From contig CABXWY010000002.1 in the NCBI GenBank assembly GCA_902515985.1, forward strand, positions 1 through 64,000: a DNA stretch of 64,000 nt, in the 5' to 3' direction. Origin of the DNA: an uncultured Pelagibacteraceae bacterium. Its GTDB lineage: Bacteria > Pseudomonadota > Alphaproteobacteria > Pelagibacterales > Pelagibacteraceae. Shown here piece after piece: positions 1 to 64,000 of the stretch. Under the pieces are notes generated by a model, which worked only from the letters and a program-made list of their open reading frames with translations, was not told the origin of the DNA and made no database searches. Position 1 is the first letter of the stretch. Each line of letters starts with the position of its first letter. Position numbers and translations under genes: made by a program.

Positions 1-721
1 TTCCTAAAGAGGAAACATAAATTTTTCCTGCTATTTTATAACTTTCTATATTTTTCTTTTTTAAAATCTCATATCCAATTTCTCTATAGATTCTTCTTGC
101 AACTAATATTGCAAATCTACTCAAAAATGGTATTTCACTTATAGCACTAAAAGATCTTCTATAAAAAATGTCGGCAAATTTTATTGTGTCTTCTATTGTT
201 TCAAAATCTAAATTTATGTAATTTCTATTTCTATTTTTATCCTCTAATACATCTCTAGCTATATTAGTCAACTGCATTGCAATTCCTAAATCAATCGCAG
301 ACTTTAATGAATTTTTAGATCTGACATTTAAAATCTTGGCCATCATTAATCCAACAGTACCAGCAACTCGATAGGAATATATAATTAATTCCTTTTTTGT
401 ATCAAAAGTTACTTTTTCTTTTAAGTCTGTTTCAACTCCATCAAATAAATCATTTATAATACTAGTATCAATATTAAATTTTTGAATTAGCGAATATATT
501 TTTTTGATGTTTTCATTCTCAAAGTTTTTATTTTCAAAGTCTCTTTTAAATTCATTAAATATTTTTATTTTTTCGTTCAGAGAAAGATCTTGATCAACAA
601 TATCGTCTAATGTTCTACAAAAATCATATAAATCAGAACTGTCTTTATATTTATTTTTTGGTAAAAAAAAACCTGCCCAATTAAATGACTTAGCGTGAAT
701 AGATAAAAGACCCTTAGTCAT
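1..721 (-). CDS. crtB: Phytoene synthase, 3' end outside window
   Basis: Absent from the ORF track because the window edge cuts it. Reading the minus strand from the ATG at 721 gives MTKGLLSIHAKSFNWAGFF, then YDFCRTLDDIVD near residues 32-43 (first Asp-rich substrate motif) and AMQLTNIARDVLED further on (second Asp-rich motif). Both motifs are diagnostic of squalene/phytoene synthases, which condense two geranylgeranyl diphosphates to phytoene. The start codon overlaps the crtI stop codon (ATGA), so the two are translationally coupled. In SAR11 this pathway usually feeds beta-carotene and retinal for proteorhodopsin. The remaining genes would lie to the left of the window and are not seen. 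About 240 codons are present and the C-terminus is missing. Confidence 0.93.
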   Translation of the reverse strand, partial: MTKGLLSIHAKSFNWAGFFLPKNKYKDSSDLYDFCRTLDDIVDQDLSLNEKIKIFNEFKRDFENKNFENENIKKIYSLIQKFNIDTSIINDLFDGVETDLKEKVTFDTKKELIIYSYRVAGTVGLMMAKILNVRSKNSLKSAIDLGIAMQLTNIARDVLEDKNRNRNYINLDFETIEDTIKFADIFYRRSFSAISEIPFLSRFAILVARRIYREIGYEILKKKNIESYKIAGKIYVSSLG

Positions 722-2181
722 CTTAAAATTTTATCAAGAACTTTTGCAGATGAGAGGACACCAGGAACACCTGCGCCAGGGTGAGTTCCAGCTCCCACAA
801 AATAAAGTCCATCATAAATTTCTGATTTATTATGAAATCTAAAATAAGCTGACTGTGAAAATTTTGGCTGTACTGAAAACCCAGAACCATATTTTGTATT
901 TAGATCTTTTTCGAAATAATCAGGCGTTAAATAAAAATCTTCAACAATATTTTTTCTCAAATTTGGCATTAAATCTTTTTCCATTTTATCAGTTACCAAA
1001 TTTTTCATTTTTTCTCCTTCAATTTTCCAATCAATATTAGATTGATTATTAGGAACTGGTACTAAAACATAAAAACAATCATGACCCTCCGGGGCCATAG
1101 ACTTATCTGTAGCTGATGGTCTATGTAAATAATAACTTATATCATTATTTAATTTTTTATTATTAAATATGTCGTCTAAATGTTCTTTGTATTTGTTGCC
1201 AAATTTGATTGTGTGATGTTCAATAGAATCATAAGTCTTTTTAGTACCGAAATAATAAACAAATAATCCCATTGAATATTCCATTCTATTTTTTTTCCAT
1301 TCAAATAGTAAAGAACTTCTCTTATTGCCATTTAATAAATTTTCATATACTGCGGGAGGATCAGCATTACATATAATCTTATCTGCATTTATACTTTTGT
1401 TGTTATCCAATTGAATCCCAGTAATTTTTTTTTCTTTTAAAATTATTTTATTTACTTCGTGGCCTTTGATTATTTTAATTCCTACTTCATTCATTAATTT
1501 TTCTAATCCACTTATAATATTTCCAGTTCCTCCCATAGAGTAATAAATTCCCCATTTTTTTTCTAAATATAAAATTAATCCATAGATTGATGTTGTAGTA
1601 AAAGGGTTTCCACCAACTAATAATGGATGCATACTTAACATCCTCCTCAGCTTTTCATTTTTTACATAAGATGAAACTAAAGAATAAACTGATTTGTAAC
1701 TTTTTAATTTTAATAAAGCCGGTAGTTGCTGCATCATTACAAATGGTTTATCAAATGGTACATCAGAGAGCTCTGTAAAACCTTTATCAAAAATTTTTTT
1801 TGTAAAATTCACTAATTTTGAATAACCTTCAACATCCTCTTTACTCATATTTTCAATCTGTTTTTTCATATCATTTTCGTTTCCTGAATAATTAAATTTT
1901 GACTTATCTTCAAAAACAAATTGATACCAAGTCTGAAGAGGTTTAAGCTTTATATAATTTTCTGGATCTTTTTTAAATAATTCAAATAATTCATTTATAA
2001 GATAAGGAGCGGTGATAACAGTCGGTCCACCATCATAAGTGAAACCATTTTTTTTAAATACTCTTGCCCTACCACCAAGATCTTTATGTTTTTCAATTAA
2101 GGTAACATCATGACCTTTTGCTTTAAGACGGAGTGCTGCAGCAATACCACCAAAACCTGAACCAATAACAATAGAATTCAT
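718..2181 (-). CDS. crtI: Phytoene desaturase (FAD-dependent)
   Basis: A 487-residue CrtI-type desaturase. The N-terminus carries the dinucleotide-binding fold (IGSGFGGIAAALRLKAKGH, then the acidic IEK), followed by LGGRARVFKKNGFTYDGGP. The C-terminus has the bacterial-type signature YFVGAGTHPGAGVPGVLSSAK, which closes the FAD site. Length is normal for the family. It converts phytoene to lycopene in the membrane. It overlaps crtB by 4 nt and starts 51 nt after the atpF stop, so it may be partly co-transcribed with the F0 genes. Function within the crt pathway is strongly supported; the exact number of desaturation steps cannot be told from sequence. Confidence 0.95.
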   Translation of the reverse strand: MNSIVIGSGFGGIAAALRLKAKGHDVTLIEKHKDLGGRARVFKKNGFTYDGGPTVITAPYLINELFELFKKDPENYIKLKPLQTWYQFVFEDKSKFNYSGNENDMKKQIENMSKEDVEGYSKLVNFTKKIFDKGFTELSDVPFDKPFVMMQQLPALLKLKSYKSVYSLVSSYVKNEKLRRMLSMHPLLVGGNPFTTTSIYGLILYLEKKWGIYYSMGGTGNIISGLEKLMNEVGIKIIKGHEVNKIILKEKKITGIQLDNNKSINADKIICNADPPAVYENLLNGNKRSSLLFEWKKNRMEYSMGLFVYYFGTKKTYDSIEHHTIKFGNKYKEHLDDIFNNKKLNNDISYYLHRPSATDKSMAPEGHDCFYVLVPVPNNQSNIDWKIEGEKMKNLVTDKMEKDLMPNLRKNIVEDFYLTPDYFEKDLNTKYGSGFSVQPKFSQSAYFRFHNKSEIYDGLYFVGAGTHPGAGVPGVLSSAKVLDKILR

Positions 2182-2232
2182 AATTATTTAATTTATATTA
2201 TTTTCAAAAAAAGTAACTAATTTATAGCTAAC

Positions 2233-2766
2233 TTAGGAATTAATCTTTTTTAACAGATTTTTCGTTTGCTCTAAATCTTTAGAAAATAAATTATCTAACT
2301 TAGATTTATCCACTGATGTGGATATTGCTTTTTTTACAGATTCAACAGCAATTTTTATTGATGTTTTTTTAATATCATTCAAGGCTACTTCTTTGATTTG
2401 TGAAATTTTAGATTTTGCTAAATTTTTTTTAATCTCAGACATTTTATGAAATTTATCATTCATCTCAACTATAAGTTTTTCGCTATCCTCTTTAGCACTA
2501 TCAGAGATTTTTTTAATATCGGATTTCGCACTGTCCAACTTTCCTTGAGCATTATCCAACAAAATTTTTGACTCATCTCTTAGCTTTTCACTTTCGTCAA
2601 TTTCACTTTTGATATCAGAAATAAGTTTATTTAAAACATTATTTACTTTTTGTGGAATCTTAAAATAAATTAGCACGATTACAAAAATAAAAAAAGAAAC
2701 TGCTACCCAAAATGTTGCATCAATTGCCATAATTTTTTTCCTTATTTTTTCTTGATAAGTCTTCAA
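2233..2766 (-). CDS. atpF: ATP synthase F0 subunit b
   Basis: A 177-residue F0 peripheral-stalk subunit. One N-terminal membrane helix (about residues 17-36, TFWVAVSFFIFVIVLIYFKI) is followed by a long charged coiled coil rich in K, E, S and D. This is the usual b architecture of anchor plus stator rod. It overlaps the preceding b' gene by 47 nt, which implies translational coupling and the 1:1 b/b' stoichiometry expected for alphaproteobacteria. It is the last gene of the F0 operon here. No F1 genes (atpHAGDC) are in the window, in keeping with the split F0/F1 operons of alphaproteobacteria. Confidence 0.9.
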   Translation of the reverse strand: MKTYQEKIRKKIMAIDATFWVAVSFFIFVIVLIYFKIPQKVNNVLNKLISDIKSEIDESEKLRDESKILLDNAQGKLDSAKSDIKKISDSAKEDSEKLIVEMNDKFHKMSEIKKNLAKSKISQIKEVALNDIKKTSIKIAVESVKKAISTSVDKSKLDNLFSKDLEQTKNLLKKINS

Positions 2767-3310
2767 CTATTGCTGATATGCTGCTATTATTTATTTCTTC
2801 ACCAATTAGTTGTTTTATCAAATGTATAGATGTTTCCGTTGCAATTTTGTTAATTTTTTCAGGTGAACTTTTTTTTAATTCAATTATCTCTTTCTCAGCG
2901 TTTTGAATTTCTTGATTTATATCTTTTTCTATTTTCTCTCTCTTCTGATCAATATCTTGTATTATTTTTTTTCGAGCTTCATTAAAATAATTTCTTGCTT
3001 CATTTTTACTATTATTGATTAAAGTTTCATATTCTTTAATTTTATTTTCACTTTCGATTTTTTGTTTTTCAGCAGTTTCTATATTTTCTAAAATTTGTGA
3101 TTTTCTCATTTCTAAATTATTACTTATTTTTGGAAGAACAAATTTAGATAGTATTATAAATAGAGATCCAAAAGTGAGAATTAGCCAAAAAATTTGAGAA
3201 ACCCAAAACTCGGGGTTTAATTGCGGCATACCTTCAGATTCAGCTCCATTTACATTTTTAAAAAATGTTAAGCTTAAAATAAATAGATATAATATTAATC
3301 TTTTATGCAT
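2720..3310 (-). CDS. ATP synthase F0 subunit b'
   Basis: A 196-residue second b-type subunit. A signal-like hydrophobic start (LILYLFILSLTFF) precedes a short linker ending GMPQLNPEFWVSQIF. Next comes the true membrane helix (about residues 36-58) and a long E/K/I-rich coiled coil. The PEFW-Q-FWL pattern just before the helix is typical of alphaproteobacterial b' proteins, which often carry this leader-like extension. It starts 3 nt after atpE and overlaps atpF by 47 nt. Its role is to form the heterodimeric stator stalk with b. Whether the N-terminal segment is cleaved cannot be decided from the sequence. Confidence 0.88.
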   Translation of the reverse strand: MHKRLILYLFILSLTFFKNVNGAESEGMPQLNPEFWVSQIFWLILTFGSLFIILSKFVLPKISNNLEMRKSQILENIETAEKQKIESENKIKEYETLINNSKNEARNYFNEARKKIIQDIDQKREKIEKDINQEIQNAEKEIIELKKSSPEKINKIATETSIHLIKQLIGEEINNSSISAIVEDLSRKNKEKNYGN

Positions 3311-3313
3311 TAA

Positions 3314-3541
3314 TTAAAATGCAAATAAAATAATCAATGCCACAACCAATCCAAATAAACCAGTAGCTTCAGCTAATGCGAAACCTAATAATAAATTTGG
3401 AAACTGTTTTTGAGCTGCAGATGGATTTCTCATTGCTCCAGAAAGGTAATTTCCGAATATGATTCCAATACCCACTCCTGCTCCAGCTAAAGCTATTGCC
3501 GCCAGACCTGCTCCAATCATTTTTGCTGCTTCTAATTCCAT
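3314..3541 (-). CDS. atpE: ATP synthase F0 subunit c
   Basis: A 75-residue two-helix proteolipid that forms the rotor ring. Helix 1 is glycine/alanine-rich (GAGVGIGIIFGNYLSGAM), followed by the polar loop RNPSAAQKQFP. Helix 2 carries the ion-binding carboxylate in ALAEATGLFGLV. The residue after the carboxylate is Ala, and the Gln/Ser ligands of Na+ rings are not evident, so proton coupling is inferred. It lies between atpB (16 nt) and the b' gene (3 nt). A good purine-rich ribosome-binding site (GGAGGAAT on the minus strand) precedes the start, which suits a subunit needed in many copies. Confidence 0.96.
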   Translation of the reverse strand: MELEAAKMIGAGLAAIALAGAGVGIGIIFGNYLSGAMRNPSAAQKQFPNLLLGFALAEATGLFGLVVALIILFAF

Positions 3542-3557
3542 TATTCCTCCTTTGTTT

Positions 3558-4292
3558 TTAATGGTGTAAATTTAATGCATCGTTTAAATATATGCATGTT
3601 AAAATTGCAAAAACATATGCCTGAAGAAAAGCAACTAATATCTCCAAACCAGTTAATGCAACTGAAAAACTTAGTGGAAGCCATCCACCAACTAATCCGA
3701 GGCTTATAACAAAACCCCCGAAAACCTTCATCATTGTATGCCCAGCCATCATATTTGCAAAAAGTCTTACCGACAAACTAATGGGTCTACTCAAATATGA
3801 TATTATTTCAATAATTACAATTAATGGCAACAAAACAATTGGGACACCACTTGGAACAAATAACTTTAAGTAGCCAAGACCATGTTTAATAAAACCAATT
3901 ACGGTAACCCCAATAAAAATAAATGCCGCTAAAACAAAAGTAACAATTATGTGGCTAGTAACCGTGAAAGCGTATGGCAACATACCCAACATGTTGCAGA
4001 AAAGAACAAACATGAATAGCGAAAAAATGAAACTAAAATATGGTTTCCCTTTTGAACCAGCTGTATCATTAATCATTTTTGAAATAAATAAGTAACTAAG
4101 TTCAGCAAGTAACTGCATTTTACCTGGAACTATTCTCTTTTTTAATGAACCTAAATTAAAGACAATAAGAATAACTAAAGAGCTGATTACCATAAACAAA
4201 CTAGCATTAGTAAAAGAAATATCTATTTGATCTATTTTAATTTCTGGACCAATTCTATAAACATTGAATTGGTGCATTGGATTTGTAGCCAT
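3558..4292 (-). CDS. atpB: ATP synthase F0 subunit a
   Basis: A 244-residue polytopic membrane protein forming the proton half-channels against the c ring. Key features are the SLSVRLFANMMAGH segment, which contains the essential Arg (RLFAN), and the C-terminal LTGLEILVAFLQAYVFAILTCIYL helix with the conserved Glu and Gln. Length and five to six predicted membrane segments fit AtpB. It sits between atpI (6 nt) and atpE (16 nt) in the standard F0 order. Nothing in it is degenerate, so the F0 motor looks complete here. Confidence 0.96.
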   Translation of the reverse strand: MATNPMHQFNVYRIGPEIKIDQIDISFTNASLFMVISSLVILIVFNLGSLKKRIVPGKMQLLAELSYLFISKMINDTAGSKGKPYFSFIFSLFMFVLFCNMLGMLPYAFTVTSHIIVTFVLAAFIFIGVTVIGFIKHGLGYLKLFVPSGVPIVLLPLIVIIEIISYLSRPISLSVRLFANMMAGHTMMKVFGGFVISLGLVGGWLPLSFSVALTGLEILVAFLQAYVFAILTCIYLNDALNLHH

Positions 4293-4298
4293 AATTTA

Positions 4299-4574
4299 TT
4301 ACTTTTGCATGTTCTTTGCAGATCTTATAACATTTAGTATTCCAGCTATAACTCCTACAAAAAAAAATGTTAAAATTAACCATGGTTTAGTACCAAACCA
4401 TGTGTCAAAAATAAACCCAATAATACTACCCACAAGTACTGCGGCGACAAGTTCAGTGCTCATTTTGAAAGCTACTCCTAGTAAAGATGTCTTTTTATCT
4501 CTATTTTTTGAATCATTATCAGAGATTTTTTTTTTTGCAATTTCTAGGCGAGTTTTGAATTTTTCTTTGGCCAT
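4299..4574 (-). CDS. atpI: F0F1 ATP synthase assembly protein AtpI
   Basis: A 91-residue protein with a charged N-terminus and two membrane helices (about 34-55 and 65-83), including the family's LVGSIIGFIFDTWFGTKP hairpin. AtpI assists assembly of the c ring and may affect ion supply. It is the first F0 gene, placed directly after smc (2 nt) and 6 nt before atpB, so it probably belongs to a transcript that starts upstream of smc or dsbA. Identification rests on position plus the GF-FDTW-G-KP pattern. Confidence 0.85.
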   Translation of the reverse strand: MAKEKFKTRLEIAKKKISDNDSKNRDKKTSLLGVAFKMSTELVAAVLVGSIIGFIFDTWFGTKPWLILTFFFVGVIAGILNVIRSAKNMQK

Positions 4575-4576
4575 TT

Positions 4577-7150
4577 TTAAGCGACCATGCTCTCAGCTTT
4601 CTGTAAATCAACGGCAACGAGTTGACTTATTCCTTTTTCAGGCATTGTTACTCCGTAAAGCTTGTTCATCTTTGACATTGTTAAAGCATGATGCGTAACA
4701 ATTATAAATCTTGTTTGAGTAATTTTTGTAAGTTCCTCGAGCAAATTACAAAATCTTGTAACATTTGCATCATCTAAAGGAGCATCTACTTCATCTAAAA
4801 CACAAATCGGAGCTGGATTAGTTAAAAAAACTGCAAAAATTAGAGATAAGGCTGTTAATGCCTGCTCACCTCCAGACAACAATGTAATTGATTGAAGTCT
4901 TTTTCCTGGAGGGCTTACCAATAATTCTAGACCAGCTTCAAGAGGATCATCAGAGTCCACAAGTTCAAGTTTTGCACTTCCTCCATTGAATAATTTTGTA
5001 TAAACCTCATTAAATTTTCGATTTACTTTTTCAAAAGCTTCTAAAAGTCTTTCTCTTCCTTTTCGATTTAATTCATTAATACTATCTTTAAGTTTAGAAA
5101 TTGCATTTGCCAAATCTTGTCTATCGTTTTCCATTTTTTTTATTTCAATTTCATACTTACTTGTTTCTTCATCTGCTCTTAAGTTTACTGAACCTAGCTT
5201 TTCTCTTTCTCTTTTTTTAGCATCTAAAAGCTCCTCTTGCGTTACAGCATCTGGGAATTTATCTTCCGCTTTTAAATTAGAAAAATTTAAAAGATTTTCT
5301 TCCTTTAAGTTCAAATCGGTATCTATTCGATCTAATAAATCATTTCTTCTTTTTTCAAGACCATCTATTGTTGCTGATGAACTTGCTTTTCTCTCTCTGA
5401 TTTCTATTGAAGATTCTTTAGTAATATTTAGGTCATTTCTATAAGTATTTATTTGATTATCAATTTGATCAATTAGAATTTCATTTTCTTTTTTTTCATT
5501 TTCTGAGATTCTTAAATTTTCAGAGATTTGTCCTTTTTTTTCAGCTTGGGTTTGTGGCTGCTTATCCAGCTCTTCTAATTTCTGAATTAGGTTTTTTTTA
5601 CGTTCTTTTAATTCATTGATTTTTTTTTCAGAGTTTATTAATAAGTTTTTCCAACTGTCTATTTCTTTTTTAATCGTATTTATTCTTTCATTTCTTTTAA
5701 TTGACTCTTTTTTTAAATTTTGGTTTTTACTATAACTATCTGCATATATTTCTTGAAGTTTTTTAATATTTTCATTTTTTTCTGAAAGATTGGACAATTT
5801 TTTATCATCATCGTTTTCATTTATTGTTTGTGTTAAAAAACCAATAGTTACTTGACAGGACTCCAATATTTTTAATGCAGCATCATTATTATTATCAATT
5901 ACAAGTTTAATAATTTCATCGATATTATTTCTTATTTCTCTAATTGTTTGCAAGTTCTTTTTAAGATTTTCAGAGCCAAAATTTTTAATAAGATTGTCAA
6001 CTTTTTCCTGTTCTGTATTTAAATTATTTTTTGCAAAATCTAAATCATCATTAGATTTTTTTTCTGTTTCATAATACTTAGAGTCAATATCGATCAGTTC
6101 TTCTTTTTCTTCTTTAAGTCTTTTTTCATTTGAATTAGCATCTATGACTATACTTTTTTCTCTGTCAGTATCATTTTCTAAAATTTTAAATGAATTTTTT
6201 ATTTCTTCAATCTCACTTTTAATTCTTTCATTTTCTTCATCCAAACTCTTTAATTCAAGATTTAATCTCTGTATTTTCGATAAAATTTCAAAATTCTTGT
6301 CTCTAATCGGGTTAACTTTTTCTGTTTCCTCTTTTATTTTTTTTTCAATGGACTCTAGTTTTTCATTAAAATCTTTAACTTCAGTATCTGCTTCATTATT
6401 AATCTCTTTTTCAAGTTTTATCTCATTATCAATATCCCTAAGTTTTAAATAATATAAGCCTGCTTCAATTTTTTTAATATCTTCAGAAATAATTTTATAT
6501 TTTGTAGCTTCCTCTGCTTGTTTTAAAAGATTTTGAAGTTGCTTTTCTTGTTGTCTACGTAATTCATCAGCTCTTTTTAAATTATTTTCAGCAGCATCTA
6601 ATCTTAGTTCAGCCTCGTGCCTTCTAACATGTAATCCTGCGATGCCGGCTGCTTCTTCTAAAACAGCCCTTCTATCAGTAGGCTTTGCAGTAACAAGAGC
6701 TCCAATTCTACCTTGACTAATTATTGATGGAGAGTGAGCACCTGTAGAAAGGTCAGCAAAAAACATTTGAGCATCCTTTGCTCGTACTTCTTTTTCATTA
6801 ATATAAAATTTTGATCCTTTATCCTTTTCTATTTTACGTTTAACTTCAATAGAATCCATATCTTTAAATTGATTTGGACCATCTTTATTTTGATTTGTTA
6901 ATGAAATTACAACTTCAGCCAAATTTTTTGATGGTTTATTAGAAGTGCCAGAAAATATTACATCTTCCATTCCTGATCCTCTCATACTTTTTGCAGATGT
7001 TTCCCCCATGCACCATCTTAAAGATTCTACAATATTTGATTTTCCACAACCATTTGGTCCTACAATTCCTGTCAAACCTTTATCGATTATAAATGTTGTA
7101 TTTTCAGCAAATGATTTAAAACCATTTAGTTGAATTTTTTTAAACTCCAT
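4577..7150 (-). CDS. smc: Chromosome segregation ATPase SMC (short form)
   Basis: An 857-residue SMC. The N-terminal half of the ATPase head starts FKSFAENTTF and has Walker A GPNGCGKSN near residue 33. The C-terminal half has the ABC signature LLSGGEQALTALS (about 755) and Walker B CVLDEVDAPLDD. Between them lie about 500 residues of charged heptad-like sequence. Bacterial SMCs are usually 1,100-1,200 residues with a globular hinge of about 150 residues in the middle. Here I see no glycine-rich hinge-like block, so the arm is short and the hinge absent or unrecognisable. SMC condenses and segregates the chromosome with ScpAB, neither of which is in the window. It lies between a DsbA-like gene (7 nt) and atpI (2 nt). 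Confidence 0.9.
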   Translation of the reverse strand: MEFKKIQLNGFKSFAENTTFIIDKGLTGIVGPNGCGKSNIVESLRWCMGETSAKSMRGSGMEDVIFSGTSNKPSKNLAEVVISLTNQNKDGPNQFKDMDSIEVKRKIEKDKGSKFYINEKEVRAKDAQMFFADLSTGAHSPSIISQGRIGALVTAKPTDRRAVLEEAAGIAGLHVRRHEAELRLDAAENNLKRADELRRQQEKQLQNLLKQAEEATKYKIISEDIKKIEAGLYYLKLRDIDNEIKLEKEINNEADTEVKDFNEKLESIEKKIKEETEKVNPIRDKNFEILSKIQRLNLELKSLDEENERIKSEIEEIKNSFKILENDTDREKSIVIDANSNEKRLKEEKEELIDIDSKYYETEKKSNDDLDFAKNNLNTEQEKVDNLIKNFGSENLKKNLQTIREIRNNIDEIIKLVIDNNNDAALKILESCQVTIGFLTQTINENDDDKKLSNLSEKNENIKKLQEIYADSYSKNQNLKKESIKRNERINTIKKEIDSWKNLLINSEKKINELKERKKNLIQKLEELDKQPQTQAEKKGQISENLRISENEKKENEILIDQIDNQINTYRNDLNITKESSIEIRERKASSSATIDGLEKRRNDLLDRIDTDLNLKEENLLNFSNLKAEDKFPDAVTQEELLDAKKREREKLGSVNLRADEETSKYEIEIKKMENDRQDLANAISKLKDSINELNRKGRERLLEAFEKVNRKFNEVYTKLFNGGSAKLELVDSDDPLEAGLELLVSPPGKRLQSITLLSGGEQALTALSLIFAVFLTNPAPICVLDEVDAPLDDANVTRFCNLLEELTKITQTRFIIVTHHALTMSKMNKLYGVTMPEKGISQLVAVDLQKAESMVA

Positions 7151-7157
7151 CAGGAGA

Positions 7158-7739
7158 CTATATCAGCTTTTCTATGGCCTTTTTCAAGTTTTTAAAGTTT
7201 AGAGCTTTTTCAAACTTTTTATCATTTATTATTATCGTAGGAGTAGCATTTATTTTAAATTTATTAGCTCCTTCGATTCGATCCTCTAAAATATGGTCCT
7301 CAATATTTTTATCAGCTAAACATTTTTCAAAATTTAAACCAAAATTTTCATTTTTGATTACATTTTTAAGATTTGAATTCAGTTCTTCAATTGTATTACC
7401 TTTTAACCATTCCTCTTGTTTAAAATATAAAAAATGTAAAATATTTGCTTTTCCATCATTTTTACAGTGCGCCAATTTGGAAGCATTTAAAGCTGCGATA
7501 TCAAGAGGAAAATTTCTAAATTCAATTAAAGCTAAACCTTTGTCAAAAAATTCGTCCTTTAACTTTGGATAAACATCTTTATGAAAATTAGCGCAATGAG
7601 AGCATGTTAATGACTCATAAACTATTAATTTTACCCCCGCATTTATATTTCCTTCAATAATAGGTTTAATTTTATCATCTGCTATCCCATGAGGATTTAA
7701 AAAAAAAAATATAAAAAAAAGTAAGATTTTTATTTTCAT
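7158..7739 (-). CDS. DsbA-family thiol oxidoreductase, exported
   Basis: A 193-residue thioredoxin-fold protein. A short signal peptide (KIKILLFFIFFFLNPHGIA) precedes the mature part. The catalytic motif is CSHC in YESLTCSHCANFHKD. It ends with the cis-Pro region NATPTIIIN, typical of the DsbA/BdbD group, with a helical insertion between. The expected role is disulfide formation or thiol redox in the periplasm. It overlaps the DciA-like gene by 4 nt and precedes smc by 7 nt. The exact client proteins are unknown. Confidence 0.85.
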   Translation of the reverse strand: MKIKILLFFIFFFLNPHGIADDKIKPIIEGNINAGVKLIVYESLTCSHCANFHKDVYPKLKDEFFDKGLALIEFRNFPLDIAALNASKLAHCKNDGKANILHFLYFKQEEWLKGNTIEELNSNLKNVIKNENFGLNFEKCLADKNIEDHILEDRIEGANKFKINATPTIIINDKKFEKALNFKNLKKAIEKLI

Positions 7740-8218
7740 TTATTTTTAAATAATTTATTTAATTCTAGTAAAGAATTTTTAATTTTTTCATTTTTAATAT
7801 TGGTAATTTTTTTTGTAAATTGATTTTTTGACACATCTTCTTTAATTTCTTTTTTAAATATCTTCTGATTTCCATCGAAAGTGATTAGTTTAATTTTTTC
7901 AACTATTCTTTCATTAAAATACATATTCATTTTTTTAATAATTTCGTTTTTTGAATATTCAATCTCAATTTCATGACCTCTTTTGACCATAATACTTAAT
8001 GTGCTTGTGCTTAATTTATTTGAAGTTTTAAATGATTTTGGATAACAAACCTGAAAAAGATCATCACCAACAATATACCTCCAATTTTCAAGCGTTTCTG
8101 AAAATATATGTCCTTTTTTTTTTAAAATTTTTTTGACTTTTGTTGGTAAAGTATCTTTAAAAGATCTTAGGCCTTGAATGGATCTGTATCTCTGCTTAAA
8201 ATTAGATTTATATTGCAT
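7736..8218 (-). CDS. DUF721 / DciA-like protein
   Basis: About 160 residues with the DUF721 pattern: an N-terminal helical block, then FSETLENWRYIVGDDLFQVCYPKSF and a strand-rich core (LSIMVKRGHEIEIEYSKNEII). DUF721 includes DciA, the ancestral loader of the replicative helicase DnaB. The helicase-loading role here is inferred from family only. The track opens the ORF at 8230, but the internal Met at 8218 is preferred because its codon abuts the mutY ATG at 8219 without overlapping it. The lysine-rich C-terminal tail is not conserved in any way I recognise. It is the first gene of the dsbA-smc-atp run. Confidence 0.75.
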   Translation of the reverse strand: MQYKSNFKQRYRSIQGLRSFKDTLPTKVKKILKKKGHIFSETLENWRYIVGDDLFQVCYPKSFKTSNKLSTSTLSIMVKRGHEIEIEYSKNEIIKKMNMYFNERIVEKIKLITFDGNQKIFKKEIKEDVSKNQFTKKITNIKNEKIKNSLLELNKLFKNK

Positions 8219-9211
8219 ATGAATACACAAAACATACCAAAAAAAATTCTTTATTGGTACGATAATAATAAAAGATCTTTACCATGGAGAAAGAAAAATA
8301 CAAAAAAAAATCATGAATATTTTACATTAGTAAGTGAATTTATGTTGCAGCAGACACAGGTAAAAACTGTTATTCCATATTTCAAAAGATTTATAAATAA
8401 ATTTCCTAATTTGAGAGCATTGGCTAGAACAAATGAACATAAAGTTTTGAAGTCCTGGGAAGGACTTGGTTATTATTCAAGAGCAATAAACTTAAAAAAA
8501 ACAGCAGCTATTTTGCTAAAAGATTTTGATGGACGTTTACCAAATGACATTGAAAAGCTTAAGACTCTTCCAGGTATAGGTGAATATACATCAAGGTCAA
8601 TTCTAGCTATTGCTCACAATCAACCCTACATACCAATGGACGGTAATGTTGAGAGAATATTAAAAAGAGTTTTTTTACTTAAAACTAAAAAACAAATTTC
8701 AAAAGAAAAATTAATTGAAAAAAAATCTTTTTTTTCCAGTACTCAAAGGTCAAGTGATTATGCTCAAGCTATAATGGAAATAGGAGCATTAATATGCAAA
8801 CCTTCATCACCAATATGTTCTTCCTGTCCATTAATTAATAATTGTAAAGCTTATAAAAAAAAGGATTTTTTAATTAGGACTAGAAATAAGTTAAACAAAA
8901 TTAAATATTTTGAAGCAAAGGTTTATAAGCATAAAAACAAGTATTTATTAGTAAGAAACAAAAAATTTAATTTTTTAAAAAATTTGGTCATTTTTCCAAT
9001 GGATGAAATAGAAAAAAAAAAATTTAAATTATCATTTGCTAAAAAAATAAATATAAAGTTATCGAATATGAATATGAAAATTATTATTAATGAGGAAAAG
9101 AAAAAAAGAATTTTAAAGGATAGTTTTCTTTTGGATAAGTCCAACATTAATAAGTTTATTCTTCCTTCATTTACAAAGAAAATACTTTACTCTTTACCAA
9201 ATTCGCAATGA
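8219..9211 (+). CDS. mutY: A/G-specific adenine DNA glycosylase
   Basis: An HhH-GPD base-excision glycosylase of 330 residues that removes adenine opposite 8-oxoguanine. Seen in order: LVSEFMLQQTQV (catalytic Glu), SWEGLGYYSRA, the helix-hairpin-helix LPGIGEYTSRS, MDGNVERIL (catalytic Asp) and a complete 4Fe-4S loop C-x6-C-x2-C-x5-C (CKPSSPICSSCPLINNC). The C-terminal NUDIX-like recognition domain is present but short and lysine-rich. The track starts at 8174, inside the divergent gene. MNTQNIPKKILYWYDNNKR at 8219 matches the usual MutY N-terminus and is chosen. It overlaps the next gene by 4 nt. Confidence 0.93.
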   Translation: MNTQNIPKKILYWYDNNKRSLPWRKKNTKKNHEYFTLVSEFMLQQTQVKTVIPYFKRFINKFPNLRALARTNEHKVLKSWEGLGYYSRAINLKKTAAILLKDFDGRLPNDIEKLKTLPGIGEYTSRSILAIAHNQPYIPMDGNVERILKRVFLLKTKKQISKEKLIEKKSFFSSTQRSSDYAQAIMEIGALICKPSSPICSSCPLINNCKAYKKKDFLIRTRNKLNKIKYFEAKVYKHKNKYLLVRNKKFNFLKNLVIFPMDEIEKKKFKLSFAKKINIKLSNMNMKIIINEEKKKRILKDSFLLDKSNINKFILPSFTKKILYSLPNSQ

Positions 9212-10341
9212 AAAAAATTGCCATAATAGGAGCGGGAATTTCAGGTTTATATTTAGCAAATCTTTTGGAAAGAAATAAAACTTTTAAATACCAAATATTT
9301 GAAAAAAAAAACTCAATTGATCTTACTGATGGTTATGGAATACAACTTTCTGTAAATAGTATTAAACTTCTTCATAAAGTTGGTTTTAATAAACTCAATA
9401 CTAGTAACTTATATTTTCCAAAAAAAGTAAACTTTTTTAATGCAAGAGATTTAAAAAAAATATGTGATATTGATTTATCTAAATTTAACGATCAAAATAA
9501 TTTTTACACGACTCTCAAAAGATCAAATTTAATTGAGTTTCTATTAAGTGGGATTCCAAAAGACAAATTATTATTTAATTGTGATCTTGTTGATATTCAA
9601 AACAAAAATAGAATATCATTATGTTTTAGAAATAATGAAATTAAGGAGTTTGACTATTTGGTTGCTTCAGATGGTATCTACTCAAAAACAAAACAAATAT
9701 TATTTAAAAAAGAGGGTTTACCAAAATATTTTAATGCAATTGCTTTAAGGGGAAATATCCGAAATTTTGAAAATTTTGATATTTCATTATATCTAGGACC
9801 AAACTTTCACTTTGTAATTTATCCGATTAATCAAAACAAAGAATTTAATTTTATTTCGATTATTAGAAAAGAACTAAATCAAGAGGAAGTATTAAATAAA
9901 AACTTATTTAATGATGATATATTTATAGCAAATTTATTAAACCAGATTTCTTCAAAATCAGACTTAAATTTAGTTAACCAAGTAGAAAAAATTAGATGCT
10001 TCCCAATTTTTGTAAGCAAAAAATTTCAAATACCTCCCTCAAATAATATTTTTTTAACTGGAGACGCGTTTTATTCATTTCCACCCTCATTTGCTCAAGG
10101 CGCATCTCAATCAATAGAAGGTGCTAATGATCTTTTTAATGATTTAGATAATAATTCTTCGAATTATTATAAAAAAAGGATATTGAGAACCAAGCAAATA
10201 AACTTCAGATCTAAACTTAATCATTTTGCTTTTCATCTTTCAAATCCATTTAATGTTTTCTTCAGAAATATTTTTTTAAAAAATCTTTGTAAGAATAAAA
10301 ATTTTTTAGAAAATTATTTAGGAAAAATTTATAACAATTAG
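9208..10341 (+). CDS. FAD-dependent aromatic-ring monooxygenase (UbiH/PHBH-like)
   Basis: A 377-residue group A flavoprotein monooxygenase. It has the Rossmann GxGxxG at the start (IAIIGAGISGLYLANLLE), the DG motif (VASDGIYSKTK, about 150) and the GD motif near 285 (LTGDAFYSFPPSFAQGASQSIEGA), which binds FAD ribityl. This is the fold of UbiH/UbiF/Coq6 and of p-hydroxybenzoate or salicylate hydroxylases. The substrate cannot be read from the sequence; ubiquinone hydroxylation is one possibility but is not proven. It is coupled to mutY by an ATGA overlap. Its TAG stop interlocks with the stop codon of ccrM on the other strand. Confidence 0.8.
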   Translation: MKKIAIIGAGISGLYLANLLERNKTFKYQIFEKKNSIDLTDGYGIQLSVNSIKLLHKVGFNKLNTSNLYFPKKVNFFNARDLKKICDIDLSKFNDQNNFYTTLKRSNLIEFLLSGIPKDKLLFNCDLVDIQNKNRISLCFRNNEIKEFDYLVASDGIYSKTKQILFKKEGLPKYFNAIALRGNIRNFENFDISLYLGPNFHFVIYPINQNKEFNFISIIRKELNQEEVLNKNLFNDDIFIANLLNQISSKSDLNLVNQVEKIRCFPIFVSKKFQIPPSNNIFLTGDAFYSFPPSFAQGASQSIEGANDLFNDLDNNSSNYYKKRILRTKQINFRSKLNHFAFHLSNPFNVFFRNIFLKNLCKNKNFLENYLGKIYNN

Positions 10342-11411
10342 TTTCTTGGTCTTAAACGTTGTCTCAGATCATCGATTGGTTTTAAACTATTTCCTGATTG
10401 ATAATGCCAATAAGTCCAACCATTACAACTTTCGGAGCCTAATATTTGTGCTGCCACTTTGTGAATTGATCCCTCATTTTGTTTATACTTGATACTCCCA
10501 TCTACCCTTACTTTTGCATAAATTTCTTTCTTACTATCATAGATTTCTATTCCAGGTTTAATTATACCCAACTCAATTAATGAGCTAAAAGGAATTCTAG
10601 GTTTAGATTTATTATTTTGAACTGTATCTAAATATTCATCTTGAATTGTATTCGTATTTCTTAATCTTGTATTAGCAACTTGATAATAAATTTTTTCTTT
10701 CTCAATGCCAAAATAATATCTTCCTAGTTTCTTTGAAACTACAGCAGTTGTTCCTGATCCTAAAAAAGGATCTAGTATAAAGTCATTCTTATTTGTGGAA
10801 GCTAATATAACTCTATGAAGCAAAGCTTCTGGTTTCTGGGTTGAGTGAACTTTTATTCCATTATTTTTTAATCTTTCCTTACCATTGCATATTGGTAAAT
10901 TCCAAGTCGATCTCATTTGCAAATCATCATTAAAAGATTTCATTGATTGGTAATTAAAAGTATATTTTGATTTTTTACTTTTTGATGCCCAAATTAATGT
11001 TTCATGAGCATTAGTAAATCTAGTACCCCTGAAGTTTGGCATTGGATTATTTTTATTCCAAATTACATCATTTAAAATCCAAAATCCTAAATCTTGAATA
11101 ATTTTTCCAACCCTAAATATATTATGATAGCTTCCAATCACCCAAATAGATCCATTTTTCTTTAATACTCTTTTGCACTCCTTTAGCCAATCATTTGTAA
11201 ATTTATCGTATGTTTTAAAACTTTCAAATTGGTCCCATTTATCATTTACTGCGTTAACCTTTGATCTATCTGGCCTGATCAAGTTATTTTGCAATTGTAG
11301 ATTATAAGGTGGATCTGCAAAAACTATATCAAATGTCTCGTCTGGAATTTTTTTTAATTCTTTAAGACTATCGCTATTAATAATTTTATTATATAAATTT
11401 TTAGTAATCAT
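10338..11411 (-). CDS. ccrM: CcrM-type adenine-N6 DNA methyltransferase (GANTC)
   Basis: A beta-class DNA methyltransferase. Catalytic motif IV DPPYNLQL lies near the N-terminus and the SAM motif FLDPFLGSGTTAVVSKKLGR comes later. The C-terminal extension (PRIPFSSLIELGIIKPG ... GSESCNGWTYWHYQ ... PIDDLRQRLRPRN) is characteristic of CcrM, which methylates GANTC and times alphaproteobacterial cell-cycle transcription. No restriction partner is adjacent. The track starts at 11453, but the first 14 residues (MTQNPCWSLIILLK) look like translated leader. The Met at 11411 (MITKNLYNKIINSDSL) fits the family. The leader contains three GANTC sites (see separate entry). Confidence 0.93.
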   Translation of the reverse strand: MITKNLYNKIINSDSLKELKKIPDETFDIVFADPPYNLQLQNNLIRPDRSKVNAVNDKWDQFESFKTYDKFTNDWLKECKRVLKKNGSIWVIGSYHNIFRVGKIIQDLGFWILNDVIWNKNNPMPNFRGTRFTNAHETLIWASKSKKSKYTFNYQSMKSFNDDLQMRSTWNLPICNGKERLKNNGIKVHSTQKPEALLHRVILASTNKNDFILDPFLGSGTTAVVSKKLGRYYFGIEKEKIYYQVANTRLRNTNTIQDEYLDTVQNNKSKPRIPFSSLIELGIIKPGIEIYDSKKEIYAKVRVDGSIKYKQNEGSIHKVAAQILGSESCNGWTYWHYQSGNSLKPIDDLRQRLRPRN

Positions 11412-11428
11412 TTTTAATAATATAATTA

Positions 11429-11477
11429 GACTCCAGCAAGGATTCTGCGTCAACTATAGATTGAAAAAAATAGACTC
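11429..11477. promoter_or_regulatory. Cluster of three GANTC sites upstream of ccrM
   Basis: GACTC at 11429-11433, GATTC at 11441-11445 and GACTC at 11473-11477 lie in the 81 bp between the ccrM start and the rnhB stop. GANTC is the CcrM target. In Caulobacter, GANTC sites in the ccrM leader mediate shut-off of its own promoter once fully methylated. Three sites in 49 bp of very AT-rich DNA is far denser than chance, so methylation-dependent autoregulation is inferred. Confidence 0.6.
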
Positions 11478-11492
11478 TACTTGTTGTACTAT

Positions 11493-12065
11493 TTAATTGG
11501 GACTCAACATATTGTGTATAGGACTGAATTTTTTGCGATGATATATAGTGACCCCAAATTTCTTAATTGCTTTTAAATGAAGTTTGGTACCGTATCCAGC
11601 ATTTTTATCCCAAGCATATTTGGTAAATTTTTTTGACAATTTTTTAACAAATCTATCTCTAGTCACTTTAGCAATTATGGATGCGGCAGATATCTGAGGT
11701 ATTTTTTCATCTCCCTTAACTATACATTTAAACTTATAATTTTTAATTTCTGGAATTTTATTTCCATCAATTAAAACGTATGAAGGTTTTTTAATTAATT
11801 TTTTTATTGCTCTTTTCATTGCAAGCAAACTAGCATTTAAAATATTTAATTTTTCAATTTCTTTTAGCGACGCAGATCCAATAGACCAATAAGAATTTTT
11901 TTTTATATATCTTTCTAATATCTCACGGTTTTTTTTTGTTAATTTTTTTGAGTCTTTTATTTTACTTTTATCAATATTTTTTTTTAAAATAACCGCTGCT
12001 GCATATACAGGTCCAATTAAACTCCCTCTACCAACCTCGTCAACACCAGCAACTATTTTTTTCAT
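11493..12065 (-). CDS. rnhB: Ribonuclease HII
   Basis: A 190-residue RNase HII that removes ribonucleotides from DNA and RNA primers. The active-site block GVDEVGRGSLIGPVYAAAV carries the DE pair and the GRG loop that senses the RNA-DNA junction. Further Asp residues occur in YVLIDGNKIP and ISAASIIAKVTRDR. Length is typical. Its start abuts the stop of the uracil-DNA glycosylase gene (1-nt overlap), so the two repair genes form one unit with ccrM 81 bp downstream. Confidence 0.95.
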   Translation of the reverse strand: MKKIVAGVDEVGRGSLIGPVYAAAVILKKNIDKSKIKDSKKLTKKNREILERYIKKNSYWSIGSASLKEIEKLNILNASLLAMKRAIKKLIKKPSYVLIDGNKIPEIKNYKFKCIVKGDEKIPQISAASIIAKVTRDRFVKKLSKKFTKYAWDKNAGYGTKLHLKAIKKFGVTIYHRKKFSPIHNMLSPN

Positions 12066-12754
12066 TAAAATTTAATTTTTAATTCGTCAATTTTTTTTCT
12101 TATTATCTTTAAATCTTCCCAAGAAAATTTTTTCTGATCAGGTTGTCTTAATAAATAAGCTGGGTGAAAAGTAAGAAAAGTAAGAAATGTTTTTTTATTA
12201 ATAATTACTTCTTTCCATTTCCCTCTTTCCTTGGATATCTTTAATCTTTGGCCTAGTAAAGCTTCCATAGCCGTACTACCCATTAAGATTAATATTTTTG
12301 GGCTTATAATTGAAATATGTTCACTTAAAAATACTGAATATCTTTTGATTTCTGAAGACTCAGGTCTTCTATTGTTTGGCGTTTTATAATTAATAACATT
12401 AGTTATATATACGTTTTCTCTTTTGATGTTAATCGCGTTTAACATCTTATTAAGAAGCATTCCAGCATCTCCAACAAAAGGTTTACCATGTGTATCTTCC
12501 ATTTCTCCAGGTCCTTCGCCAACTATCATTAATGAACTTTTGTAGGTTCCATCGCTAAAGACCATATTTTTTGAAAATTTTTTGAGTTCACAATCTTCGA
12601 TTGATTTTATTTTATCTTTTAATTGAGTTAACTGTTTAAAAGTTTCATTACTGTCATGTTTTTTGTTAAAGCGGTTAATAGGCGCATTATTAAAAATATA
12701 TTCAGATTCTATTGATTTTATAAACTCTTGATTTAAGATTTCCTTATTAACCAT
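12065..12754 (-). CDS. Uracil-DNA glycosylase, family 4-like, Fe-S ligands mostly lost
   Basis: A 229-residue UDG-superfamily protein. Motif A is GEGPGEMEDTHGKPFVGDAG (about 79-98) and motif B is TFHPAYLLRQP (about 195). TNVINYKTPNNRRP aligns with the family's TNVVKCRPPGNR. Family 4 enzymes normally hold a 4Fe-4S cluster with four cysteines. Here only one candidate remains (Cys54, in IEDCELKKF). The expected partner three residues earlier is Ile, and the later two positions are Tyr123 and Tyr139. It should still excise uracil, but probably without a cluster. It is divergent from the TPR gene with only 6 bp between the starts. Confidence 0.85.
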   Translation of the reverse strand: MVNKEILNQEFIKSIESEYIFNNAPINRFNKKHDSNETFKQLTQLKDKIKSIEDCELKKFSKNMVFSDGTYKSSLMIVGEGPGEMEDTHGKPFVGDAGMLLNKMLNAINIKRENVYITNVINYKTPNNRRPESSEIKRYSVFLSEHISIISPKILILMGSTAMEALLGQRLKISKERGKWKEVIINKKTFLTFLTFHPAYLLRQPDQKKFSWEDLKIIRKKIDELKIKF

Positions 12755-12760
12755 TTATAA

Positions 12761-14467
12761 ATGATAACAAATTATTTAAAATTAATCTTTATAATATTTA
12801 TTTTTTTTTTCCCCATTGAGGCGAAAACAAAAAATACTTATTCCAAAGATTTTAATTCTAAACAATTATCAAATTATTTTTCAGGAATTATATCTCATAA
12901 TAATCAAAAAAATGAGCAAGCTTTAAAATATTTAAAATCTTCAAAACATTTACTAAACGAACATGAAGAATATTTTAGAAAATTTATTTATTCGTTGGTT
13001 TTAAATCAAAGTATAGATAGAGCCTTTCAAGAAATAAAGTTCTTAAAGAATAAAAATCAATCAGAGTTTTTTGAAGCTCAATTACTTTTATTAATTGATA
13101 GTATTAATAAAAAAAAATTTGATAAAGCTAAATTATATTTAAAAAAACTTTCAGAATTTACAGAAGAAGGTACCTTTGAAAAAGTTATTTATGAAACACT
13201 TCGAGATTATACCTATACGTTTGAAAACAAAAAAATTAGCACTTTTAAATCAAACTTTGGAAATTTAGTTGCTATAAACAATGCTTTTCAAAGTTGTTAT
13301 TTAAACGATCCTAAAACATTAGACTATTTTAACAGATTAAAAAATTCCGAAGCAGCTGATTATTCAAGGTATTTATTTTTTTATGTTAATTATCTTGTTC
13401 ATGAGAAAAGGTTAGATTTAGTAAAAAAAATATCATCAGAAATTAATGGATTATCAAGTAACTTGATTATATTACAAACAAAAGCATGGATTGAAAAAAG
13501 TAATTTCAAAGAAATTGAAAAAATTTTCTCTTGTAAAAATGAGAATGATCTTTTAGCCGAATTTTTTTATTTAGTTTCTAACTTGTATTCATCCCAGGAG
13601 GAATTTGAGCAATCAAATTTTTATTTAAATATTTCATATTTCTTAAATAAAAAATTTAAAATCAACTTATCTTTAATGGCCGATAATTATTTTTTAAATG
13701 AAAACTATGAACAGAGTCTTAAAGTTTTGGAAACATTTAATTTAAAAGATGACCTCTATTATTGGTTTAAGATTAAGCAAACAGGAAAAATAATTACTGA
13801 ACAAAGAAACAAAGAGGAATCTTTAAAATTTATTGAATCGAATTTCAAAAAAATTAAAAATCCTTCAAATAAAATTTTATTCGATTTGGCAGCTATATAT
13901 AAAAATTCAAAAAAGTATGAGAAATCAATTGAATTATATACATCAATAATGAGCACGACTGATAAAAGTTCCCTCAATTATGCCGACTTACTTTATAGAA
14001 GAGGTGGAAGTTATGAAAGAATTAATGAATATAAAAAATCGGATAATGATTTGTTATTAGCTTTAGATTTAATTCCAAATAACTCCTATGTTTTAAATTA
14101 TTTAGCTTACTCTTGGCTTGAGCGGGATAAAAATATTAATAAAGCAATTTCAATGTTGGAGAAAGCTTATAAAGAAAACGACAATGATCCTTATATAATT
14201 GATTCTGTTGGTTGGGGTTATTATCTAGTAGGTAGATATACAGACGCAGAAAAATATATGCGAAGAGCCATAGAGCTTATGCCTTACGACCCAATTGTAA
14301 ATGATCATTACGGTGACATTTTATGGAAAATGAGTAGAAAAATTCAAGCACGCTACTTTTGGAAAAGTGTTTTAAAAATGAATGATACAGAAAAAGAAAT
14401 GGTAGATTCAATTAAAGAAAAACTAATTAAAGGACTACCAAAAAAAAAGAATAATGAGAGTTTATAG
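12761..14467 (+). CDS. Exported TPR-repeat protein
   Basis: A 568-residue protein with an N-terminal signal peptide (LKLIFIIFIFFFPIEA) and alternating helix pairs throughout. Clear TPR-like units appear in the C-terminal half, e.g. YADLLYRRGGSYERINEYKKSD, SYVLNYLAYSWLERD and GWGYYLVGRYTDAEKYMRRA. The pattern matches alphaproteobacterial periplasmic or lipoprotein-type TPR proteins often found beside ispE; no lipobox cysteine is visible. Its function is a scaffold or envelope role at best guess. It overlaps ispE by 14 nt. The start is only 6 bp from the divergent UDG start, so its promoter must lie inside the UDG coding sequence. Confidence 0.75.
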   Translation: MITNYLKLIFIIFIFFFPIEAKTKNTYSKDFNSKQLSNYFSGIISHNNQKNEQALKYLKSSKHLLNEHEEYFRKFIYSLVLNQSIDRAFQEIKFLKNKNQSEFFEAQLLLLIDSINKKKFDKAKLYLKKLSEFTEEGTFEKVIYETLRDYTYTFENKKISTFKSNFGNLVAINNAFQSCYLNDPKTLDYFNRLKNSEAADYSRYLFFYVNYLVHEKRLDLVKKISSEINGLSSNLIILQTKAWIEKSNFKEIEKIFSCKNENDLLAEFFYLVSNLYSSQEEFEQSNFYLNISYFLNKKFKINLSLMADNYFLNENYEQSLKVLETFNLKDDLYYWFKIKQTGKIITEQRNKEESLKFIESNFKKIKNPSNKILFDLAAIYKNSKKYEKSIELYTSIMSTTDKSSLNYADLLYRRGGSYERINEYKKSDNDLLLALDLIPNNSYVLNYLAYSWLERDKNINKAISMLEKAYKENDNDPYIIDSVGWGYYLVGRYTDAEKYMRRAIELMPYDPIVNDHYGDILWKMSRKIQARYFWKSVLKMNDTEKEMVDSIKEKLIKGLPKKKNNESL

Positions 14468-15296
14468 GATTAGTTCTCAAGCAAAGATAAATCTTAATTT
14501 AAATGTTATCAAAAAATCTCAATCGAAAGGGATACATTTAATTGAGACCTTAGTATGTTTTATAAAGCTATCAGACAAAATTTTTATTAATAAAATAAAT
14601 TCAAATTCTCATAAAATTTTATTTACTGGAAAATATTCACAAGGCATTTCGAAAAAAAATACAATTAAAAAACTTTTAAATTTATTAGATAAAGAGAAAA
14701 AGCTTAAAAATAATAAATATAGAATTATAATTAAAAAGGAAATACCCCAACAATCTGGAATGGGTGGAGGGTCGATGAATGCTGCAAGCTTGTTAAGTTT
14801 TTTTTATAAAAAAAATCTTTTGAAACTGGGGGATATTAAAAAATTTGCTATAAAAACTGGGTCAGACGTAATTCTAGGATTAAACAACATTCCTAAAATC
14901 CAATATACTAATGGATCCATTAGGGAGCTAGATGGAGTTAAAAAATTTAATGTTTTGATCGTAAAACCACCTTTTGGATGTTCTACCAAAAAAATATATT
15001 TAAATAATGAGACTTTTTCTAGGAGTGAATTCAAAAATACAAAAGGAAATATTCTTAAAAATGTGATTCTTTATGGCAAGAATGATCTAGAAAAAAGTGC
15101 TTTTAAATTGTACCCAGCACTAGAAAAAATTAAGGAATTACTTCTTAAAAATAAACAAGCTAAGTTTGTAAGAATGACAGGTTCTGGATCTGCGATAATT
15201 ATGTATTTTAATTCCAATAAATATGCAAAAAATGCATTGAAAATTTACAAAAGAAAACTTAATAATTGTTTGTGTATTTTAACAAAAATTATATAA
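14454..15296 (+). CDS. ispE: 4-diphosphocytidyl-2-C-methyl-D-erythritol kinase
   Basis: A 280-residue GHMP kinase of the non-mevalonate isoprenoid pathway. The N-terminal AKINLNLNV strand, the ATP loop PQQSGMGGGSMNAASLL (about 100) and the C-terminal MTGSGSAIIMYF motif are all present. The canonical H of the GYH substrate motif appears as GIHLIETLVCF. It supplies precursors for quinones and for the carotenoids encoded at the left end of the window. It overlaps the TPR gene by 14 nt and is followed by tRNA-Gln. Confidence 0.93.
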   Translation: MRVYRISSQAKINLNLNVIKKSQSKGIHLIETLVCFIKLSDKIFINKINSNSHKILFTGKYSQGISKKNTIKKLLNLLDKEKKLKNNKYRIIIKKEIPQQSGMGGGSMNAASLLSFFYKKNLLKLGDIKKFAIKTGSDVILGLNNIPKIQYTNGSIRELDGVKKFNVLIVKPPFGCSTKKIYLNNETFSRSEFKNTKGNILKNVILYGKNDLEKSAFKLYPALEKIKELLLKNKQAKFVRMTGSGSAIIMYFNSNKYAKNALKIYKRKLNNCLCILTKII

Positions 15297-15308
15297 AAAA
15301 TTGCATTA

Positions 15309-15314
15309 TATAAT
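15309..15314 (+). promoter_or_regulatory. Probable -10 element of tRNA-Gln
   Basis: A perfect TATAAT lies 12 nt before the mature 5' end of tRNA-Gln, in the gap after ispE. No convincing -35 hexamer is seen at the right distance, so this is a partial promoter call. Confidence 0.45.
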
Positions 15315-15326
15315 AAATAAATTTTT

Positions 15327-15400
15327 TGGGGCGTAGCCAAGCGGTAAGGCAGCGGTTTTTGGTACCGCCATCCTAGGTTCGAATCCTAGCGCCCCAGCCA
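15327..15400 (+). tRNA. tRNA-Gln(UUG), CCA encoded
   Basis: The cloverleaf folds by eye. Acceptor TGGGGCG pairs with CGCCCCA. The D stem is GCC/GGC. The anticodon stem is GCGGT/ACCGC with loop TTTTGGT, giving anticodon TTG. The T arm is CTAGG-TTCGAAT-CCTAG. Discriminator G is followed by an encoded CCA. The tRNA 3' end lies only 3 nt before the start codon of the CCA-adding enzyme gene. Confidence 0.95.
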
Positions 15401-15403
15401 AAT

Positions 15404-16678
15404 ATGTTGAATATTTTAAATAAAATTTTCTCGTCTACAAAAAACTTGAATGTTATTAATCATAAATTTCTTAAATTAAGAAAAGAAACAAGTGTAGAAA
15501 AAATTTTTAGCGCCATTGAAAGTTTTTCAGAAGAAGCTGAGATAAGGTATGTTGGAGGTTGTGTTAGGAAAATTATAAAAGATGAAAAAGTAGATGATAT
15601 TGATTTAGCCACTAATATTGAACCATCGAAAGTTAAACAAGCTCTTGAAAATAAAAAAATAAATTATTTTGAAACTGGTATTAAACACGGAACAATTACC
15701 GCAGTTATAGATAATAATAAGTTTGAAATAACATCGTTAAGAAGTGACATTAAAACTGATGGAAGGCATGCAGAAATAGAATTTACAAATGATTGGGTAA
15801 AAGATGCAGAAAGACGAGACTTTACAATTAACTCTATATACGCCGACATCAATGGAAATTTATTTGATCCTTTTGATGGAAAAAAAGATTTAGAAAACGG
15901 AATTTTAAAGTTTGTTGGAGATCCAGAACAAAGAATAAAAGAAGATTATCTGAGAATATTGAGATATTTAAGGTTTTTTACGATTTATAGTAAAAAAGAT
16001 CACCAAGCAGATATTAAAAAAATAATTAAAAAAAATATTGTAGGTATAAAAAAATTATCTTCAGAAAGGTTATTAGACGAATTAAAAAAAATCTTTAAAT
16101 CAAATTGTTTCATAAAGCTATGTGATAATGAATATTCCTATCATATTACAAGTGTGATATTCCCAGAGTTTAAACAAATTAATTACTTTAAAAAGTTCAA
16201 CGATTATAAAAAAATAAACTTAAATAATTTAGAATTTCCTTTTTTTTTAGCAATGTTAATTCTAGATAATACCGATAATTCTGATTATTTTTTTTATAAA
16301 TTTAATATTTCAAAAAAAGATCAAAAAAGAATAAAAGTTTTAAAAGAGTTTTATTTTAGCAAGAAACCACCAATTAAATTAAATTCAAATAATCTTTGGA
16401 AAATACTTTATGTAAGCGGAAAAGAAGGATTGATCGATATATTAAATTATAAAATATATACATCAAAAAAATTTGATAAAAATTTTGTAAACCAATTGAA
16501 TCATTTTAAAGATAAAGAAATACCTAAATTAACAGTGACTGGAGATGATTTAATAAATAATTATGGTATACCACAAGGAGAAGAGGTTGGGAAAAAACTG
16601 AAACAAATTGAGAGTTTTTGGATTAACAATAATTTTAAGATTACTGATAAAGATTTAAAAAAAATAATAAAAAATTAG
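15404..16678 (+). CDS. cca: CCA tRNA nucleotidyltransferase / poly(A) polymerase family
   Basis: A 424-residue class II nucleotidyltransferase. The head has RYVGGCVRK and the catalytic DDIDLATN (about residues 64-71). The later flexible-loop and Arg motifs are [12 protein letters not shown] and [13 protein letters not shown], followed by the helical body. Alphaproteobacterial members act as CCA-adding enzymes, which is the preferred reading; a poly(A) polymerase cannot be excluded on motifs alone. It starts 3 nt after tRNA-Gln, so tRNA 3' processing would leave an almost leaderless mRNA. Its TAG stop interlocks with the greA stop (TTAG). Confidence 0.9.
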
Positions 16679-17151
16679 ATATATTTTACGTCTTTTATTT
16701 CAAAGTTTTTTACACCCGCAGGCGTATTTATTTCTACAAGGTCTCCTTTGTTTTTTCCTATCAAGCCTTTTCCAATTGGTGATTTAAAATAAATTAGTTT
16801 TTTTTTAAGATCTGCTTCATCTTTTCCTATTATTTTATAATCAATTTTTTCGTCAGTATCTAAATTAATTAAGTAAACTGTTGAGCCAAATATTACTTTG
16901 CCATCATTTGTAAGTTTTGTAACATCAATTACATTTGCACGAGCTATTATATCGTTTATTTCTTGAATTCTTCCTTCATTTAAAGATTGTTGTTCTTTAG
17001 CTGCATGATACTCAGCATTTTCTTTAAGGTCTCCATGAGATCTTGCTTCTGATATTGCTGCAACAATCTCAGGTCTTTTTTTTTCTTTCAAAAAAACTAA
17101 TTCATTTTTTAGTTTTTCAAGACCAGTTATTGTAATTGGTTCTTTTTCCAT
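16675..17151 (-). CDS. greA: Transcript-cleavage factor GreA
   Basis: A 158-residue GreA. The N-terminal antiparallel coiled coil has the acidic tip near residue 43 ([22 protein letters not shown]), which inserts into the RNA polymerase channel. A C-terminal FKBP-like domain ([18 protein letters not shown] ... [14 protein letters not shown]) follows. It rescues backtracked polymerase. Length and motifs are standard. It starts 1 nt after the hemF stop, in a minus-strand unit trmL-hemF-greA. Confidence 0.96.
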
Positions 17152-17152
17152 T

Positions 17153-17974
17153 TTATTTCCATTTAGCGATCGGAGGTAATGACATTAATATTCCCTCAAC
17201 ATTTCCTCCAGTTTGTAATCCAAATTTAGTTCCTCTATCATATAAAAGATTAAACTCAACATATCTTCCTCTTTTTAAGTATTGGATCTCCTTTTGTTTT
17301 TTTGTCCATTTCTTTTTTTTCTTTTTTTTTATAGTTTCATTAAATATTTTGCTAAATAATAATCCCACATCTCTTACAAATGCAAAATCTTTCTCCCAAT
17401 TTCCTTTTTTATAATCAAAAAATATTCCTCCTATTCCTCTCTCTTCATTTCTGTGTGGTAAGAAAAAATATTTTTCACACCATTTTTTATATTTTTTATA
17501 ATAATTTTTATTATGCTTATCACATGTCTTTTTAAGTTCTTTATGCAGCCAGTTTTTAAAATTCACATCTTTTAAGCAGGGCGTCACATCCATACCTCCA
17601 CCAAACCATCCATGCGATGTAACTATATATCTAGTATTAAAATGCATCGCCGGTACATGTGGATTTTTCATATGCATAACAACAGATATACCTGATGCCC
17701 AAAAATTTGAGTTTTTATTCATTCCAGGAATTTGTCCCTTAAATTTATGAGGGAATTTTCCATAAACTTCTGAAAAATTTACTCCAACTTTTTCAAATAT
17801 TTTACCATTTTCAAAAATTCTAAACTCACCACCTCCCTGATTTAAACCTCTTGACCAATTTTTTGATTTAAATATATTTTTTTTCTTTTCAATTTTTTCA
17901 ATATCATCGGTAATTATATCTTGTAGTATCATAAACCAGTTTTTGACTATTTTTTTTTTTGTAATTAATTCCAT
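17153..17974 (-). CDS. hemF: Oxygen-dependent coproporphyrinogen III oxidase
   Basis: A 273-residue HemF. It carries the family blocks [43 protein letters not shown] and a C-terminal [23 protein letters not shown]. It decarboxylates coproporphyrinogen III in aerobic heme synthesis, supplying the cytochromes encoded by petBC nearby. The protein is complete, although a lysine-rich stretch ([16 protein letters not shown]) lies in a poly-A tract. Confidence 0.96.
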
Positions 17975-17975
17975 T

Positions 17976-18446
17976 TTATAATTTGAGCTGTCTTTGGCTT
18001 TCGCTTAGTATTATAGCAACCGATGTTGATAGATTTAGTGATCTTTTTCTGGCAATCATTGGAATTTTTATTTTTTTTTTTAATATTTTGTGTACCTTAT
18101 TAGGTACTCCAGCACTTTCTTTACCAAATAGCAAAGTATCATTAATTTTAAATTTAAAATCAGTATATATTTTTTTGGCTTTAGTTGTAATCAAAATAAC
18201 TCTTTGATCAGACTTTGCCTTAAAAAAATCCTCGGAGCTTTGATAGATTTTTATTTTTTTATCATCCATATAATCCATAACTACTCTTTTAAACCTTTTG
18301 TCGCTAATTAGAAAACCGCACGGTTCAATAATTTCTAACTCAGCTCCTAGGCAAGCGCAGGTTCTTATAATAGCTGCCGTATTTTGAGGTATATCTGGCT
18401 CGTATAACGCTATTTTAGGTACAAAATTAGCTTTATAATGTGTCAT
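17976..18446 (-). CDS. trmL: tRNA (cytidine/uridine-34-2'-O)-methyltransferase
   Basis: A 156-residue SPOUT methyltransferase. It has the N-terminal LYEPDIPQNTAAIIRTCACLGAE and the trefoil-knot SAM site LLFGKESAGVP and IPMIARKRSLNLSTSVAIILSE. These patterns are specific for TrmL, which methylates the wobble ribose of tRNA-Leu isoacceptors. Length is typical. It is divergent from petA with a 72-bp gap and 1 nt upstream of hemF. Confidence 0.92.
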   Translation of the reverse strand: MTHYKANFVPKIALYEPDIPQNTAAIIRTCACLGAELEIIEPCGFLISDKRFKRVVMDYMDDKKIKIYQSSEDFFKAKSDQRVILITTKAKKIYTDFKFKINDTLLFGKESAGVPNKVHKILKKKIKIPMIARKRSLNLSTSVAIILSESQRQLKL

Positions 18447-18518
18447 TCTATCAGTGGAAATATTATGCTTTTTTATTATATGAAATCATATATTAGATAT
18501 TATTAAGTTATAAACCAA

Positions 18519-19028
18519 ATGTCAGAGAAAAAAGTCAAAAGAAGAGAATTTATCTTTACAGCAACTTATGCAGTTGGAGCAGTTGGAGTAGGGGCAACAA
18601 TTTGGCCTTTAATTGATCAGATGAATCCAGATGCATCAGTTAAAGCTCTAGCAAGCACCGAAGTAGACATAAGCAATGTTGAAAGAGGTCAATCAATAAC
18701 AGTTTTGTGGAGAGGAAAACCAGTATTCATTAGAAGAAGAACTGAAGAGGAAATAGCAAAGGCTAAAGAAGTAGATTTAAAAGAACTAAAACATCCTGAG
18801 AGAGACGAAGACAGAGCTAAAAATCCGGAATGGCTTGTGATGCTTGGAGTTTGCACTCATTTAGGATGTGTACCCTTGGGAGATACAGGAGAGTATGGCG
18901 GATGGTTTTGTCCTTGTCACGGTTCGCATTATGATACCTCTGGAAGAATAAGAAAAGGTCCCGCTCCTACAAATATGGAAGTTCCAAAATACGAATTTGT
19001 TAATAATAATATAATTAAGATAGGTTAA
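18519..19028 (+). CDS. petA: Cytochrome bc1 Rieske iron-sulfur subunit
   Basis: A 169-residue Rieske protein. It has an N-terminal twin-arginine-like stretch ([20 protein letters not shown]) that also acts as membrane anchor. The 2Fe-2S boxes are [11 protein letters not shown] and [12 protein letters not shown]. It transfers electrons from ubiquinol to cytochrome c1. It is first of the petABC operon, spaced 3 nt from petB. A sizeable insert before the first box ([20 protein letters not shown]) resembles alphaproteobacterial Rieske proteins. Confidence 0.97.
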
Positions 19029-19031
19029 ACA

Positions 19032-20291
19032 ATGAGTGATCACGAATATACACCGAATTCTAAGTTTGGAAAATGGTTTAATGACCGTTTGCCACTTTTA
19101 ACACTTGGAAAGCACCTTACTGATTACCCAACACCAAAAAATCTTAATTACTGGTGGACATTTGGAGGTATATTAACTTTTTGTCTTATTACTCAAATAG
19201 TTACAGGCCTAATACTAGCTATGCATTATGTTGCTCATGCAGACTTAGCATTTGGAAGTGTAGAGCATATTATGAGAAATGTTAATTATGGTTGGTTAAT
19301 AAGATATGTACATGCAAACGGTGCATCAATGTTTTTCTTAGCTGTATATATTCATATATTTAGGTCTTTGTATTACGGTTCTTATAAATCACCTCGAGAA
19401 ATAATATGGATTTTAGGAATGATAATTTATATACTCATGATGGCTGCAGCATTTATGGGATATGTTTTACCTTGGGGACAAATGAGCTTCTGGGGCGCAA
19501 CAGTTATAACAAATCTTTTTAGTGCGATTCCTTTGGTTGGCGAAAGTATAGTTACATGGTTATGGGGAGGCTATTCAGTAGATAATCCCACTTTGACTCG
19601 TTTTTTTAGCTTACATTACTTAATTCCATTTTTGATCCTAGGTCTTGTAGTACTTCATATTTGGGCGCTTCACGTACCAGGTAACAATAATCCAATTGGT
19701 ATTGATTTAAAAAAACCTTCTAAAGATACTGTTCCTTTTCACCCATACATTGTTATTAAAGATTTATTTGCGTTATTAATTTTCTTAATAGTTTTTGCTT
19801 TCTTTGTTTTTTACTCACCAAATATTCTTGGTCACGCTGACAATTACATTGAGGCGAATCCAATGGTTACGCCGGCACATATTGTTCCGGAATGGTATCT
19901 ACTTCCTTTTTATGCGATTTTAAGATCTGTACCTGATAAACTTTTAGGTGTGATTGCTATGTTTGGTGCTTTATTTATTTTAGTAATACTTCCGTGGCTT
20001 GATACTGCAAAAACAAGATCAGCTATTTTTAGACCATTATATAAACAATTCTACTGGTTCCTTGTAGCTGACGTTTTAATACTTGGATATGTAGGAGCAA
20101 TGCCTGCAGAAGGAATTTATCTTTTAGTAGCAAGAGTTGCTACTGCATATTATTTTGCACATTTTTTAATAATTTTACCAATATTAAGCAGAAAAGAAAA
20201 AGTTCTGGATGTACCATTAAGCATCACAGAACCTGTTCTAGGTGGATCAGTTAGCCCTTCTGTAGTAAGGCAAAGAAAAGATAAATTATGA
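19032..20291 (+). CDS. petB: Cytochrome b (bc1 complex)
   Basis: A 419-residue, roughly eight-helix cytochrome b. Heme-ligating His pairs lie in the second helix ([12 protein letters not shown]) and fourth helix ([21 protein letters not shown]). The Qo-site PEWY motif lies in [16 protein letters not shown] and the Qi side has [18 protein letters not shown]. It is the quinol-oxidising core of complex III and overlaps petC by 4 nt. It appears intact and full-length. Confidence 0.98.
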
Positions 20292-21070
20292 AAAAATTTG
20301 TAATTATTTTTTTTTTTTTTACTATTTCCAATTTAACAAGTATTAACTCCTTTTCTGCTGAGAAAGCAGCTGAGCCAATGAGTCCTGGCTGGAGTTTTAA
20401 AGGATTTTTTGGAACTTTTGATAGAGCATCCTTGCAAAGAGGGTACCAGGTATATACAGAAGTTTGTGCTTCTTGCCATTCAATGAAACATTTGAGCTAT
20501 AGAAATCTATCACAACCAGGCGGTCCAGAATTTAGCGCAGAACAGGTGAAAATTATAGCTTCGCAATTTGAAGTAAAAGATGGACCAAATGATGATGGAG
20601 AGATGTTTGATAGACCTGCTAGACCATCTGATAATTTTGTCAGTCCTTATGCTAATGACAAAGAAGCAGCAGCATCAAATGGAGGTGCATACCCTCCAGA
20701 TATGTCAGTCCTTGTAAAAGCAAGAAAAGGGGGCGCGGATTACATATATTCTTTACTACTTGGATATGATCAACCACCAGAGGGTTTTTCTTTAGATGAT
20801 GGAGTTTATTACAACAAGTATATGGCAGGCAATAAAATTAAAATGTCAAACCCTATATCTGAGGGTATAGTTGAATATGCTGATGGAACCCAAGCAACTG
20901 AAGAACAAATGGCGAGAGATGTTACAACCTTTCTTTCTTGGGCTGCAGAACCACATCTAGAGGAAAGACACAAAATTGGATTTAGAGCAATTATTTATTT
21001 AATTATAATCACAATTTTAGTTTACTTTAGTATGAAAAAAATTTGGTCACGTGTTGAATCTAAAGTTTAA
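20288..21070 (+). CDS. petC: Cytochrome c1
   Basis: A 260-residue c1. A signal peptide ([21 protein letters not shown]) precedes the heme-attachment CASCH motif in [20 protein letters not shown]. The axial Met region appears as [20 protein letters not shown]-terminal anchor helix ([16 protein letters not shown]) holds it in the membrane. It hands electrons to cytochrome c. Its last 24 nt overlap the 3' end of ychF on the opposite strand. Confidence 0.96.
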
Positions 21071-22120
21071 GACATCACCATCTTTAATAATATATTCTTT
21101 ACCTTCTAATCTCATATTCCCGTTATTCTTTGAGTTCAGCCATCCACCATTTCTAACAAAATCCTCATAAGAAACAGTTTCAGCTCTAATAAAACCTTTC
21201 TCAAAATCTGTATGTATCTCACCAGCAGCATTAGGAGCATTACAGTTTTTTTTAATTGTCCATGCTCTAGTTTCCTCTGGGCCTGAGGTGAAAAAGGTTT
21301 CTAAATTTAAAATATTATATCCTTTACTAATCAGCTTATTAAGACCTGTTTCTTTAAGATCAATCATATTCATATAATTTTTTTTCTCTCCTTTTTCAAA
21401 CTGATTAATTTGATTTTCTATATCTGCAGAAATAATTATTGTATTATTAGAGCCAAATTTATTAATAAAACTAATAGTATAATTGTTCCCGTTATTTAGA
21501 CTTTTTTCATCTACATTACATACATAAATCTTAGGTTTTATTGATAGTAATCCAGTTTGATTTATTATTTTTTCATCAAAATCATTAACTAATTCAGATA
21601 AATCTTTACCATTATTAAGCCTTTCGAATGCTTTTTCTAATACTTTTTGCATCTTTTCATCAATATTTTTTTTATTTTTTCTATCTAATCTCTTTTGTAA
21701 AGATTCAATATCAGCCAACATCATTTCAGTTTCGATTATTTCTAAATCTCTTATTGGATCAACGCCTAAATTGACATTTTGAATATCATCTGAGTCAAAA
21801 CATCTTATCATATGTATAATTGCATCAACTTCCCTTATATGTGATAAGAACTTATTTCCTAAACCTTCTCCTTTAGATGCACCCTTTACAAGACCTGCTA
21901 TATCAACGAACGATATTGTTGTATTGATTTTTTTTTTAGAATTAGAAATTTTCGATAGTTTGTCCAATCTTTCATCTGGAACAGGCACTACCCCAATATT
22001 TGGATCAATGGTACAAAATGGAAAATTTTCAGCTTGAGCTTTAGATGAGTTTGTTAATGCATTAAATAGAGTAGATTTACCGACATTTGGCAAACCAACA
22101 ATACCGCATTTAAAACCCAT
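21047..22120 (-). CDS. ychF: Obg-family ATPase/GTPase YchF
   Basis: A 357-residue YchF/OLA1. It has P-loop GLPNVGKST at residues 8-16, switch region FVDIAGLVKGASKGEGLGNKFL, a coiled-coil insertion (about 130-200), and a C-terminal TGS domain containing TSGPEETRAWTI and GEIHTDFEKGFIRAE. It is a universally conserved ribosome-associated ATP-hydrolysing protein. It directly follows pth (0 nt). It converges on petC with a 24-nt overlap, so no separate terminator can sit between them. Confidence 0.95.
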   Translation of the reverse strand: MGFKCGIVGLPNVGKSTLFNALTNSSKAQAENFPFCTIDPNIGVVPVPDERLDKLSKISNSKKKINTTISFVDIAGLVKGASKGEGLGNKFLSHIREVDAIIHMIRCFDSDDIQNVNLGVDPIRDLEIIETEMMLADIESLQKRLDRKNKKNIDEKMQKVLEKAFERLNNGKDLSELVNDFDEKIINQTGLLSIKPKIYVCNVDEKSLNNGNNYTISFINKFGSNNTIIISADIENQINQFEKGEKKNYMNMIDLKETGLNKLISKGYNILNLETFFTSGPEETRAWTIKKNCNAPNAAGEIHTDFEKGFIRAETVSYEDFVRNGGWLNSKNNGNMRLEGKEYIIKDGDVLNFRFNT

Positions 22121-22681
22121 CTATTTATTATTTACTGTGCTTGAAAATAAATCTAATTTTCTATCAATAAGAATTGATAAGGAGTCGGTTATATTTTTAG
22201 TGATTGAAGATAGTTCTTCCTTCTCGTCTTCATTAAAATCTTCTAAAACATGATCTGATACTTCAGTATTATGTTTTGGGTGTCCAATCCCAATTCTTAC
22301 TCTTGAATAGTCTTTTCCAATAAATTTATCTATAGATGCAATGCCGTTATGTCCTGCGCTCGATCCTCCAAACTTAGTTTTTATTTTCCCAAAGTCTATA
22401 TCCAGATCATCATGAAAAACTATTACATTTTCTGCCTCAATTTTAAAATACTCAATCAACTCTCTTATACAAATACCTGAATTATTCATAAAAGTTAAAG
22501 GTTTAATTGCATAAATTTTTATTCCATTAATTGTACCGGTTGTAAGTAATCCTTTAAACTTTGGTTTTTGCTTTGATAGTCCAAATTTTTGGTTTATGGC
22601 ATCTATAATCTTAAATCCGATGTTATGTCGATTATTTTCGCTATTTGGTGTTGGGTTACCAAGTCCTACAAAAAGTAACAT
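22121..22681 (-). CDS. pth: Peptidyl-tRNA hydrolase
   Basis: A 186-residue Pth that frees tRNA from stalled peptidyl-tRNA. Visible are VGLGNPTPNSENNRHNIGF with the catalytic His, PLTFMNNSG, VFHDDLDIDFGKIKTKFGGSSAGHNGI and the HPKHNTEVSDHVL segment. Length and motifs are canonical. It is placed between rplY (30 nt upstream) and ychF (abutting), the usual rplY-pth-ychF order. Confidence 0.96.
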   Translation of the reverse strand: MLLFVGLGNPTPNSENNRHNIGFKIIDAINQKFGLSKQKPKFKGLLTTGTINGIKIYAIKPLTFMNNSGICIRELIEYFKIEAENVIVFHDDLDIDFGKIKTKFGGSSAGHNGIASIDKFIGKDYSRVRIGIGHPKHNTEVSDHVLEDFNEDEKEELSSITKNITDSLSILIDRKLDLFSSTVNNK

Positions 22682-22711
22682 GATTATTTTATCAAAAGTT
22701 TTTCAGCTTAA

Positions 22712-23458
22712 TTATTTTTTTTCTGGTTGAGATTTTTTATCATCTCCCTTTTTCGCATCATCTTTTTTTTCAGATTTAGATGTATCTCCTGGAGGTGTTT
22801 TGCCTTCTCCCTCTGTGCCTTCAGTAGCTTGCGCGGCACCTTCCTCTCCGGTTGCTTCTGCACCCTCTGCAGCCTCAGCTGGTTTTTCAGGTTCTTTTAT
22901 TACTGTAGGTGCTGCAAGTGTCGCAACAACGAAGTCTCTGCCTTGTATAGTTGGGTGAACATTTTCTGGAAGTTTAATAGAGGATATTTTAAAACTTTGA
23001 CCAATATCTACCCCTTCCAAATCCACCACTAGCTCATTTGGAATATTTTCTGTTGGACATTTTAATTCCACTTTTCTTCTTACTATATTCAGTACACCAC
23101 CTCTTTTTAGTCCTGGGGATTTGTCGCTATTAATAAATTTAACTGGTATTTGTAAAACTACCTTACCCCCTTTTACTATTCTAAAAAAATCAACATGTGT
23201 TGGCTCATCTGAAAGTATATCAAACTTTACTTCTCTCGGTAAAACATTCAGATCCTTACCTTCAATCTTTAAATTAATTATATTTGATAAAAAATTATCT
23301 TTCTCTAATAAATTTATTAATATTTTTTTTGATACAGATATATTTTGATTTTTATCCTCACCCCCATAAACCACCGCAGGAACATTTCCCTTAGATCTTA
23401 GAGTATTTAACTCACCTCTTGTCTTAGTGTCTCTAATGTTGGCTTCTAAAGTATTCAT
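22712..23458 (-). CDS. rplY: 50S ribosomal protein L25 (Ctc form) with acidic/lysine-rich tail
   Basis: A 248-residue long-form L25 (Ctc/TL5). The N-terminal 5S-rRNA-binding domain (RGELNTLRSKGNVPAVVYGG) and the beta-rich C-terminal domain (FISSIKLPENVHPTIQGRDFVVATL, about residues 155-190) are present. After that comes a low-complexity tail of about 60 residues, first A/E/G-rich (EAAEGAEATGEEGAAQATEG) then K/D-rich (KKDDAKKGDDKK). The tail is GC-richer than its surroundings. Similar tails occur in alphaproteobacterial L25 proteins; their function is not known to me. Confidence 0.94.
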   Translation of the reverse strand: MNTLEANIRDTKTRGELNTLRSKGNVPAVVYGGEDKNQNISVSKKILINLLEKDNFLSNIINLKIEGKDLNVLPREVKFDILSDEPTHVDFFRIVKGGKVVLQIPVKFINSDKSPGLKRGGVLNIVRRKVELKCPTENIPNELVVDLEGVDIGQSFKISSIKLPENVHPTIQGRDFVVATLAAPTVIKEPEKPAEAAEGAEATGEEGAAQATEGTEGEGKTPPGDTSKSEKKDDAKKGDDKKSQPEKK

Positions 23459-23503
23459 AAAAGTTAGGTGTTTTAACCCAAGTTCATATATAAAACAAGA
23501 GAA

Positions 23504-24436
23504 TTATTTAAATAAATCTGAGACCGAAGTAGAGTTTGATATTCTTTTAAGAGCCTCACCAAGAAGATTGGAAATACTTAAAACTTGAATGTTCTTTGCA
23601 TTATTTATTTTTTTTGAATTATCTATGGTATCCGTAATTACTAAGTTTTTAATAGGAGAATTTTTAATTTTTTTAACAGCATCTCCACTTAATACACCAT
23701 GAGTAATATAAACATGAATTTCTTTTGCCCCTCTCGATTTTAGCATTTTGGCTGCATTAACAATTGTTCCTCCTGAGTCAATAATATCATCTACTATTAT
23801 ACAAATTTTGTTTTTTACATTTCCAATTATGTTCATAACTTCTGACTGTCCTGGCGCTGGTCTTCTTTTATCTACTATTGCAAGGTTAACGTTTAGCAAC
23901 TTACTCAACCCTCTTGTTCTTGCTACACCACCAACATCTGGTGAAACACAAACTAAATTACTGATTTTTAGATTTTTTTTAATATGTCGGTAAAATATTG
24001 GGGTAGCATAAAGATTATCCACTGGTATGTCAAAAAACCCTTGAATTTGTCCAGCATGCAAATCTACTGTTACAACTCTATCTGCTCCAGCCTTTGTAAT
24101 TAAATTTGAAATTAATTTTGCAGATATCGATGTTCTGGGTACAACTTTCCTATCTTGTCTTGCATATCCAAAGTAAGGAATTACAGCAGTTATATTTTTT
24201 GCTGAAGATCTTTTTAATGCATCAATGCACAGCAACATTTCTAATAAATTATCATTTGCAGGAGAGGATATAGATTGAATAATAAAAATATTATTTCCTC
24301 TTATATTTTCGTTTATCTCCACATAAATCTCTCCATCAGAGAATTTTCTTATATTTGAATTTACTAGTTTTGTTTTAAGGAATTTTGAAATCTTTTGACT
24401 TAAATGTTTGTTACTGTTTCCAGTTAATAGTTTCAT
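23504..24436 (-). CDS. prs: Ribose-phosphate pyrophosphokinase
   Basis: About 310 residues. PRPP synthase features are all seen: KFSDGEIYVEINENIRG, the ATP region YFGYARQDRK, the catalytic DLHAGQIQGFFDIPVD, and the PRPP-binding loop IVDDIIDSGGTIVNAA. It supplies PRPP for nucleotides, His and Trp. The track begins at a GTG (24445) giving MLSMKLL. The ATG at 24436 (MKLLTGNSNKHL) matches the family start and is preferred. It follows pgeF by 9 nt and precedes rplY. Confidence 0.95.
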   Translation of the reverse strand: MKLLTGNSNKHLSQKISKFLKTKLVNSNIRKFSDGEIYVEINENIRGNNIFIIQSISSPANDNLLEMLLCIDALKRSSAKNITAVIPYFGYARQDRKVVPRTSISAKLISNLITKAGADRVVTVDLHAGQIQGFFDIPVDNLYATPIFYRHIKKNLKISNLVCVSPDVGGVARTRGLSKLLNVNLAIVDKRRPAPGQSEVMNIIGNVKNKICIIVDDIIDSGGTIVNAAKMLKSRGAKEIHVYITHGVLSGDAVKKIKNSPIKNLVITDTIDNSKKINNAKNIQVLSISNLLGEALKRISNSTSVSDLFK

Positions 24437-24445
24437 TGAAAGCAC

Positions 24446-25204
24446 CTAGTTAATCATAATTAATGATATATTTCTACCATAATCATTTTCTTTTTTATGC
24501 CTAGATCTTCTCGCACTAAAGAAATTATTTTTTTGATTATAAGTATCTTGATCAATTATATCTATTTTCTTTACCCCAAAACTTTTCAATTGATGATTTA
24601 CATATTTATTAAGGCTAAAATATGTTTTTTTATTAATTTTTCTAAAAAAAAATTTATTTCTTTGACCTTGTTTTAAAAACTTTCTTTCAAAATCGTTTCT
24701 TACTTCATAATTTTTTTGAGATATGCAAGGACCAATTGCAGCAATAAGGTTTTTTGATTCGCTACCTTTTTTAATTAAATGATCCACCACTCTTTTTATT
24801 ATACCTTTATACGCACCTTTCCAACCCGCGTGAATCGCAGAAATTATTTTGAGCTTTTTATCGAAGATTAATATAGGAACACAATCAGCAGTTAAAACTC
24901 CAAGGATTACTTTTCTTTTATTTGTTATTAACGCATCACCAGTAAGTTTATTTTTCTTTAAATTAAAATCTTTAATAAAAAAATATTTATTACTGTGAAT
25001 TTGATTAAGCAAAACTAGTTTTTTATAAGACTTGCTAATTTTTTTACTAGCAATAATTAAATTTTTATTAACATATTTTTTATTATCTAATGAACCTTTT
25101 CCACAATTTAAACTTTTATAAATTCCTTTAGATTTACCGCCCAATCGGTTAAAGAAGCAGTGTCTAATATCCGTCTCCTTGAGTAACTTTTTTGAAAAAA
25201 GCAT
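24446..25204 (-). CDS. pgeF: Peptidoglycan-editing factor PgeF / YfiH (laccase-domain) family
   Basis: A 252-residue DUF152 protein. The metal/active-site residues sit in LLNQIHSNKYF, VLTADCVPILIFD and ISAIHAGWKGAYKGI, which hold the family's conserved His/Cys set. Members hydrolyse mis-incorporated amino acids from UDP-MurNAc precursors; older annotation calls them polyphenol oxidases. The C-terminal YNQKNNFFSARRSRHKKENDYGR is the usual ending. It overlaps the MidA-like gene by 1 nt. Confidence 0.88.
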   Translation of the reverse strand: MLFSKKLLKETDIRHCFFNRLGGKSKGIYKSLNCGKGSLDNKKYVNKNLIIASKKISKSYKKLVLLNQIHSNKYFFIKDFNLKKNKLTGDALITNKRKVILGVLTADCVPILIFDKKLKIISAIHAGWKGAYKGIIKRVVDHLIKKGSESKNLIAAIGPCISQKNYEVRNDFERKFLKQGQRNKFFFRKINKKTYFSLNKYVNHQLKSFGVKKIDIIDQDTYNQKNNFFSARRSRHKKENDYGRNISLIMIN

Positions 25205-26280
25205 TAGTTAAATCCCAAAAAATTACTTTTTTTTGATTTAAAAGCAAAAATTACTTTGAATAACTCACCCATTAAATCTTTATGTAAAAGTCTTTTAAGA
25301 ATTAAAAACATATTATTTTTTTGCTGGTCATCCATGTTTCTTTCAAGAATTTCTGCCCTTTTAAGTATGCCCATTTTTTCTAAAAAAAATTTTTGCGTCA
25401 CTATATTTTCTACTTTTAAGTTTTTTTTTTTAAAATATTCTTTTAAAAGTTTAAAATTAACTAGATAAGTGATATCAGCTTTTCCTATAAAATTAAGCAA
25501 GTTGTTCATTTTAACTTTTTTATTTTTCATCACAGCCTGTAAGGTATTTTCATTAAAAGGAATCAAATAACCGTAGTCAATAAGCAAAATTCCTCCAGAA
25601 TGTCTTGAAATTTTTTTTACAATCTTATCTAATTCGATAAATCCTAATTTTGGATATTCAATAAAATTTTGTTTTTTTAAAGCTTTAAAAGATCTTATCC
25701 AAGAAATATCTTTGGGCGATGCTTTTTTATAAGTTTCCTTTAAACCTTGGTTGCTTACCATATAACATTTTTCTGAAATTTTTCTATTTTTTTGTGAAAA
25801 CTGTTTAATCGGAATTGCATCAAAAAATTCATTTCCAATAAAAATTACTGGACCTTTTTTTATTTGGCTAAAACTTTCAATCCATTTTATATTCTTATTT
25901 TTTAGTTTATTTTTTTGAATACTTCTTAATAAATTACTTTTCTCATATAAAAATATTTTTACTGCTTTATTAAACTCAGGAAACTTTCTAAATGTTTCAA
26001 ATAGTATTTTTATTAAGCTTCCATCTCCAGGTCCAAGTTCTATTAAATTAAATATTTTTGGTTTTTCCAGCTTCTCCCAAGTAGATATAATCCAAATTCC
26101 TATAATTTCAGAAAATAAATTTGAAATTGTTGGTGAAGTTACAAAATCACCTCTGTTACCGAATGGCATTCTATTATTATAATAACCAGAATTTGGTTCA
26201 TATAAAGTTTTTTCTAAAAACTCATCAATTGGAATTTTCTTGTTTAGTTGGATTCCTAATTTTTTAAGCTTTTGTTTCAT
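25204..26280 (-). CDS. MidA/NDUFAF7-family SAM methyltransferase
   Basis: A 358-residue DUF185 methyltransferase. The N-terminal IPIDEFLEKTLYEPNSGYY and FVTSPTISNLFSEIIGIWI are family hallmarks. NLIELGPGDGSL is the SAM site, and FIGNEFFDAIPIKQF and GGILLIDYGYL complete the pattern. The human homologue NDUFAF7 methylates an Arg in complex I subunit NDUFS2; the bacterial target is inferred at best. It overlaps lgt by 17 nt, the lgt-midA-pgeF order being common in alphaproteobacteria. Confidence 0.88.
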   Translation of the reverse strand: MKQKLKKLGIQLNKKIPIDEFLEKTLYEPNSGYYNNRMPFGNRGDFVTSPTISNLFSEIIGIWIISTWEKLEKPKIFNLIELGPGDGSLIKILFETFRKFPEFNKAVKIFLYEKSNLLRSIQKNKLKNKNIKWIESFSQIKKGPVIFIGNEFFDAIPIKQFSQKNRKISEKCYMVSNQGLKETYKKASPKDISWIRSFKALKKQNFIEYPKLGFIELDKIVKKISRHSGGILLIDYGYLIPFNENTLQAVMKNKKVKMNNLLNFIGKADITYLVNFKLLKEYFKKKNLKVENIVTQKFFLEKMGILKRAEILERNMDDQQKNNMFLILKRLLHKDLMGELFKVIFAFKSKKSNFLGFN

Positions 26281-27037
26281 TTATTTTATAAAAAAGAATT
26301 ATGCTGATAAATACCATTGCCAAACTTAATAACATGCCCATGCTGTATGACCCAATTATGTACCCAAGGTGAGTATCTGGCTCTCTAAATATTTCTGAGA
26401 TAAATCTAAATATTCCATAAAAAAATAGAAATGCAAAAGATGTTGTTCCAATTTTATAATTTTTTTTAAAAAAAATTAAGTTTAATAGTATAAACAAAAT
26501 AATTCCCTCTAAAATACATTCGTATAACTGCGAGGGATGCCTTGGTACATTGTCTATCTCAGTAAAAACTACACCCCAATTTCCATTAGTAGGTTTTCCA
26601 ATAAGTTCTCCATTAATAAAATTAGCAATTCTTCCCAAAAAAATTCCAATAGGTGCAGATATAGATATTAAATCTAAAAAAACGTACTTATTTATTTTAT
26701 GTTTTTTGCTGAAAAGATATGTAGCTATAAAAATACCAATTAAACCTCCATGAAACGACATACCTCCCTCCCAAATAAAAAAAATTTCATAAAGGTTATT
26801 AAAATAATATTTTAGATTATAAAATAAAATATAGCCAATCCTACCTCCAAGGACTATTCCAATTATCAAATATGTTATTAAGTCATCAAAAAGTGTTGAA
26901 ATATTTTTATCTTTTATTAAAAAATTTTTACAGTAAAACCAGCCAAGTAAAATGCCAAAAATATAAGATAAAGAGTACCATCTAATTTCAAAAGCAAACA
27001 AATTAAGTGCAACTGGGTCAAAATTATTAGTAAACAT
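26264..27037 (-). CDS. lgt: Prolipoprotein diacylglyceryl transferase
   Basis: A 257-residue inner-membrane enzyme with about seven helices. It contains the Lgt signature GRIANFINGELIGKPTNGNWG and the essential WEGGMSFHGGLIG and RHPSQLYE motifs. It transfers diacylglyceryl to the lipobox cysteine of prolipoproteins. It starts the pgeF-containing minus-strand unit and is divergent from ubiK with 46 bp between the starts. Confidence 0.96.
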   Translation of the reverse strand: MFTNNFDPVALNLFAFEIRWYSLSYIFGILLGWFYCKNFLIKDKNISTLFDDLITYLIIGIVLGGRIGYILFYNLKYYFNNLYEIFFIWEGGMSFHGGLIGIFIATYLFSKKHKINKYVFLDLISISAPIGIFLGRIANFINGELIGKPTNGNWGVVFTEIDNVPRHPSQLYECILEGIILFILLNLIFFKKNYKIGTTSFAFLFFYGIFRFISEIFREPDTHLGYIIGSYSMGMLLSLAMVFISIILFYKINETKA

Positions 27038-27083
27038 TTTAAAAAAATAGATGTAAGAATATATTATTTTTAATTAGCTTTGT

Positions 27084-27323
27084 ATGTCAAAATCAAAATT
27101 TATAACAGATAAACTTGCAAAATTATTTGAGCAAGGACTAATTTCTTATAAAGATTTAAACAGTGAGATTTTAAACCTACTCAAGTCCAAAAAAGATGAA
27201 ATTATATTGAAACTTCAACTTCCAACCAAAGAAGAGTTCGAAATTTTGAAAAAAAGAGTAGAAAATCTAGAAAAAATAAATTCTCCAAAAAATAAAAAAA
27301 AGTTAAAAAAACTAAAAAGGTAA
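27084..27323 (+). CDS. ubiK: Ubiquinone biosynthesis accessory factor UbiK family
   Basis: A 79-residue helical protein of the BMFP/UbiK (DUF526) family. The C-terminal half is a coiled coil with the typical LPTKEEFEILKKRVENLE and a lysine-rich tail. UbiK helps assemble the aerobic ubiquinone biosynthesis complex. It is a single-gene plus-strand unit whose 3' end overlaps the histidine-kinase gene by 12 nt on the opposite strand. Identification rests on the short conserved EF-L--R---LE pattern. Confidence 0.78.
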   Translation: MSKSKFITDKLAKLFEQGLISYKDLNSEILNLLKSKKDEIILKLQLPTKEEFEILKKRVENLEKINSPKNKKKLKKLKR

Positions 27324-28625
27324 ATATATTCTTACCTGTAATCCGTTTAGAATTGATTTGTCTAATTTTATATTACCACCATGCGACTGGATAATATCAG
27401 AAGTTATAGACATTCCTAAACCAACACTAGATTTTGACCCACTTCTACTTTTATCTATTTTATAGAACGGTTTGAAAACATTTTCATATTCATTTTTTGG
27501 TATACCTGGCCCATCATCATCAATTAATAAAATTATATTATTATTGCTCTTTTTTAATTTTACTTTAACTATTTTTCCATATTTTAAACTGTTATCTAAT
27601 ATATTTGAAATACATCTATTAATAAGGCTTTTCTTCCCATGAAATAAAATATTTTCTTCTAACTCGGTCGAGATATTTTTATTATTATATTTTATAATTG
27701 TATCGATTAAAAGTTTTGATAAATTAAATTTTTCTCCTTTTTCACTTGATCTATTTTTTGAAAATTGTAGATACTCGTTAAGCATTTTTTCCATTTCAAT
27801 AACATCCTCAGATAATTTATTTGATAATTCTTTATCTTTTATAAAAGCTAGTTGTAGTTTTATTCTTGTAAGTGGTGTTCTTAAATCATGACTTATACCT
27901 GATAACATTTCTGATCTCTGATTAAGTTGTCGAATTAGTCTCTTTCTCATTCTTTCAAACTCATATCCAGCTTGTCTAATTTCTAATGCACCTGATGGTC
28001 TGTATTCTCCAACATCTTCACCCCTTCCAAATTTCTCAGATGCTCTTGCTAGGTTAATAATAGGCCTTGTTTGATTTTTAAGAAATATAAGTGCAATTGC
28101 AATTAATAAAAAGGCTGGCAAAGTAATCCATAAAGCAAAAATTCTTGCAGACGTATTTACAATCCTATTTTTTGGCACTTCAAATTGAAAATAACCATTT
28201 AAATATTTTATTTTAAGATCTATGTTTTCTTTAAAGGTTGTTGTGTCAAACCAGTAATTGGTAAATTTTGATTTAAGCTCTCTTCTTAAAGATCTATCCA
28301 TTGGACTAAACCATCTCTCGAGATCTTCCTTAGGCATCATTTTATGTGGAACATAAATTGCTTTTATATTTTGAGTATCAGAAAAAAGTTTTGCTAATGA
28401 ATCTTTATTATATTGTTCATTATCATAAGCCTCAATGAAAAATTTTATTTCACCTATCAAGGCTCTTGTCATTCCTTTGTTTGTTTTAATCCATAGACTA
28501 TCAAAAAAAACAAAAGATATTATTATTTGAAGAATTATAATAGGAGCTGCAACAATTAGTAAAGCACGATAAAATAATTGTTTTGGTAAAAGATTTTTTA
28601 AAAATTTATTCAATCCAAAGGACAT
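27312..28625 (-). CDS. EnvZ-type sensor histidine kinase
   Basis: A 437-residue membrane kinase. TM1 lies near residues 20-40, followed by a periplasmic domain of about 120 residues, TM2 (IFALWITLPAFLLIAIALIFL) and a HAMP segment. The phospho-acceptor H box GISHDLRTPLTRIKLQLAF, N box NILDNSLKYG and G boxes DDGPGIPKNE and GLGMSITSDIIQSHGG follow. It overlaps its response regulator by 20 nt. The domain layout matches EnvZ; the signal sensed is unknown. SAR11 genomes carry very few two-component systems, so this is probably a major envelope or ion sensor. Confidence 0.9.
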   Translation of the reverse strand: MSFGLNKFLKNLLPKQLFYRALLIVAAPIIILQIIISFVFFDSLWIKTNKGMTRALIGEIKFFIEAYDNEQYNKDSLAKLFSDTQNIKAIYVPHKMMPKEDLERWFSPMDRSLRRELKSKFTNYWFDTTTFKENIDLKIKYLNGYFQFEVPKNRIVNTSARIFALWITLPAFLLIAIALIFLKNQTRPIINLARASEKFGRGEDVGEYRPSGALEIRQAGYEFERMRKRLIRQLNQRSEMLSGISHDLRTPLTRIKLQLAFIKDKELSNKLSEDVIEMEKMLNEYLQFSKNRSSEKGEKFNLSKLLIDTIIKYNNKNISTELEENILFHGKKSLINRCISNILDNSLKYGKIVKVKLKKSNNNIILLIDDDGPGIPKNEYENVFKPFYKIDKSRSGSKSSVGLGMSITSDIIQSHGGNIKLDKSILNGLQVRIYLPF

Positions 28626-29283
28626 AACCAGTTCCCCTTATTGTTTGAAGATATTTTGGATTTTTTGGATCTAATTCTATTTTTTTTCTTAATCGAGTAA
28701 TTATAACATCAATAGATCTTTCTTTATCTACATCAATTAAGTTTCCTATATAATCTCTTGAAAATGATTCTCCAGGAGAGTTAATCATTTTTTCTAATAT
28801 TATTTTTTCAGTATTATTGATTTTAAACTCTTCCTCGTTCTTATGTATTATTAACTTATTTAAATCAATTTTAATATTATCAAATTCAATTACTCTTTTA
28901 GAATCATGCTTTTTGGTCTTGCTTAATATATTTCTAATTCTCAAAATTAATTCCTTTGGTTCAAATGGCTTTGGCAAATAATCATCAGCACCAAATTCCA
29001 AACCTTCTATTCTTTCTTTAGGCTCACCCTTGGCTGTAAGTAAAATTACTGGGGTAAGAATTTTTTTTCTATTTTCAGATAAGAATTGCAAACCTGTTTT
29101 TCCTGGCATCATAATATCTAGGATTATTAGATCAAATTTAATTATATTAATTTTTTCAAATGCATCCTCAGCATTTTTAGCTGTGGTAATTAAAAAATTA
29201 TTTTCATTGAGGTATTTTTTTACTAAATCTCTGATTCCATCATCATCATCAACAACCAGTATATGAGCATCAAAATTATTCAT
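28606..29283 (-). CDS. OmpR-type response regulator
   Basis: A 225-residue regulator. The receiver domain has DDD at residues 13-15, the phospho-acceptor DIMMPG (about 57) and the conserved Lys in YLPKPF. A winged-helix DNA-binding domain (about 130-225) ends SIDVIITRLRKKIELDPKNPKYLQTIRGTGYVL. It overlaps both the upstream marR gene (8 nt) and the downstream kinase (20 nt), so all three are expressed together. Targets cannot be inferred from the window. Confidence 0.93.
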   Translation of the reverse strand: MNNFDAHILVVDDDDGIRDLVKKYLNENNFLITTAKNAEDAFEKINIIKFDLIILDIMMPGKTGLQFLSENRKKILTPVILLTAKGEPKERIEGLEFGADDYLPKPFEPKELILRIRNILSKTKKHDSKRVIEFDNIKIDLNKLIIHKNEEEFKINNTEKIILEKMINSPGESFSRDYIGNLIDVDKERSIDVIITRLRKKIELDPKNPKYLQTIRGTGYVLWIE

Positions 29284-29713
29284 TTATTATTTTTTTTAGA
29301 ACACTTTTAAAATTATTAACTTCTAATGAAGAAGATTTTATTAATGCATTATAAATTCTTTTTTTTTGGGAGGAAAATATTTCATTAAAAACTTCCTCAC
29401 CCTTTTTTGTAAGATGTACGTGTTTCATTCGTGAGTCTCTCTCATCCTTAACAAATGATATAAAATTAAATTTTATCAAATCATTAAGAATTCTATTCAA
29501 ACTTTGTTTTGTTACTTTTAATTTCTTAAGGAGATTTGATATAGTAATACCGTGGTGAATTGAGATAATATGTATTACTTTATGATGAGCAATACCTAAG
29601 GAATACTTATCAAGCGTTTTTTTGGCATCACCAAAGGACTCTCTATAGCTTATGAATAATTCTTCTATAAACTCTTTCAATTGTTCGTCTTTTAAGTACA
29701 AAAGGTCTTTCAT
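29276..29713 (-). CDS. MarR-family transcription regulator
   Basis: A 145-residue winged-helix protein. The helix-turn-helix is around residues 60-85 (HGITISNLLKKLKVTKQSLNRILNDL), with the wing DERDSRMKHVHLTKKGEEVF typical of MarR. It leads the marR-ompR-envZ-like unit and is divergent from ilvE with 61 bp between the starts. It may therefore regulate its own operon and ilvE through this gap. The ligand is unknown. Confidence 0.87.
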   Translation of the reverse strand: MKDLLYLKDEQLKEFIEELFISYRESFGDAKKTLDKYSLGIAHHKVIHIISIHHGITISNLLKKLKVTKQSLNRILNDLIKFNFISFVKDERDSRMKHVHLTKKGEEVFNEIFSSQKKRIYNALIKSSSLEVNNFKSVLKKIINE

Positions 29714-29727
29714 ATTGGTAAGTTATA

Positions 29728-29756
29728 TTGACATATTATATATACAAAGATATTTT
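29728..29756 (+). promoter_or_regulatory. Predicted sigma-70 promoter of ilvE
   Basis: TTGACA (29728-29733), 17-bp spacer, TATTTT (29751-29756), followed by ilvE ATG at 29775. The predicted leader is about 12 nt. The same region contains TTG-N14-CAA ends that could be part of a MarR operator, but symmetry is weak. Confidence 0.6.
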
Positions 29757-29774
29757 TTTGGAAAATAAAATCTA

Positions 29775-30656
29775 ATGATACCTTTTGATAAAAGAGATGG
29801 AAAAATTTGGTACAATGACCAACTTATTGATTGGCAAGATGTAAAACTTCATGTTTTAAGCCATGGTCTGCATTACGCAAGTTGTGTGTTTGAAGGATTG
29901 AGAGTGTACGACGGAGAAATATTTAAGCTAGAGGAGCATACAGAGAGATTTTTTCATTCAGCAAAGAGATTAGGAATGGATATTCCATACGAAGAGAAAG
30001 AAATAAATTTAGCAACCAAAAAAACAGTTGTAGCTCAAAATGTTCAAAATGGTTATATAAGACCTTTTGCCTGGAGAGGAAGTGAAATGATGGCAATCTC
30101 AGCACAACATACAAAAATACATGTTGCTATCGCAGCTTGGGAATGGGGAACTTACTTCGACCCTAAGCTTAAAACTGAAGGTATAAAACTAAATATTTCA
30201 AAATGGAAAAAGCCTGGGCCAGATACAATACCTTGGGATAGTAAAGCTTCAGGCCTATACATGATAAACACCTTATCAAAACATGAGGCAGAGAGAGATG
30301 GTTTTACAGACTCGTTAATGTTAGATCATGAAGGAAATATCGCCGAGGCCACAGGTGCTAATATTTTTTTTAAAGATAGCAGTAATGAATTTCATACACC
30401 TATTCCAGATTCATTTTTAGATGGAATAACAAGAAGAACGGTTATTGAACTCGCAAAGTCAAAAAATATGAAAGTTCATGAGAGAAAAATTTCACCAAGT
30501 GAACTTCCTAATTTTACTGGTTGTTTTCTTACTGGAACTGCTGCAGAAGTTACCCCTATCTCAAAAATAGATAAATATGATTATAAAGTTTGTGAAAGTA
30601 TTTTAGATTTGTCATCTAGTTATGATAGTCTTGTAAGAAAAAAAAGAGCAGCCTAA
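29775..30656 (+). CDS. ilvE: Branched-chain amino acid aminotransferase
   Basis: A 293-residue fold-type IV PLP enzyme. It contains HYASCVFEGLRVYDG, the pyridoxal lysine region WDSKASGLYMINTLSKHEA, and EATGANIFF with GITRRTVIEL. It interconverts Leu/Ile/Val and their keto acids. It has a predicted TTGACA/TATTTT promoter in the gap to marR. Its TAA stop interlocks with the TAG stop of pgsA on the other strand (CTAA). An alternative D-amino acid or aminodeoxychorismate role is less likely, given the length and the ASGLYMIN segment. Confidence 0.93.
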   Translation: MIPFDKRDGKIWYNDQLIDWQDVKLHVLSHGLHYASCVFEGLRVYDGEIFKLEEHTERFFHSAKRLGMDIPYEEKEINLATKKTVVAQNVQNGYIRPFAWRGSEMMAISAQHTKIHVAIAAWEWGTYFDPKLKTEGIKLNISKWKKPGPDTIPWDSKASGLYMINTLSKHEAERDGFTDSLMLDHEGNIAEATGANIFFKDSSNEFHTPIPDSFLDGITRRTVIELAKSKNMKVHERKISPSELPNFTGCFLTGTAAEVTPISKIDKYDYKVCESILDLSSSYDSLVRKKRAA

Positions 30657-31237
30657 TCTTTATTATCCTCTGAAATCGCATGATCAATACCCTTCCTTAG
30701 ATATTCATAACCAGTATACAAAGTTAAAAAAGCTGACAACCATAATAAAATTATACCAATTGTTTGAGCGTTATAATCTTGAAAATTGATAATTTTATTC
30801 CCAGTTTCACCTGTCAATAATAGAGAAATAGAAAACATTTGTAAAAATGTTTTATATTTAGCTAAAGTTGATACAGGCATTTTAACTTTTCCTTTTGCTA
30901 AAAATTCCCTTAATCCTGAAATTAATATTTCTCTTGTCAAAATAATTATTGCAGCGATGACCTCGTAATTTTTAATCGTTTCATTCATTACTAATAATAT
31001 TAAAGCTGTAGCAACAATAATTTTATCTGCTATCGGGTCTAGCAATTCCCCAAGTTTAGATTCCTCTTTAAACATTCTTGCTAATAATCCATCTAAAAAG
31101 TCAGTAAATGATGCAATTACAAATAAAGCGAAAGGTAACAAATCACCATAAAAACCAGGTAAATAAAATGTAAAAACAAAAATTGGAACAATGATTATTC
31201 TTCCGATAGTTAAATAATTTGGAATTTTGATTTTCAT
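30653..31237 (-). CDS. pgsA: Phosphatidylglycerophosphate synthase
   Basis: A 194-residue CDP-alcohol phosphotransferase. The full family signature D-G-x2-A-R-x8-G-x3-D-x3-D appears as [40 protein letters not shown] marks the N-terminus. Five to six membrane helices are expected. It makes phosphatidylglycerol phosphate. It overlaps uvrC by 4 nt; the uvrC-pgsA pairing is common in proteobacteria. Confidence 0.95.
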
Positions 31238-33069
31238 TCGTGGAAAAAATTATATATTTTTTTTGCAACTTTCTCTTCTACGCCATCAACAGACTTTATC
31301 TCATCTAGGCTTGCAGACTCTACAGCTCTTGCGGAGCCAAAATGGTTTAAAAGTGATCTTTTTCTTATTGATCCAATACCTTCAATTTGATCCAGAAGAG
31401 ATTTGCTTAGGCCCTTTTTTCTTCTAACTCTATGCGCGCTTACCGCAAACCTGTGAGCTTCATCTCTTATTCTTTGTAAAAAGAATAAAGTTGGCTCATT
31501 TTTTTCAAATTTAAATTCTTTTCCATTATGGAAAAAAGTCTCATTTCCACTGTTTCTAAATTTACCTTTAGCTATCGCAACAACTGGAATATCGTATAAT
31601 CCTAATTCATTTAATGTCTCTCTAGCGCTAGAATACTGACCTTTTCCCCCATCTATTAAAACTAAATCGGGGAATGATAAGTAATTATCTTTTTCTTGCA
31701 TTGCTCTTTTAAATCTTCTGGTCAAAACCTCTTTAATCATTCCATAATCATCTTGCTCGTTTTTTTGAACTTTAATATTAAATTTTCTATATCTTTTTTT
31801 TACAAAACCCTCTTCTCCATAAGTAATTAAAGCTCCGACGCTATTAGTTCCTTGCATATGGCTATTATCGTAAACTTCAATAAGACTTATATTTGAGTGT
31901 AAATTAAATTTTTGTGCAATTTCCTCAAAAAAGTTCTTGTTATTCTGACTTTCATAAATTTTACGATTTAAACTATCCTTAGCATTTTTTAATGCTAGCT
32001 CTACAATTTTTAATTTTGTACCTTTCTTTGCAATAGAGATAGAAACATTTTTATTTTCTTTTTTTGAAAAAGTTTTTTCCAATAATTCTTTTTCTTTGAT
32101 TTGGTGGCTTAAAATTAATGTTTGAGGTACACTTTTATTTTCATAGAATTGTGCAACAAAGGAATTAATAATTTCTTCTAGTTGATCATCTGGATCATGT
32201 TTTGGAAAAAATGCTTGATTGCCCCAATTTTGCTTCGATCTGTAAAAAAACACTTGAATACAAGTTTTTCCAGACTCTTTGAAACCCGCAATAACATCTG
32301 CCTCAACTAGATTTGCTTCATTTACTCTTTGTGATGACTGAATTATATTTAATGATTTAATTCTATCCCTTAATATTACAGCCTTTTCAAAATCTAAATC
32401 TTCACTTGCCTTTTCCATTTGATCAGAAAGACTTTTTTGAATCTTTCTAGATTTTCCTGAAACAAACTCAATTGCATTATTAACTGTTTTTGTATACTCC
32501 AGTTTTTCAATATAGCCAACGCAAGGTCCTGAGCATCTTTTAATTTGATACAAAATGCAAGGTCTCTCTCTTTTTTTAAAAACTGTATCGTCACACACTC
32601 TAAGTTGGAATATTTTTTGTATCATTTTAATGGTCCAGTTTGCTGAACCTGCTGAAGCAAAAGGTCCAAAATAAAAACCATCTTTATTCTTTTTACCTCT
32701 ATGTTTTGTAATTTGTGGCCACTTATCTTTATTACCTATATAAATAAAAGGGAATGACTTATCATCTCTAAGAAGAATATTAAATTTTGGTTTATGTTTT
32801 TTGATTAAGTTAGCTTCTAAGAGCAGAGCTTCACTTTCGTTTGAAGTAGTAGTTATTTCAATTTTTCTGGTCTGAGATAACATTCTCTCAGTTCTGATTA
32901 TATGATTTTTTTCAGATACGTAGGATTTAAGCCTGTTGGGAATATTTTTAGCTTTGCCAATATATAGAATTTCATTTTTTTCGTTCAACATTCTATAAAT
33001 TCCAGGAAGTTTTGGAATAATAGGTAATTCTTTTTTTATAACTTCTTTTCCGACTTCAATGTTTTTCAT
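31234..33069 (-). CDS. uvrC: Excinuclease ABC subunit C
   Basis: A 611-residue UvrC. In order: GIY-YIG nuclease ([21 protein letters not shown], about 24-43), the Cys-rich region ([15 protein letters not shown]), the UVR UvrB-binding helix pair ([18 protein letters not shown]), the RNase H-like nuclease ([31 protein letters not shown]) and C-terminal helix-hairpin-helix repeats. It makes both incisions in nucleotide-excision repair. It shares the transcript with uvrB, which lies upstream in the same strand run. Confidence 0.97.
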
Positions 33070-33481
33070 GACTTCTTTTTTTTGAAATTTGAATACCTAC
33101 AGAAGTACAATCTTTGATTATTTCAAGTTTCTCAATTTGAAGTGAAATTTTATCAATCCTTTTATCTTTAAACATTTCATCAAATACATCTTCTGCAAGA
33201 GTTTCTAAAAAATTATAATGTTTATTTTTAGTTAATTTTTTTATTAATTTGACCAGTTTGTCATAATTAACTATAGATTTTAAATCTTTATCATTTGTAG
33301 GCTTTTTATCTTGGTAGTTTGCCTCTAAACTAAATTTAACTTTTTGCGGTTTTTCTTTCTCAAAGTTATAGTAACCTAAAGTTAAACTTAAAATTAATTC
33401 TTTAATTAAGACTTTTTTCTCGTAATTAAATAAAGTTTTATTTTTATCAATCTTTACAACTTTTAAATTATTTTTTTTCAT
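33056..33481 (-). CDS. folB: Dihydroneopterin aldolase family protein
   Basis: A 141-residue T-fold protein. [17 protein letters not shown] and [36 protein letters not shown] match FolB, which cleaves dihydroneopterin in folate synthesis. The Glu of the NFLETLAE segment aligns with the conserved pterin-binding Glu. The N-terminus carries about 20 extra residues. It overlaps uvrC by 14 nt and abuts the hydrolase gene. The SDR gene two positions upstream has a pteridine-reductase motif, which supports a pterin role for both. Confidence 0.82.
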
Positions 33482-34435
33482 TTATTTTATTCTTGAAGCC
33501 ATATATTCTTTAATTAGTGGGTGATAATGCATAAAACAATCAGCCCAATCTATTGTATGAGCATTTTTTACTGGTTCTTCCCAATTTGATCCTGCAATTT
33601 TACATTTTTTACCATTAATTTTTTTCTTTTCAGAGACAACTATTCTTTTAAAATTTGGAACTTTGTCCATCCAATCAGATGTCAGGCCTTCAAATGGATC
33701 CATAGGATGTGTAAAAATTAAAACTGGTGCATTTCCCTTTTTAATTATGTCAATTTGATCTTGTCTCCATTGAGCCATACCAGGATATTTTTTATGAAAT
33801 TTTTCCATAGCTTTTTCATAGCCAACTTTTTTAACTTTATATTTTTTAGATAAATTCCAAAAACATGCAGGCATTAATGATATCCCTCCACCTAACTCAT
33901 TTATATATTTTGCTGTTAATCTTAGTGTTGCCCATCCTCCACAAGAGTGGCCTGACATAAAAATTTGTTTTTTTGGTACTCCCATGTTAACAAATTTTTT
34001 AATAACTTCTAAATTACCCTCAACTCTTCGATCCATTTTTGAAGTTCCTGGATAAGGTCCTTCCCATTTTTTCATCCACATTCCTATTTTTCCTAACTTA
34101 GCACCTAAATCACCTTCGAGTTGACCTTGGCAGTGAATATAAACCATAATTTCTTTACCATTTATTTTATCACCAGCTAGCTGAGCCATATTTCTAAGCT
34201 CTGACCTCCAGAAGCAATCTTTCAGTTTTACATCGTTTCCGTCTGAACCATGATTGTATATTACTATTATTTTATCTTTAGGGTTACTTACTTCAAAATT
34301 TTCATCAATTTTAATTTTATCTCTCCACTTATTTGTAGGTATTACAAAACCATCTTTTTTTATAGTTTCTTTTGAATTCGCATAAACATTTGTAGTAAAT
34401 ATTAATATAACAATTATTAATAATATTTTTTTCAT
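33482..34435 (-). CDS. Exported alpha/beta-hydrolase
   Basis: A 317-residue secreted hydrolase with signal peptide [18 protein letters not shown]. An alpha/beta-hydrolase core shows an early oxyanion-type IVIYNHGSDG, the nucleophile elbow GHSCGGWATL (Ser in G-x-S-x-G, about residue 165), the acid region FTHPMDPFEG and a C-terminal His candidate. It resembles dienelactone-hydrolase-like proteins. The substrate is unknown. It is embedded between pterin genes by tight overlaps (4 nt with the SDR gene, abutting folB), so it is co-transcribed but not obviously related in function. Confidence 0.72.
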   Translation of the reverse strand: MKKILLIIVILIFTTNVYANSKETIKKDGFVIPTNKWRDKIKIDENFEVSNPKDKIIVIYNHGSDGNDVKLKDCFWRSELRNMAQLAGDKINGKEIMVYIHCQGQLEGDLGAKLGKIGMWMKKWEGPYPGTSKMDRRVEGNLEVIKKFVNMGVPKKQIFMSGHSCGGWATLRLTAKYINELGGGISLMPACFWNLSKKYKVKKVGYEKAMEKFHKKYPGMAQWRQDQIDIIKKGNAPVLIFTHPMDPFEGLTSDWMDKVPNFKRIVVSEKKKINGKKCKIAGSNWEEPVKNAHTIDWADCFMHYHPLIKEYMASRIK

Positions 34436-35187
34436 TCTTTTCCTCCCAGAATATCAGGTGTTTGCCAGTTTAAACTTTGACCACTATCTATTGATATTAC
34501 TTGGCCAGTAATAGATCTATTTTTAATAAAAAAGTCAACAGCATCGCAGATTTGTTCGACATCAACTTGTCTTTTTAAAGGTGTTGCCATGTATTGCTTT
34601 TTAAAGTGTTTTTCAGATTGTCTTTTATTCTTTAATGTAGGACCAGGCGCTATACCATTAACTCTGACATTTGGAGCAAGACTCATAGCGCTAGTTTTTG
34701 TTAAGGTGTAAAGACCAGTTTTGCTTATGGTGTATGAAAAAAAATAGGGGGTTAATTTAAAAACTCTTTGATCAATAATATTAATAATATTATTATTTTT
34801 TCCTCTTATATTTTTAGAAAATTCTTTCGATAAAAGTGCTGGTGTTCTTAAGTTTGTTCTCAAATGTTTGCCCCAACTGTCTGTTGTAAAATTTTCCAGC
34901 TTATCATTTTCGAATAATGAAGCGTTGTTAATTAAACAGTCAAAGTATTTCAGCTTTGATTTAGAAAATTTGATGATTTTGTTCACATCTTTTTCAACAC
35001 TAAGATCACCTTTAATCAAATAAATTATTGTTCCATTTTTTGATAATTTCTTTTTTAAACTTTCAGCTTTTGATTTTGATTTATTAAAATGAATTATAAT
35101 TTCTTTATTCGGACCAGATAATTTTTCAGCAATTGCTGCACCAATTCTTGTTGCTCCACCTGTTATAATTATCTTTTGTGCTTCCAT
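34432..35187 (-). CDS. SDR oxidoreductase, pteridine-reductase/FolM-like
   Basis: A 251-residue short-chain dehydrogenase. The nucleotide motif is [14 protein letters not shown], i.e. T-G-x3-R-x-G rather than the classical T-G-x3-G-x-G. That variant is typical of pteridine reductases (PTR1, FolM). Catalytic [13 protein letters not shown] supplies Tyr and Lys, and the C-terminus has the APGPT and [10 protein letters not shown] segments. With folB in the same operon, reduction of dihydrobiopterin/dihydrofolate-like pterins is the favoured role. A generic SDR cannot be excluded. It overlaps uvrB by 19 nt. Confidence 0.75.
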
Positions 35188-37343
35188 TTTTTATCTCGTT
35201 TTTTTGTTACTTTTGTACCTGGCATTCCCATTGTAGAACGTCCTTTTGGATAGAGTTTATTCTTAACATCGTACTGTCTAATTTTTGGATTTAAAGTAAT
35301 TTCTAGCTCTGTAGTTTCAAGTTTTCTAATTTCATCTCTTATTTTAGCAGCTTCCTCAAACTCCAAATTTGAAGCAGCTTCTTTCATTTTCTTATTGAGA
35401 CCTTTAAGATGTTTTTTTAAGTTTCCGCCTATATTTGAGCCCTCGCTGATTTTTACATAATCTTTCTCATATACACTCTCTAAAATATCACTAATTTCTT
35501 TTTTGACAGATTTTGCATCTATCTTATTTTTTTTATTATAATCCAGCTGAATTTGTCTTCGTCTATCAGTTTCTTTAATTGCTTTTTTAATACTCTTCGT
35601 TTCTTTATCCGCATATAGAATTACTTTTCCTTCAACATTTCTAGCTGCTCTTCCAATAGTTTGAATTAAAGATGTCTCAGATCTTAAAAATCCTTCTTTA
35701 TCTGCATCAAGAATACCTACTAAAGCACATTCAGGTATATCTAGACCCTCTCTTAAAAGATTAATTCCAACCAAAACGTCGAACACACCCATTCTTAGAT
35801 CTCTCATAATTTCTATTCTTTCTAGTGTGTCTATGTCAGAATGTAGGTATCTAACTTTAATTCCATTCTCGTGTAAATATTCTGTCAGATCTTCTGCCAT
35901 TTTTTTTGTTAAAGTTGTAACAAGAACACGATGATTTTTTTCAACAACATTTTTACACTCGTGCATTAAATCATCCACTTGAGTTTTTGCAGGTCTTATT
36001 TCGACTTCAGGATCAATAAGGCCAGTAGGTCTAATTACTTGTTCAACAAATTTGCCTTTAGTTTGCCCAATCTCCCACGGACCTGGTGTTGCAGAAACAA
36101 AAACTGTTTGGGTTCTCATGAGATCCCATTCTTCAAATTTGAGGGGTCGGTTATCCATACAAGATGGCAATCTAAAACCATATTCTGCAAGAGTACTTTT
36201 TCTCGATCTATCTCCTTTGAACATTCCATTTAGCTGAGGAACAGTCACATGCGATTCATCAACAAATACTAAAGTGTTATCAGGAAAGTATTCGAAGAGT
36301 GTAGGTGGTGGTTCTCCTGGTTTTCTTCCAGAAAGAAATCTTGAGTAATTTTCTATACCTGCGCAAGTACCTGTTGCTTCAATCATCTCTAAGTCAAATT
36401 TAGTTCTCTCTTCCAATCTTTGTGCCTCTAATAATTTATTTTCTTCTTTATGTTTTTTAAGAGTGATTTCTAATTCTTTTCTTATATTGATTATTGCCTG
36501 TTCTACTGTTGGTTTGGGGGTAATGTAATGGCTGTTAGCATAAATTTTGATTAGACTTAGTTCTCTAACTTGATCGCCAGTTAAAGGATCAAACTCTTCG
36601 ATTTTCTCTAATTTATCCCCGAATAGACTTAATCTCCACGCTCTATCTTCAAGATGCGAAGGAAATATTTCTAAATACTCTCCTCTAACTCTGAAAGTTC
36701 CTCTGTGAAAATTTTGATCATTTCTTTTATATTGTAAACTAATTAGAGATTTAATTATTTTTTCTCGATTATAATCATAATTTTTCTGAAGTGTTAATGT
36801 CATCTTGCTATAAGCTTCAACTGAGCCTAATCCATAAATACAAGAAACACTTGCTACTATTAAAACATCATCTCTCTCAAGAAGAGACCTTGTAGCCGAG
36901 TGTCTCATTCTATCAATTTGTTCATTAATTGATGCTTCTTTTTCAATGTATGTATCGGACCGAGGCACATATGCTTCAGGCGTATAGTAATCATAGTAAG
37001 ATACAAAATATTCAACTGCATTATCTGGGAAAAAACTTTTCATCTCACCGTAGAGCTGAGCTGCTAACGTTTTATTTGGTGCCAGAATTAATGCTGGTCT
37101 ATTAGTTGCTTCAATTACCTTAGCCATTGTGAATGTTTTTCCAGAGCCAGTTACCCCAAGTAAAACTTGATTAAATTGGTCTTTATTAGCACCACCAACA
37201 AGTTTTTTTATTGCTTCAGGCTGATCTCCAGCTGGCTTAAAATCTGATTTAATTTTAAACTTTTTACCACCTTCTAGTTTGCCGCTAATTTCTGGTTTTT
37301 TTCCCTCTAAATCTGTAATTAAATCTTGATATGTATTTTGCAT
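35169..37343 (-). CDS. uvrB: Excinuclease ABC subunit B
   Basis: A 724-residue UvrB helicase-like damage verifier. Walker A is [10 protein letters not shown] (about 63-72). The beta-hairpin block [24 protein letters not shown] and DEVD-like box FVDESHVT follow. Motifs V/VI appear as [11 protein letters not shown] and [17 protein letters not shown]-terminal UVR coiled coil ([24 protein letters not shown]) pairs with UvrC. It begins the minus-strand chain that runs through uvrC and pgsA, and is divergent from the aminotransferase with a 37-bp gap. Confidence 0.97.
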
Positions 37344-37362
37344 ATAATAAACAAAGTAATAA

Positions 37363-39593
<2,231 letters not shown>

Positions 39594-39594
<1 letters not shown>

Positions 39595-40541
39595 TATTTA
39601 TGTGACAGGTGTTTTTCAGCTTCAAGAGCAGCCATACACCCCATGCCTGCCGCAGTTACAGCTTGTCTAAAAATTTTATCCTTAACATCGCCCGCAGCAA
39701 ATACACCAGGTACGTTTGTTTCAGTTGAGTCAGATTTGGTAATTAAATATCCTTCCTTATCCATTTCAAGATGATCTTTAAATAATTGAGTTGCAGGATC
39801 ATGACCTATTGCAATAAACAGCCCATCTATTTTTAAATCCTCAATTTTATTAGATTTAACATTTTTTATTTTTATTCCAGTTACATTTTTAGGATCTTTA
39901 TCACCTATAACTTCCTCAATTACGCTATCCCAAATAATTTCAATTTTTTTATTTTCCATTAGTTTTTTTTGAAGCATTTTTTCAGCTCTTAGTTCGTTTC
40001 TTCTGTGTATTAATTTTACTTTAGATGCAAATTTTGTGAGAAACATTGCTTCTTCCACAGCTGCATTACCTCCACCAACAACAGCTACAGTTTTTTCTTT
40101 AAAAAAAAAGCCATCACAAGTTGCACATGCTGATACTCCAAAACCTCTGTACTCTTGTTCAGATTTTATATTTAACCATCTAGCTTGAGCTCCAGTAGAG
40201 ATAATAATTGAGTCAGCTGTAAATTTTTGACCACTCTCTCCAACCGCTTCAAAAGGTTTTGATTTAAGGTTTACTGAAGAGATGTGATCTTCAATCATCT
40301 CTGTTCCAACAGCTTTTGCTTGATCCTTCATTTGATCCATTAGCCAGGGACCCTGTATCACTTCTGCAAAACCTGGATAATTTTCAACATCAGTAGTCGT
40401 TGTTAACTGACCGCCAGGTTCCATTCCGTGAACCAAAACAGGATTTAACATAGCTCTAGCTGCATATACTGCAGCGGTATAACCTGCGGGGCCAGACCCA
40501 ATTATTAACACTTTTGTGTGTTTTGTTGGATTTTGATTCAT
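39594..40541 (-). CDS. trxB: Thioredoxin-disulfide reductase
   Basis: A 315-residue low-molecular-weight thioredoxin reductase. FAD motif LIIGSGPAGYTAAVYAARA, redox-active CATCDG (about 138-143), NADPH motif VVGGGNAAVEEA and the C-terminal GVFAAGDVKDKIFRQAVTAAGMG are all intact. It keeps thioredoxin reduced. It is divergent from the ELM1-like gene, with a 21-bp gap that contains TATAAT. Confidence 0.97.
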
Positions 40542-40562
40542 ATGAAAGCTATATAATAACTC

Positions 40563-41504
40563 ATGAGTAAATTAAAAGCATTATTATTGACAGAAGGGTT
40601 GCATGGGATGATTAGCCAAGCTGAGGGCTTGGCAAAAGCCTTAGATTCAGATTATATTCACGAGAAAATTGAATTAAATAATTTTTGGAAATTAATTCCT
40701 CCTGCCATAACCCCGGTAAAAGGTTTTGTTTTTAAAAATAATATTGGTAAAGATTTTGATATTATTATTTCGTGTGGAAGAAAAAGTGTAATTCCTTCAA
40801 TTTTTTTAAAAAAAAATTCAAAAAAAAAAACAATTAATATTCATATTCAAAATCCTAAAATTTCACTAAAAAACTTTGATTTTGTCATAATTCCTGATCA
40901 TGACGGAATTAGTGGAATCAACGTAATTAATACTAAAGGTGCAATACATTACTTAACAAATAAAGAAATTAACGACTCAAAGGATTATCTTTTAAATAAA
41001 ATAGAAAAGAATAAAGATGTTATTACATTAGTTCTAGGCGGACCAACCAAGGACTATAATTATAGCAATGATAATATCTTAGATATATTCTCAAAAATAA
41101 ATAAAAGATTAAAGGAATACAATTTACAACTCGTTATTATTCCATCAAATAGAACACCAAAAAAAACTATACAATTGGCTAAAGAATATTTTTTAGAGAG
41201 CTGTATAGTAATAGATAACGTCGATAAATCTGCTTATCTATCTAGTTTGGCTTTGGCTAAATATATAATCGTAACATGTGACTCAATTTCAATGATATCA
41301 GAAGCTGCTTTAACAGGTAAGCCTTTATATGTGGCAATGATACCCCCTCTTGGAAATGATACAAGGTTTGAAAAGTTTAGAAATTTGTTTGAAAGACTTA
41401 ACATTATAAAAAAACTAGAAGACAAATTTGAAACATGGAACTATGAAAAACTAAATGAAGCAGATAGAATAGCTTTAGAAATAAAAAAAAAAATTAACCA
41501 ATGA
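40563..41504 (+). CDS. ELM1/GtrOC1-like (mitochondrial fission ELM1 family) protein
   Basis: A 313-residue DUF1022 protein. The start LKALLLTEGLHGMISQAEGLAKAL and the centre ISCGRKSVIPSIFLKK are family-typical, as is the two-Rossmann GT-B-like arrangement with VLGGPTKDY and VTCDSISMISEAALTGKPLY. Plant ELM1 acts in mitochondrial fission, but bacterial members are thought to be glycosyltransferase-like with unknown substrate. It overlaps the next gene by 4 nt. TATAAT ends only 5 bp before the ATG, so a leaderless mRNA is possible. Confidence 0.8.
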   Translation: MSKLKALLLTEGLHGMISQAEGLAKALDSDYIHEKIELNNFWKLIPPAITPVKGFVFKNNIGKDFDIIISCGRKSVIPSIFLKKNSKKKTINIHIQNPKISLKNFDFVIIPDHDGISGINVINTKGAIHYLTNKEINDSKDYLLNKIEKNKDVITLVLGGPTKDYNYSNDNILDIFSKINKRLKEYNLQLVIIPSNRTPKKTIQLAKEYFLESCIVIDNVDKSAYLSSLALAKYIIVTCDSISMISEAALTGKPLYVAMIPPLGNDTRFEKFRNLFERLNIIKKLEDKFETWNYEKLNEADRIALEIKKKINQ

Positions 41505-42163
41505 CTTTTTTAAATTCAATTAATAATAAATCACAACAGTTTGAAACACCATTTAAGCATTGGGAATTAAATGAACCATTATCTAAAGAGGCAATTAATG
41601 AGATAATAAATGCTGATATAGCTAATCCAGATGAACATAAGCTTGAATACGATGGAACAAGAGCGATAGATGGAGGAGAAGGAAAATTTAGAGAAGGAAT
41701 TACTTCAGGAGGTAAAGCTCTAAAATTTAGATGTTTTGTTACAAAAGAAAATTCGAAAGATTTTCCCAGTTTAACTAAATTTATTGAGGAACTTAGACAA
41801 AAAGAAACGCACCAAAAAATTTCAAATATGGTTGGTAAAGACCTTTCAAATTCATTTGTAAGAGTTGAGGTTATCTGTGATCGAAAAGGTTTTTGGCTAA
41901 AACCACATTGTGATATAAAAGAAAAGTTAATATCTTGTTTGCTTTTTATTAACAATAAAAATGAAAGTGAAAATCTTGGTACCGATTTTTACGATAGTGA
42001 TCTCAAAAAGGTGAAAACATTACCCTATAAGCATAATTATGGTTATTTTTTTTCAAGTGGACCTAATACTTGGCACGGAATGGAAAAGAAGGAAATTGTA
42101 AAAGAAAGAAGATGCTTACAAGTAAATTATGTAACTTTTAATACTGATTGGCCAGTTTATTAA
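41501..42163 (+). CDS. 2OG-Fe(II) oxygenase superfamily protein
   Basis: A 220-residue protein with a probable double-stranded beta-helix core. The iron-binding H-x-D is [10 protein letters not shown] (about residues 126-135). The distal His and the 2OG-binding Arg fit [24 protein letters not shown]. It is coupled to the ELM1-like gene by an ATGA overlap, suggesting a shared glycan- or envelope-related role (inference). Its TAA stop interlocks with that of carB (TTAA). The substrate is unknown. Confidence 0.7.
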
Positions 42164-45100
42164 TTATCTTGTAAAGAATTTACTTCAATTGACTTTTTCT
42201 TCAATGAATCAATAGCATTAATACATGCATGTGCTGTTGACATATTAGTACAGTATGGAACTTTGTTTACTAATGTTGCTCTTCTTAACGCCTTTGCGTC
42301 ATCAATTCTACTCTCGCTATCACCACCACCAGTATTTATTACTAAAGATATTTTATTTCCATTTAGTACGTCTACAATATGAGGTTTGCCGCTACTTACT
42401 TTATTAATTTTTTTACATTTCATTCCATTTTTTTTTAGAACTTCAGCTGTACCCTTTGTTCCGCTAAGTGTAAAATTTAATTTTAAAAGTTTTTTTGCTA
42501 AATCAATCACTTCAATTTTATGCGAATTTTTAACTGATAAGAATGCCATACCTTTTGTTGGTAATGAATTAGAAGCAGCTATTTGGCTTTTTGCATAAGC
42601 TAAACCAAAATCCTTATCAAAGCCCATTACCTCACCAGTTGATTTCATCTCCGGTCCCAATAGTACATCAACATTTGGAAATTTATTAAAAGGAAATACT
42701 GCCTCTTTAACAGCATATGTTTTGTTTGTTTTATATTTAAGATTATATTTTGACAATTTGTCACCAGCCATAACTTTTGAAGCAATTTTCGCTAATGGTA
42801 TTCCATTAGCTTTAGATACAAATGGTACGGTTCTGCTAGCTCTAGGGTTGACTTCAATTACAAAAATTTCATCATTTTTAATTGCGAACTGAATATTTAA
42901 AAAACCTCTTACCTTTAAGGATAATGCAAGTTTTTTTGTTTGACGTTTTAATTCTTCTATTAATTTACTCTTAATTGATATTGGCGGCAGACAACATGCA
43001 GAGTCACCTGAATGAATTCCAGCCTCTTCAATATGTTGCATGATCCCAGCAACATAAACTTCATTACCATCTGAAATAGCATCTACATCTATTTCCATTG
43101 CATTATCAATGAACTTATCAATCAAAATTGGGTTTTTCTCAGAAGCCTTAAATGCTTCGCTAATAAAATTTTTTAATTGTTTTCTTTTATATACAATTTC
43201 CATTGCTCTACCTCCTAATACATAGGAAGGTCTAACAACTACCGGTAGTCCAATTTTTTCTGATATTTTGATTGCATCTTTTTGTTTAAAAGCTATGGCA
43301 CTATCAGCTTGCTTAAGTTTTAATTTAATTAGCAGTTTTCTAAACCTATCTCTATCTTCGGCTAAATCTATTGAGGTATACTGTGTTCCCAATATCGGTA
43401 AAGAATTTTCATGAAGAAACTTTGAAAGCTTGATAGGTGTTTGTCCACCAAATTGTGCGATAACACCAATCAAATTTCCTTTTGATTTTTCTTTTAAAAT
43501 AATGTTGTAAACATATTCTTCTACAAGAGGTTCAAAGTATAACCTATCGCTAGTATCATAATCAGTTGATACTGTTTCAGGATTGCAGTTGATCATAATT
43601 GTTTCAAACCCTGCTTCCTTTAGTGCGTAACTTGCTTGGCAGCAACAATAATCAAACTCAATGCCTTGACCAATTCTGTTAGGTCCTCCACCCAAAATAA
43701 TAATTTTATTTTTTTTAGATGGATTTGCTTCACATTCTGAGTTGATTGTAAAATTTCTTTGATAAGTAGAATACATATATGGAGTAAATGACTTAAACTC
43801 AGCAGCGCAAGTATCAACTTTTTTAAATACTGGAAAAATCTTTAAAGCCTCTCTTTTTCTTCTAACTATTTTTTCTTCAGTATTTGTTAATTGTGCTAAT
43901 TTTTTGTCTGAAAATCCTATAGATTTTACTCTATTAAATTCAACAAAGTTTTTAGGGATACCTTTAGATTTTATGATTGTCTCAGTATCTATGATTTCTT
44001 TTATTTGTTCTATAAACCATGGATCGATACCAGACAATTTATGTATTTTGCTTATGGAGAACTTTTTCCTAATTGCTTCTGCAACTAAAAGAATTCGATT
44101 TGGTATATTAATTTTTAATTTTTTTTCTATGAGTTTTTTATCATAATTAAAAATTTGATCTAATCCAGATAGACCAATTTCTAAAGAATTGAGCGCTTTT
44201 TGAAAGGACTCTTTGAAATTTCTTCCGATTGACATTGCCTCACCAACCGATTTCATTGATGTGCCTAATATAGCTGGAGATTGAGAAAATTTTTCAAATG
44301 TAAATCTTGGAATTTTCGTTACAACATAATCAATTGTTGGTTCAAATGATGCCGGAGTTACTTTTGTAATTTCATTTTTTAATTCATCCAGTGTATAACC
44401 TACAGCAAGTTTTGCTGCTACTTTTGCAATTGGAAAACCAGTTGCTTTTGAAGCAAGTGCAGAAGATCTCGAAACTCTTGGATTCATCTCTATAATAACC
44501 ATTCGACCGTTTTTCGGATTAATTGCAAATTGCACATTTGATCCACCCGTTTCTACACCAATTTTCCTCAAGCATGCAATCGAGGCATTTCTCATTACCT
44601 GATATTCTTTGTCTGTAAGTGTAAGCGCTGGAGCTACTGTAATTGAATCACCAGTGTGAATTCCCATTGGATCAACATTTTCTATTGAGCATATAATTAT
44701 ACAATTATCTTTTTTATCTCTAACAACCTCCATTTCGTATTCCTTCCAACCCTCTAAACATTCTTCAATTAAAACCTGAGAGACAGGGGACTCATAAAGG
44801 CCATTGTTGACAATTTTAAAAAATTCTTTTTTATTTTTTGCTATTCCCCCACCTAAACCGCCTAATGTAAATGCAGGTCGTATAATCGCTGGCAAACCAA
44901 TACTTCGAAGAGCGCTTCCAGCATCTTTATTATGATTAACAATTTTAGATTTTGGCAAATCCAGCCCTATTTCAGACATGTTTTTTCTAAATTTTTTTCT
45001 ATCTTCTGCATTTGCGATTGCATTAGAATTTGCACCTATAAGTTCGATTTTATATTTCTTAAGCACTCCCTTTCTTTTAGCTTCCATAGCTAAATTTAAA

Positions 45101-45384
45101 GCAGTTTGACCTCCCATTGTTGGCAATATTGCATTAGGCTTTTCTTTTTTTAAAATTTTTTCAAGAATTTCTAATGTTATCGGCTCAATATAAGTTTTAT
45201 CTGCAATATTTGGATCAGTCATTATGGTTGCCGGATTAGAGTTTAAAAGTATTACTTTATACCCCTCATCCTTAAGCGCTTTACAAGCTTGGGTTCCAGA
45301 ATAATCAAATTCACAAGCTTGACCAATTATTATTGGTCCAGCACCTACCACAAGTATTTTTTTAATATCTTTTCTTTTTGGCAT
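42160..45384 (-). CDS. carB: Carbamoyl-phosphate synthase large subunit
   Basis: A 1,074-residue CarB with two homologous ATP-grasp halves. Half 1 shows [21 protein letters not shown] and FTLGGLGGG; half 2 shows [20 protein letters not shown] and [15 protein letters not shown]-terminal allosteric MGS-like domain ([24 protein letters not shown]) follows. It makes carbamoyl phosphate for pyrimidines and arginine. It overlaps carA by 23 nt. Confidence 0.98.
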
Positions 45385-46555
45385 GTTGTTTTATTTCTTT
45401 TATAAATAGATCAAATAAATACTGACTATCTTGGGGCCCTGGATTTGCTTCTGGATGATATTGAACAGAAAATACTGGTTTATTTTTTAACCTTATACCC
45501 TCAATAGAATTATCGAATAAAGATTCGTGTGTGATAATAACATTTTTTGGTAAGCTTGATTTAATTACCTCAAAACCATGATTTTGGCTAGTAATTTCAA
45601 CTTTATCATTTAAAAGATTTTTAACAGGGTGGTTTGCGCCCCTATGTCCTAGTTTCATTTTTTTGGTTTTTGCATTTAAAGCAAGAGCTAAAAGTTGGTG
45701 ACCTAAGCAAATACCAAAAATTGGTATATTAAAATTTATTAGATCTTTTATAATTTTTACTGCATATTTTCCAGTTGCAGCAGGATCTCCAGGACCATTG
45801 GATAAAAAAACTCCATCAGGTTTTAATTTAATTATATCATTTATACTTGTATTACACGGGACAACTGTAATTTTACAACTATGATTTGAAAAATATCTTA
45901 AAATATTCTTTTTTATTCCATAATCTATTGCAATTATATTGAATTTTTTTTTCTTATTTTTTTGAAATCCAGTTTCTTTTTTCCAAGTTTTAAAGTTTTT
46001 CCAATTATATTTTGACTTAGTTGTAACATTTTTTGCTAAATCTAAACCATTTAAACCATGCCATCTCTCAGTTTTTTTAAGCAATTTTTTTATATTAAAC
46101 TTTCCATTTCTGCTTGATTCAATAGTTCCTTTTGGGGCACCTTTATCTCTAATTAAATTTGTTAAACTTCTAGTATCAATACCTGTTAATCCTACAATCT
46201 TATTTTTCTTAAGCCAAACATCTAAGTTGTTAAGTGATCTATAATTCGATGGGCTTGTTATTTCAGCATTAAATATCACACCCTTTGTCCAAATTTTATC
46301 AGACTCGTGATCCTCTTTATTTGTACCAACATTGCCAATATGTGGGAAGGTAAAGTTTATTATTTGCCCAGAATAGGATGGGTCAGAAATTATCTCTTGG
46401 TAACCTGTTATTGAGGTATTAAAACAAACTTCCCCTGTAGCTGTTCCTATGTGCCCTAGTCCTATGCCTTTAAATAATCGCCCATTTTCAAGAATTAAAA
46501 TACCAGGGAAAAATTTTGATTTTTTTTTGGAATAAGTTTTGTATTTTTTTTTCAA
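45362..46555 (-). CDS. carA: Carbamoyl-phosphate synthase small subunit
   Basis: A 397-residue glutamine amidotransferase subunit. The N-terminal domain has [24 protein letters not shown]. The class I GATase domain carries FLSNGPGDP, the nucleophile in [13 protein letters not shown] and the catalytic His/Glu in [14 protein letters not shown]. It feeds ammonia to CarB. A putative promoter with a very short leader lies just upstream, leaving no room for a long attenuator. Confidence 0.97.
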
Positions 46556-46576
46556 TTACAACTCATGAGTTAAAGG

Positions 46577-46605
46577 TTAATACAATAAAACCTATTTTTC
46601 CGCAA
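46577..46605 (-). promoter_or_regulatory. Predicted carA promoter
   Basis: On the minus strand TTGCGG (46605-46600), 17-bp spacer, TATTAA (46582-46577). The carA ATG at 46555 follows, giving a leader of about 15 nt. Spacing is ideal but both hexamers are imperfect. Confidence 0.45.
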
Positions 46606-46630
46606 CAGATGTAATATAATTTTTTTAAAA

Positions 46631-46657
46631 TACAATTTTTTCTTTATAAAAATTGTA
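46631..46657. repeat. Perfect 10-bp inverted repeat upstream of the gatB-like gene
   Basis: TACAATTTTT - 7-nt loop (TCTTTAT) - AAAAATTGTA. It lies 13 bp before the ATG at 46671, in the divergent carA/gatB gap, overlapping a TATAAG -10 candidate. The arms are AT-only except for one G/C pair. It could be an operator or a weak RNA hairpin; no regulator is implied. Confidence 0.5.
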
Positions 46658-46670
46658 TAAGATAATTAAT

Positions 46671-47132
46671 ATGTCTCTAAAATCAAAAATAGAAACTGAT
46701 TATCAAAATTCTTTAAAATCAAAAGATAAATCGCGAATATCAACTTATAGGTTAATTTTATCATCTATTAAAGATTTAGAAATTTCCAATAGATCTGGCC
46801 CGCAAATAAAAGAAACCAACGATAGTGATATTAAGCAACTAATTAAGAAAATGATTAAACAGAGAAACGAATCAATAGACATATATAAAAAAAACAATAG
46901 AGAAGATTTATCCTCTATGGAGGAAAAAGAGGTGGTTATTTTATCTGCATATCTTCCAAAACAATTAAGCGATGATGAGACAAGGGATATATGTAAAAAA
47001 ATAGTCAATGATATCAATGCACAAAGTATTAAGGATATGGGAAAAGTTATGGGTATTTTAAAAAATAATTATTCTGATAGTTTAGATTTTTCAAAAGCGG
47101 GTTCAATTTTAAAAGAAATACTTAACAAATGA
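46671..47132 (+). CDS. GatB/YqeY-domain protein
   Basis: About 153 residues of the YqeY family, homologous to the tRNA-binding tail of GatB. LKSKIETDYQNSLKSKDKSRISTYRLILSSIKDLEI and EEKEVVILSAYLPKQLSDDE are typical, and the C-terminus DMGKVMGILKNNY matches the GatB tail. The function is not firmly known, perhaps tRNA-related. The track starts at 46653 but MSLKSKI at 46671 fits the family. It precedes dnaG and rpoD with a 4-nt overlap, the frequent yqeY-dnaG-rpoD order. Confidence 0.88.
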   Translation: MSLKSKIETDYQNSLKSKDKSRISTYRLILSSIKDLEISNRSGPQIKETNDSDIKQLIKKMIKQRNESIDIYKKNNREDLSSMEEKEVVILSAYLPKQLSDDETRDICKKIVNDINAQSIKDMGKVMGILKNNYSDSLDFSKAGSILKEILNK

Positions 47133-48904
47133 TGAAATATCCAAAAGAGTATTTAGATGAAATCAAATCAAGATTAAAGGTCTCAAACGTTGTTTCAAAG
47201 CATGTGCAGCTTAAAAGAAGAGGAAAAGAATTTGTAGGACTTTCACCTTTTAAAAATGAAAAAACTCCATCGTTTACTGTAAATGACGAAAAAGGATTTT
47301 TTCATTGTTTTAGTACAGCTGAACATGGAAATATTTTTGATTTTTTAATGAAAACGCAAAATTTAAAATTTGGAGAAGCTGTCAAGTCTCTAGCTCTTGA
47401 GGCTGGAATGAGGCCTTATACTTTTTCTAAAGCGGATGAATTAAGAGAAGAAGCATGGAAAGAATATATTGGTATATATTCTGAATATATAAATTTTTTT
47501 CATAACGAATTATTAATTAATCCCGACTCAAAGAACAGTTTAGATTATCTTAAAAATAGAAAATTAAGTTTGGACACAATTAAGCGTTTCAAGTTAGGAT
47601 ACGTAAAAAAAAACTCAAATTTTTTTGAAAATTTAGAAAAAAAATTTAGCAAAAAAGGAGTAAAGGATAGTGGAATTTTTTATTTTGATGAAAAACGAAA
47701 TTCATTTGTTGATAGGTTCAGGGATAGAATTATTTTCCCAATAAATTCAATTTCTGGTTTTCCAATTGCTATTGGTGGAAGGATAATGCAAAAGAATTCA
47801 TTTTTTGCAAAATATATAAATTCACCTGAGACTCAATTTTTTAAAAAAGGAAACAATTTATATAATATAGAGAAAGCGAGAAAGTTATCAAATTCCGTAG
47901 AACAGATTTTTTTGGTTGAAGGGTACATGGATGTAATTGGTTTAAATAACCAAGGAATTGAAAATTGTGTCGCAAATCTAGGAACTGCATTAACTGAAAA
48001 TCAAATATCAATTCTCAATCAATTTTTTAATGAAATTGTTATTTGTTTTGATGGAGACGAAAGTGGATATAAAGCTGCTGTGCGTGCAGCAGAAAATTCA
48101 ATTAAAGAATTGAAACCAGAAAAACAAATTTCTTTTTTGTTTTTACCACAAGACGAGGATCCAGATACTTTTATTGTTAAAAATGGTAAACAAAAATTCA
48201 TTAAATATTATGAAATTAATAAAATTCTTATTCATCAATTTTTATTTGAGAACTTGAAAAAACAATCAAATAATTCACCAACTTCACTAGCTATATTAGA
48301 AAAAAAGTTGAGGTACTTAGCTAATACAATTAAAGATCAATATATAAAAAAATATATTTTAGATTTTTTTCTTGGAAAAATATCTGAACTAACTCCAAAT
48401 TTAAGTAAAGGAAAACAATTCACTATAAAGCATGTTGCTTCCTTAAGTTCAACTAAAAAAATTCATAATGAATCAATTTCTATCACAAAAGAACAATTGC
48501 AAGAATTTTCTATGCTATATTTAATAATTAATAATTTTGATTTTTTTAGACAAAATTCTTCGATACTAAGTAACGTGAACTTTATAACAGAAGAGGGGAT
48601 TGAAGTATCTCAAAAATTATTTGAATTAGTTAGATCTAAAGATGAAATAAATCTTAATATGCTTCCTTTAGGAAAAGACATGTTAGAAAAAATAAATAAG
48701 TTTGCCTCGGTTAAACATATTTCCAAGAATATACAAAGAGATGAAAGTAAACTTAATGAAATATTTATTGAAATGAAGAAAGACTTAAAAAAATTGTTCT
48801 TAGATAGGCAAATATTAAAGCTAGAATCGAAGTTTTCAGAAGATATGGATCAAACCACTCTCAATGAGATAATTGAATTGAAAAAATTACAAAATAACAA
48901 CTAA
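47129..48904 (+). CDS. dnaG: DNA primase with degenerate zinc site
   Basis: A 591-residue bacterial primase. The N-terminal CHC2-like domain is present by sequence (KRRGKEFVGLSPFKNEKTPSF), but zinc ligands are mostly missing. The usual CPFH is SPFK, and the usual CFGC is CFST, leaving one Cys. The TOPRIM catalytic core is intact: VEGYMDVIGL (about 264) and DGDESGYKAA (about 306). The C-terminal helical DnaB-interacting region follows. It synthesises primers for replication. It overlaps the gatB-like gene by 4 nt and lies 68 nt before rpoD. Confidence 0.95.
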   Translation: MMKYPKEYLDEIKSRLKVSNVVSKHVQLKRRGKEFVGLSPFKNEKTPSFTVNDEKGFFHCFSTAEHGNIFDFLMKTQNLKFGEAVKSLALEAGMRPYTFSKADELREEAWKEYIGIYSEYINFFHNELLINPDSKNSLDYLKNRKLSLDTIKRFKLGYVKKNSNFFENLEKKFSKKGVKDSGIFYFDEKRNSFVDRFRDRIIFPINSISGFPIAIGGRIMQKNSFFAKYINSPETQFFKKGNNLYNIEKARKLSNSVEQIFLVEGYMDVIGLNNQGIENCVANLGTALTENQISILNQFFNEIVICFDGDESGYKAAVRAAENSIKELKPEKQISFLFLPQDEDPDTFIVKNGKQKFIKYYEINKILIHQFLFENLKKQSNNSPTSLAILEKKLRYLANTIKDQYIKKYILDFFLGKISELTPNLSKGKQFTIKHVASLSSTKKIHNESISITKEQLQEFSMLYLIINNFDFFRQNSSILSNVNFITEEGIEVSQKLFELVRSKDEINLNMLPLGKDMLEKINKFASVKHISKNIQRDESKLNEIFIEMKKDLKKLFLDRQILKLESKFSEDMDQTTLNEIIELKKLQNNN

Positions 48905-48972
48905 ATTCACTAGTTTTTTAAATGGATTTTTTTAAAATAGTCATTATATAAGATATCCTAGTATTTTACACC

Positions 48973-50802
48973 GTGGAAAGAATTATTACAAAATCATTTG
49001 CAAGATTAATGGGTCGTGGCATCCACAGAGGTTTTATTACTCATGAAGAGCTCAATAAATCTTTAGGTAAACGAAATCTTTCGCAAGATAACTTGGCACA
49101 AGCTTTTTTGCATATTTTAGATGAAAAAATCTCATTAGTAGAAAAAAAATCTGACTTTAAAGTTCTTAAAAAAAGAGATGGGCAAAATAAAGATGAAGGT
49201 AAGTCAATAGAAAAAAGTGACGATCCAATCAGAATGTACCTAAGGGAAATGGGTGGAGTAGAACTGCTTTCAAGAGAAGGTGAAATCGCTATTGCAAAAA
49301 GGATAGAAGCAGGAAAAGATGTTATGTTGAATGCTTTATCGCAAAGTCCACTTACCGCTCAACAGTTTTCTGAATGGAATGAAAAACTTCAAAATAATGA
49401 AATTTTAGTAAGAGAAATAATTGATATTGATACAAATTATATGGAGGAAGAAAACTCTTCAAACAAGAAAGACGAGTCTGAAAGTAAAAAAGATACATCA
49501 GAAAAAACTGAGGTTGCCAACGAAGAGGAAGATGAATTCAATCCAACTTTGGCTGCTATGGAAAGTGAAATAAAGCCAAAAGTACTAAAAACTGTCTATG
49601 ACCTAACAAAAGAATACAGTAAATTAACTAAATACCAAAAAGAAAGACTAAATTGTGTTCTACAATCAACTATATTTTCTAATTCTAAAGAAAAAAACTA
49701 TAAAAAGATTGTTGAAAAAATTTTAAAAGATATTAAATCCTTACAATTGTCTCCATCTGTTTTAGAGGAGCTTGTCCAAAAACATCACAACGAAAATAAA
49801 AAAATTATTTCTCTTGAAGGTAATCTTCTAAGACTTGCAGTAGATCAAAAAATATCAAGAAATGAGTTCTTAAAATTTTATGTAGGAAATGAGATTAATC
49901 CAAATTTAAAAGCATTTTTAGATACAAATTCCGCATGGAAACAATTTTTTCAAAAAAATAAAGACGAGTTTAAAAATATTAGGGATAGATTAGTTGAAAC
50001 GAGTAATCGATTAGGAATATCAGTTACTGAATTTAAGAAGCTTCTTAGCAGAATCCAAAAAGGGGAAAAAGAGTCAAGAATTGCAAAAAAAGAAATGGTA
50101 GAGGCAAACTTAAGATTAGTAATCTCGATTGCCAAAAAATATACAAATAGAGGCTTACAGTTTTTAGATTTGATACAAGAGGGAAATATTGGATTGATGA
50201 AAGCAGTAGATAAGTTTGAATATAGAAGAGGATATAAATTTTCAACGTATGCTACATGGTGGATTAGACAAGCAATTACAAGATCAATTGCAGATCAAGC
50301 TAGAACAATTAGAATTCCAGTACATATGATTGAAACAATTAATAAAATAGTTAGAACGCAAAGACTAATACTTAGTGAATTTGGCAGAGAGGCTACACCT
50401 GAAGAATTAGCAAAGAAGTTACGAATGCCTTTAGAAAAAGTTAGAAAAGTTTTAAAAATTTCTAAAGAACCTGTATCTTTAGAAAAACCAGTTGGTGACG
50501 AAGAGGACAGTAGTTTGGGAGATTTTATAGAAGACACAAAAGCACTCGCGCCACTAGAACAAGCGATCAAATCTAATCTCAGCGAAGCTACAACAAAGAT
50601 TCTATCCACTTTAACACCAAGAGAGGAAAGAGTTTTAAGAATGAGATTTGGAGTTGGTATGAATACCGATCATACTCTTGAAGAAGTAGGTTTACAATTT
50701 TCAGTTACAAGAGAAAGAATTAGGCAGATTGAAGCAAAAGCGCTTAGAAAATTAAAACATCCAAGTAGATCAAAACAATTAAAGAGTTTCCTCGAGAGTT
50801 AA
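48973..50802 (+). CDS. rpoD: RNA polymerase primary sigma factor (sigma-70)
   Basis: A 609-residue primary sigma factor starting at GTG. Region 1.1 is at the N-terminus. Region 1.2 is [22 protein letters not shown], followed by an acidic non-conserved insert (about 160-185). Regions 2.1-2.4 are [38 protein letters not shown] and [23 protein letters not shown]. Region 4.2 is [27 protein letters not shown]. It directs housekeeping transcription. It marks the conserved left boundary of the accessory island. Confidence 0.97.
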
Positions 50803-50824
50803 TATCGATTAATGTTTTGCTTTA

Positions 50825-51511
50825 ATGCAAAATTTTAAATTAAATAGAGAATTGGCTCATTTAGCTGTTCTTCAAAGAACAGAATTACTTGGGAAAAATC
50901 TTAAAAAATTGAGAAAGTTATTTGGCAGGTATCTTTTTACAGTTTTATTTTCAAAATATTTTATAAATCCAAATAAAATTTCTAAAAATTATTACGATTT
51001 GATGGAAAAAGAATTTTTTTTAATTAAAAAATATCTAAAAAAAGAAGATATAGTTTTAAGTATTGGCTCTGGAATTGGAGGTTTAGAGGTTTTAATTAAT
51101 AAAACCTTTGATACTAATACCTTTTTCATTGAAAAAAATTATATATCAAAAAAAATAAAGTATGGCTGGGATTCAGAAAATCAGGAAGCGTATAATAACT
51201 TAAATTTATTAGCAGATTTTTTATTAAACAATGGTGTTAGCCAAAAGAAATTTAGTTTATTTGATTTTGATAAAAATGATCTCCCTAATATTAAATTTGA
51301 TGTTATAATTTCCCTGTATTCTCTAGATTATCATTATGAATTTAGCTTATACAAAGATTATTTAAAAAAAATTATGAAGCCAGAAAGTGTTTTGATTTTT
51401 GATACTATAAGGCCTGAATATTTTAATGGTATTTTCAAAAATGTTGAAATAATCAAACAAGATTTAAACACTGTTCACAAATCTAAAAGAATTGTTTGTA
51501 GGAATTTTTAA
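50825..51511 (+). CDS. Putative SAM-dependent methyltransferase
   Basis: A 228-residue protein. The centre has a SAM-site-like VLSIGSGIGGLEVLINK (about 77-93) and an acidic strand ending FDVIISLYSLDYHYE, then a PESVLIFDTIRPEYF strand. This is a class I methyltransferase layout. The substrate is unknown. Its place beside an O-antigen-ligase-like gene suggests cell-surface glycan or lipid modification. It is AT-rich like the host genes and starts 22 nt after rpoD. Confidence 0.6.
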   Translation: MQNFKLNRELAHLAVLQRTELLGKNLKKLRKLFGRYLFTVLFSKYFINPNKISKNYYDLMEKEFFLIKKYLKKEDIVLSIGSGIGGLEVLINKTFDTNTFFIEKNYISKKIKYGWDSENQEAYNNLNLLADFLLNNGVSQKKFSLFDFDKNDLPNIKFDVIISLYSLDYHYEFSLYKDYLKKIMKPESVLIFDTIRPEYFNGIFKNVEIIKQDLNTVHKSKRIVCRNF

Positions 51512-51516
51512 TTTTT

Positions 51517-52779
51517 ATGAAAAAAGATTTAGAATATAAATTAATAGTTATATTATTATCATTTTTACCTATATCAATAATTATAGGACAAGCCGTGTCT
51601 TTATTAAATATCGTTATAATCTCGATTTTCATTATTACTAAAATAATTATATTGAAAAATTATGATTTTACGAAAAGTCAATCTTTCATCTTACTTTTAA
51701 TACTCTATTTGTATCTTTTATTTAATACTTTTATCTCACTTGATGCAGGTTTTAGTTTTTTAAGAAATTTTGGTTTTGTGAGATTTATTTTGTTATTCCT
51801 AGCGGTTAATTACTTTTTTTTTTATTTTAAAAATCAAGTTTTTTTTTTAAAAGTTTGGAGTTTAGTTATTTTAATCGTATTGATAGACTCCTATATTGAA
51901 TATAGTTTTGGATCAAATATACTTGGATATGGATATGGAAAAGATAATTATAAAGAAAGAATAGTAAGTTTTTTTAAGGATGAGCCCATAGTAGCAGGGT
52001 ATCTCAATGGTTTTTTCTTTTTAATTTTAGGTTCACTTTTAAGTATTAATTTAAAAAAATCACAAAATAATAAAATGTTTATAATATGTATAATTTTATC
52101 ATTATTGTTCCTTACATGTGTAATAATGACAGGCGAAAGATCAAATACAATTAAAGCTACAATTGGTTTAAGTATATTTTATTTTATAAATAGCAAATTT
52201 AGCATTAAACAAAGATTAATTATATTTTTAAGTTTAATACTTGTTATTGTTACTGTCGTATCAAGCTCAAGTTATTTAAAATACAGATATATGGAAAGAA
52301 TAATAAATCCTATTCTTAGTTCAGATAAAAGAGAAAATTTTTTAAAAGAAAATATATACATTAAACATTATAATTCTGGATACGCTGTATTTAAAAATTA
52401 TCCTTGGTTTGGGGTTGGCAATAAAAACTATAGGAATGAAACAAATAACAATCGTTTCACAAAAAAAAATTATTTTCCTGATACGCATCCACACCAAATT
52501 TATTTAGAGTTTTTATCTGAGCATGGTATTGTTGGCACCATATTTTTTTTATCTATCATCTTCTTTCTTATTTTTAAAAATATCAAAAGCTGTATTACTT
52601 CTAAAAATTCTTTGCAGCTGGGAGCATTTTCTTTTTTAATTATAAATTTTTTACCAATTTTACCAAGTGGAGCTTTTTTTAGTGATTTTAATATTACTTT
52701 ATTTTTTATTAATTTTTCTATATTCATTGCGTGTAATCCATCATCAAATATATTCAATAACAAATCAGATGATAATTAA
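51517..52779 (+). CDS. O-antigen ligase/polymerase-like membrane protein
   Basis: A 420-residue protein with about 10-12 membrane helices and the Wzy_C-type periplasmic loop. GVGNKNYRNETNNNRF and DTHPHQIYLEFLSEHGIVGTIFFL (about 330) form the hallmark H-P-H-x-YL---E-G--G. Such proteins ligate O-antigen to lipid A-core or polymerise it. An Arg-rich GERSNTIKA near 210 is also typical. It begins 5 nt after the methyltransferase and overlaps the next gene by 11 nt. Confidence 0.82.
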   Translation: MKKDLEYKLIVILLSFLPISIIIGQAVSLLNIVIISIFIITKIIILKNYDFTKSQSFILLLILYLYLLFNTFISLDAGFSFLRNFGFVRFILLFLAVNYFFFYFKNQVFFLKVWSLVILIVLIDSYIEYSFGSNILGYGYGKDNYKERIVSFFKDEPIVAGYLNGFFFLILGSLLSINLKKSQNNKMFIICIILSLLFLTCVIMTGERSNTIKATIGLSIFYFINSKFSIKQRLIIFLSLILVIVTVVSSSSYLKYRYMERIINPILSSDKRENFLKENIYIKHYNSGYAVFKNYPWFGVGNKNYRNETNNNRFTKKNYFPDTHPHQIYLEFLSEHGIVGTIFFLSIIFFLIFKNIKSCITSKNSLQLGAFSFLIINFLPILPSGAFFSDFNITLFFINFSIFIACNPSSNIFNNKSDDN

Positions 52780-54364
52780 AACTTTTATTAAAAAAAAATC
52801 TTTTTTTATTTATTTATTATTTTTGACTCTAATATCTTTTTCAATCAATCAATACTATGCTTACATCGGAGTACTGCCAGTAGATAGTTTTTCAACCTTT
52901 AATGCAGGATATGATATTTTAAATGGTTCTATTCCTTTTAAAGATTTTTGGAGCATAAAAGGACCAGTTATGGATGTTCTACAGGCTTTTTTTTTCAAAT
53001 TTTTTGGAGTTTCGTGGTTCAGTTACGCCATGCATTCATCATTTTTTAATTCTATATTTGCTTTGTCAACTTTTTTTACCCTTAAAAAATTTAATTTAGA
53101 AATTAAATATTGTTTTTTTTATTCAGTTTTAGCTTCAATACTTATGTACCCAACTTATGGGATACCTTTTACAGATCACCATGTAGCAATTTTTTCAATA
53201 TTGTCGGTTTATTGTGTTTGTCTTGCAATTAAATTTAATGATTTAAAATATTGGTTCATAATACCTATTTTACTATTTTTAGGTTTTTTTACAAAACAAA
53301 CCCCAGCAGCTTATTTTGGAATTCTAATTTTCTTTGTTTCGATTTTAAACCTTTTTTTTAATTTTGATAAAAAAATTATAATTTATGTAATTTTAAGTAG
53401 TTTTTTAATAATTTTATGTTTTTTTTCTTTAGTTTTATTTTATGAAATACCAATAGCAAATATTATTTTACAATATTTTTTATTTCCAATGTCTTTAGGT
53501 GAAACACGTTTAGAATGGTTGTTTCCGTTGGAATTTAAAAGATTTATATTAAGATATAAATTGCTTTATATTGCTTTAGCAATACCAATTTTTTTTCTTT
53601 TTAAAAATACATTCAAAAATTTTTCTTCTTTTATCTCAAAGGATAATCTTATCTTCATATTGCTATTTGGAACTTTAATTATTTTTGTTATCCATCAACT
53701 AATGACAATTAATGGTTTATTTATTTTTTTTTTAATACCAATATTTAGCGGTTTTTCACACATTTATTCAAAGTCTTTTAAAAATAAAAATAGATATGCA
53801 TATTTTTTTTTAGTTTTAACATTAATATCAACAATTTATTACCATCAAAAGTATATAAGTAAAAGAGATACACTAGTTTTAAGAAATATTGATCTTAAAG
53901 CTTCAGTAAACTCATCTATAATAGATAATAAACTATCGAACTTAAAATGGATAACTCACCATTATCCAACAAATCCTCAAGAAGAAATTCAAAATTTAAA
54001 AGACTCGATTAAAATTATTGAGCAGGATAATAGAGCTAAAATGCTTGTAACAGACTATCAATTCATTTCTGTAGTTTTATCAATTAATGATAATGCAGCT
54101 GCAAGAATTTGGTGGAGGCATCACATTTATCCCTCAGGACCAGAAAAAAAATACTTCGATGAATGGAGAAATTTCTTAATTAATAAAATTATACAAAATA
54201 AAATAAAAGTCATTTATACAATTAAACCATTAGAGGGAGAAGAAAATATTTTACAAAATATTATAAGTGATCAATGTTACAATGAAAATAATTTGAGTAA
54301 AATTTTAATGATTCAAGAAATGATGGAATGCAATGAACTTATATCATCAATTAATTTAAAATAA
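52769..54364 (+). CDS. GT-C-type membrane glycosyltransferase-like protein
   Basis: About 531 residues, 10 or more membrane helices and a C-terminal soluble domain (about 420-531). After the first helix a periplasmic loop with acidic residue (VLPVDSFSTFNAGYDILNG and FKDFWSIKGPVMDVLQAFF) resembles the dolichyl-mannosyl/ArnT (GT39/GT83) fold. The later YGIPFTDHHVAIFSI loop is similar. It probably transfers sugars from a polyprenyl-phosphate donor. The track starts at 52667 inside the previous gene; MIIKTFIKKKSFFIYLLFL at 52769 is chosen. Confidence 0.65.
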   Translation: MIIKTFIKKKSFFIYLLFLTLISFSINQYYAYIGVLPVDSFSTFNAGYDILNGSIPFKDFWSIKGPVMDVLQAFFFKFFGVSWFSYAMHSSFFNSIFALSTFFTLKKFNLEIKYCFFYSVLASILMYPTYGIPFTDHHVAIFSILSVYCVCLAIKFNDLKYWFIIPILLFLGFFTKQTPAAYFGILIFFVSILNLFFNFDKKIIIYVILSSFLIILCFFSLVLFYEIPIANIILQYFLFPMSLGETRLEWLFPLEFKRFILRYKLLYIALAIPIFFLFKNTFKNFSSFISKDNLIFILLFGTLIIFVIHQLMTINGLFIFFLIPIFSGFSHIYSKSFKNKNRYAYFFLVLTLISTIYYHQKYISKRDTLVLRNIDLKASVNSSIIDNKLSNLKWITHHYPTNPQEEIQNLKDSIKIIEQDNRAKMLVTDYQFISVVLSINDNAAARIWWRHHIYPSGPEKKYFDEWRNFLINKIIQNKIKVIYTIKPLEGEENILQNIISDQCYNENNLSKILMIQEMMECNELISSINLK

Positions 54365-54369
54365 TAAAA

Positions 54370-55179
54370 ATGTTGAAAATAGTTAAAAAAATTCAGTTCA
54401 AATCTAATGAGAATAAGATGAGAACAGTTGCAAATACTAATAAGGCTATTGAAATTTTTAATTCAAATAAATCACAAAATTTAAGATACTTACTTGAGCA
54501 AAGATTTAGCTGGATGAACAAATTTATAAACAGGGAGGACGTTGGAATTGAATTTGGATCAGGGGCTGGCTTTGCTAAACATTTTATAAAAAATAATAAT
54601 TTCAAAATGTCTGATTTAAGCGATGATAATCATTTAGATTATAAGGGGGTTGATGCGCAATCAACTAATTTTTCTGATAACACTTTCAATTATATAATTG
54701 CATCAAATATGATTCATCATATTCCTTATCCTATCAAGTTTTTTAGGGAAATGTTTAGAATTTTAAAAAAAGATGGCAAATTGATAATCTTTGAGTCCTA
54801 CTGTTCTATAATTTTTCAATTAGTTACAATTGTTATGAAACACGAAGGTTTTGATTTTACAAAAAATGTTTGGGATGAAAAAATTCCTAAAAGTGATGAA
54901 AAAAATGCTTGGGCTGGAAATATAGCAGTACCACATCTAATATTTGATGATAAAAGTATTTTTGAAAAAGAATTAGGCAATCTTTATTCTATTGATTATG
55001 AAGAATTGACCGAGTGCTTAATTTTTTTGAATTCTGGAGGTGTAACTTCTAAAACATTTCACATACCTCTACCAATAGTATTATTAAAATTAATAAACTC
55101 AGTCGATAAATTTTTAGTAAAATTTTTTCCAAATATATTTGGCATGGGAAGAAGGATTGTTTTAAGGAAAAAAAATTAA
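54370..55179 (+). CDS. Class I SAM methyltransferase (Methyltransf_11-like)
   Basis: A 269-residue protein. The SAM site is VGIEFGSGAGFAKHFIKN (about 56-73). The acidic loop follows in LDYKGVDAQSTNFSDNTFNYIIASNMIHHI, with the late strand ILKKDGKLIIFESY. It closes the plus-strand glycan cluster, 5 nt after the GT-C-like gene. Its host-like AT richness contrasts with the next genes on the other strand. The methyl acceptor is unknown. Confidence 0.75.
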   Translation: MLKIVKKIQFKSNENKMRTVANTNKAIEIFNSNKSQNLRYLLEQRFSWMNKFINREDVGIEFGSGAGFAKHFIKNNNFKMSDLSDDNHLDYKGVDAQSTNFSDNTFNYIIASNMIHHIPYPIKFFREMFRILKKDGKLIIFESYCSIIFQLVTIVMKHEGFDFTKNVWDEKIPKSDEKNAWAGNIAVPHLIFDDKSIFEKELGNLYSIDYEELTECLIFLNSGGVTSKTFHIPLPIVLLKLINSVDKFLVKFFPNIFGMGRRIVLRKKN

Positions 55180-55227
55180 GTTTTTGATTTAACTGGATAA
55201 TACATTTAAATCAAGCATAATTATTTT

Positions 55228-56643
55228 CTATTTATTGAAAACAGACTTAATTGTTGATACTAGCTTTGACATAATTCTTCCAATTATACTCCTCGATAAA
55301 TTAATTTCATAATCCTTACAAATCTCAACTGCTTTATTATGAATAATCTTATTATCAGTAAGTGCTTGCATAGAAAGAATCGACTTATGGCTTAAACTCT
55401 CTAGAACTTTGGGCGATTTTAAAAATTGTTTTATTGTAATATTAGGTATCCGACGATTTGCCAATATAGATCCTAAAACCTGTGCATAAATTTGAACCCC
55501 ACGCTGAAAGTTAGGGTCTTCTCTGACTTCGTTTACTTCAACAACAAATGACTTAAGTTCATCGGTAGGAGAGGTTATCGATAGACGATTAGTACAAAAT
55601 AAATTTTCTAGAAAATTACTAAACCCAAGCACCTGCAATTCCCCTATTGTATCCATAATTTTGATATCATGAGCGCTTAATTCATGACTGCTAGGTGAAA
55701 AAAGGTTAACAATTGGTACGGTTGCTTTTGGCCCAGAAGGGGGCATTTGACGGTGCATAGATGAGTAAATATTATCCAAGCCATCAAGCTTATAGTCTGA
55801 ATATCTTCTAATCTCCCATTTCTTAGGAGAGTTAATAGAAAAGAACTTCCCATCAGGATTCAAGTGACTCTTTATAAACTGCATGTATGCTTTGACAGTA
55901 TCTAGTTCCATTTCTTGCATTGAATATGTGTTAATTATTAAGTCAAAAGAATGCTTTATATCATCAATTTCTGAAGGGACTGAAAAGAAAATTTTTACAG
56001 AGTGGTCGTGTAGAGTTTCAAAACTATTTTTAGAAAAGAAATAGGATTTTTCAATACATTTTTTTCCAAAGACTGTTCCTAAATATAGTTCTGCTAACAG
56101 CAGGTTGTCAGGGAGATCCACTAAGTGCCACGATGAAATATTTAAACCAGAAAACTTTATTACTTGCCTTGCTAATTCACCATATCCGCTTCCTATTTCC
56201 AAAACTTTTAATTTTTCATGCTTATAGACTCCCAAAGATTTTCTCAATTGATGCAAAGACTCCATGTTCACGAGATTTGAACGAGTTAATTGCTGCCCTT
56301 CAAAATCAAATTTAGTCTCACCAAATAACGTCTCAGAACTAAGTAACTTTGAGGTATCACTAATATCTCTGTTGCTCTTTAAAATAATTTTTTGTAGCTT
56401 GTGAAAATTTTTTTTTTCAGTAGTATATTGATTATTTTGCATAGCGAGTCCAGTAGCAATATTTGCATCTGGAGCAAGAAACCTTAATAAAGCACTTGCA
56501 CTTAGATTTGAACGTAATTTGAATTGATCTTGCCAACCTTTACTAATTTTGAAATAGTTACTTTCGACAATTGAACTATTTTTTAAACGAAGAACAGCAG
56601 TATCTAATTCAGTAGATTTCATTTCATTTTCCTCACTTAGCAA
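55228..56643 (-). CDS. Putative sugar O-methyltransferase
   Basis: A 471-residue protein with a class I methyltransferase core in the middle: LKVLEIGSGYGELARQVIKF (about 140-160), then HLVDLPDNLLLAELYLGTVFG and SFDLIINTYSMQEM. The VDLPDNLLL pattern is typical of the putative sugar O-methyltransferase group found in surface-polysaccharide loci. The N-terminal ~130 residues and C-terminal ~200 residues are additional helical regions of no clear family. Codon use and GC are visibly different from flanking genes (CTG/GCC/CCC codons), suggesting transfer. A later start at Met8 is possible. Confidence 0.68.
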   Translation of the reverse strand: MLSEENEMKSTELDTAVLRLKNSSIVESNYFKISKGWQDQFKLRSNLSASALLRFLAPDANIATGLAMQNNQYTTEKKNFHKLQKIILKSNRDISDTSKLLSSETLFGETKFDFEGQQLTRSNLVNMESLHQLRKSLGVYKHEKLKVLEIGSGYGELARQVIKFSGLNISSWHLVDLPDNLLLAELYLGTVFGKKCIEKSYFFSKNSFETLHDHSVKIFFSVPSEIDDIKHSFDLIINTYSMQEMELDTVKAYMQFIKSHLNPDGKFFSINSPKKWEIRRYSDYKLDGLDNIYSSMHRQMPPSGPKATVPIVNLFSPSSHELSAHDIKIMDTIGELQVLGFSNFLENLFCTNRLSITSPTDELKSFVVEVNEVREDPNFQRGVQIYAQVLGSILANRRIPNITIKQFLKSPKVLESLSHKSILSMQALTDNKIIHNKAVEICKDYEINLSRSIIGRIMSKLVSTIKSVFNK

Positions 56644-56724
56644 ATAGTTTTTTTAGATCACAGAAGTAAACACAATTTTTTTTTTGCAAATATTTTATAT
56701 TTTTGATTACATTCACATATATAT

Positions 56725-57435
56725 CTATTGATTTAAAAATTGAGCTACTTCAAATTTTGATGAAGCCCGCAGGAGTAACGTGAGCCTAACTAAATTTGAT
56801 CTATTGGTCCCGCTGCGGTGAGGGCGTTTGAAATCAAAAGCAACAACTTGGCCAAATTTAGTCTCAGCAATCATGGACTCCTTTGGCACGGCACATTCGA
56901 CTCTAAAATGTTTTTTTTGATTTTTGTCCATGTAAAAACTTTTATGTTGTAATACTTCTTCTTGCAAATCACATCCGATATGTATTGCACCATTTTCATT
57001 ATTACAATCATGTAGAGGAATGGACATTACTATGCTGTCTGGTGTACAATCACCTTTAGCTAAGTAATAACCAGCTTCTTGATGCCATGGTAGGGATATT
57101 TTTTTTTCCTCTTCTTTAAACTCTTGCAGCAAATCAATTCGAAAATAAGGAAATACAATCTTGATGTCTTTTAGCTCAACATCCATAAGCTTCGCAGCTA
57201 ACGAATACAGCGCTGGATCCTTTGTTATCTCATAAAACTCTGACGAACCTAAAATTTTATCCTGCAAATTAGCTACATATCTTTTGTCCTGAGTTTGAAG
57301 ATTTAAAACATTCTCAGAAAACTCCTCATGTGTTACAGCACTCGACAAACTAAAACAAAACTTCTGGAAATCTTGAAGTGAAGTGAGATCATCAAGTTTG
57401 ACAATTTCTAAAAGGTCTCTCATTGTATTATCCAA
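56725..57435 (-). CDS. Phytanoyl-CoA dioxygenase (PhyH)-type oxygenase
   Basis: A 236-residue 2OG-Fe(II) enzyme by pattern. The first iron motif is LPWHQEAGYYLAKGDC (about 117), giving H-x-E where most members have H-x-D. The distal His and 2OG-binding Arg lie in FDFKRPHRSGTNRSNLVRLTLLLRA near the end. IPLHDCNNENGAIHIGC is the usual PhyH loop. The substrate is unknown. Its 5' end overlaps the TylF-like gene by 16 nt, so the two are coupled and may act on the same molecule. Like its neighbours it has atypical codon use. Confidence 0.75.
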   Translation of the reverse strand: MDNTMRDLLEIVKLDDLTSLQDFQKFCFSLSSAVTHEEFSENVLNLQTQDKRYVANLQDKILGSSEFYEITKDPALYSLAAKLMDVELKDIKIVFPYFRIDLLQEFKEEEKKISLPWHQEAGYYLAKGDCTPDSIVMSIPLHDCNNENGAIHIGCDLQEEVLQHKSFYMDKNQKKHFRVECAVPKESMIAETKFGQVVAFDFKRPHRSGTNRSNLVRLTLLLRASSKFEVAQFLNQ

Positions 57436-58178
57436 TATCCTGCCATTGATGCTTCATTTACTCGCTTCAAGTTAATATTCTTTAATCCAAGCTGCTCAAT
57501 AACAGCGATGGTTTCTCCTGGATAGTCTTCGTTGTTAATTTCATCAAAGACGACCATAGCGCCTTTGGGCATTCTGTCGATTACCACCTCCAACACTTTC
57601 TTGGTAGGAGTGTAAAGGTCTAGGTCAAGATGAAGTAAAGCAATCACACTGGAAGGATGGTCAGCCAGATATTTTGGCATTGTCTCAGTAATATCACCTT
57701 TATTTAAACTTATCTTTGGAATATTTCCTATCTGCCTGTTCTGGTCAAATAGCTTAATCGCCTCACTTAGATATTGAAAACTATCGTAACGAAGACCTCC
57801 CAAGACCATGTGCTTGGCACCCGACGTTAAGTCCTCTTTGGATGGCTGGGTAAAACCTTCAAAAGTATCAAAGCCAATAATCTTCCGTGTATAATGATGC
57901 GGTTCATAAATTGAGCTAAAGTGAGCCATTGCAAACAAGAAGTTTCCACCAGCAACTCCACACTCCAAAATATTTCCAGGAACGTCTTTTATCATTTCCC
58001 AGTATCTAAGCGTTTCAATAAACCTAGTAATTTGTTGCCTTGTTGCAAATACACTAAAGTTATTACTCAGGTTGTCAGCACTAATTTGTTTGACTAATTC
58101 CGCACGTCTTTCGTACCAATTAATCTGATCGGTGGTATTCCGACTTTTCTCGATATTCTTTAGAGACTCATTTTTCAT
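57420..58178 (-). CDS. TylF/MycF-family O-methyltransferase
   Basis: About 252 residues. NILECGVAGGNFLFAMAHF binds SAM. IIGFDTFEGFTQP, LLHLDLDLYTPTKKVLEVV and GAMVVFDEINNEDYPGE carry the metal-binding Asp cluster typical of macrocin-type sugar O-methyltransferases. The track starts at 58232, but the ATG at 58178 (MKNESLKNIEK) has a good ribosome-binding site (AGAGAAAG) and is chosen. It likely methylates a sugar or small hydroxyl group. It is GC-richer than the host genome and lies in the transferred segment. Confidence 0.78.
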   Translation of the reverse strand: MKNESLKNIEKSRNTTDQINWYERRAELVKQISADNLSNNFSVFATRQQITRFIETLRYWEMIKDVPGNILECGVAGGNFLFAMAHFSSIYEPHHYTRKIIGFDTFEGFTQPSKEDLTSGAKHMVLGGLRYDSFQYLSEAIKLFDQNRQIGNIPKISLNKGDITETMPKYLADHPSSVIALLHLDLDLYTPTKKVLEVVIDRMPKGAMVVFDEINNEDYPGETIAVIEQLGLKNINLKRVNEASMAGYWIIQ

Positions 58179-58191
58179 TGTTTCTTTCTCT

Positions 58192-58308
58192 CTACAAATT
58201 TCTAGCTTTAATAATCCTAGTTGTAAAGCCAAATTCTTTACAAATATGGTTTACTTCTTCGAGTGCATCTGCACGTTTGTTCTTCTTTGCTTTGTATATT
58301 AATATCAT
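58192..58308 (-). CDS. Small ORF, 38 residues, unknown
   Basis: Too short for the ORF track. ATG at 58308 to TAG at 58192 reads MILIYKAKKNKRADALEEV and ends TTRIIKARNL. It ends 13 bp before the preferred TylF-like start. It could be a small expressed protein, the leader of the cassette, or the end of a deleted gene. No family recognised. Confidence 0.3.
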   Translation of the reverse strand: MILIYKAKKNKRADALEEVNHICKEFGFTTRIIKARNL

Positions 58309-58376
58309 TGTTATTCCATAAGTGAAATATAACTAAATTATTCAAAACTTAAAACATATATTATATAAAATAATTC

Positions 58377-58420
58377 CTGGAGCCTGATAATTAATTGGGC
58401 AATCGAAGACCAAGCTCCAG
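58377..58420. repeat. Inverted repeat CTGGAGC/GCTCCAG
   Basis: CTGGAGC at 58377-58383 and its exact complement GCTCCAG at 58414-58420 enclose a 30-nt loop that contains GCC/GGGC, which could pair internally. It lies upstream of the minus-strand cassette. It is GC-rich for this genome. Role unknown. Confidence 0.45.
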
Positions 58421-58463
58421 AAAGACTATTACTAATGATTTAAATTTAATAACAGTTTAGGAT

Positions 58464-58682
58464 TCAGGCATCAAGCAACATTCCCAATTTATAGTTAAGT
58501 TTAGTTAGAAATACTTTGTGAAAGTACCTTGGGCGGAGCCATAATTTGTAAAAGAACATTGGCCCAAGAACCCCTAATAAGGCCCTCATTGAGAGGGTTG
58601 CAAAACTTTTAAGATTTATCTTCCTCAACATTTTTTGGTTTACCAAACAATTCTTCTGCCAAACTTTGATGCATAGCTTCAA
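58464..58682 (-). pseudogene. Possible gene fragment
   Basis: An ORF of 72 codons whose first third reads the terminase-like remnant in another frame. Only the tail (SMRALLGVLGPMFFYKLWLRPR and onward to LLDA) looks protein-like. It may be the 3' end of a truncated gene or chance. No family recognised. Confidence 0.22.
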
Positions 58683-58979
58683 ATTCTTCTATTGTTCTAA
58701 ACATATTTGTCATTTTTTCGTTTAAATCCTCTTGTGATAATTCTTTTGTTAGAGTTAAATTTCTATCAACATAAAAGCCCTGGACTTTGCCTTTTAATTC
58801 TTCACCTTTAATTGCTACTCCATACTGACCTTTTGCCCTGGCTTCCTGCTGAATTCTTGTAAGATTTGCTAGGTGTTTGAGCTTATCAATTAACCAAAAT
58901 TCTTATCCATTATCGGCTTTCTTCGGTTGTAGCCTCGGATTTTCATTTTTATTTCATTCATAGTTTTTGGTCCTTTCAT
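58609..58979 (-). pseudogene. Frameshifted remnant resembling a phage terminase small subunit
   Basis: Minus strand. An open frame of 97 codons without a start (58902-58609) reads EFWLIDKLKHLANLTRIQQE, AKGQYGVAIKGEELKGKVQG, FYVDRNL and a helical acidic tail ending EEDKS. The pattern of Gly-x-Tyr, Ala-x-x-Gly-Glu-Glu-Leu-x-Gly-Lys and Gly-Phe-Tyr-Val resembles phage TerS proteins. The ATG at 58979 opens a 29-codon frame (MKGPKTMNEIKMKIRGYNRR) that hits TAA just where the other frame begins. A single-base indel in the AATTTTGG run would join them. Identification is by eye. Confidence 0.5.
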
Positions 58980-59012
58980 TGATGAAAGCTTTATGAATTA
59001 AAAATTATGATT

Positions 59013-59039
59013 TGTGATTTTTCACATCTAGATTGTGAA
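59013..59039. repeat. TGTGA/TCACA/TGTGA inverted-repeat cluster
   Basis: TGTGA (59013-59017), TCACA (59022-59026) and TGTGA (59035-59039). TTCACA-TCTAGAT-TGTGAA is a 6-bp-arm inverted repeat. It resembles an operator or a small recombination site between the decayed phage-like DNA and the tRNA. No protein partner is evident. Confidence 0.4.
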
Positions 59040-59169
59040 TCTTTTTACCAACCATTTCACCAACCGATCAATTTACAAACCCCCTCAAATGCAACATTTA
59101 CAATCTGCAATTTGTATTTACCGACTTGCAAGACTCTAAAAACTGAAGTAAACATTGACTCAATTTAAA

Positions 59170-59246
59170 GGGCCTGTAGCTCAGTTGGTTAGAGCAGTAC
59201 ACTCATAATGTATTGGTCCCAGGTTCGAGTCCTGGCGGGCCCACCA
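59170..59246 (+). tRNA. tRNA with CAU anticodon (Met elongator or Ile2), CCA encoded
   Basis: Acceptor GGGCCTG pairs with CGGGCCC (one G-T pair). The D arm is GCTC-AGTTGGTTA-GAGC. The anticodon stem is GTACA/TGTAT with loop CTCATAA (anticodon CAT). The T arm is CCAGG-TTCGAGT-CCTGG. Discriminator A is followed by CCA. CAU tRNAs can be Met or lysidine-modified Ile; sequence alone does not decide, although the GGGCC acceptor is compatible with Ile2. It forms the right edge of the accessory island. Confidence 0.93.
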
Positions 59247-59249
59247 AAC

Positions 59250-59846
59250 TTATTCATTAATAAATTTCTCCAGATTTTGAAATAAAGCATTTATATCATT
59301 ATCATTACTTTTTATAATTGAGCTAAATTCTTCTTTCTGCGTTCTGGCTAAACTTAGGCCCTCAATTATTAAATCTCTAATTAAAGGTTTATCTGGATTT
59401 TTTGTGTAAATTCTCCAATCTATTTTAACCTCTGGTCTATCTTTTGTGGAAACGAGAATACTTGATACAATTGTATATTTATCATTTTTTTTCTCTTTTG
59501 AGGTAACATTTATTTTTGGATTTGAATACTCAGCTAAACGACTTGAAAAACTTTTCAAAAAATAATTTTCAAATAATACTGAGTATTTTTTTTTTTGATC
59601 TGATGTAATCTCTTTTCTATATTTGCCAAGTGTATAAAAGCCAATTCCCTTTATATCCACTGTATCTTTTGCCAGATCTTGCAGCTCTAAAATTTTTTCT
59701 TCTTTAGAAATATTTTTGCTTAAAGTTTGTGAGGCTCTATTGACTGTTGATTGAACAAAAACATCTGGCTCAATTGCATGAGATAGATTTGTTATGAATA
59801 AACAAAAAATTAATAAGAATAAAAAGTTTGAATTCTTGACTAGCAT
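59250..59846 (-). CDS. mlaC: Periplasmic phospholipid-binding protein MlaC
   Basis: A 198-residue MlaC/Ttg2D. Signal peptide FLFLLIFCLFITNLSHA. The mature part has the family's YTLGKYRKEITSDQKKKYSVLFENYFLKSF and VKIDWRIYTKNPDKPLIRDLIIEGLSLARTQKEEF. It carries phospholipids between outer and inner membranes. It follows mlaA by 13 nt and ends 3 nt after the tRNA, on the opposite strand. The MlaFED ABC partner is not in the window. Confidence 0.92.
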   Translation of the reverse strand: MLVKNSNFLFLLIFCLFITNLSHAIEPDVFVQSTVNRASQTLSKNISKEEKILELQDLAKDTVDIKGIGFYTLGKYRKEITSDQKKKYSVLFENYFLKSFSSRLAEYSNPKINVTSKEKKNDKYTIVSSILVSTKDRPEVKIDWRIYTKNPDKPLIRDLIIEGLSLARTQKEEFSSIIKSNDNDINALFQNLEKFINE

Positions 59847-59859
59847 TTAAATTTAGTAA

Positions 59860-60618
59860 TTAATTTGATTGAAGATCGTCCCAATCACTATCATCTTGAG
59901 TATCAATAATTTTATTTGAATTTAATATTTTTTGCTTTCTGTCTTGTAAATATAAGCTTCTAACAGAAGCATAAAAATCCATAGAATTTATTTCTAAATT
60001 ATCAAATGCTTCTATATTTTTTGATCTAAAATTAATTCCATCTGTACCTTTTGAAACATAATAGTCAGAGTCTTTAAAATATTGAGTATCGTTTTTTACA
60101 GTAACATTATACCAAGGATCTCCACCCAAAACACTTGTTAGTGTTCCAACGCTATCTCTTACAGTAGATGGACCAAGTATTGGCAAGATTAAATAGCATC
60201 CTTCACCAACGCCCCATTTACCAAGTGTCTGTCCATAATCTTCTTTATTATAATTTTTAACTAAGCCCATTTGTTGCGCCACATCAAAAATACCAAAAAT
60301 TCCAATTGTTGTATTAACAGAAAGTCTTGCGGTATTTATCCCAGCAGTTTTTAAATCACCTTGCAGAATGTTATTTGGAATTGTCACCAAATTAGATAAA
60401 TTACTTAAGATATTACTTGTTCCCGTTCTAATAGGCATAGGTAATTTTCGATACCCTTTTGAAATGGGTTCAATTATAGCCTTATCCAAACCTTGATTGA
60501 ATGCAAAAGTAGCTCTATTAAGACCTTCAAAACAGTCTTTTACATCTTCTGCACTTGACTTATTTGCGAATGATAAAATTAATAAAGTTGCAATAAAAAT
60601 TTTTAAAAACTTATTCAT
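59860..60618 (-). CDS. mlaA: MlaA/VacJ-family outer-membrane lipid-asymmetry protein
   Basis: A 252-residue VacJ protein. DCFEGLNRATFAFNQGLDKAIIEPISKGY and LPILGPSTVRDSVG are strong family marks. It extracts phospholipids from the outer leaflet and passes them to MlaC. The signal sequence (FLKIFIATLLILSFANKSSA) lacks a lipobox cysteine, so it seems not to be a lipoprotein, unlike the enterobacterial form. It forms a two-gene unit with mlaC. Confidence 0.92.
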   Translation of the reverse strand: MNKFLKIFIATLLILSFANKSSAEDVKDCFEGLNRATFAFNQGLDKAIIEPISKGYRKLPMPIRTGTSNILSNLSNLVTIPNNILQGDLKTAGINTARLSVNTTIGIFGIFDVAQQMGLVKNYNKEDYGQTLGKWGVGEGCYLILPILGPSTVRDSVGTLTSVLGGDPWYNVTVKNDTQYFKDSDYYVSKGTDGINFRSKNIEAFDNLEINSMDFYASVRSLYLQDRKQKILNSNKIIDTQDDSDWDDLQSN

Positions 60619-60683
60619 ATATATGCTTTATACAGAGATTCTATATAATCTTAAACATAAAAAAAATTAAAAAAAGGGCATAT

Positions 60684-61403
60684 ATGCTTATAAATTTGTG
60701 TAAAATGTACTCACCAAATTTTGATGTCAGTAAAAGGAAAAAAAATAATATCAAATTTATAATCTTACATTATACAGGCATGAAAAATGAAAAACATGCT
60801 TTAAACAGATTAACAAGTCTGAATTCTAAAGTAAGTTGTCATTACTTTATAACTTATTCTGGTAAAGTTTTAAATTTAGTTCCTGATTTATATGTATCTT
60901 GGCATGCTGGAGAATCAAGTTGGAAGAATAAAAAATTCCTCAATTCTAATTCAATAGGTATTGAAATTTCTAATCCTGGTCATGAAAATAAATATGAGTA
61001 TTTTAAAACTAAACAAATTAAGTCATTATTTCTGTTAGTTTCATTTCTTAAAAAGAAGTATAAAATTAAGAATAGTAATATTTTAGGCCACTCAGATATA
61101 GCTCCAGATAGAAAAAAAGATCCTGGAGAAAAATTTCCTTGGAAATTAATGTATAAAAAAAAACTTAGTATTTGGCATAATAAAAAAGAGTCAACTCTCA
61201 AAAAGTTAAGGAATGTTAAATGTACCAAACACGAGGAGCTTAAATTTTTTAATAATTTAAAAAAAATTGGCTATAATGCAAAATATAGAATATATATGAT
61301 TAAAGCTTTTCAAAGAAGATTTAGACAAAATTTAGTAAGTGGAAAAGTAGATAAAGAATGCTTATTAATAAGCTTTTCACTATTAAAAATAAATAAATAT
61401 TGA
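60684..61403 (+). CDS. N-acetylmuramoyl-L-alanine amidase (AmpD/Amidase_2)
   Basis: A 239-residue amidase. The zinc His lies in FIILHYTGM (residue about 31). SCHYFITYSGKVLNLVPD and the second site GHSDIAPDRKKDPGEKFPW complete the Amidase_2 pattern. A C-terminal helical segment (MIKAFQRRFRQNLVSGKVD) is peptidoglycan-binding-like. There is no signal peptide, so cytoplasmic recycling of muropeptides is likely. The chosen start has AAAGGG 5 nt upstream; Met8 (60705) is a possible alternative. Confidence 0.88.
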   Translation: MLINLCKMYSPNFDVSKRKKNNIKFIILHYTGMKNEKHALNRLTSLNSKVSCHYFITYSGKVLNLVPDLYVSWHAGESSWKNKKFLNSNSIGIEISNPGHENKYEYFKTKQIKSLFLLVSFLKKKYKIKNSNILGHSDIAPDRKKDPGEKFPWKLMYKKKLSIWHNKKESTLKKLRNVKCTKHEELKFFNNLKKIGYNAKYRIYMIKAFQRRFRQNLVSGKVDKECLLISFSLLKINKY

Positions 61404-61417
61404 AAATTTCTAAAATT

Positions 61418-61423
61418 ATACTA
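61418..61423 (+). promoter_or_regulatory. Probable -10 element of rnpB
   Basis: TATACT lies 11 nt before the predicted RNase P RNA 5' end at 61435, the expected distance. No clear -35 hexamer is seen. Confidence 0.4.
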
Positions 61424-61434
61424 AACATTATCTG

Positions 61435-61793
61435 CCAGATAAACGACTTGTCACTTTGATTAATTTAATTAAAGAGGAAAGTCCGGGCTCTACAAAGACA
61501 CGGTGCCAGGTAATTCCTGGCGGGGGAAACCCTAGGGATAGTGCCACAGAAAATAAACCGCCTTAACGAGGCAAGGGTGAAAAGGTGTGGTAAGAGCACA
61601 CCGGCTATATTGGTAACAATTAGCGCATGGAAAACCCCACCGAGAGCAAGACCAAGTAGAGATGACATTGTTTTAAAAACAAAAAACAGTCTTTGGTTAG
61701 TCATCAGGGTTGGTTGCTTGAGCTTAAAAGTGATTTTAAGCCTAGATAAATGATAAGTTTAAATGACAAAACCCGGCTTATAGTTTATCTGGC
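61435..61793 (+). ncRNA. rnpB: RNase P RNA, class A
   Basis: Helix P1 pairs GCCAGATAAAC (61435-61445) with GTTTATCTGGC (61783-61793). Conserved cores are seen: AGAGGAAAGTCCGGGCT near the 5' end, CCCTAGGGATAGTGCCACAGAAA, GGTAAGAGCACACCGGC, and the 3' element around AACCCGGCTTATAG. It processes tRNA 5' ends with RnpA. The short ORFs called across it are shadows. The length of about 359 nt is normal. Confidence 0.95.
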
Positions 61794-61883
61794 TATATAT
61801 CAAAAAATCCAATTTTTATTAAATAATTTTTTAATTTTAAAAATTTTGTAATTTAACTATCATAACTCCGCCAAAATAAGATA

Positions 61884-61912
61884 TTGACGTCTAGGTTGAA
61901 AACCCATATATT
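61884..61912 (+). promoter_or_regulatory. mraZ-ftsZ-rsmH promoter
   Basis: TTGACG (61884-61889), exactly 17 bp, TATATT (61907-61912): a near-consensus sigma-70 promoter. It precedes the mraZ start by about 50 bp and overlaps the first MraZ box, so binding there would block polymerase. Confidence 0.7.
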
Positions 61913-61927
61913 CCCATATATTCCCAT
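61903..61927. promoter_or_regulatory. Three MraZ boxes (division-cluster operator)
   Basis: CCCAT at 61903-61907, 61913-61917 and 61923-61927; on the minus strand ATGGG-AATAT-ATGGG-AATAT-ATGGG. E. coli MraZ binds three GTGGG repeats separated by 5-nt spacers. Motif core and spacing are the same here. The boxes overlap the -10 element, which fits autorepression. Confidence 0.75.
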
Positions 61928-61961
61928 TAGGGAAATTAAAGGGAAAAAAGGTTTATGGGCT

Positions 61962-62420
61962 ATGTTTTTATCTACTTACGAAAACAAAATAGACAAAAAA
62001 GGAAGGGTGTCAGTGCCAGCATCTTTTAGATCATATCTTTCAAATTTAGGATATAATGGAGTAATTTGTTATCCATCATTTAATAATAATTCAATCGAGG
62101 CCTGGCCACAAAATAGAATTGAAAAAATTTCTAACAGTATAGATGCACTTAATCCATTTGAAGAAAAAAAAGATTATTTTGCTACTTCAATACTTTCCGA
62201 AAGTATTAATTTACAATTTGATAGTGAAGGAAGAATTTCATTATCACCTAAATTATTAAAACATGCAAAAATAAAGAATAAAATTTTATTTGTTGGGCAA
62301 GGTAAAACTTTTCAAATTTGGGAACCAACAATATTTGAAAAATTTAGGGTACAAGCTAAGCGAAAATCTAATATTAATAGAGCAAGCCTTAAATGGGAGC
62401 AAAAACTAAACAAAGAATAG
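61962..62420 (+). CDS. mraZ: Transcriptional regulator MraZ
   Basis: About 152 residues with two AbrB-like MraZ halves. The first is MFLSTYENKIDKKGRVSVPASFRSYL and the second is around ISLSPKLLKHAKIKNKILFVGQGKTFQIWEP, each with the DxxGR-like turn (KKGRVS, SEGRIS). MraZ represses the division and cell-wall operon by binding repeats upstream of itself. Those repeats are visible just before the gene. The track starts at 61884, but 61962 matches the family N-terminus and follows the operator. It lies 10 nt before ftsZ. Confidence 0.93.
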   Translation: MFLSTYENKIDKKGRVSVPASFRSYLSNLGYNGVICYPSFNNNSIEAWPQNRIEKISNSIDALNPFEEKKDYFATSILSESINLQFDSEGRISLSPKLLKHAKIKNKILFVGQGKTFQIWEPTIFEKFRVQAKRKSNINRASLKWEQKLNKE

Positions 62421-62430
62421 AGGGGGATAA

Positions 62431-63867
62431 ATGACTATAAATTTTAGAGCACCAGACATTAAAGAACTCAAACCTAGAATTCTAGTATTAGGTGTAGGAG
62501 GAGCAGGTGGTAACGCAATAAATGAAATGATAGACGCTGGAGTTGAGGGTGTAGAATTTATTGCTGTAAATACAGATGCGCAAGATCTTAAAGCTAGTAA
62601 AGCTAAACAGAAAATTCAAATTGGTTTAAATTTAACTAAGGGACTTGGAGCCGGTGCTAAATTAGAAATCGGTCAGGCTGCTGCTGATGAGTCTTTAAAC
62701 GAAATAATTGATTTGTTAAAAGGTGCCAATATGGTTTTTATCACTGCAGGCATGGGTGGTGGAACAGGCACTGGAGCTGCACATGTAATAGCTAGAGCTG
62801 CTAAAGAATTAAACATATTAACTGTGGGAGTAGTGACTCTTCCTTTTCTTTATGAAGCACCATCTAGAATGAGAAGAGGTCAACAAGGTCTAGAGGAATT
62901 AAGAAAGCATGTAGATACCATTATAGTAATTCCAAATCAAAATCTTTTCAAAATTGCTAACGAAAAAACAACTTTTAAAGAATCATTTAAATTATCTAAT
63001 AATGTTTTAAGATATGGAGTTCAAAGTATAACAGATCTAATGGTTAAGGAAGGTCTTGTTAACTTAGATTTTGCTGATGTTGAAACTGTTATGAGCTCAA
63101 TGGGTAAAGCTATGATGGGAACCGGAGAGGCTGATGGAGAAGGTAGAGCACATAAGGCAACTGAAATGGCTTTAAACAACCCCCTTATTGATGATTATTC
63201 ACTCAAAGGTGCAAAAGGTCTTCTTATAAATATAACTGGTGGTGAAGATTTAACTTTATTTGAGGTGGACGAAATAGTTAATAGAATAAGATCTGAGGTT
63301 GACCATATTGCTGAAATTATTATTGGATCAATAACTGACCCTTCTTTAGATGGTAAAGTAAGAGTTTCAATTGTTGCAACTGCTTTAGATGGGCAGCAAC
63401 CAGAGTCAAAGTCTGTAATAAATATGGTTCATAGAATTCAGAACAGAAACCCAGGATATTCTGATTTTTCTACTATGGGTTCATCTCAATCTTTTAATTT
63501 TCAAAACAATATGTCAAATCATATTACTGAAGGGGCAACAGCACTTAAGTCTGAAACAGAGAACTTAAAGGAAAATATTGTTGAGCAAGAAATTGATCAA
63601 AGTATCAACATAAATTCCGATGTAGGGGCAGCAGAAAGTTTATTAAATGAAAAAGATGACAGTTTAGTTTTAGAAAATGAGATTCATAAAGAACATAAAA
63701 CTGAGACAAATGGATTAGAGAATTTTGGTATAGAGGAAGATGCTCCAGATTTATTTGAAAATACTTCTTACGAGGAAAATCCTGAACAAATGCAAAATAA
63801 TCAGAATGATAACTCTGAAGAGGACGAATTCGAAATTCCAGCATTTTTAAGAAGACAAAAAAATTAA
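62431..63867 (+). CDS. ftsZ: Cell division protein FtsZ
   Basis: A 478-residue tubulin-like GTPase. GTP-binding [14 protein letters not shown] (about 22-35), the tubulin signature [13 protein letters not shown] (about 107-119), and the T7 loop [11 protein letters not shown] (about 211) are intact. An acidic Asn/Glu-rich linker of about 130 residues leads to the conserved tail [11 protein letters not shown], the anchor peptide for FtsA/ZipA-type partners. It forms the Z ring. A strong AGGGGG ribosome-binding site precedes the ATG. The location between mraZ and rsmH is unusual; ftsZ normally ends the cluster after ftsA. Confidence 0.97.
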
Positions 63868-63885
63868 TGGTCTTCGTAAAAATAG

Positions 63886-64000
63886 ATGAATGCCACCATT
63901 TTACCGAATAATGAAAACCATTACCCGGTATTGCTAAATGAAATTATTAGCATTATTTCCCCTCAAAATGGTGGCACATTTATAGATTGTACCCTTGGTC
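63886..64000 (+). CDS. rsmH: 16S rRNA m4C1402 methyltransferase, cut by the window edge
   Basis: From ATG at 63886 (preceded in frame by TAG) the sequence reads [20 protein letters not shown] then [16 protein letters not shown]. HxPVLLxE and the GGxxxDxTLG methyltransferase start are diagnostic of RsmH (MraW). Only 38 codons are present. It follows ftsZ by 18 nt, continuing the division cluster. Confidence 0.88.

Follow-up and report, generated by a model that had tools for sequence, protein, structure and literature searches.

We consider it probable (roughly 0.6) that the 81-bp gap between rnhB and ccrM in this stretch of Pelagibacteraceae DNA (the window, 64 kb in all) is a ccrM promoter carrying CcrM target sites in its core, which replication-driven hemimethylation would open for transcription and re-methylation would close, in a lineage, SAR11, in which no CtrA was found. 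The evidence comprises the location of the sites relative to a conserved promoter-like frame, their deep conservation, the recurrence of the layout in other Alphaproteobacteria, and the regulators encoded in these genomes, and it is most economically explained by a ccrM promoter that is timed by methylation.

The ccrM locus

The ccrM gene (10338..11411, minus strand, ATG at 11409-11411) encodes a 357 aa GANTC N6-adenine methyltransferase. The protein matches CcrMI over its full length (PDB 6pbd, E=4.6e-138) and contains the Pfam domains N6_N4_Mtase and, C-terminally, RAMA, which fits the CcrM family of orphan methyltransferases and bears out its identification by the earlier, sequence-only reading of this DNA. 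It is the only full ccrM match in the assembly. The upstream neighbor on the same strand is rnhB, the gene for RNase HII (11493..12065, minus strand; Pfam RNase_HII, E=1e-41), and the 81-bp gap is bounded by the stop of rnhB (11493) and the ATG of ccrM (11411). The neighborhood also includes a UDG-family gene, a gene for an FAD-dependent enzyme and one for an HhH-GPD glycosylase. In G012, a complete genome of the same genus, ccrM is located ~187 kb from the skew minimum, the presumed origin.

GANTC sites upstream of ccrM

The sequence-only reading noted three GANTC sites within 49 bp upstream of ccrM, and these are indeed present, starting at positions 11429, 11441 and 11473: site 1 (GACTC; GAGTC on the coding strand; 11429..11433), site 2 (GATTC; GAATC on the coding strand; 11441..11445) and site 3 (GACTC; 11473..11477). 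A fourth site that it missed (GACTC; 11501..11505) occupies the last codons of rnhB, bringing the total to four in 77 bp. The motif is depleted overall, with 125 occurrences in the window against a shuffle mean of 175, and 1642 in the G012 genome against about 3650-3700 under Markov models, a ~2.2-fold depletion. When 125 sites are placed at random, the chance that three of them fall within 49 bp at any point of the window is P=0.33, and the chance of four within 77 bp is P=0.04; for at least three in the rnhB-ccrM gap, fixed in advance, P=5e-4. There is no other cluster of three within 49 bp in the window. Nevertheless, because three sites in 49 bp are expected this often anywhere in the window, the raw density is suggestive only, and clustering was rejected as sole evidence. 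The expectation that this gap is richer in GANTC than other gaps was borne out: the density in G012 is 1.93 per kb in intergenic regions vs 1.19 per kb in coding regions, and 369 of the 455 gaps contain no site at all.

Two other GANTC triplets in G012 (contig C1) were considered as candidate methylation switches, one at 220115-220142 (L255), upstream of a umuDC-like pair, and the other at 177449-177506 (L252), upstream of mraZ-ftsZ. Both overlap GTTCACGTTTTGATTC (GTTC-n7-GATTC), a LexA-box-like element of which the second half is itself a GANTC, and because of this overlap, they were not counted as such.

It is conservation, not clustering, that settles that sites 1 and 2 are real. In 120 aligned loci of the window's genus (hereafter g1), site 1 (offset -22) is retained in 99% and site 2 (-34) in 93% when a shift of up to 3 columns is allowed (72% in the exact column), compared to 5-8% for two distal sites upstream of rnhB; site 4 (-94) and site 3 (-66) are kept in 75% and 58%, respectively. 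Even where CcrM identity falls to 75%, SAR11 loci have GANTC sites at constant offsets from the start codon. Thus, the anticipated conservation in relatives is found for the inner two members of the reported cluster, which are strongly kept, and less so for the third, present in only 58% of the congeners. Taken as a whole, the gap does not exceed the genes in conservation (mean top-base frequency 0.77 vs 0.81 and 0.86). Furthermore, a GACTC inside rnhB (11950-11954, offset -543), which encodes Asp-Ser (in DSKKL), is present in 100% of the 120 loci; this case demonstrates that coding constraint can mimic conservation of a methylation site, with no need to invoke methylation.

The core sites are not universal in SAR11. 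Nine of the 112 unique g1 leaders lack the two-site layout described below, several of them having visibly lost one site by a single substitution. In g134, the spacer site alone remains, and in the genera g135 and g2 (L128, L191-L193, L196), the core promoter of ccrM is devoid of GANTC although CcrM, GcrA and NrdR are still encoded. Because these two genera keep CcrM and GcrA but have lost the sites, the proposed methylation loop is dispensable. The suggestion that SAR11 retains methylation timing can therefore apply to g1, g136/g137 and family f122; it does not extend to the order as a whole, both core sites being gone in g2 and g135.

Anatomy of the putative promoter

Alignment of 110 g1 leaders, from which column invariance was determined, revealed a conserved frame consisting of TTCAATC-n3-rGTTGAC, a 17-bp spacer, TCTAAT, 13 nt and the ATG. 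TTGACG (11448..11453, minus strand), in which TTGAC is invariant, is the putative -35 hexamer, and TCTAAT (11425..11430, minus strand; columns 23-28, ~100% invariant) is the putative -10 hexamer. The latter has a C in position 2, where sigma-70 prefers A, and is weak by consensus; a scan for consensus promoters did not call it. Upstream of the -35, the TTCAATC element (11459..11465, minus strand; 98-100% per column in g1) forms, together with GTTGAC (11449-11454), an imperfect dyad, TCAATC-n3-rGTTGA, over the -35. The composite TTCAATC-n3-rGTTGAC occurs once in the complete genome G012 and was not seen among the g136 and f122 leaders inspected. A reading of TCAA-n7-TTGA as a CtrA site was dropped given that CtrA was not found.

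Relative to this frame, site 1 overlaps the -10 by 2 bp, site 2 falls between the -35 and the -10, and site 3 lies upstream. Hence, sites 1 and 2 appear to sit in the core promoter, in the spacer and across the -10. The sites were originally assigned to the ccrM "leader"; they are upstream of ccrM, but the word is wrong for the inner two because the predicted 5' UTR is only ~6 nt. The central base of site 2 can be A, C, G or T, other spacer bases vary as well, and the site shifts by 1 bp while the total spacing stays constant (3+7 or 4+6 bp), which argues that selection acts on GANTC and not on any fixed string. By comparison, GAGTCTAAT is invariant in g1, N included.

Breadth of the layout

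The arrangement TTGAC-n-GANTC-n-GANTC was counted in unique leaders, for which the shuffle expectation was 0-0.07 throughout. It is present in 103 of the 112 g1 leaders (shuffle 0), in 5 of the 7 leaders of g136/g137, where it appears in a different register, in 5 of 7 in family f122, and in 36 of 80 from other alphaproteobacterial families (shuffle 0.07). In 33 of these 36, TTGAC is preceded at a distance of 4-26 bp by a third GANTC (4 expected), and the leaders from the other families contain, on average, 3.6 GANTC per 260 bp vs 1.03 after shuffling; the N of both sites varies among these families, whereas the G, A, T and C stay. The layout is absent from 209,014 strand-bases of flanking DNA of other Alphaproteobacteria. 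Eight g1 genomes, including that of the window (G000, G012, G082, G253, G255, G257, G259 and G265), each contain a single match to the strict pattern; there is one additional match in G245, and there are two in G247.

The earlier reading had left the choice between convergent and conserved use. Because selection maintains the sites in SAR11 and other Alphaproteobacteria share them, inheritance fits better than convergence, and the best reading is a replication-coupled, methylation-responsive ccrM promoter that is ancestral to the class and operates without CtrA in SAR11. The recurrence of this promoter layout in many Alphaproteobacteria suggests that SAR11 could link methylation to DNA replication without CtrA.

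GcrA and CtrA

GcrA is encoded in 36 of the 41 g1 genomes, and a search of ten Pelagibacterales genera found it in every one, including those without the core sites; loss of GcrA was accordingly rejected as the cause of site loss in g135 and g2, both of which have it. Thus, as in GcrA-dependent promoters, a GANTC between the -35 and the -10 is combined with GcrA encoded in the genome. The OmpR-type regulators of SAR11 are of four kinds, PhoB, two others and a short one, and none of the four scores above 133 bits with a Rhodobacter-type CtrA model (cut-off 350); ctrA is also absent from Pelagibacter in a published comparison (PMC2877005). Of the hallmarks of the Caulobacter-type ccrM promoter, GANTC in the promoter is found here and CtrA activation is not.

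A proposed replication-coupled loop and its alternatives

In the loop that we propose, passage of the replication fork would convert a fully methylated ccrM promoter into two hemimethylated copies; hemimethylation at the -10 and spacer sites would alter the engagement of RNA polymerase or GcrA and thereby open a window of ccrM transcription, which would close when newly made CcrM re-methylates the promoter sites. The SAR11 loop would run without CtrA, the activator in Caulobacter. The activity of the promoter, its response to methylation, the sign of that response, and the timing are inferred from the arrangement described above and from related systems. In Caulobacter, hemimethylated DNA is the sole template for ccrM transcription (PMC2217572), and the effect of the methylation state on ccrM is probably direct (PMC3973325). 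By published description, the Caulobacter crescentus ccrM promoter is similar in having two GANTC in the promoter (PMC2217572, PMC10073500), and differs in that it requires CtrA, which SAR11 does not show. In Pelagibacter, GANTC methylation is lower near ori, which has been interpreted as delayed re-methylation or cell-cycle control (PMC9516812). Methylomes have thus already led to the inference that methylation of the same motif in the same clade is linked to replication; the passages of that study considered here do not mention the ccrM promoter or its sites. This type of control is known, whereas a version that does without CtrA and has a class-wide promoter layout seems to be undescribed in the literature searched.

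Methylation might also act with the opposite sign: GcrA, which SAR11 encodes, would bind the methylated spacer GANTC and recruit RNA polymerase, such that full methylation activates ccrM, as with mipZ/ftsZ, in a self-sustaining loop. Caulobacter GcrA binds methylated GANTC spanning the -35 to the -10, and GANTC mutations reduce the activity of the mipZ, podJ, flaY and pleC promoters by 60-80% (PMC3667746); promoters with GANTC between the -10 and the -35 peak at a set time (PMC4287350); and a weak -10 would suit an activated promoter. The m6A-dependent promoters of the GcrA-CcrM system (mipZ, ctrA P1, podJ) share with SAR11 ccrM the GANTC between the -35 and the -10 in a genome encoding GcrA. 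SAR11 ccrM differs from them in having two sites, one of them over the -10. However, g135 and g2 encode GcrA all the same, although they have lost the sites, and the published data on ccrM itself favor activity in the hemimethylated state (PMC2217572). We therefore regard such positive control as rather unlikely, and, by analogy with Caulobacter, shut-off of ccrM by full methylation is the candidate sign, the opposite one being possible via GcrA activation.

Two further explanations dispense with methylation altogether. The conserved bases could be a sigma factor or transcription factor site that spells GANTC by accident, methylation being irrelevant to expression; the invariance of GAGTCTAAT in g1 is what one would expect of a plain -10 element. 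This explanation is improbable because the spacer site tolerates any base at N and drifts in position, other families vary the N of both sites but keep G, A, T and C, and g136 attains the same layout in a different register. That the sites are a chance cluster or a by-product of coding, for which the placement statistics, the fully conserved rnhB codons at 11950 and the position of site 4 within rnhB could be adduced, is very improbable as an account of the whole: the two core sites are intergenic and are kept in 93-99% of the g1 loci vs 5-8% for the distal ones. Conservation refutes such an origin for sites 1 and 2, whereas for sites 3 and 4, it is possible.

An NrdR-box-like palindrome upstream of ccrM

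A palindrome, ACACAATATGTTGAGT on the coding strand (11502..11517), overlaps the fourth GANTC with its right half and matches 15 of the 16 positions of a generic NrdR-box consensus that was drawn up for scoring. It is the sole match of at least 14 in the 64-kb window. Scores of at least 13 were obtained for 110 of the 112 g1 leaders, vs 0.012 expected per 150 bp, and for 20 of 80 leaders from other families vs 5 of 240 shuffles; 19 relatives, whose rnhB stops short of the box, keep it in non-coding DNA. The first box is followed, exactly 31 bp downstream, by a possible second half site (11471..11486, minus strand), which is weak but has conserved ACAA; in a search for a second box, the best score was at +28 over all g1 and at +31 where the box lacks GAGT.

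Pairs of the same motif, 31 bp apart, precede ribonucleotide reductase in SAR11, including the genome of the window (summed score 25, random maximum 22), and a single copy is found upstream of clpX-lon; the loci sharing the palindrome are the window, L384 and the clpX upstream regions of L400-L417. NrdR is encoded in 25 of 25 genomes tested. Hence, as in NrdR-regulated promoters, the regulator is encoded and a 16-bp box is common to the ccrM and ribonucleotide reductase promoters; unlike the latter, ccrM has one full box and a possible half site at +31, and NrdR requires a pair of boxes in helical phase (PMC12051234). None of the papers searched connects NrdR with CcrM. The box as a second input to ccrM is a good lead, not a result.

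Lon is the CcrM protease in Caulobacter. It is conceivable, if doubtful, that two signals couple ccrM to replication in SAR11, and perhaps in Alphaproteobacteria more widely: GANTC methylation of the core promoter, and NrdR, which senses dATP and represses ribonucleotide reductase; the clpX-lon box would then put CcrM and Lon, its likely protease, under one nucleotide-pool signal that replaces CtrA. As a separate observation, nearly all of the Pelagibacterales loci examined (L400-L419, L424 and L426), including those of g135 and g2, have a GATTC(G) ~20 bp ahead of the ATG of clpX.

Implications

The lineages without the sites provide natural controls. A three-site ccrM promoter across families would make self-methylation ancestral to CcrM regulation, which can be tested in Caulobacter or Agrobacterium. 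SAR11 bacteria, which rank with the ocean's most abundant cells, have few regulators, and a CtrA-free loop in these organisms would be near the smallest known version of a methylation clock.
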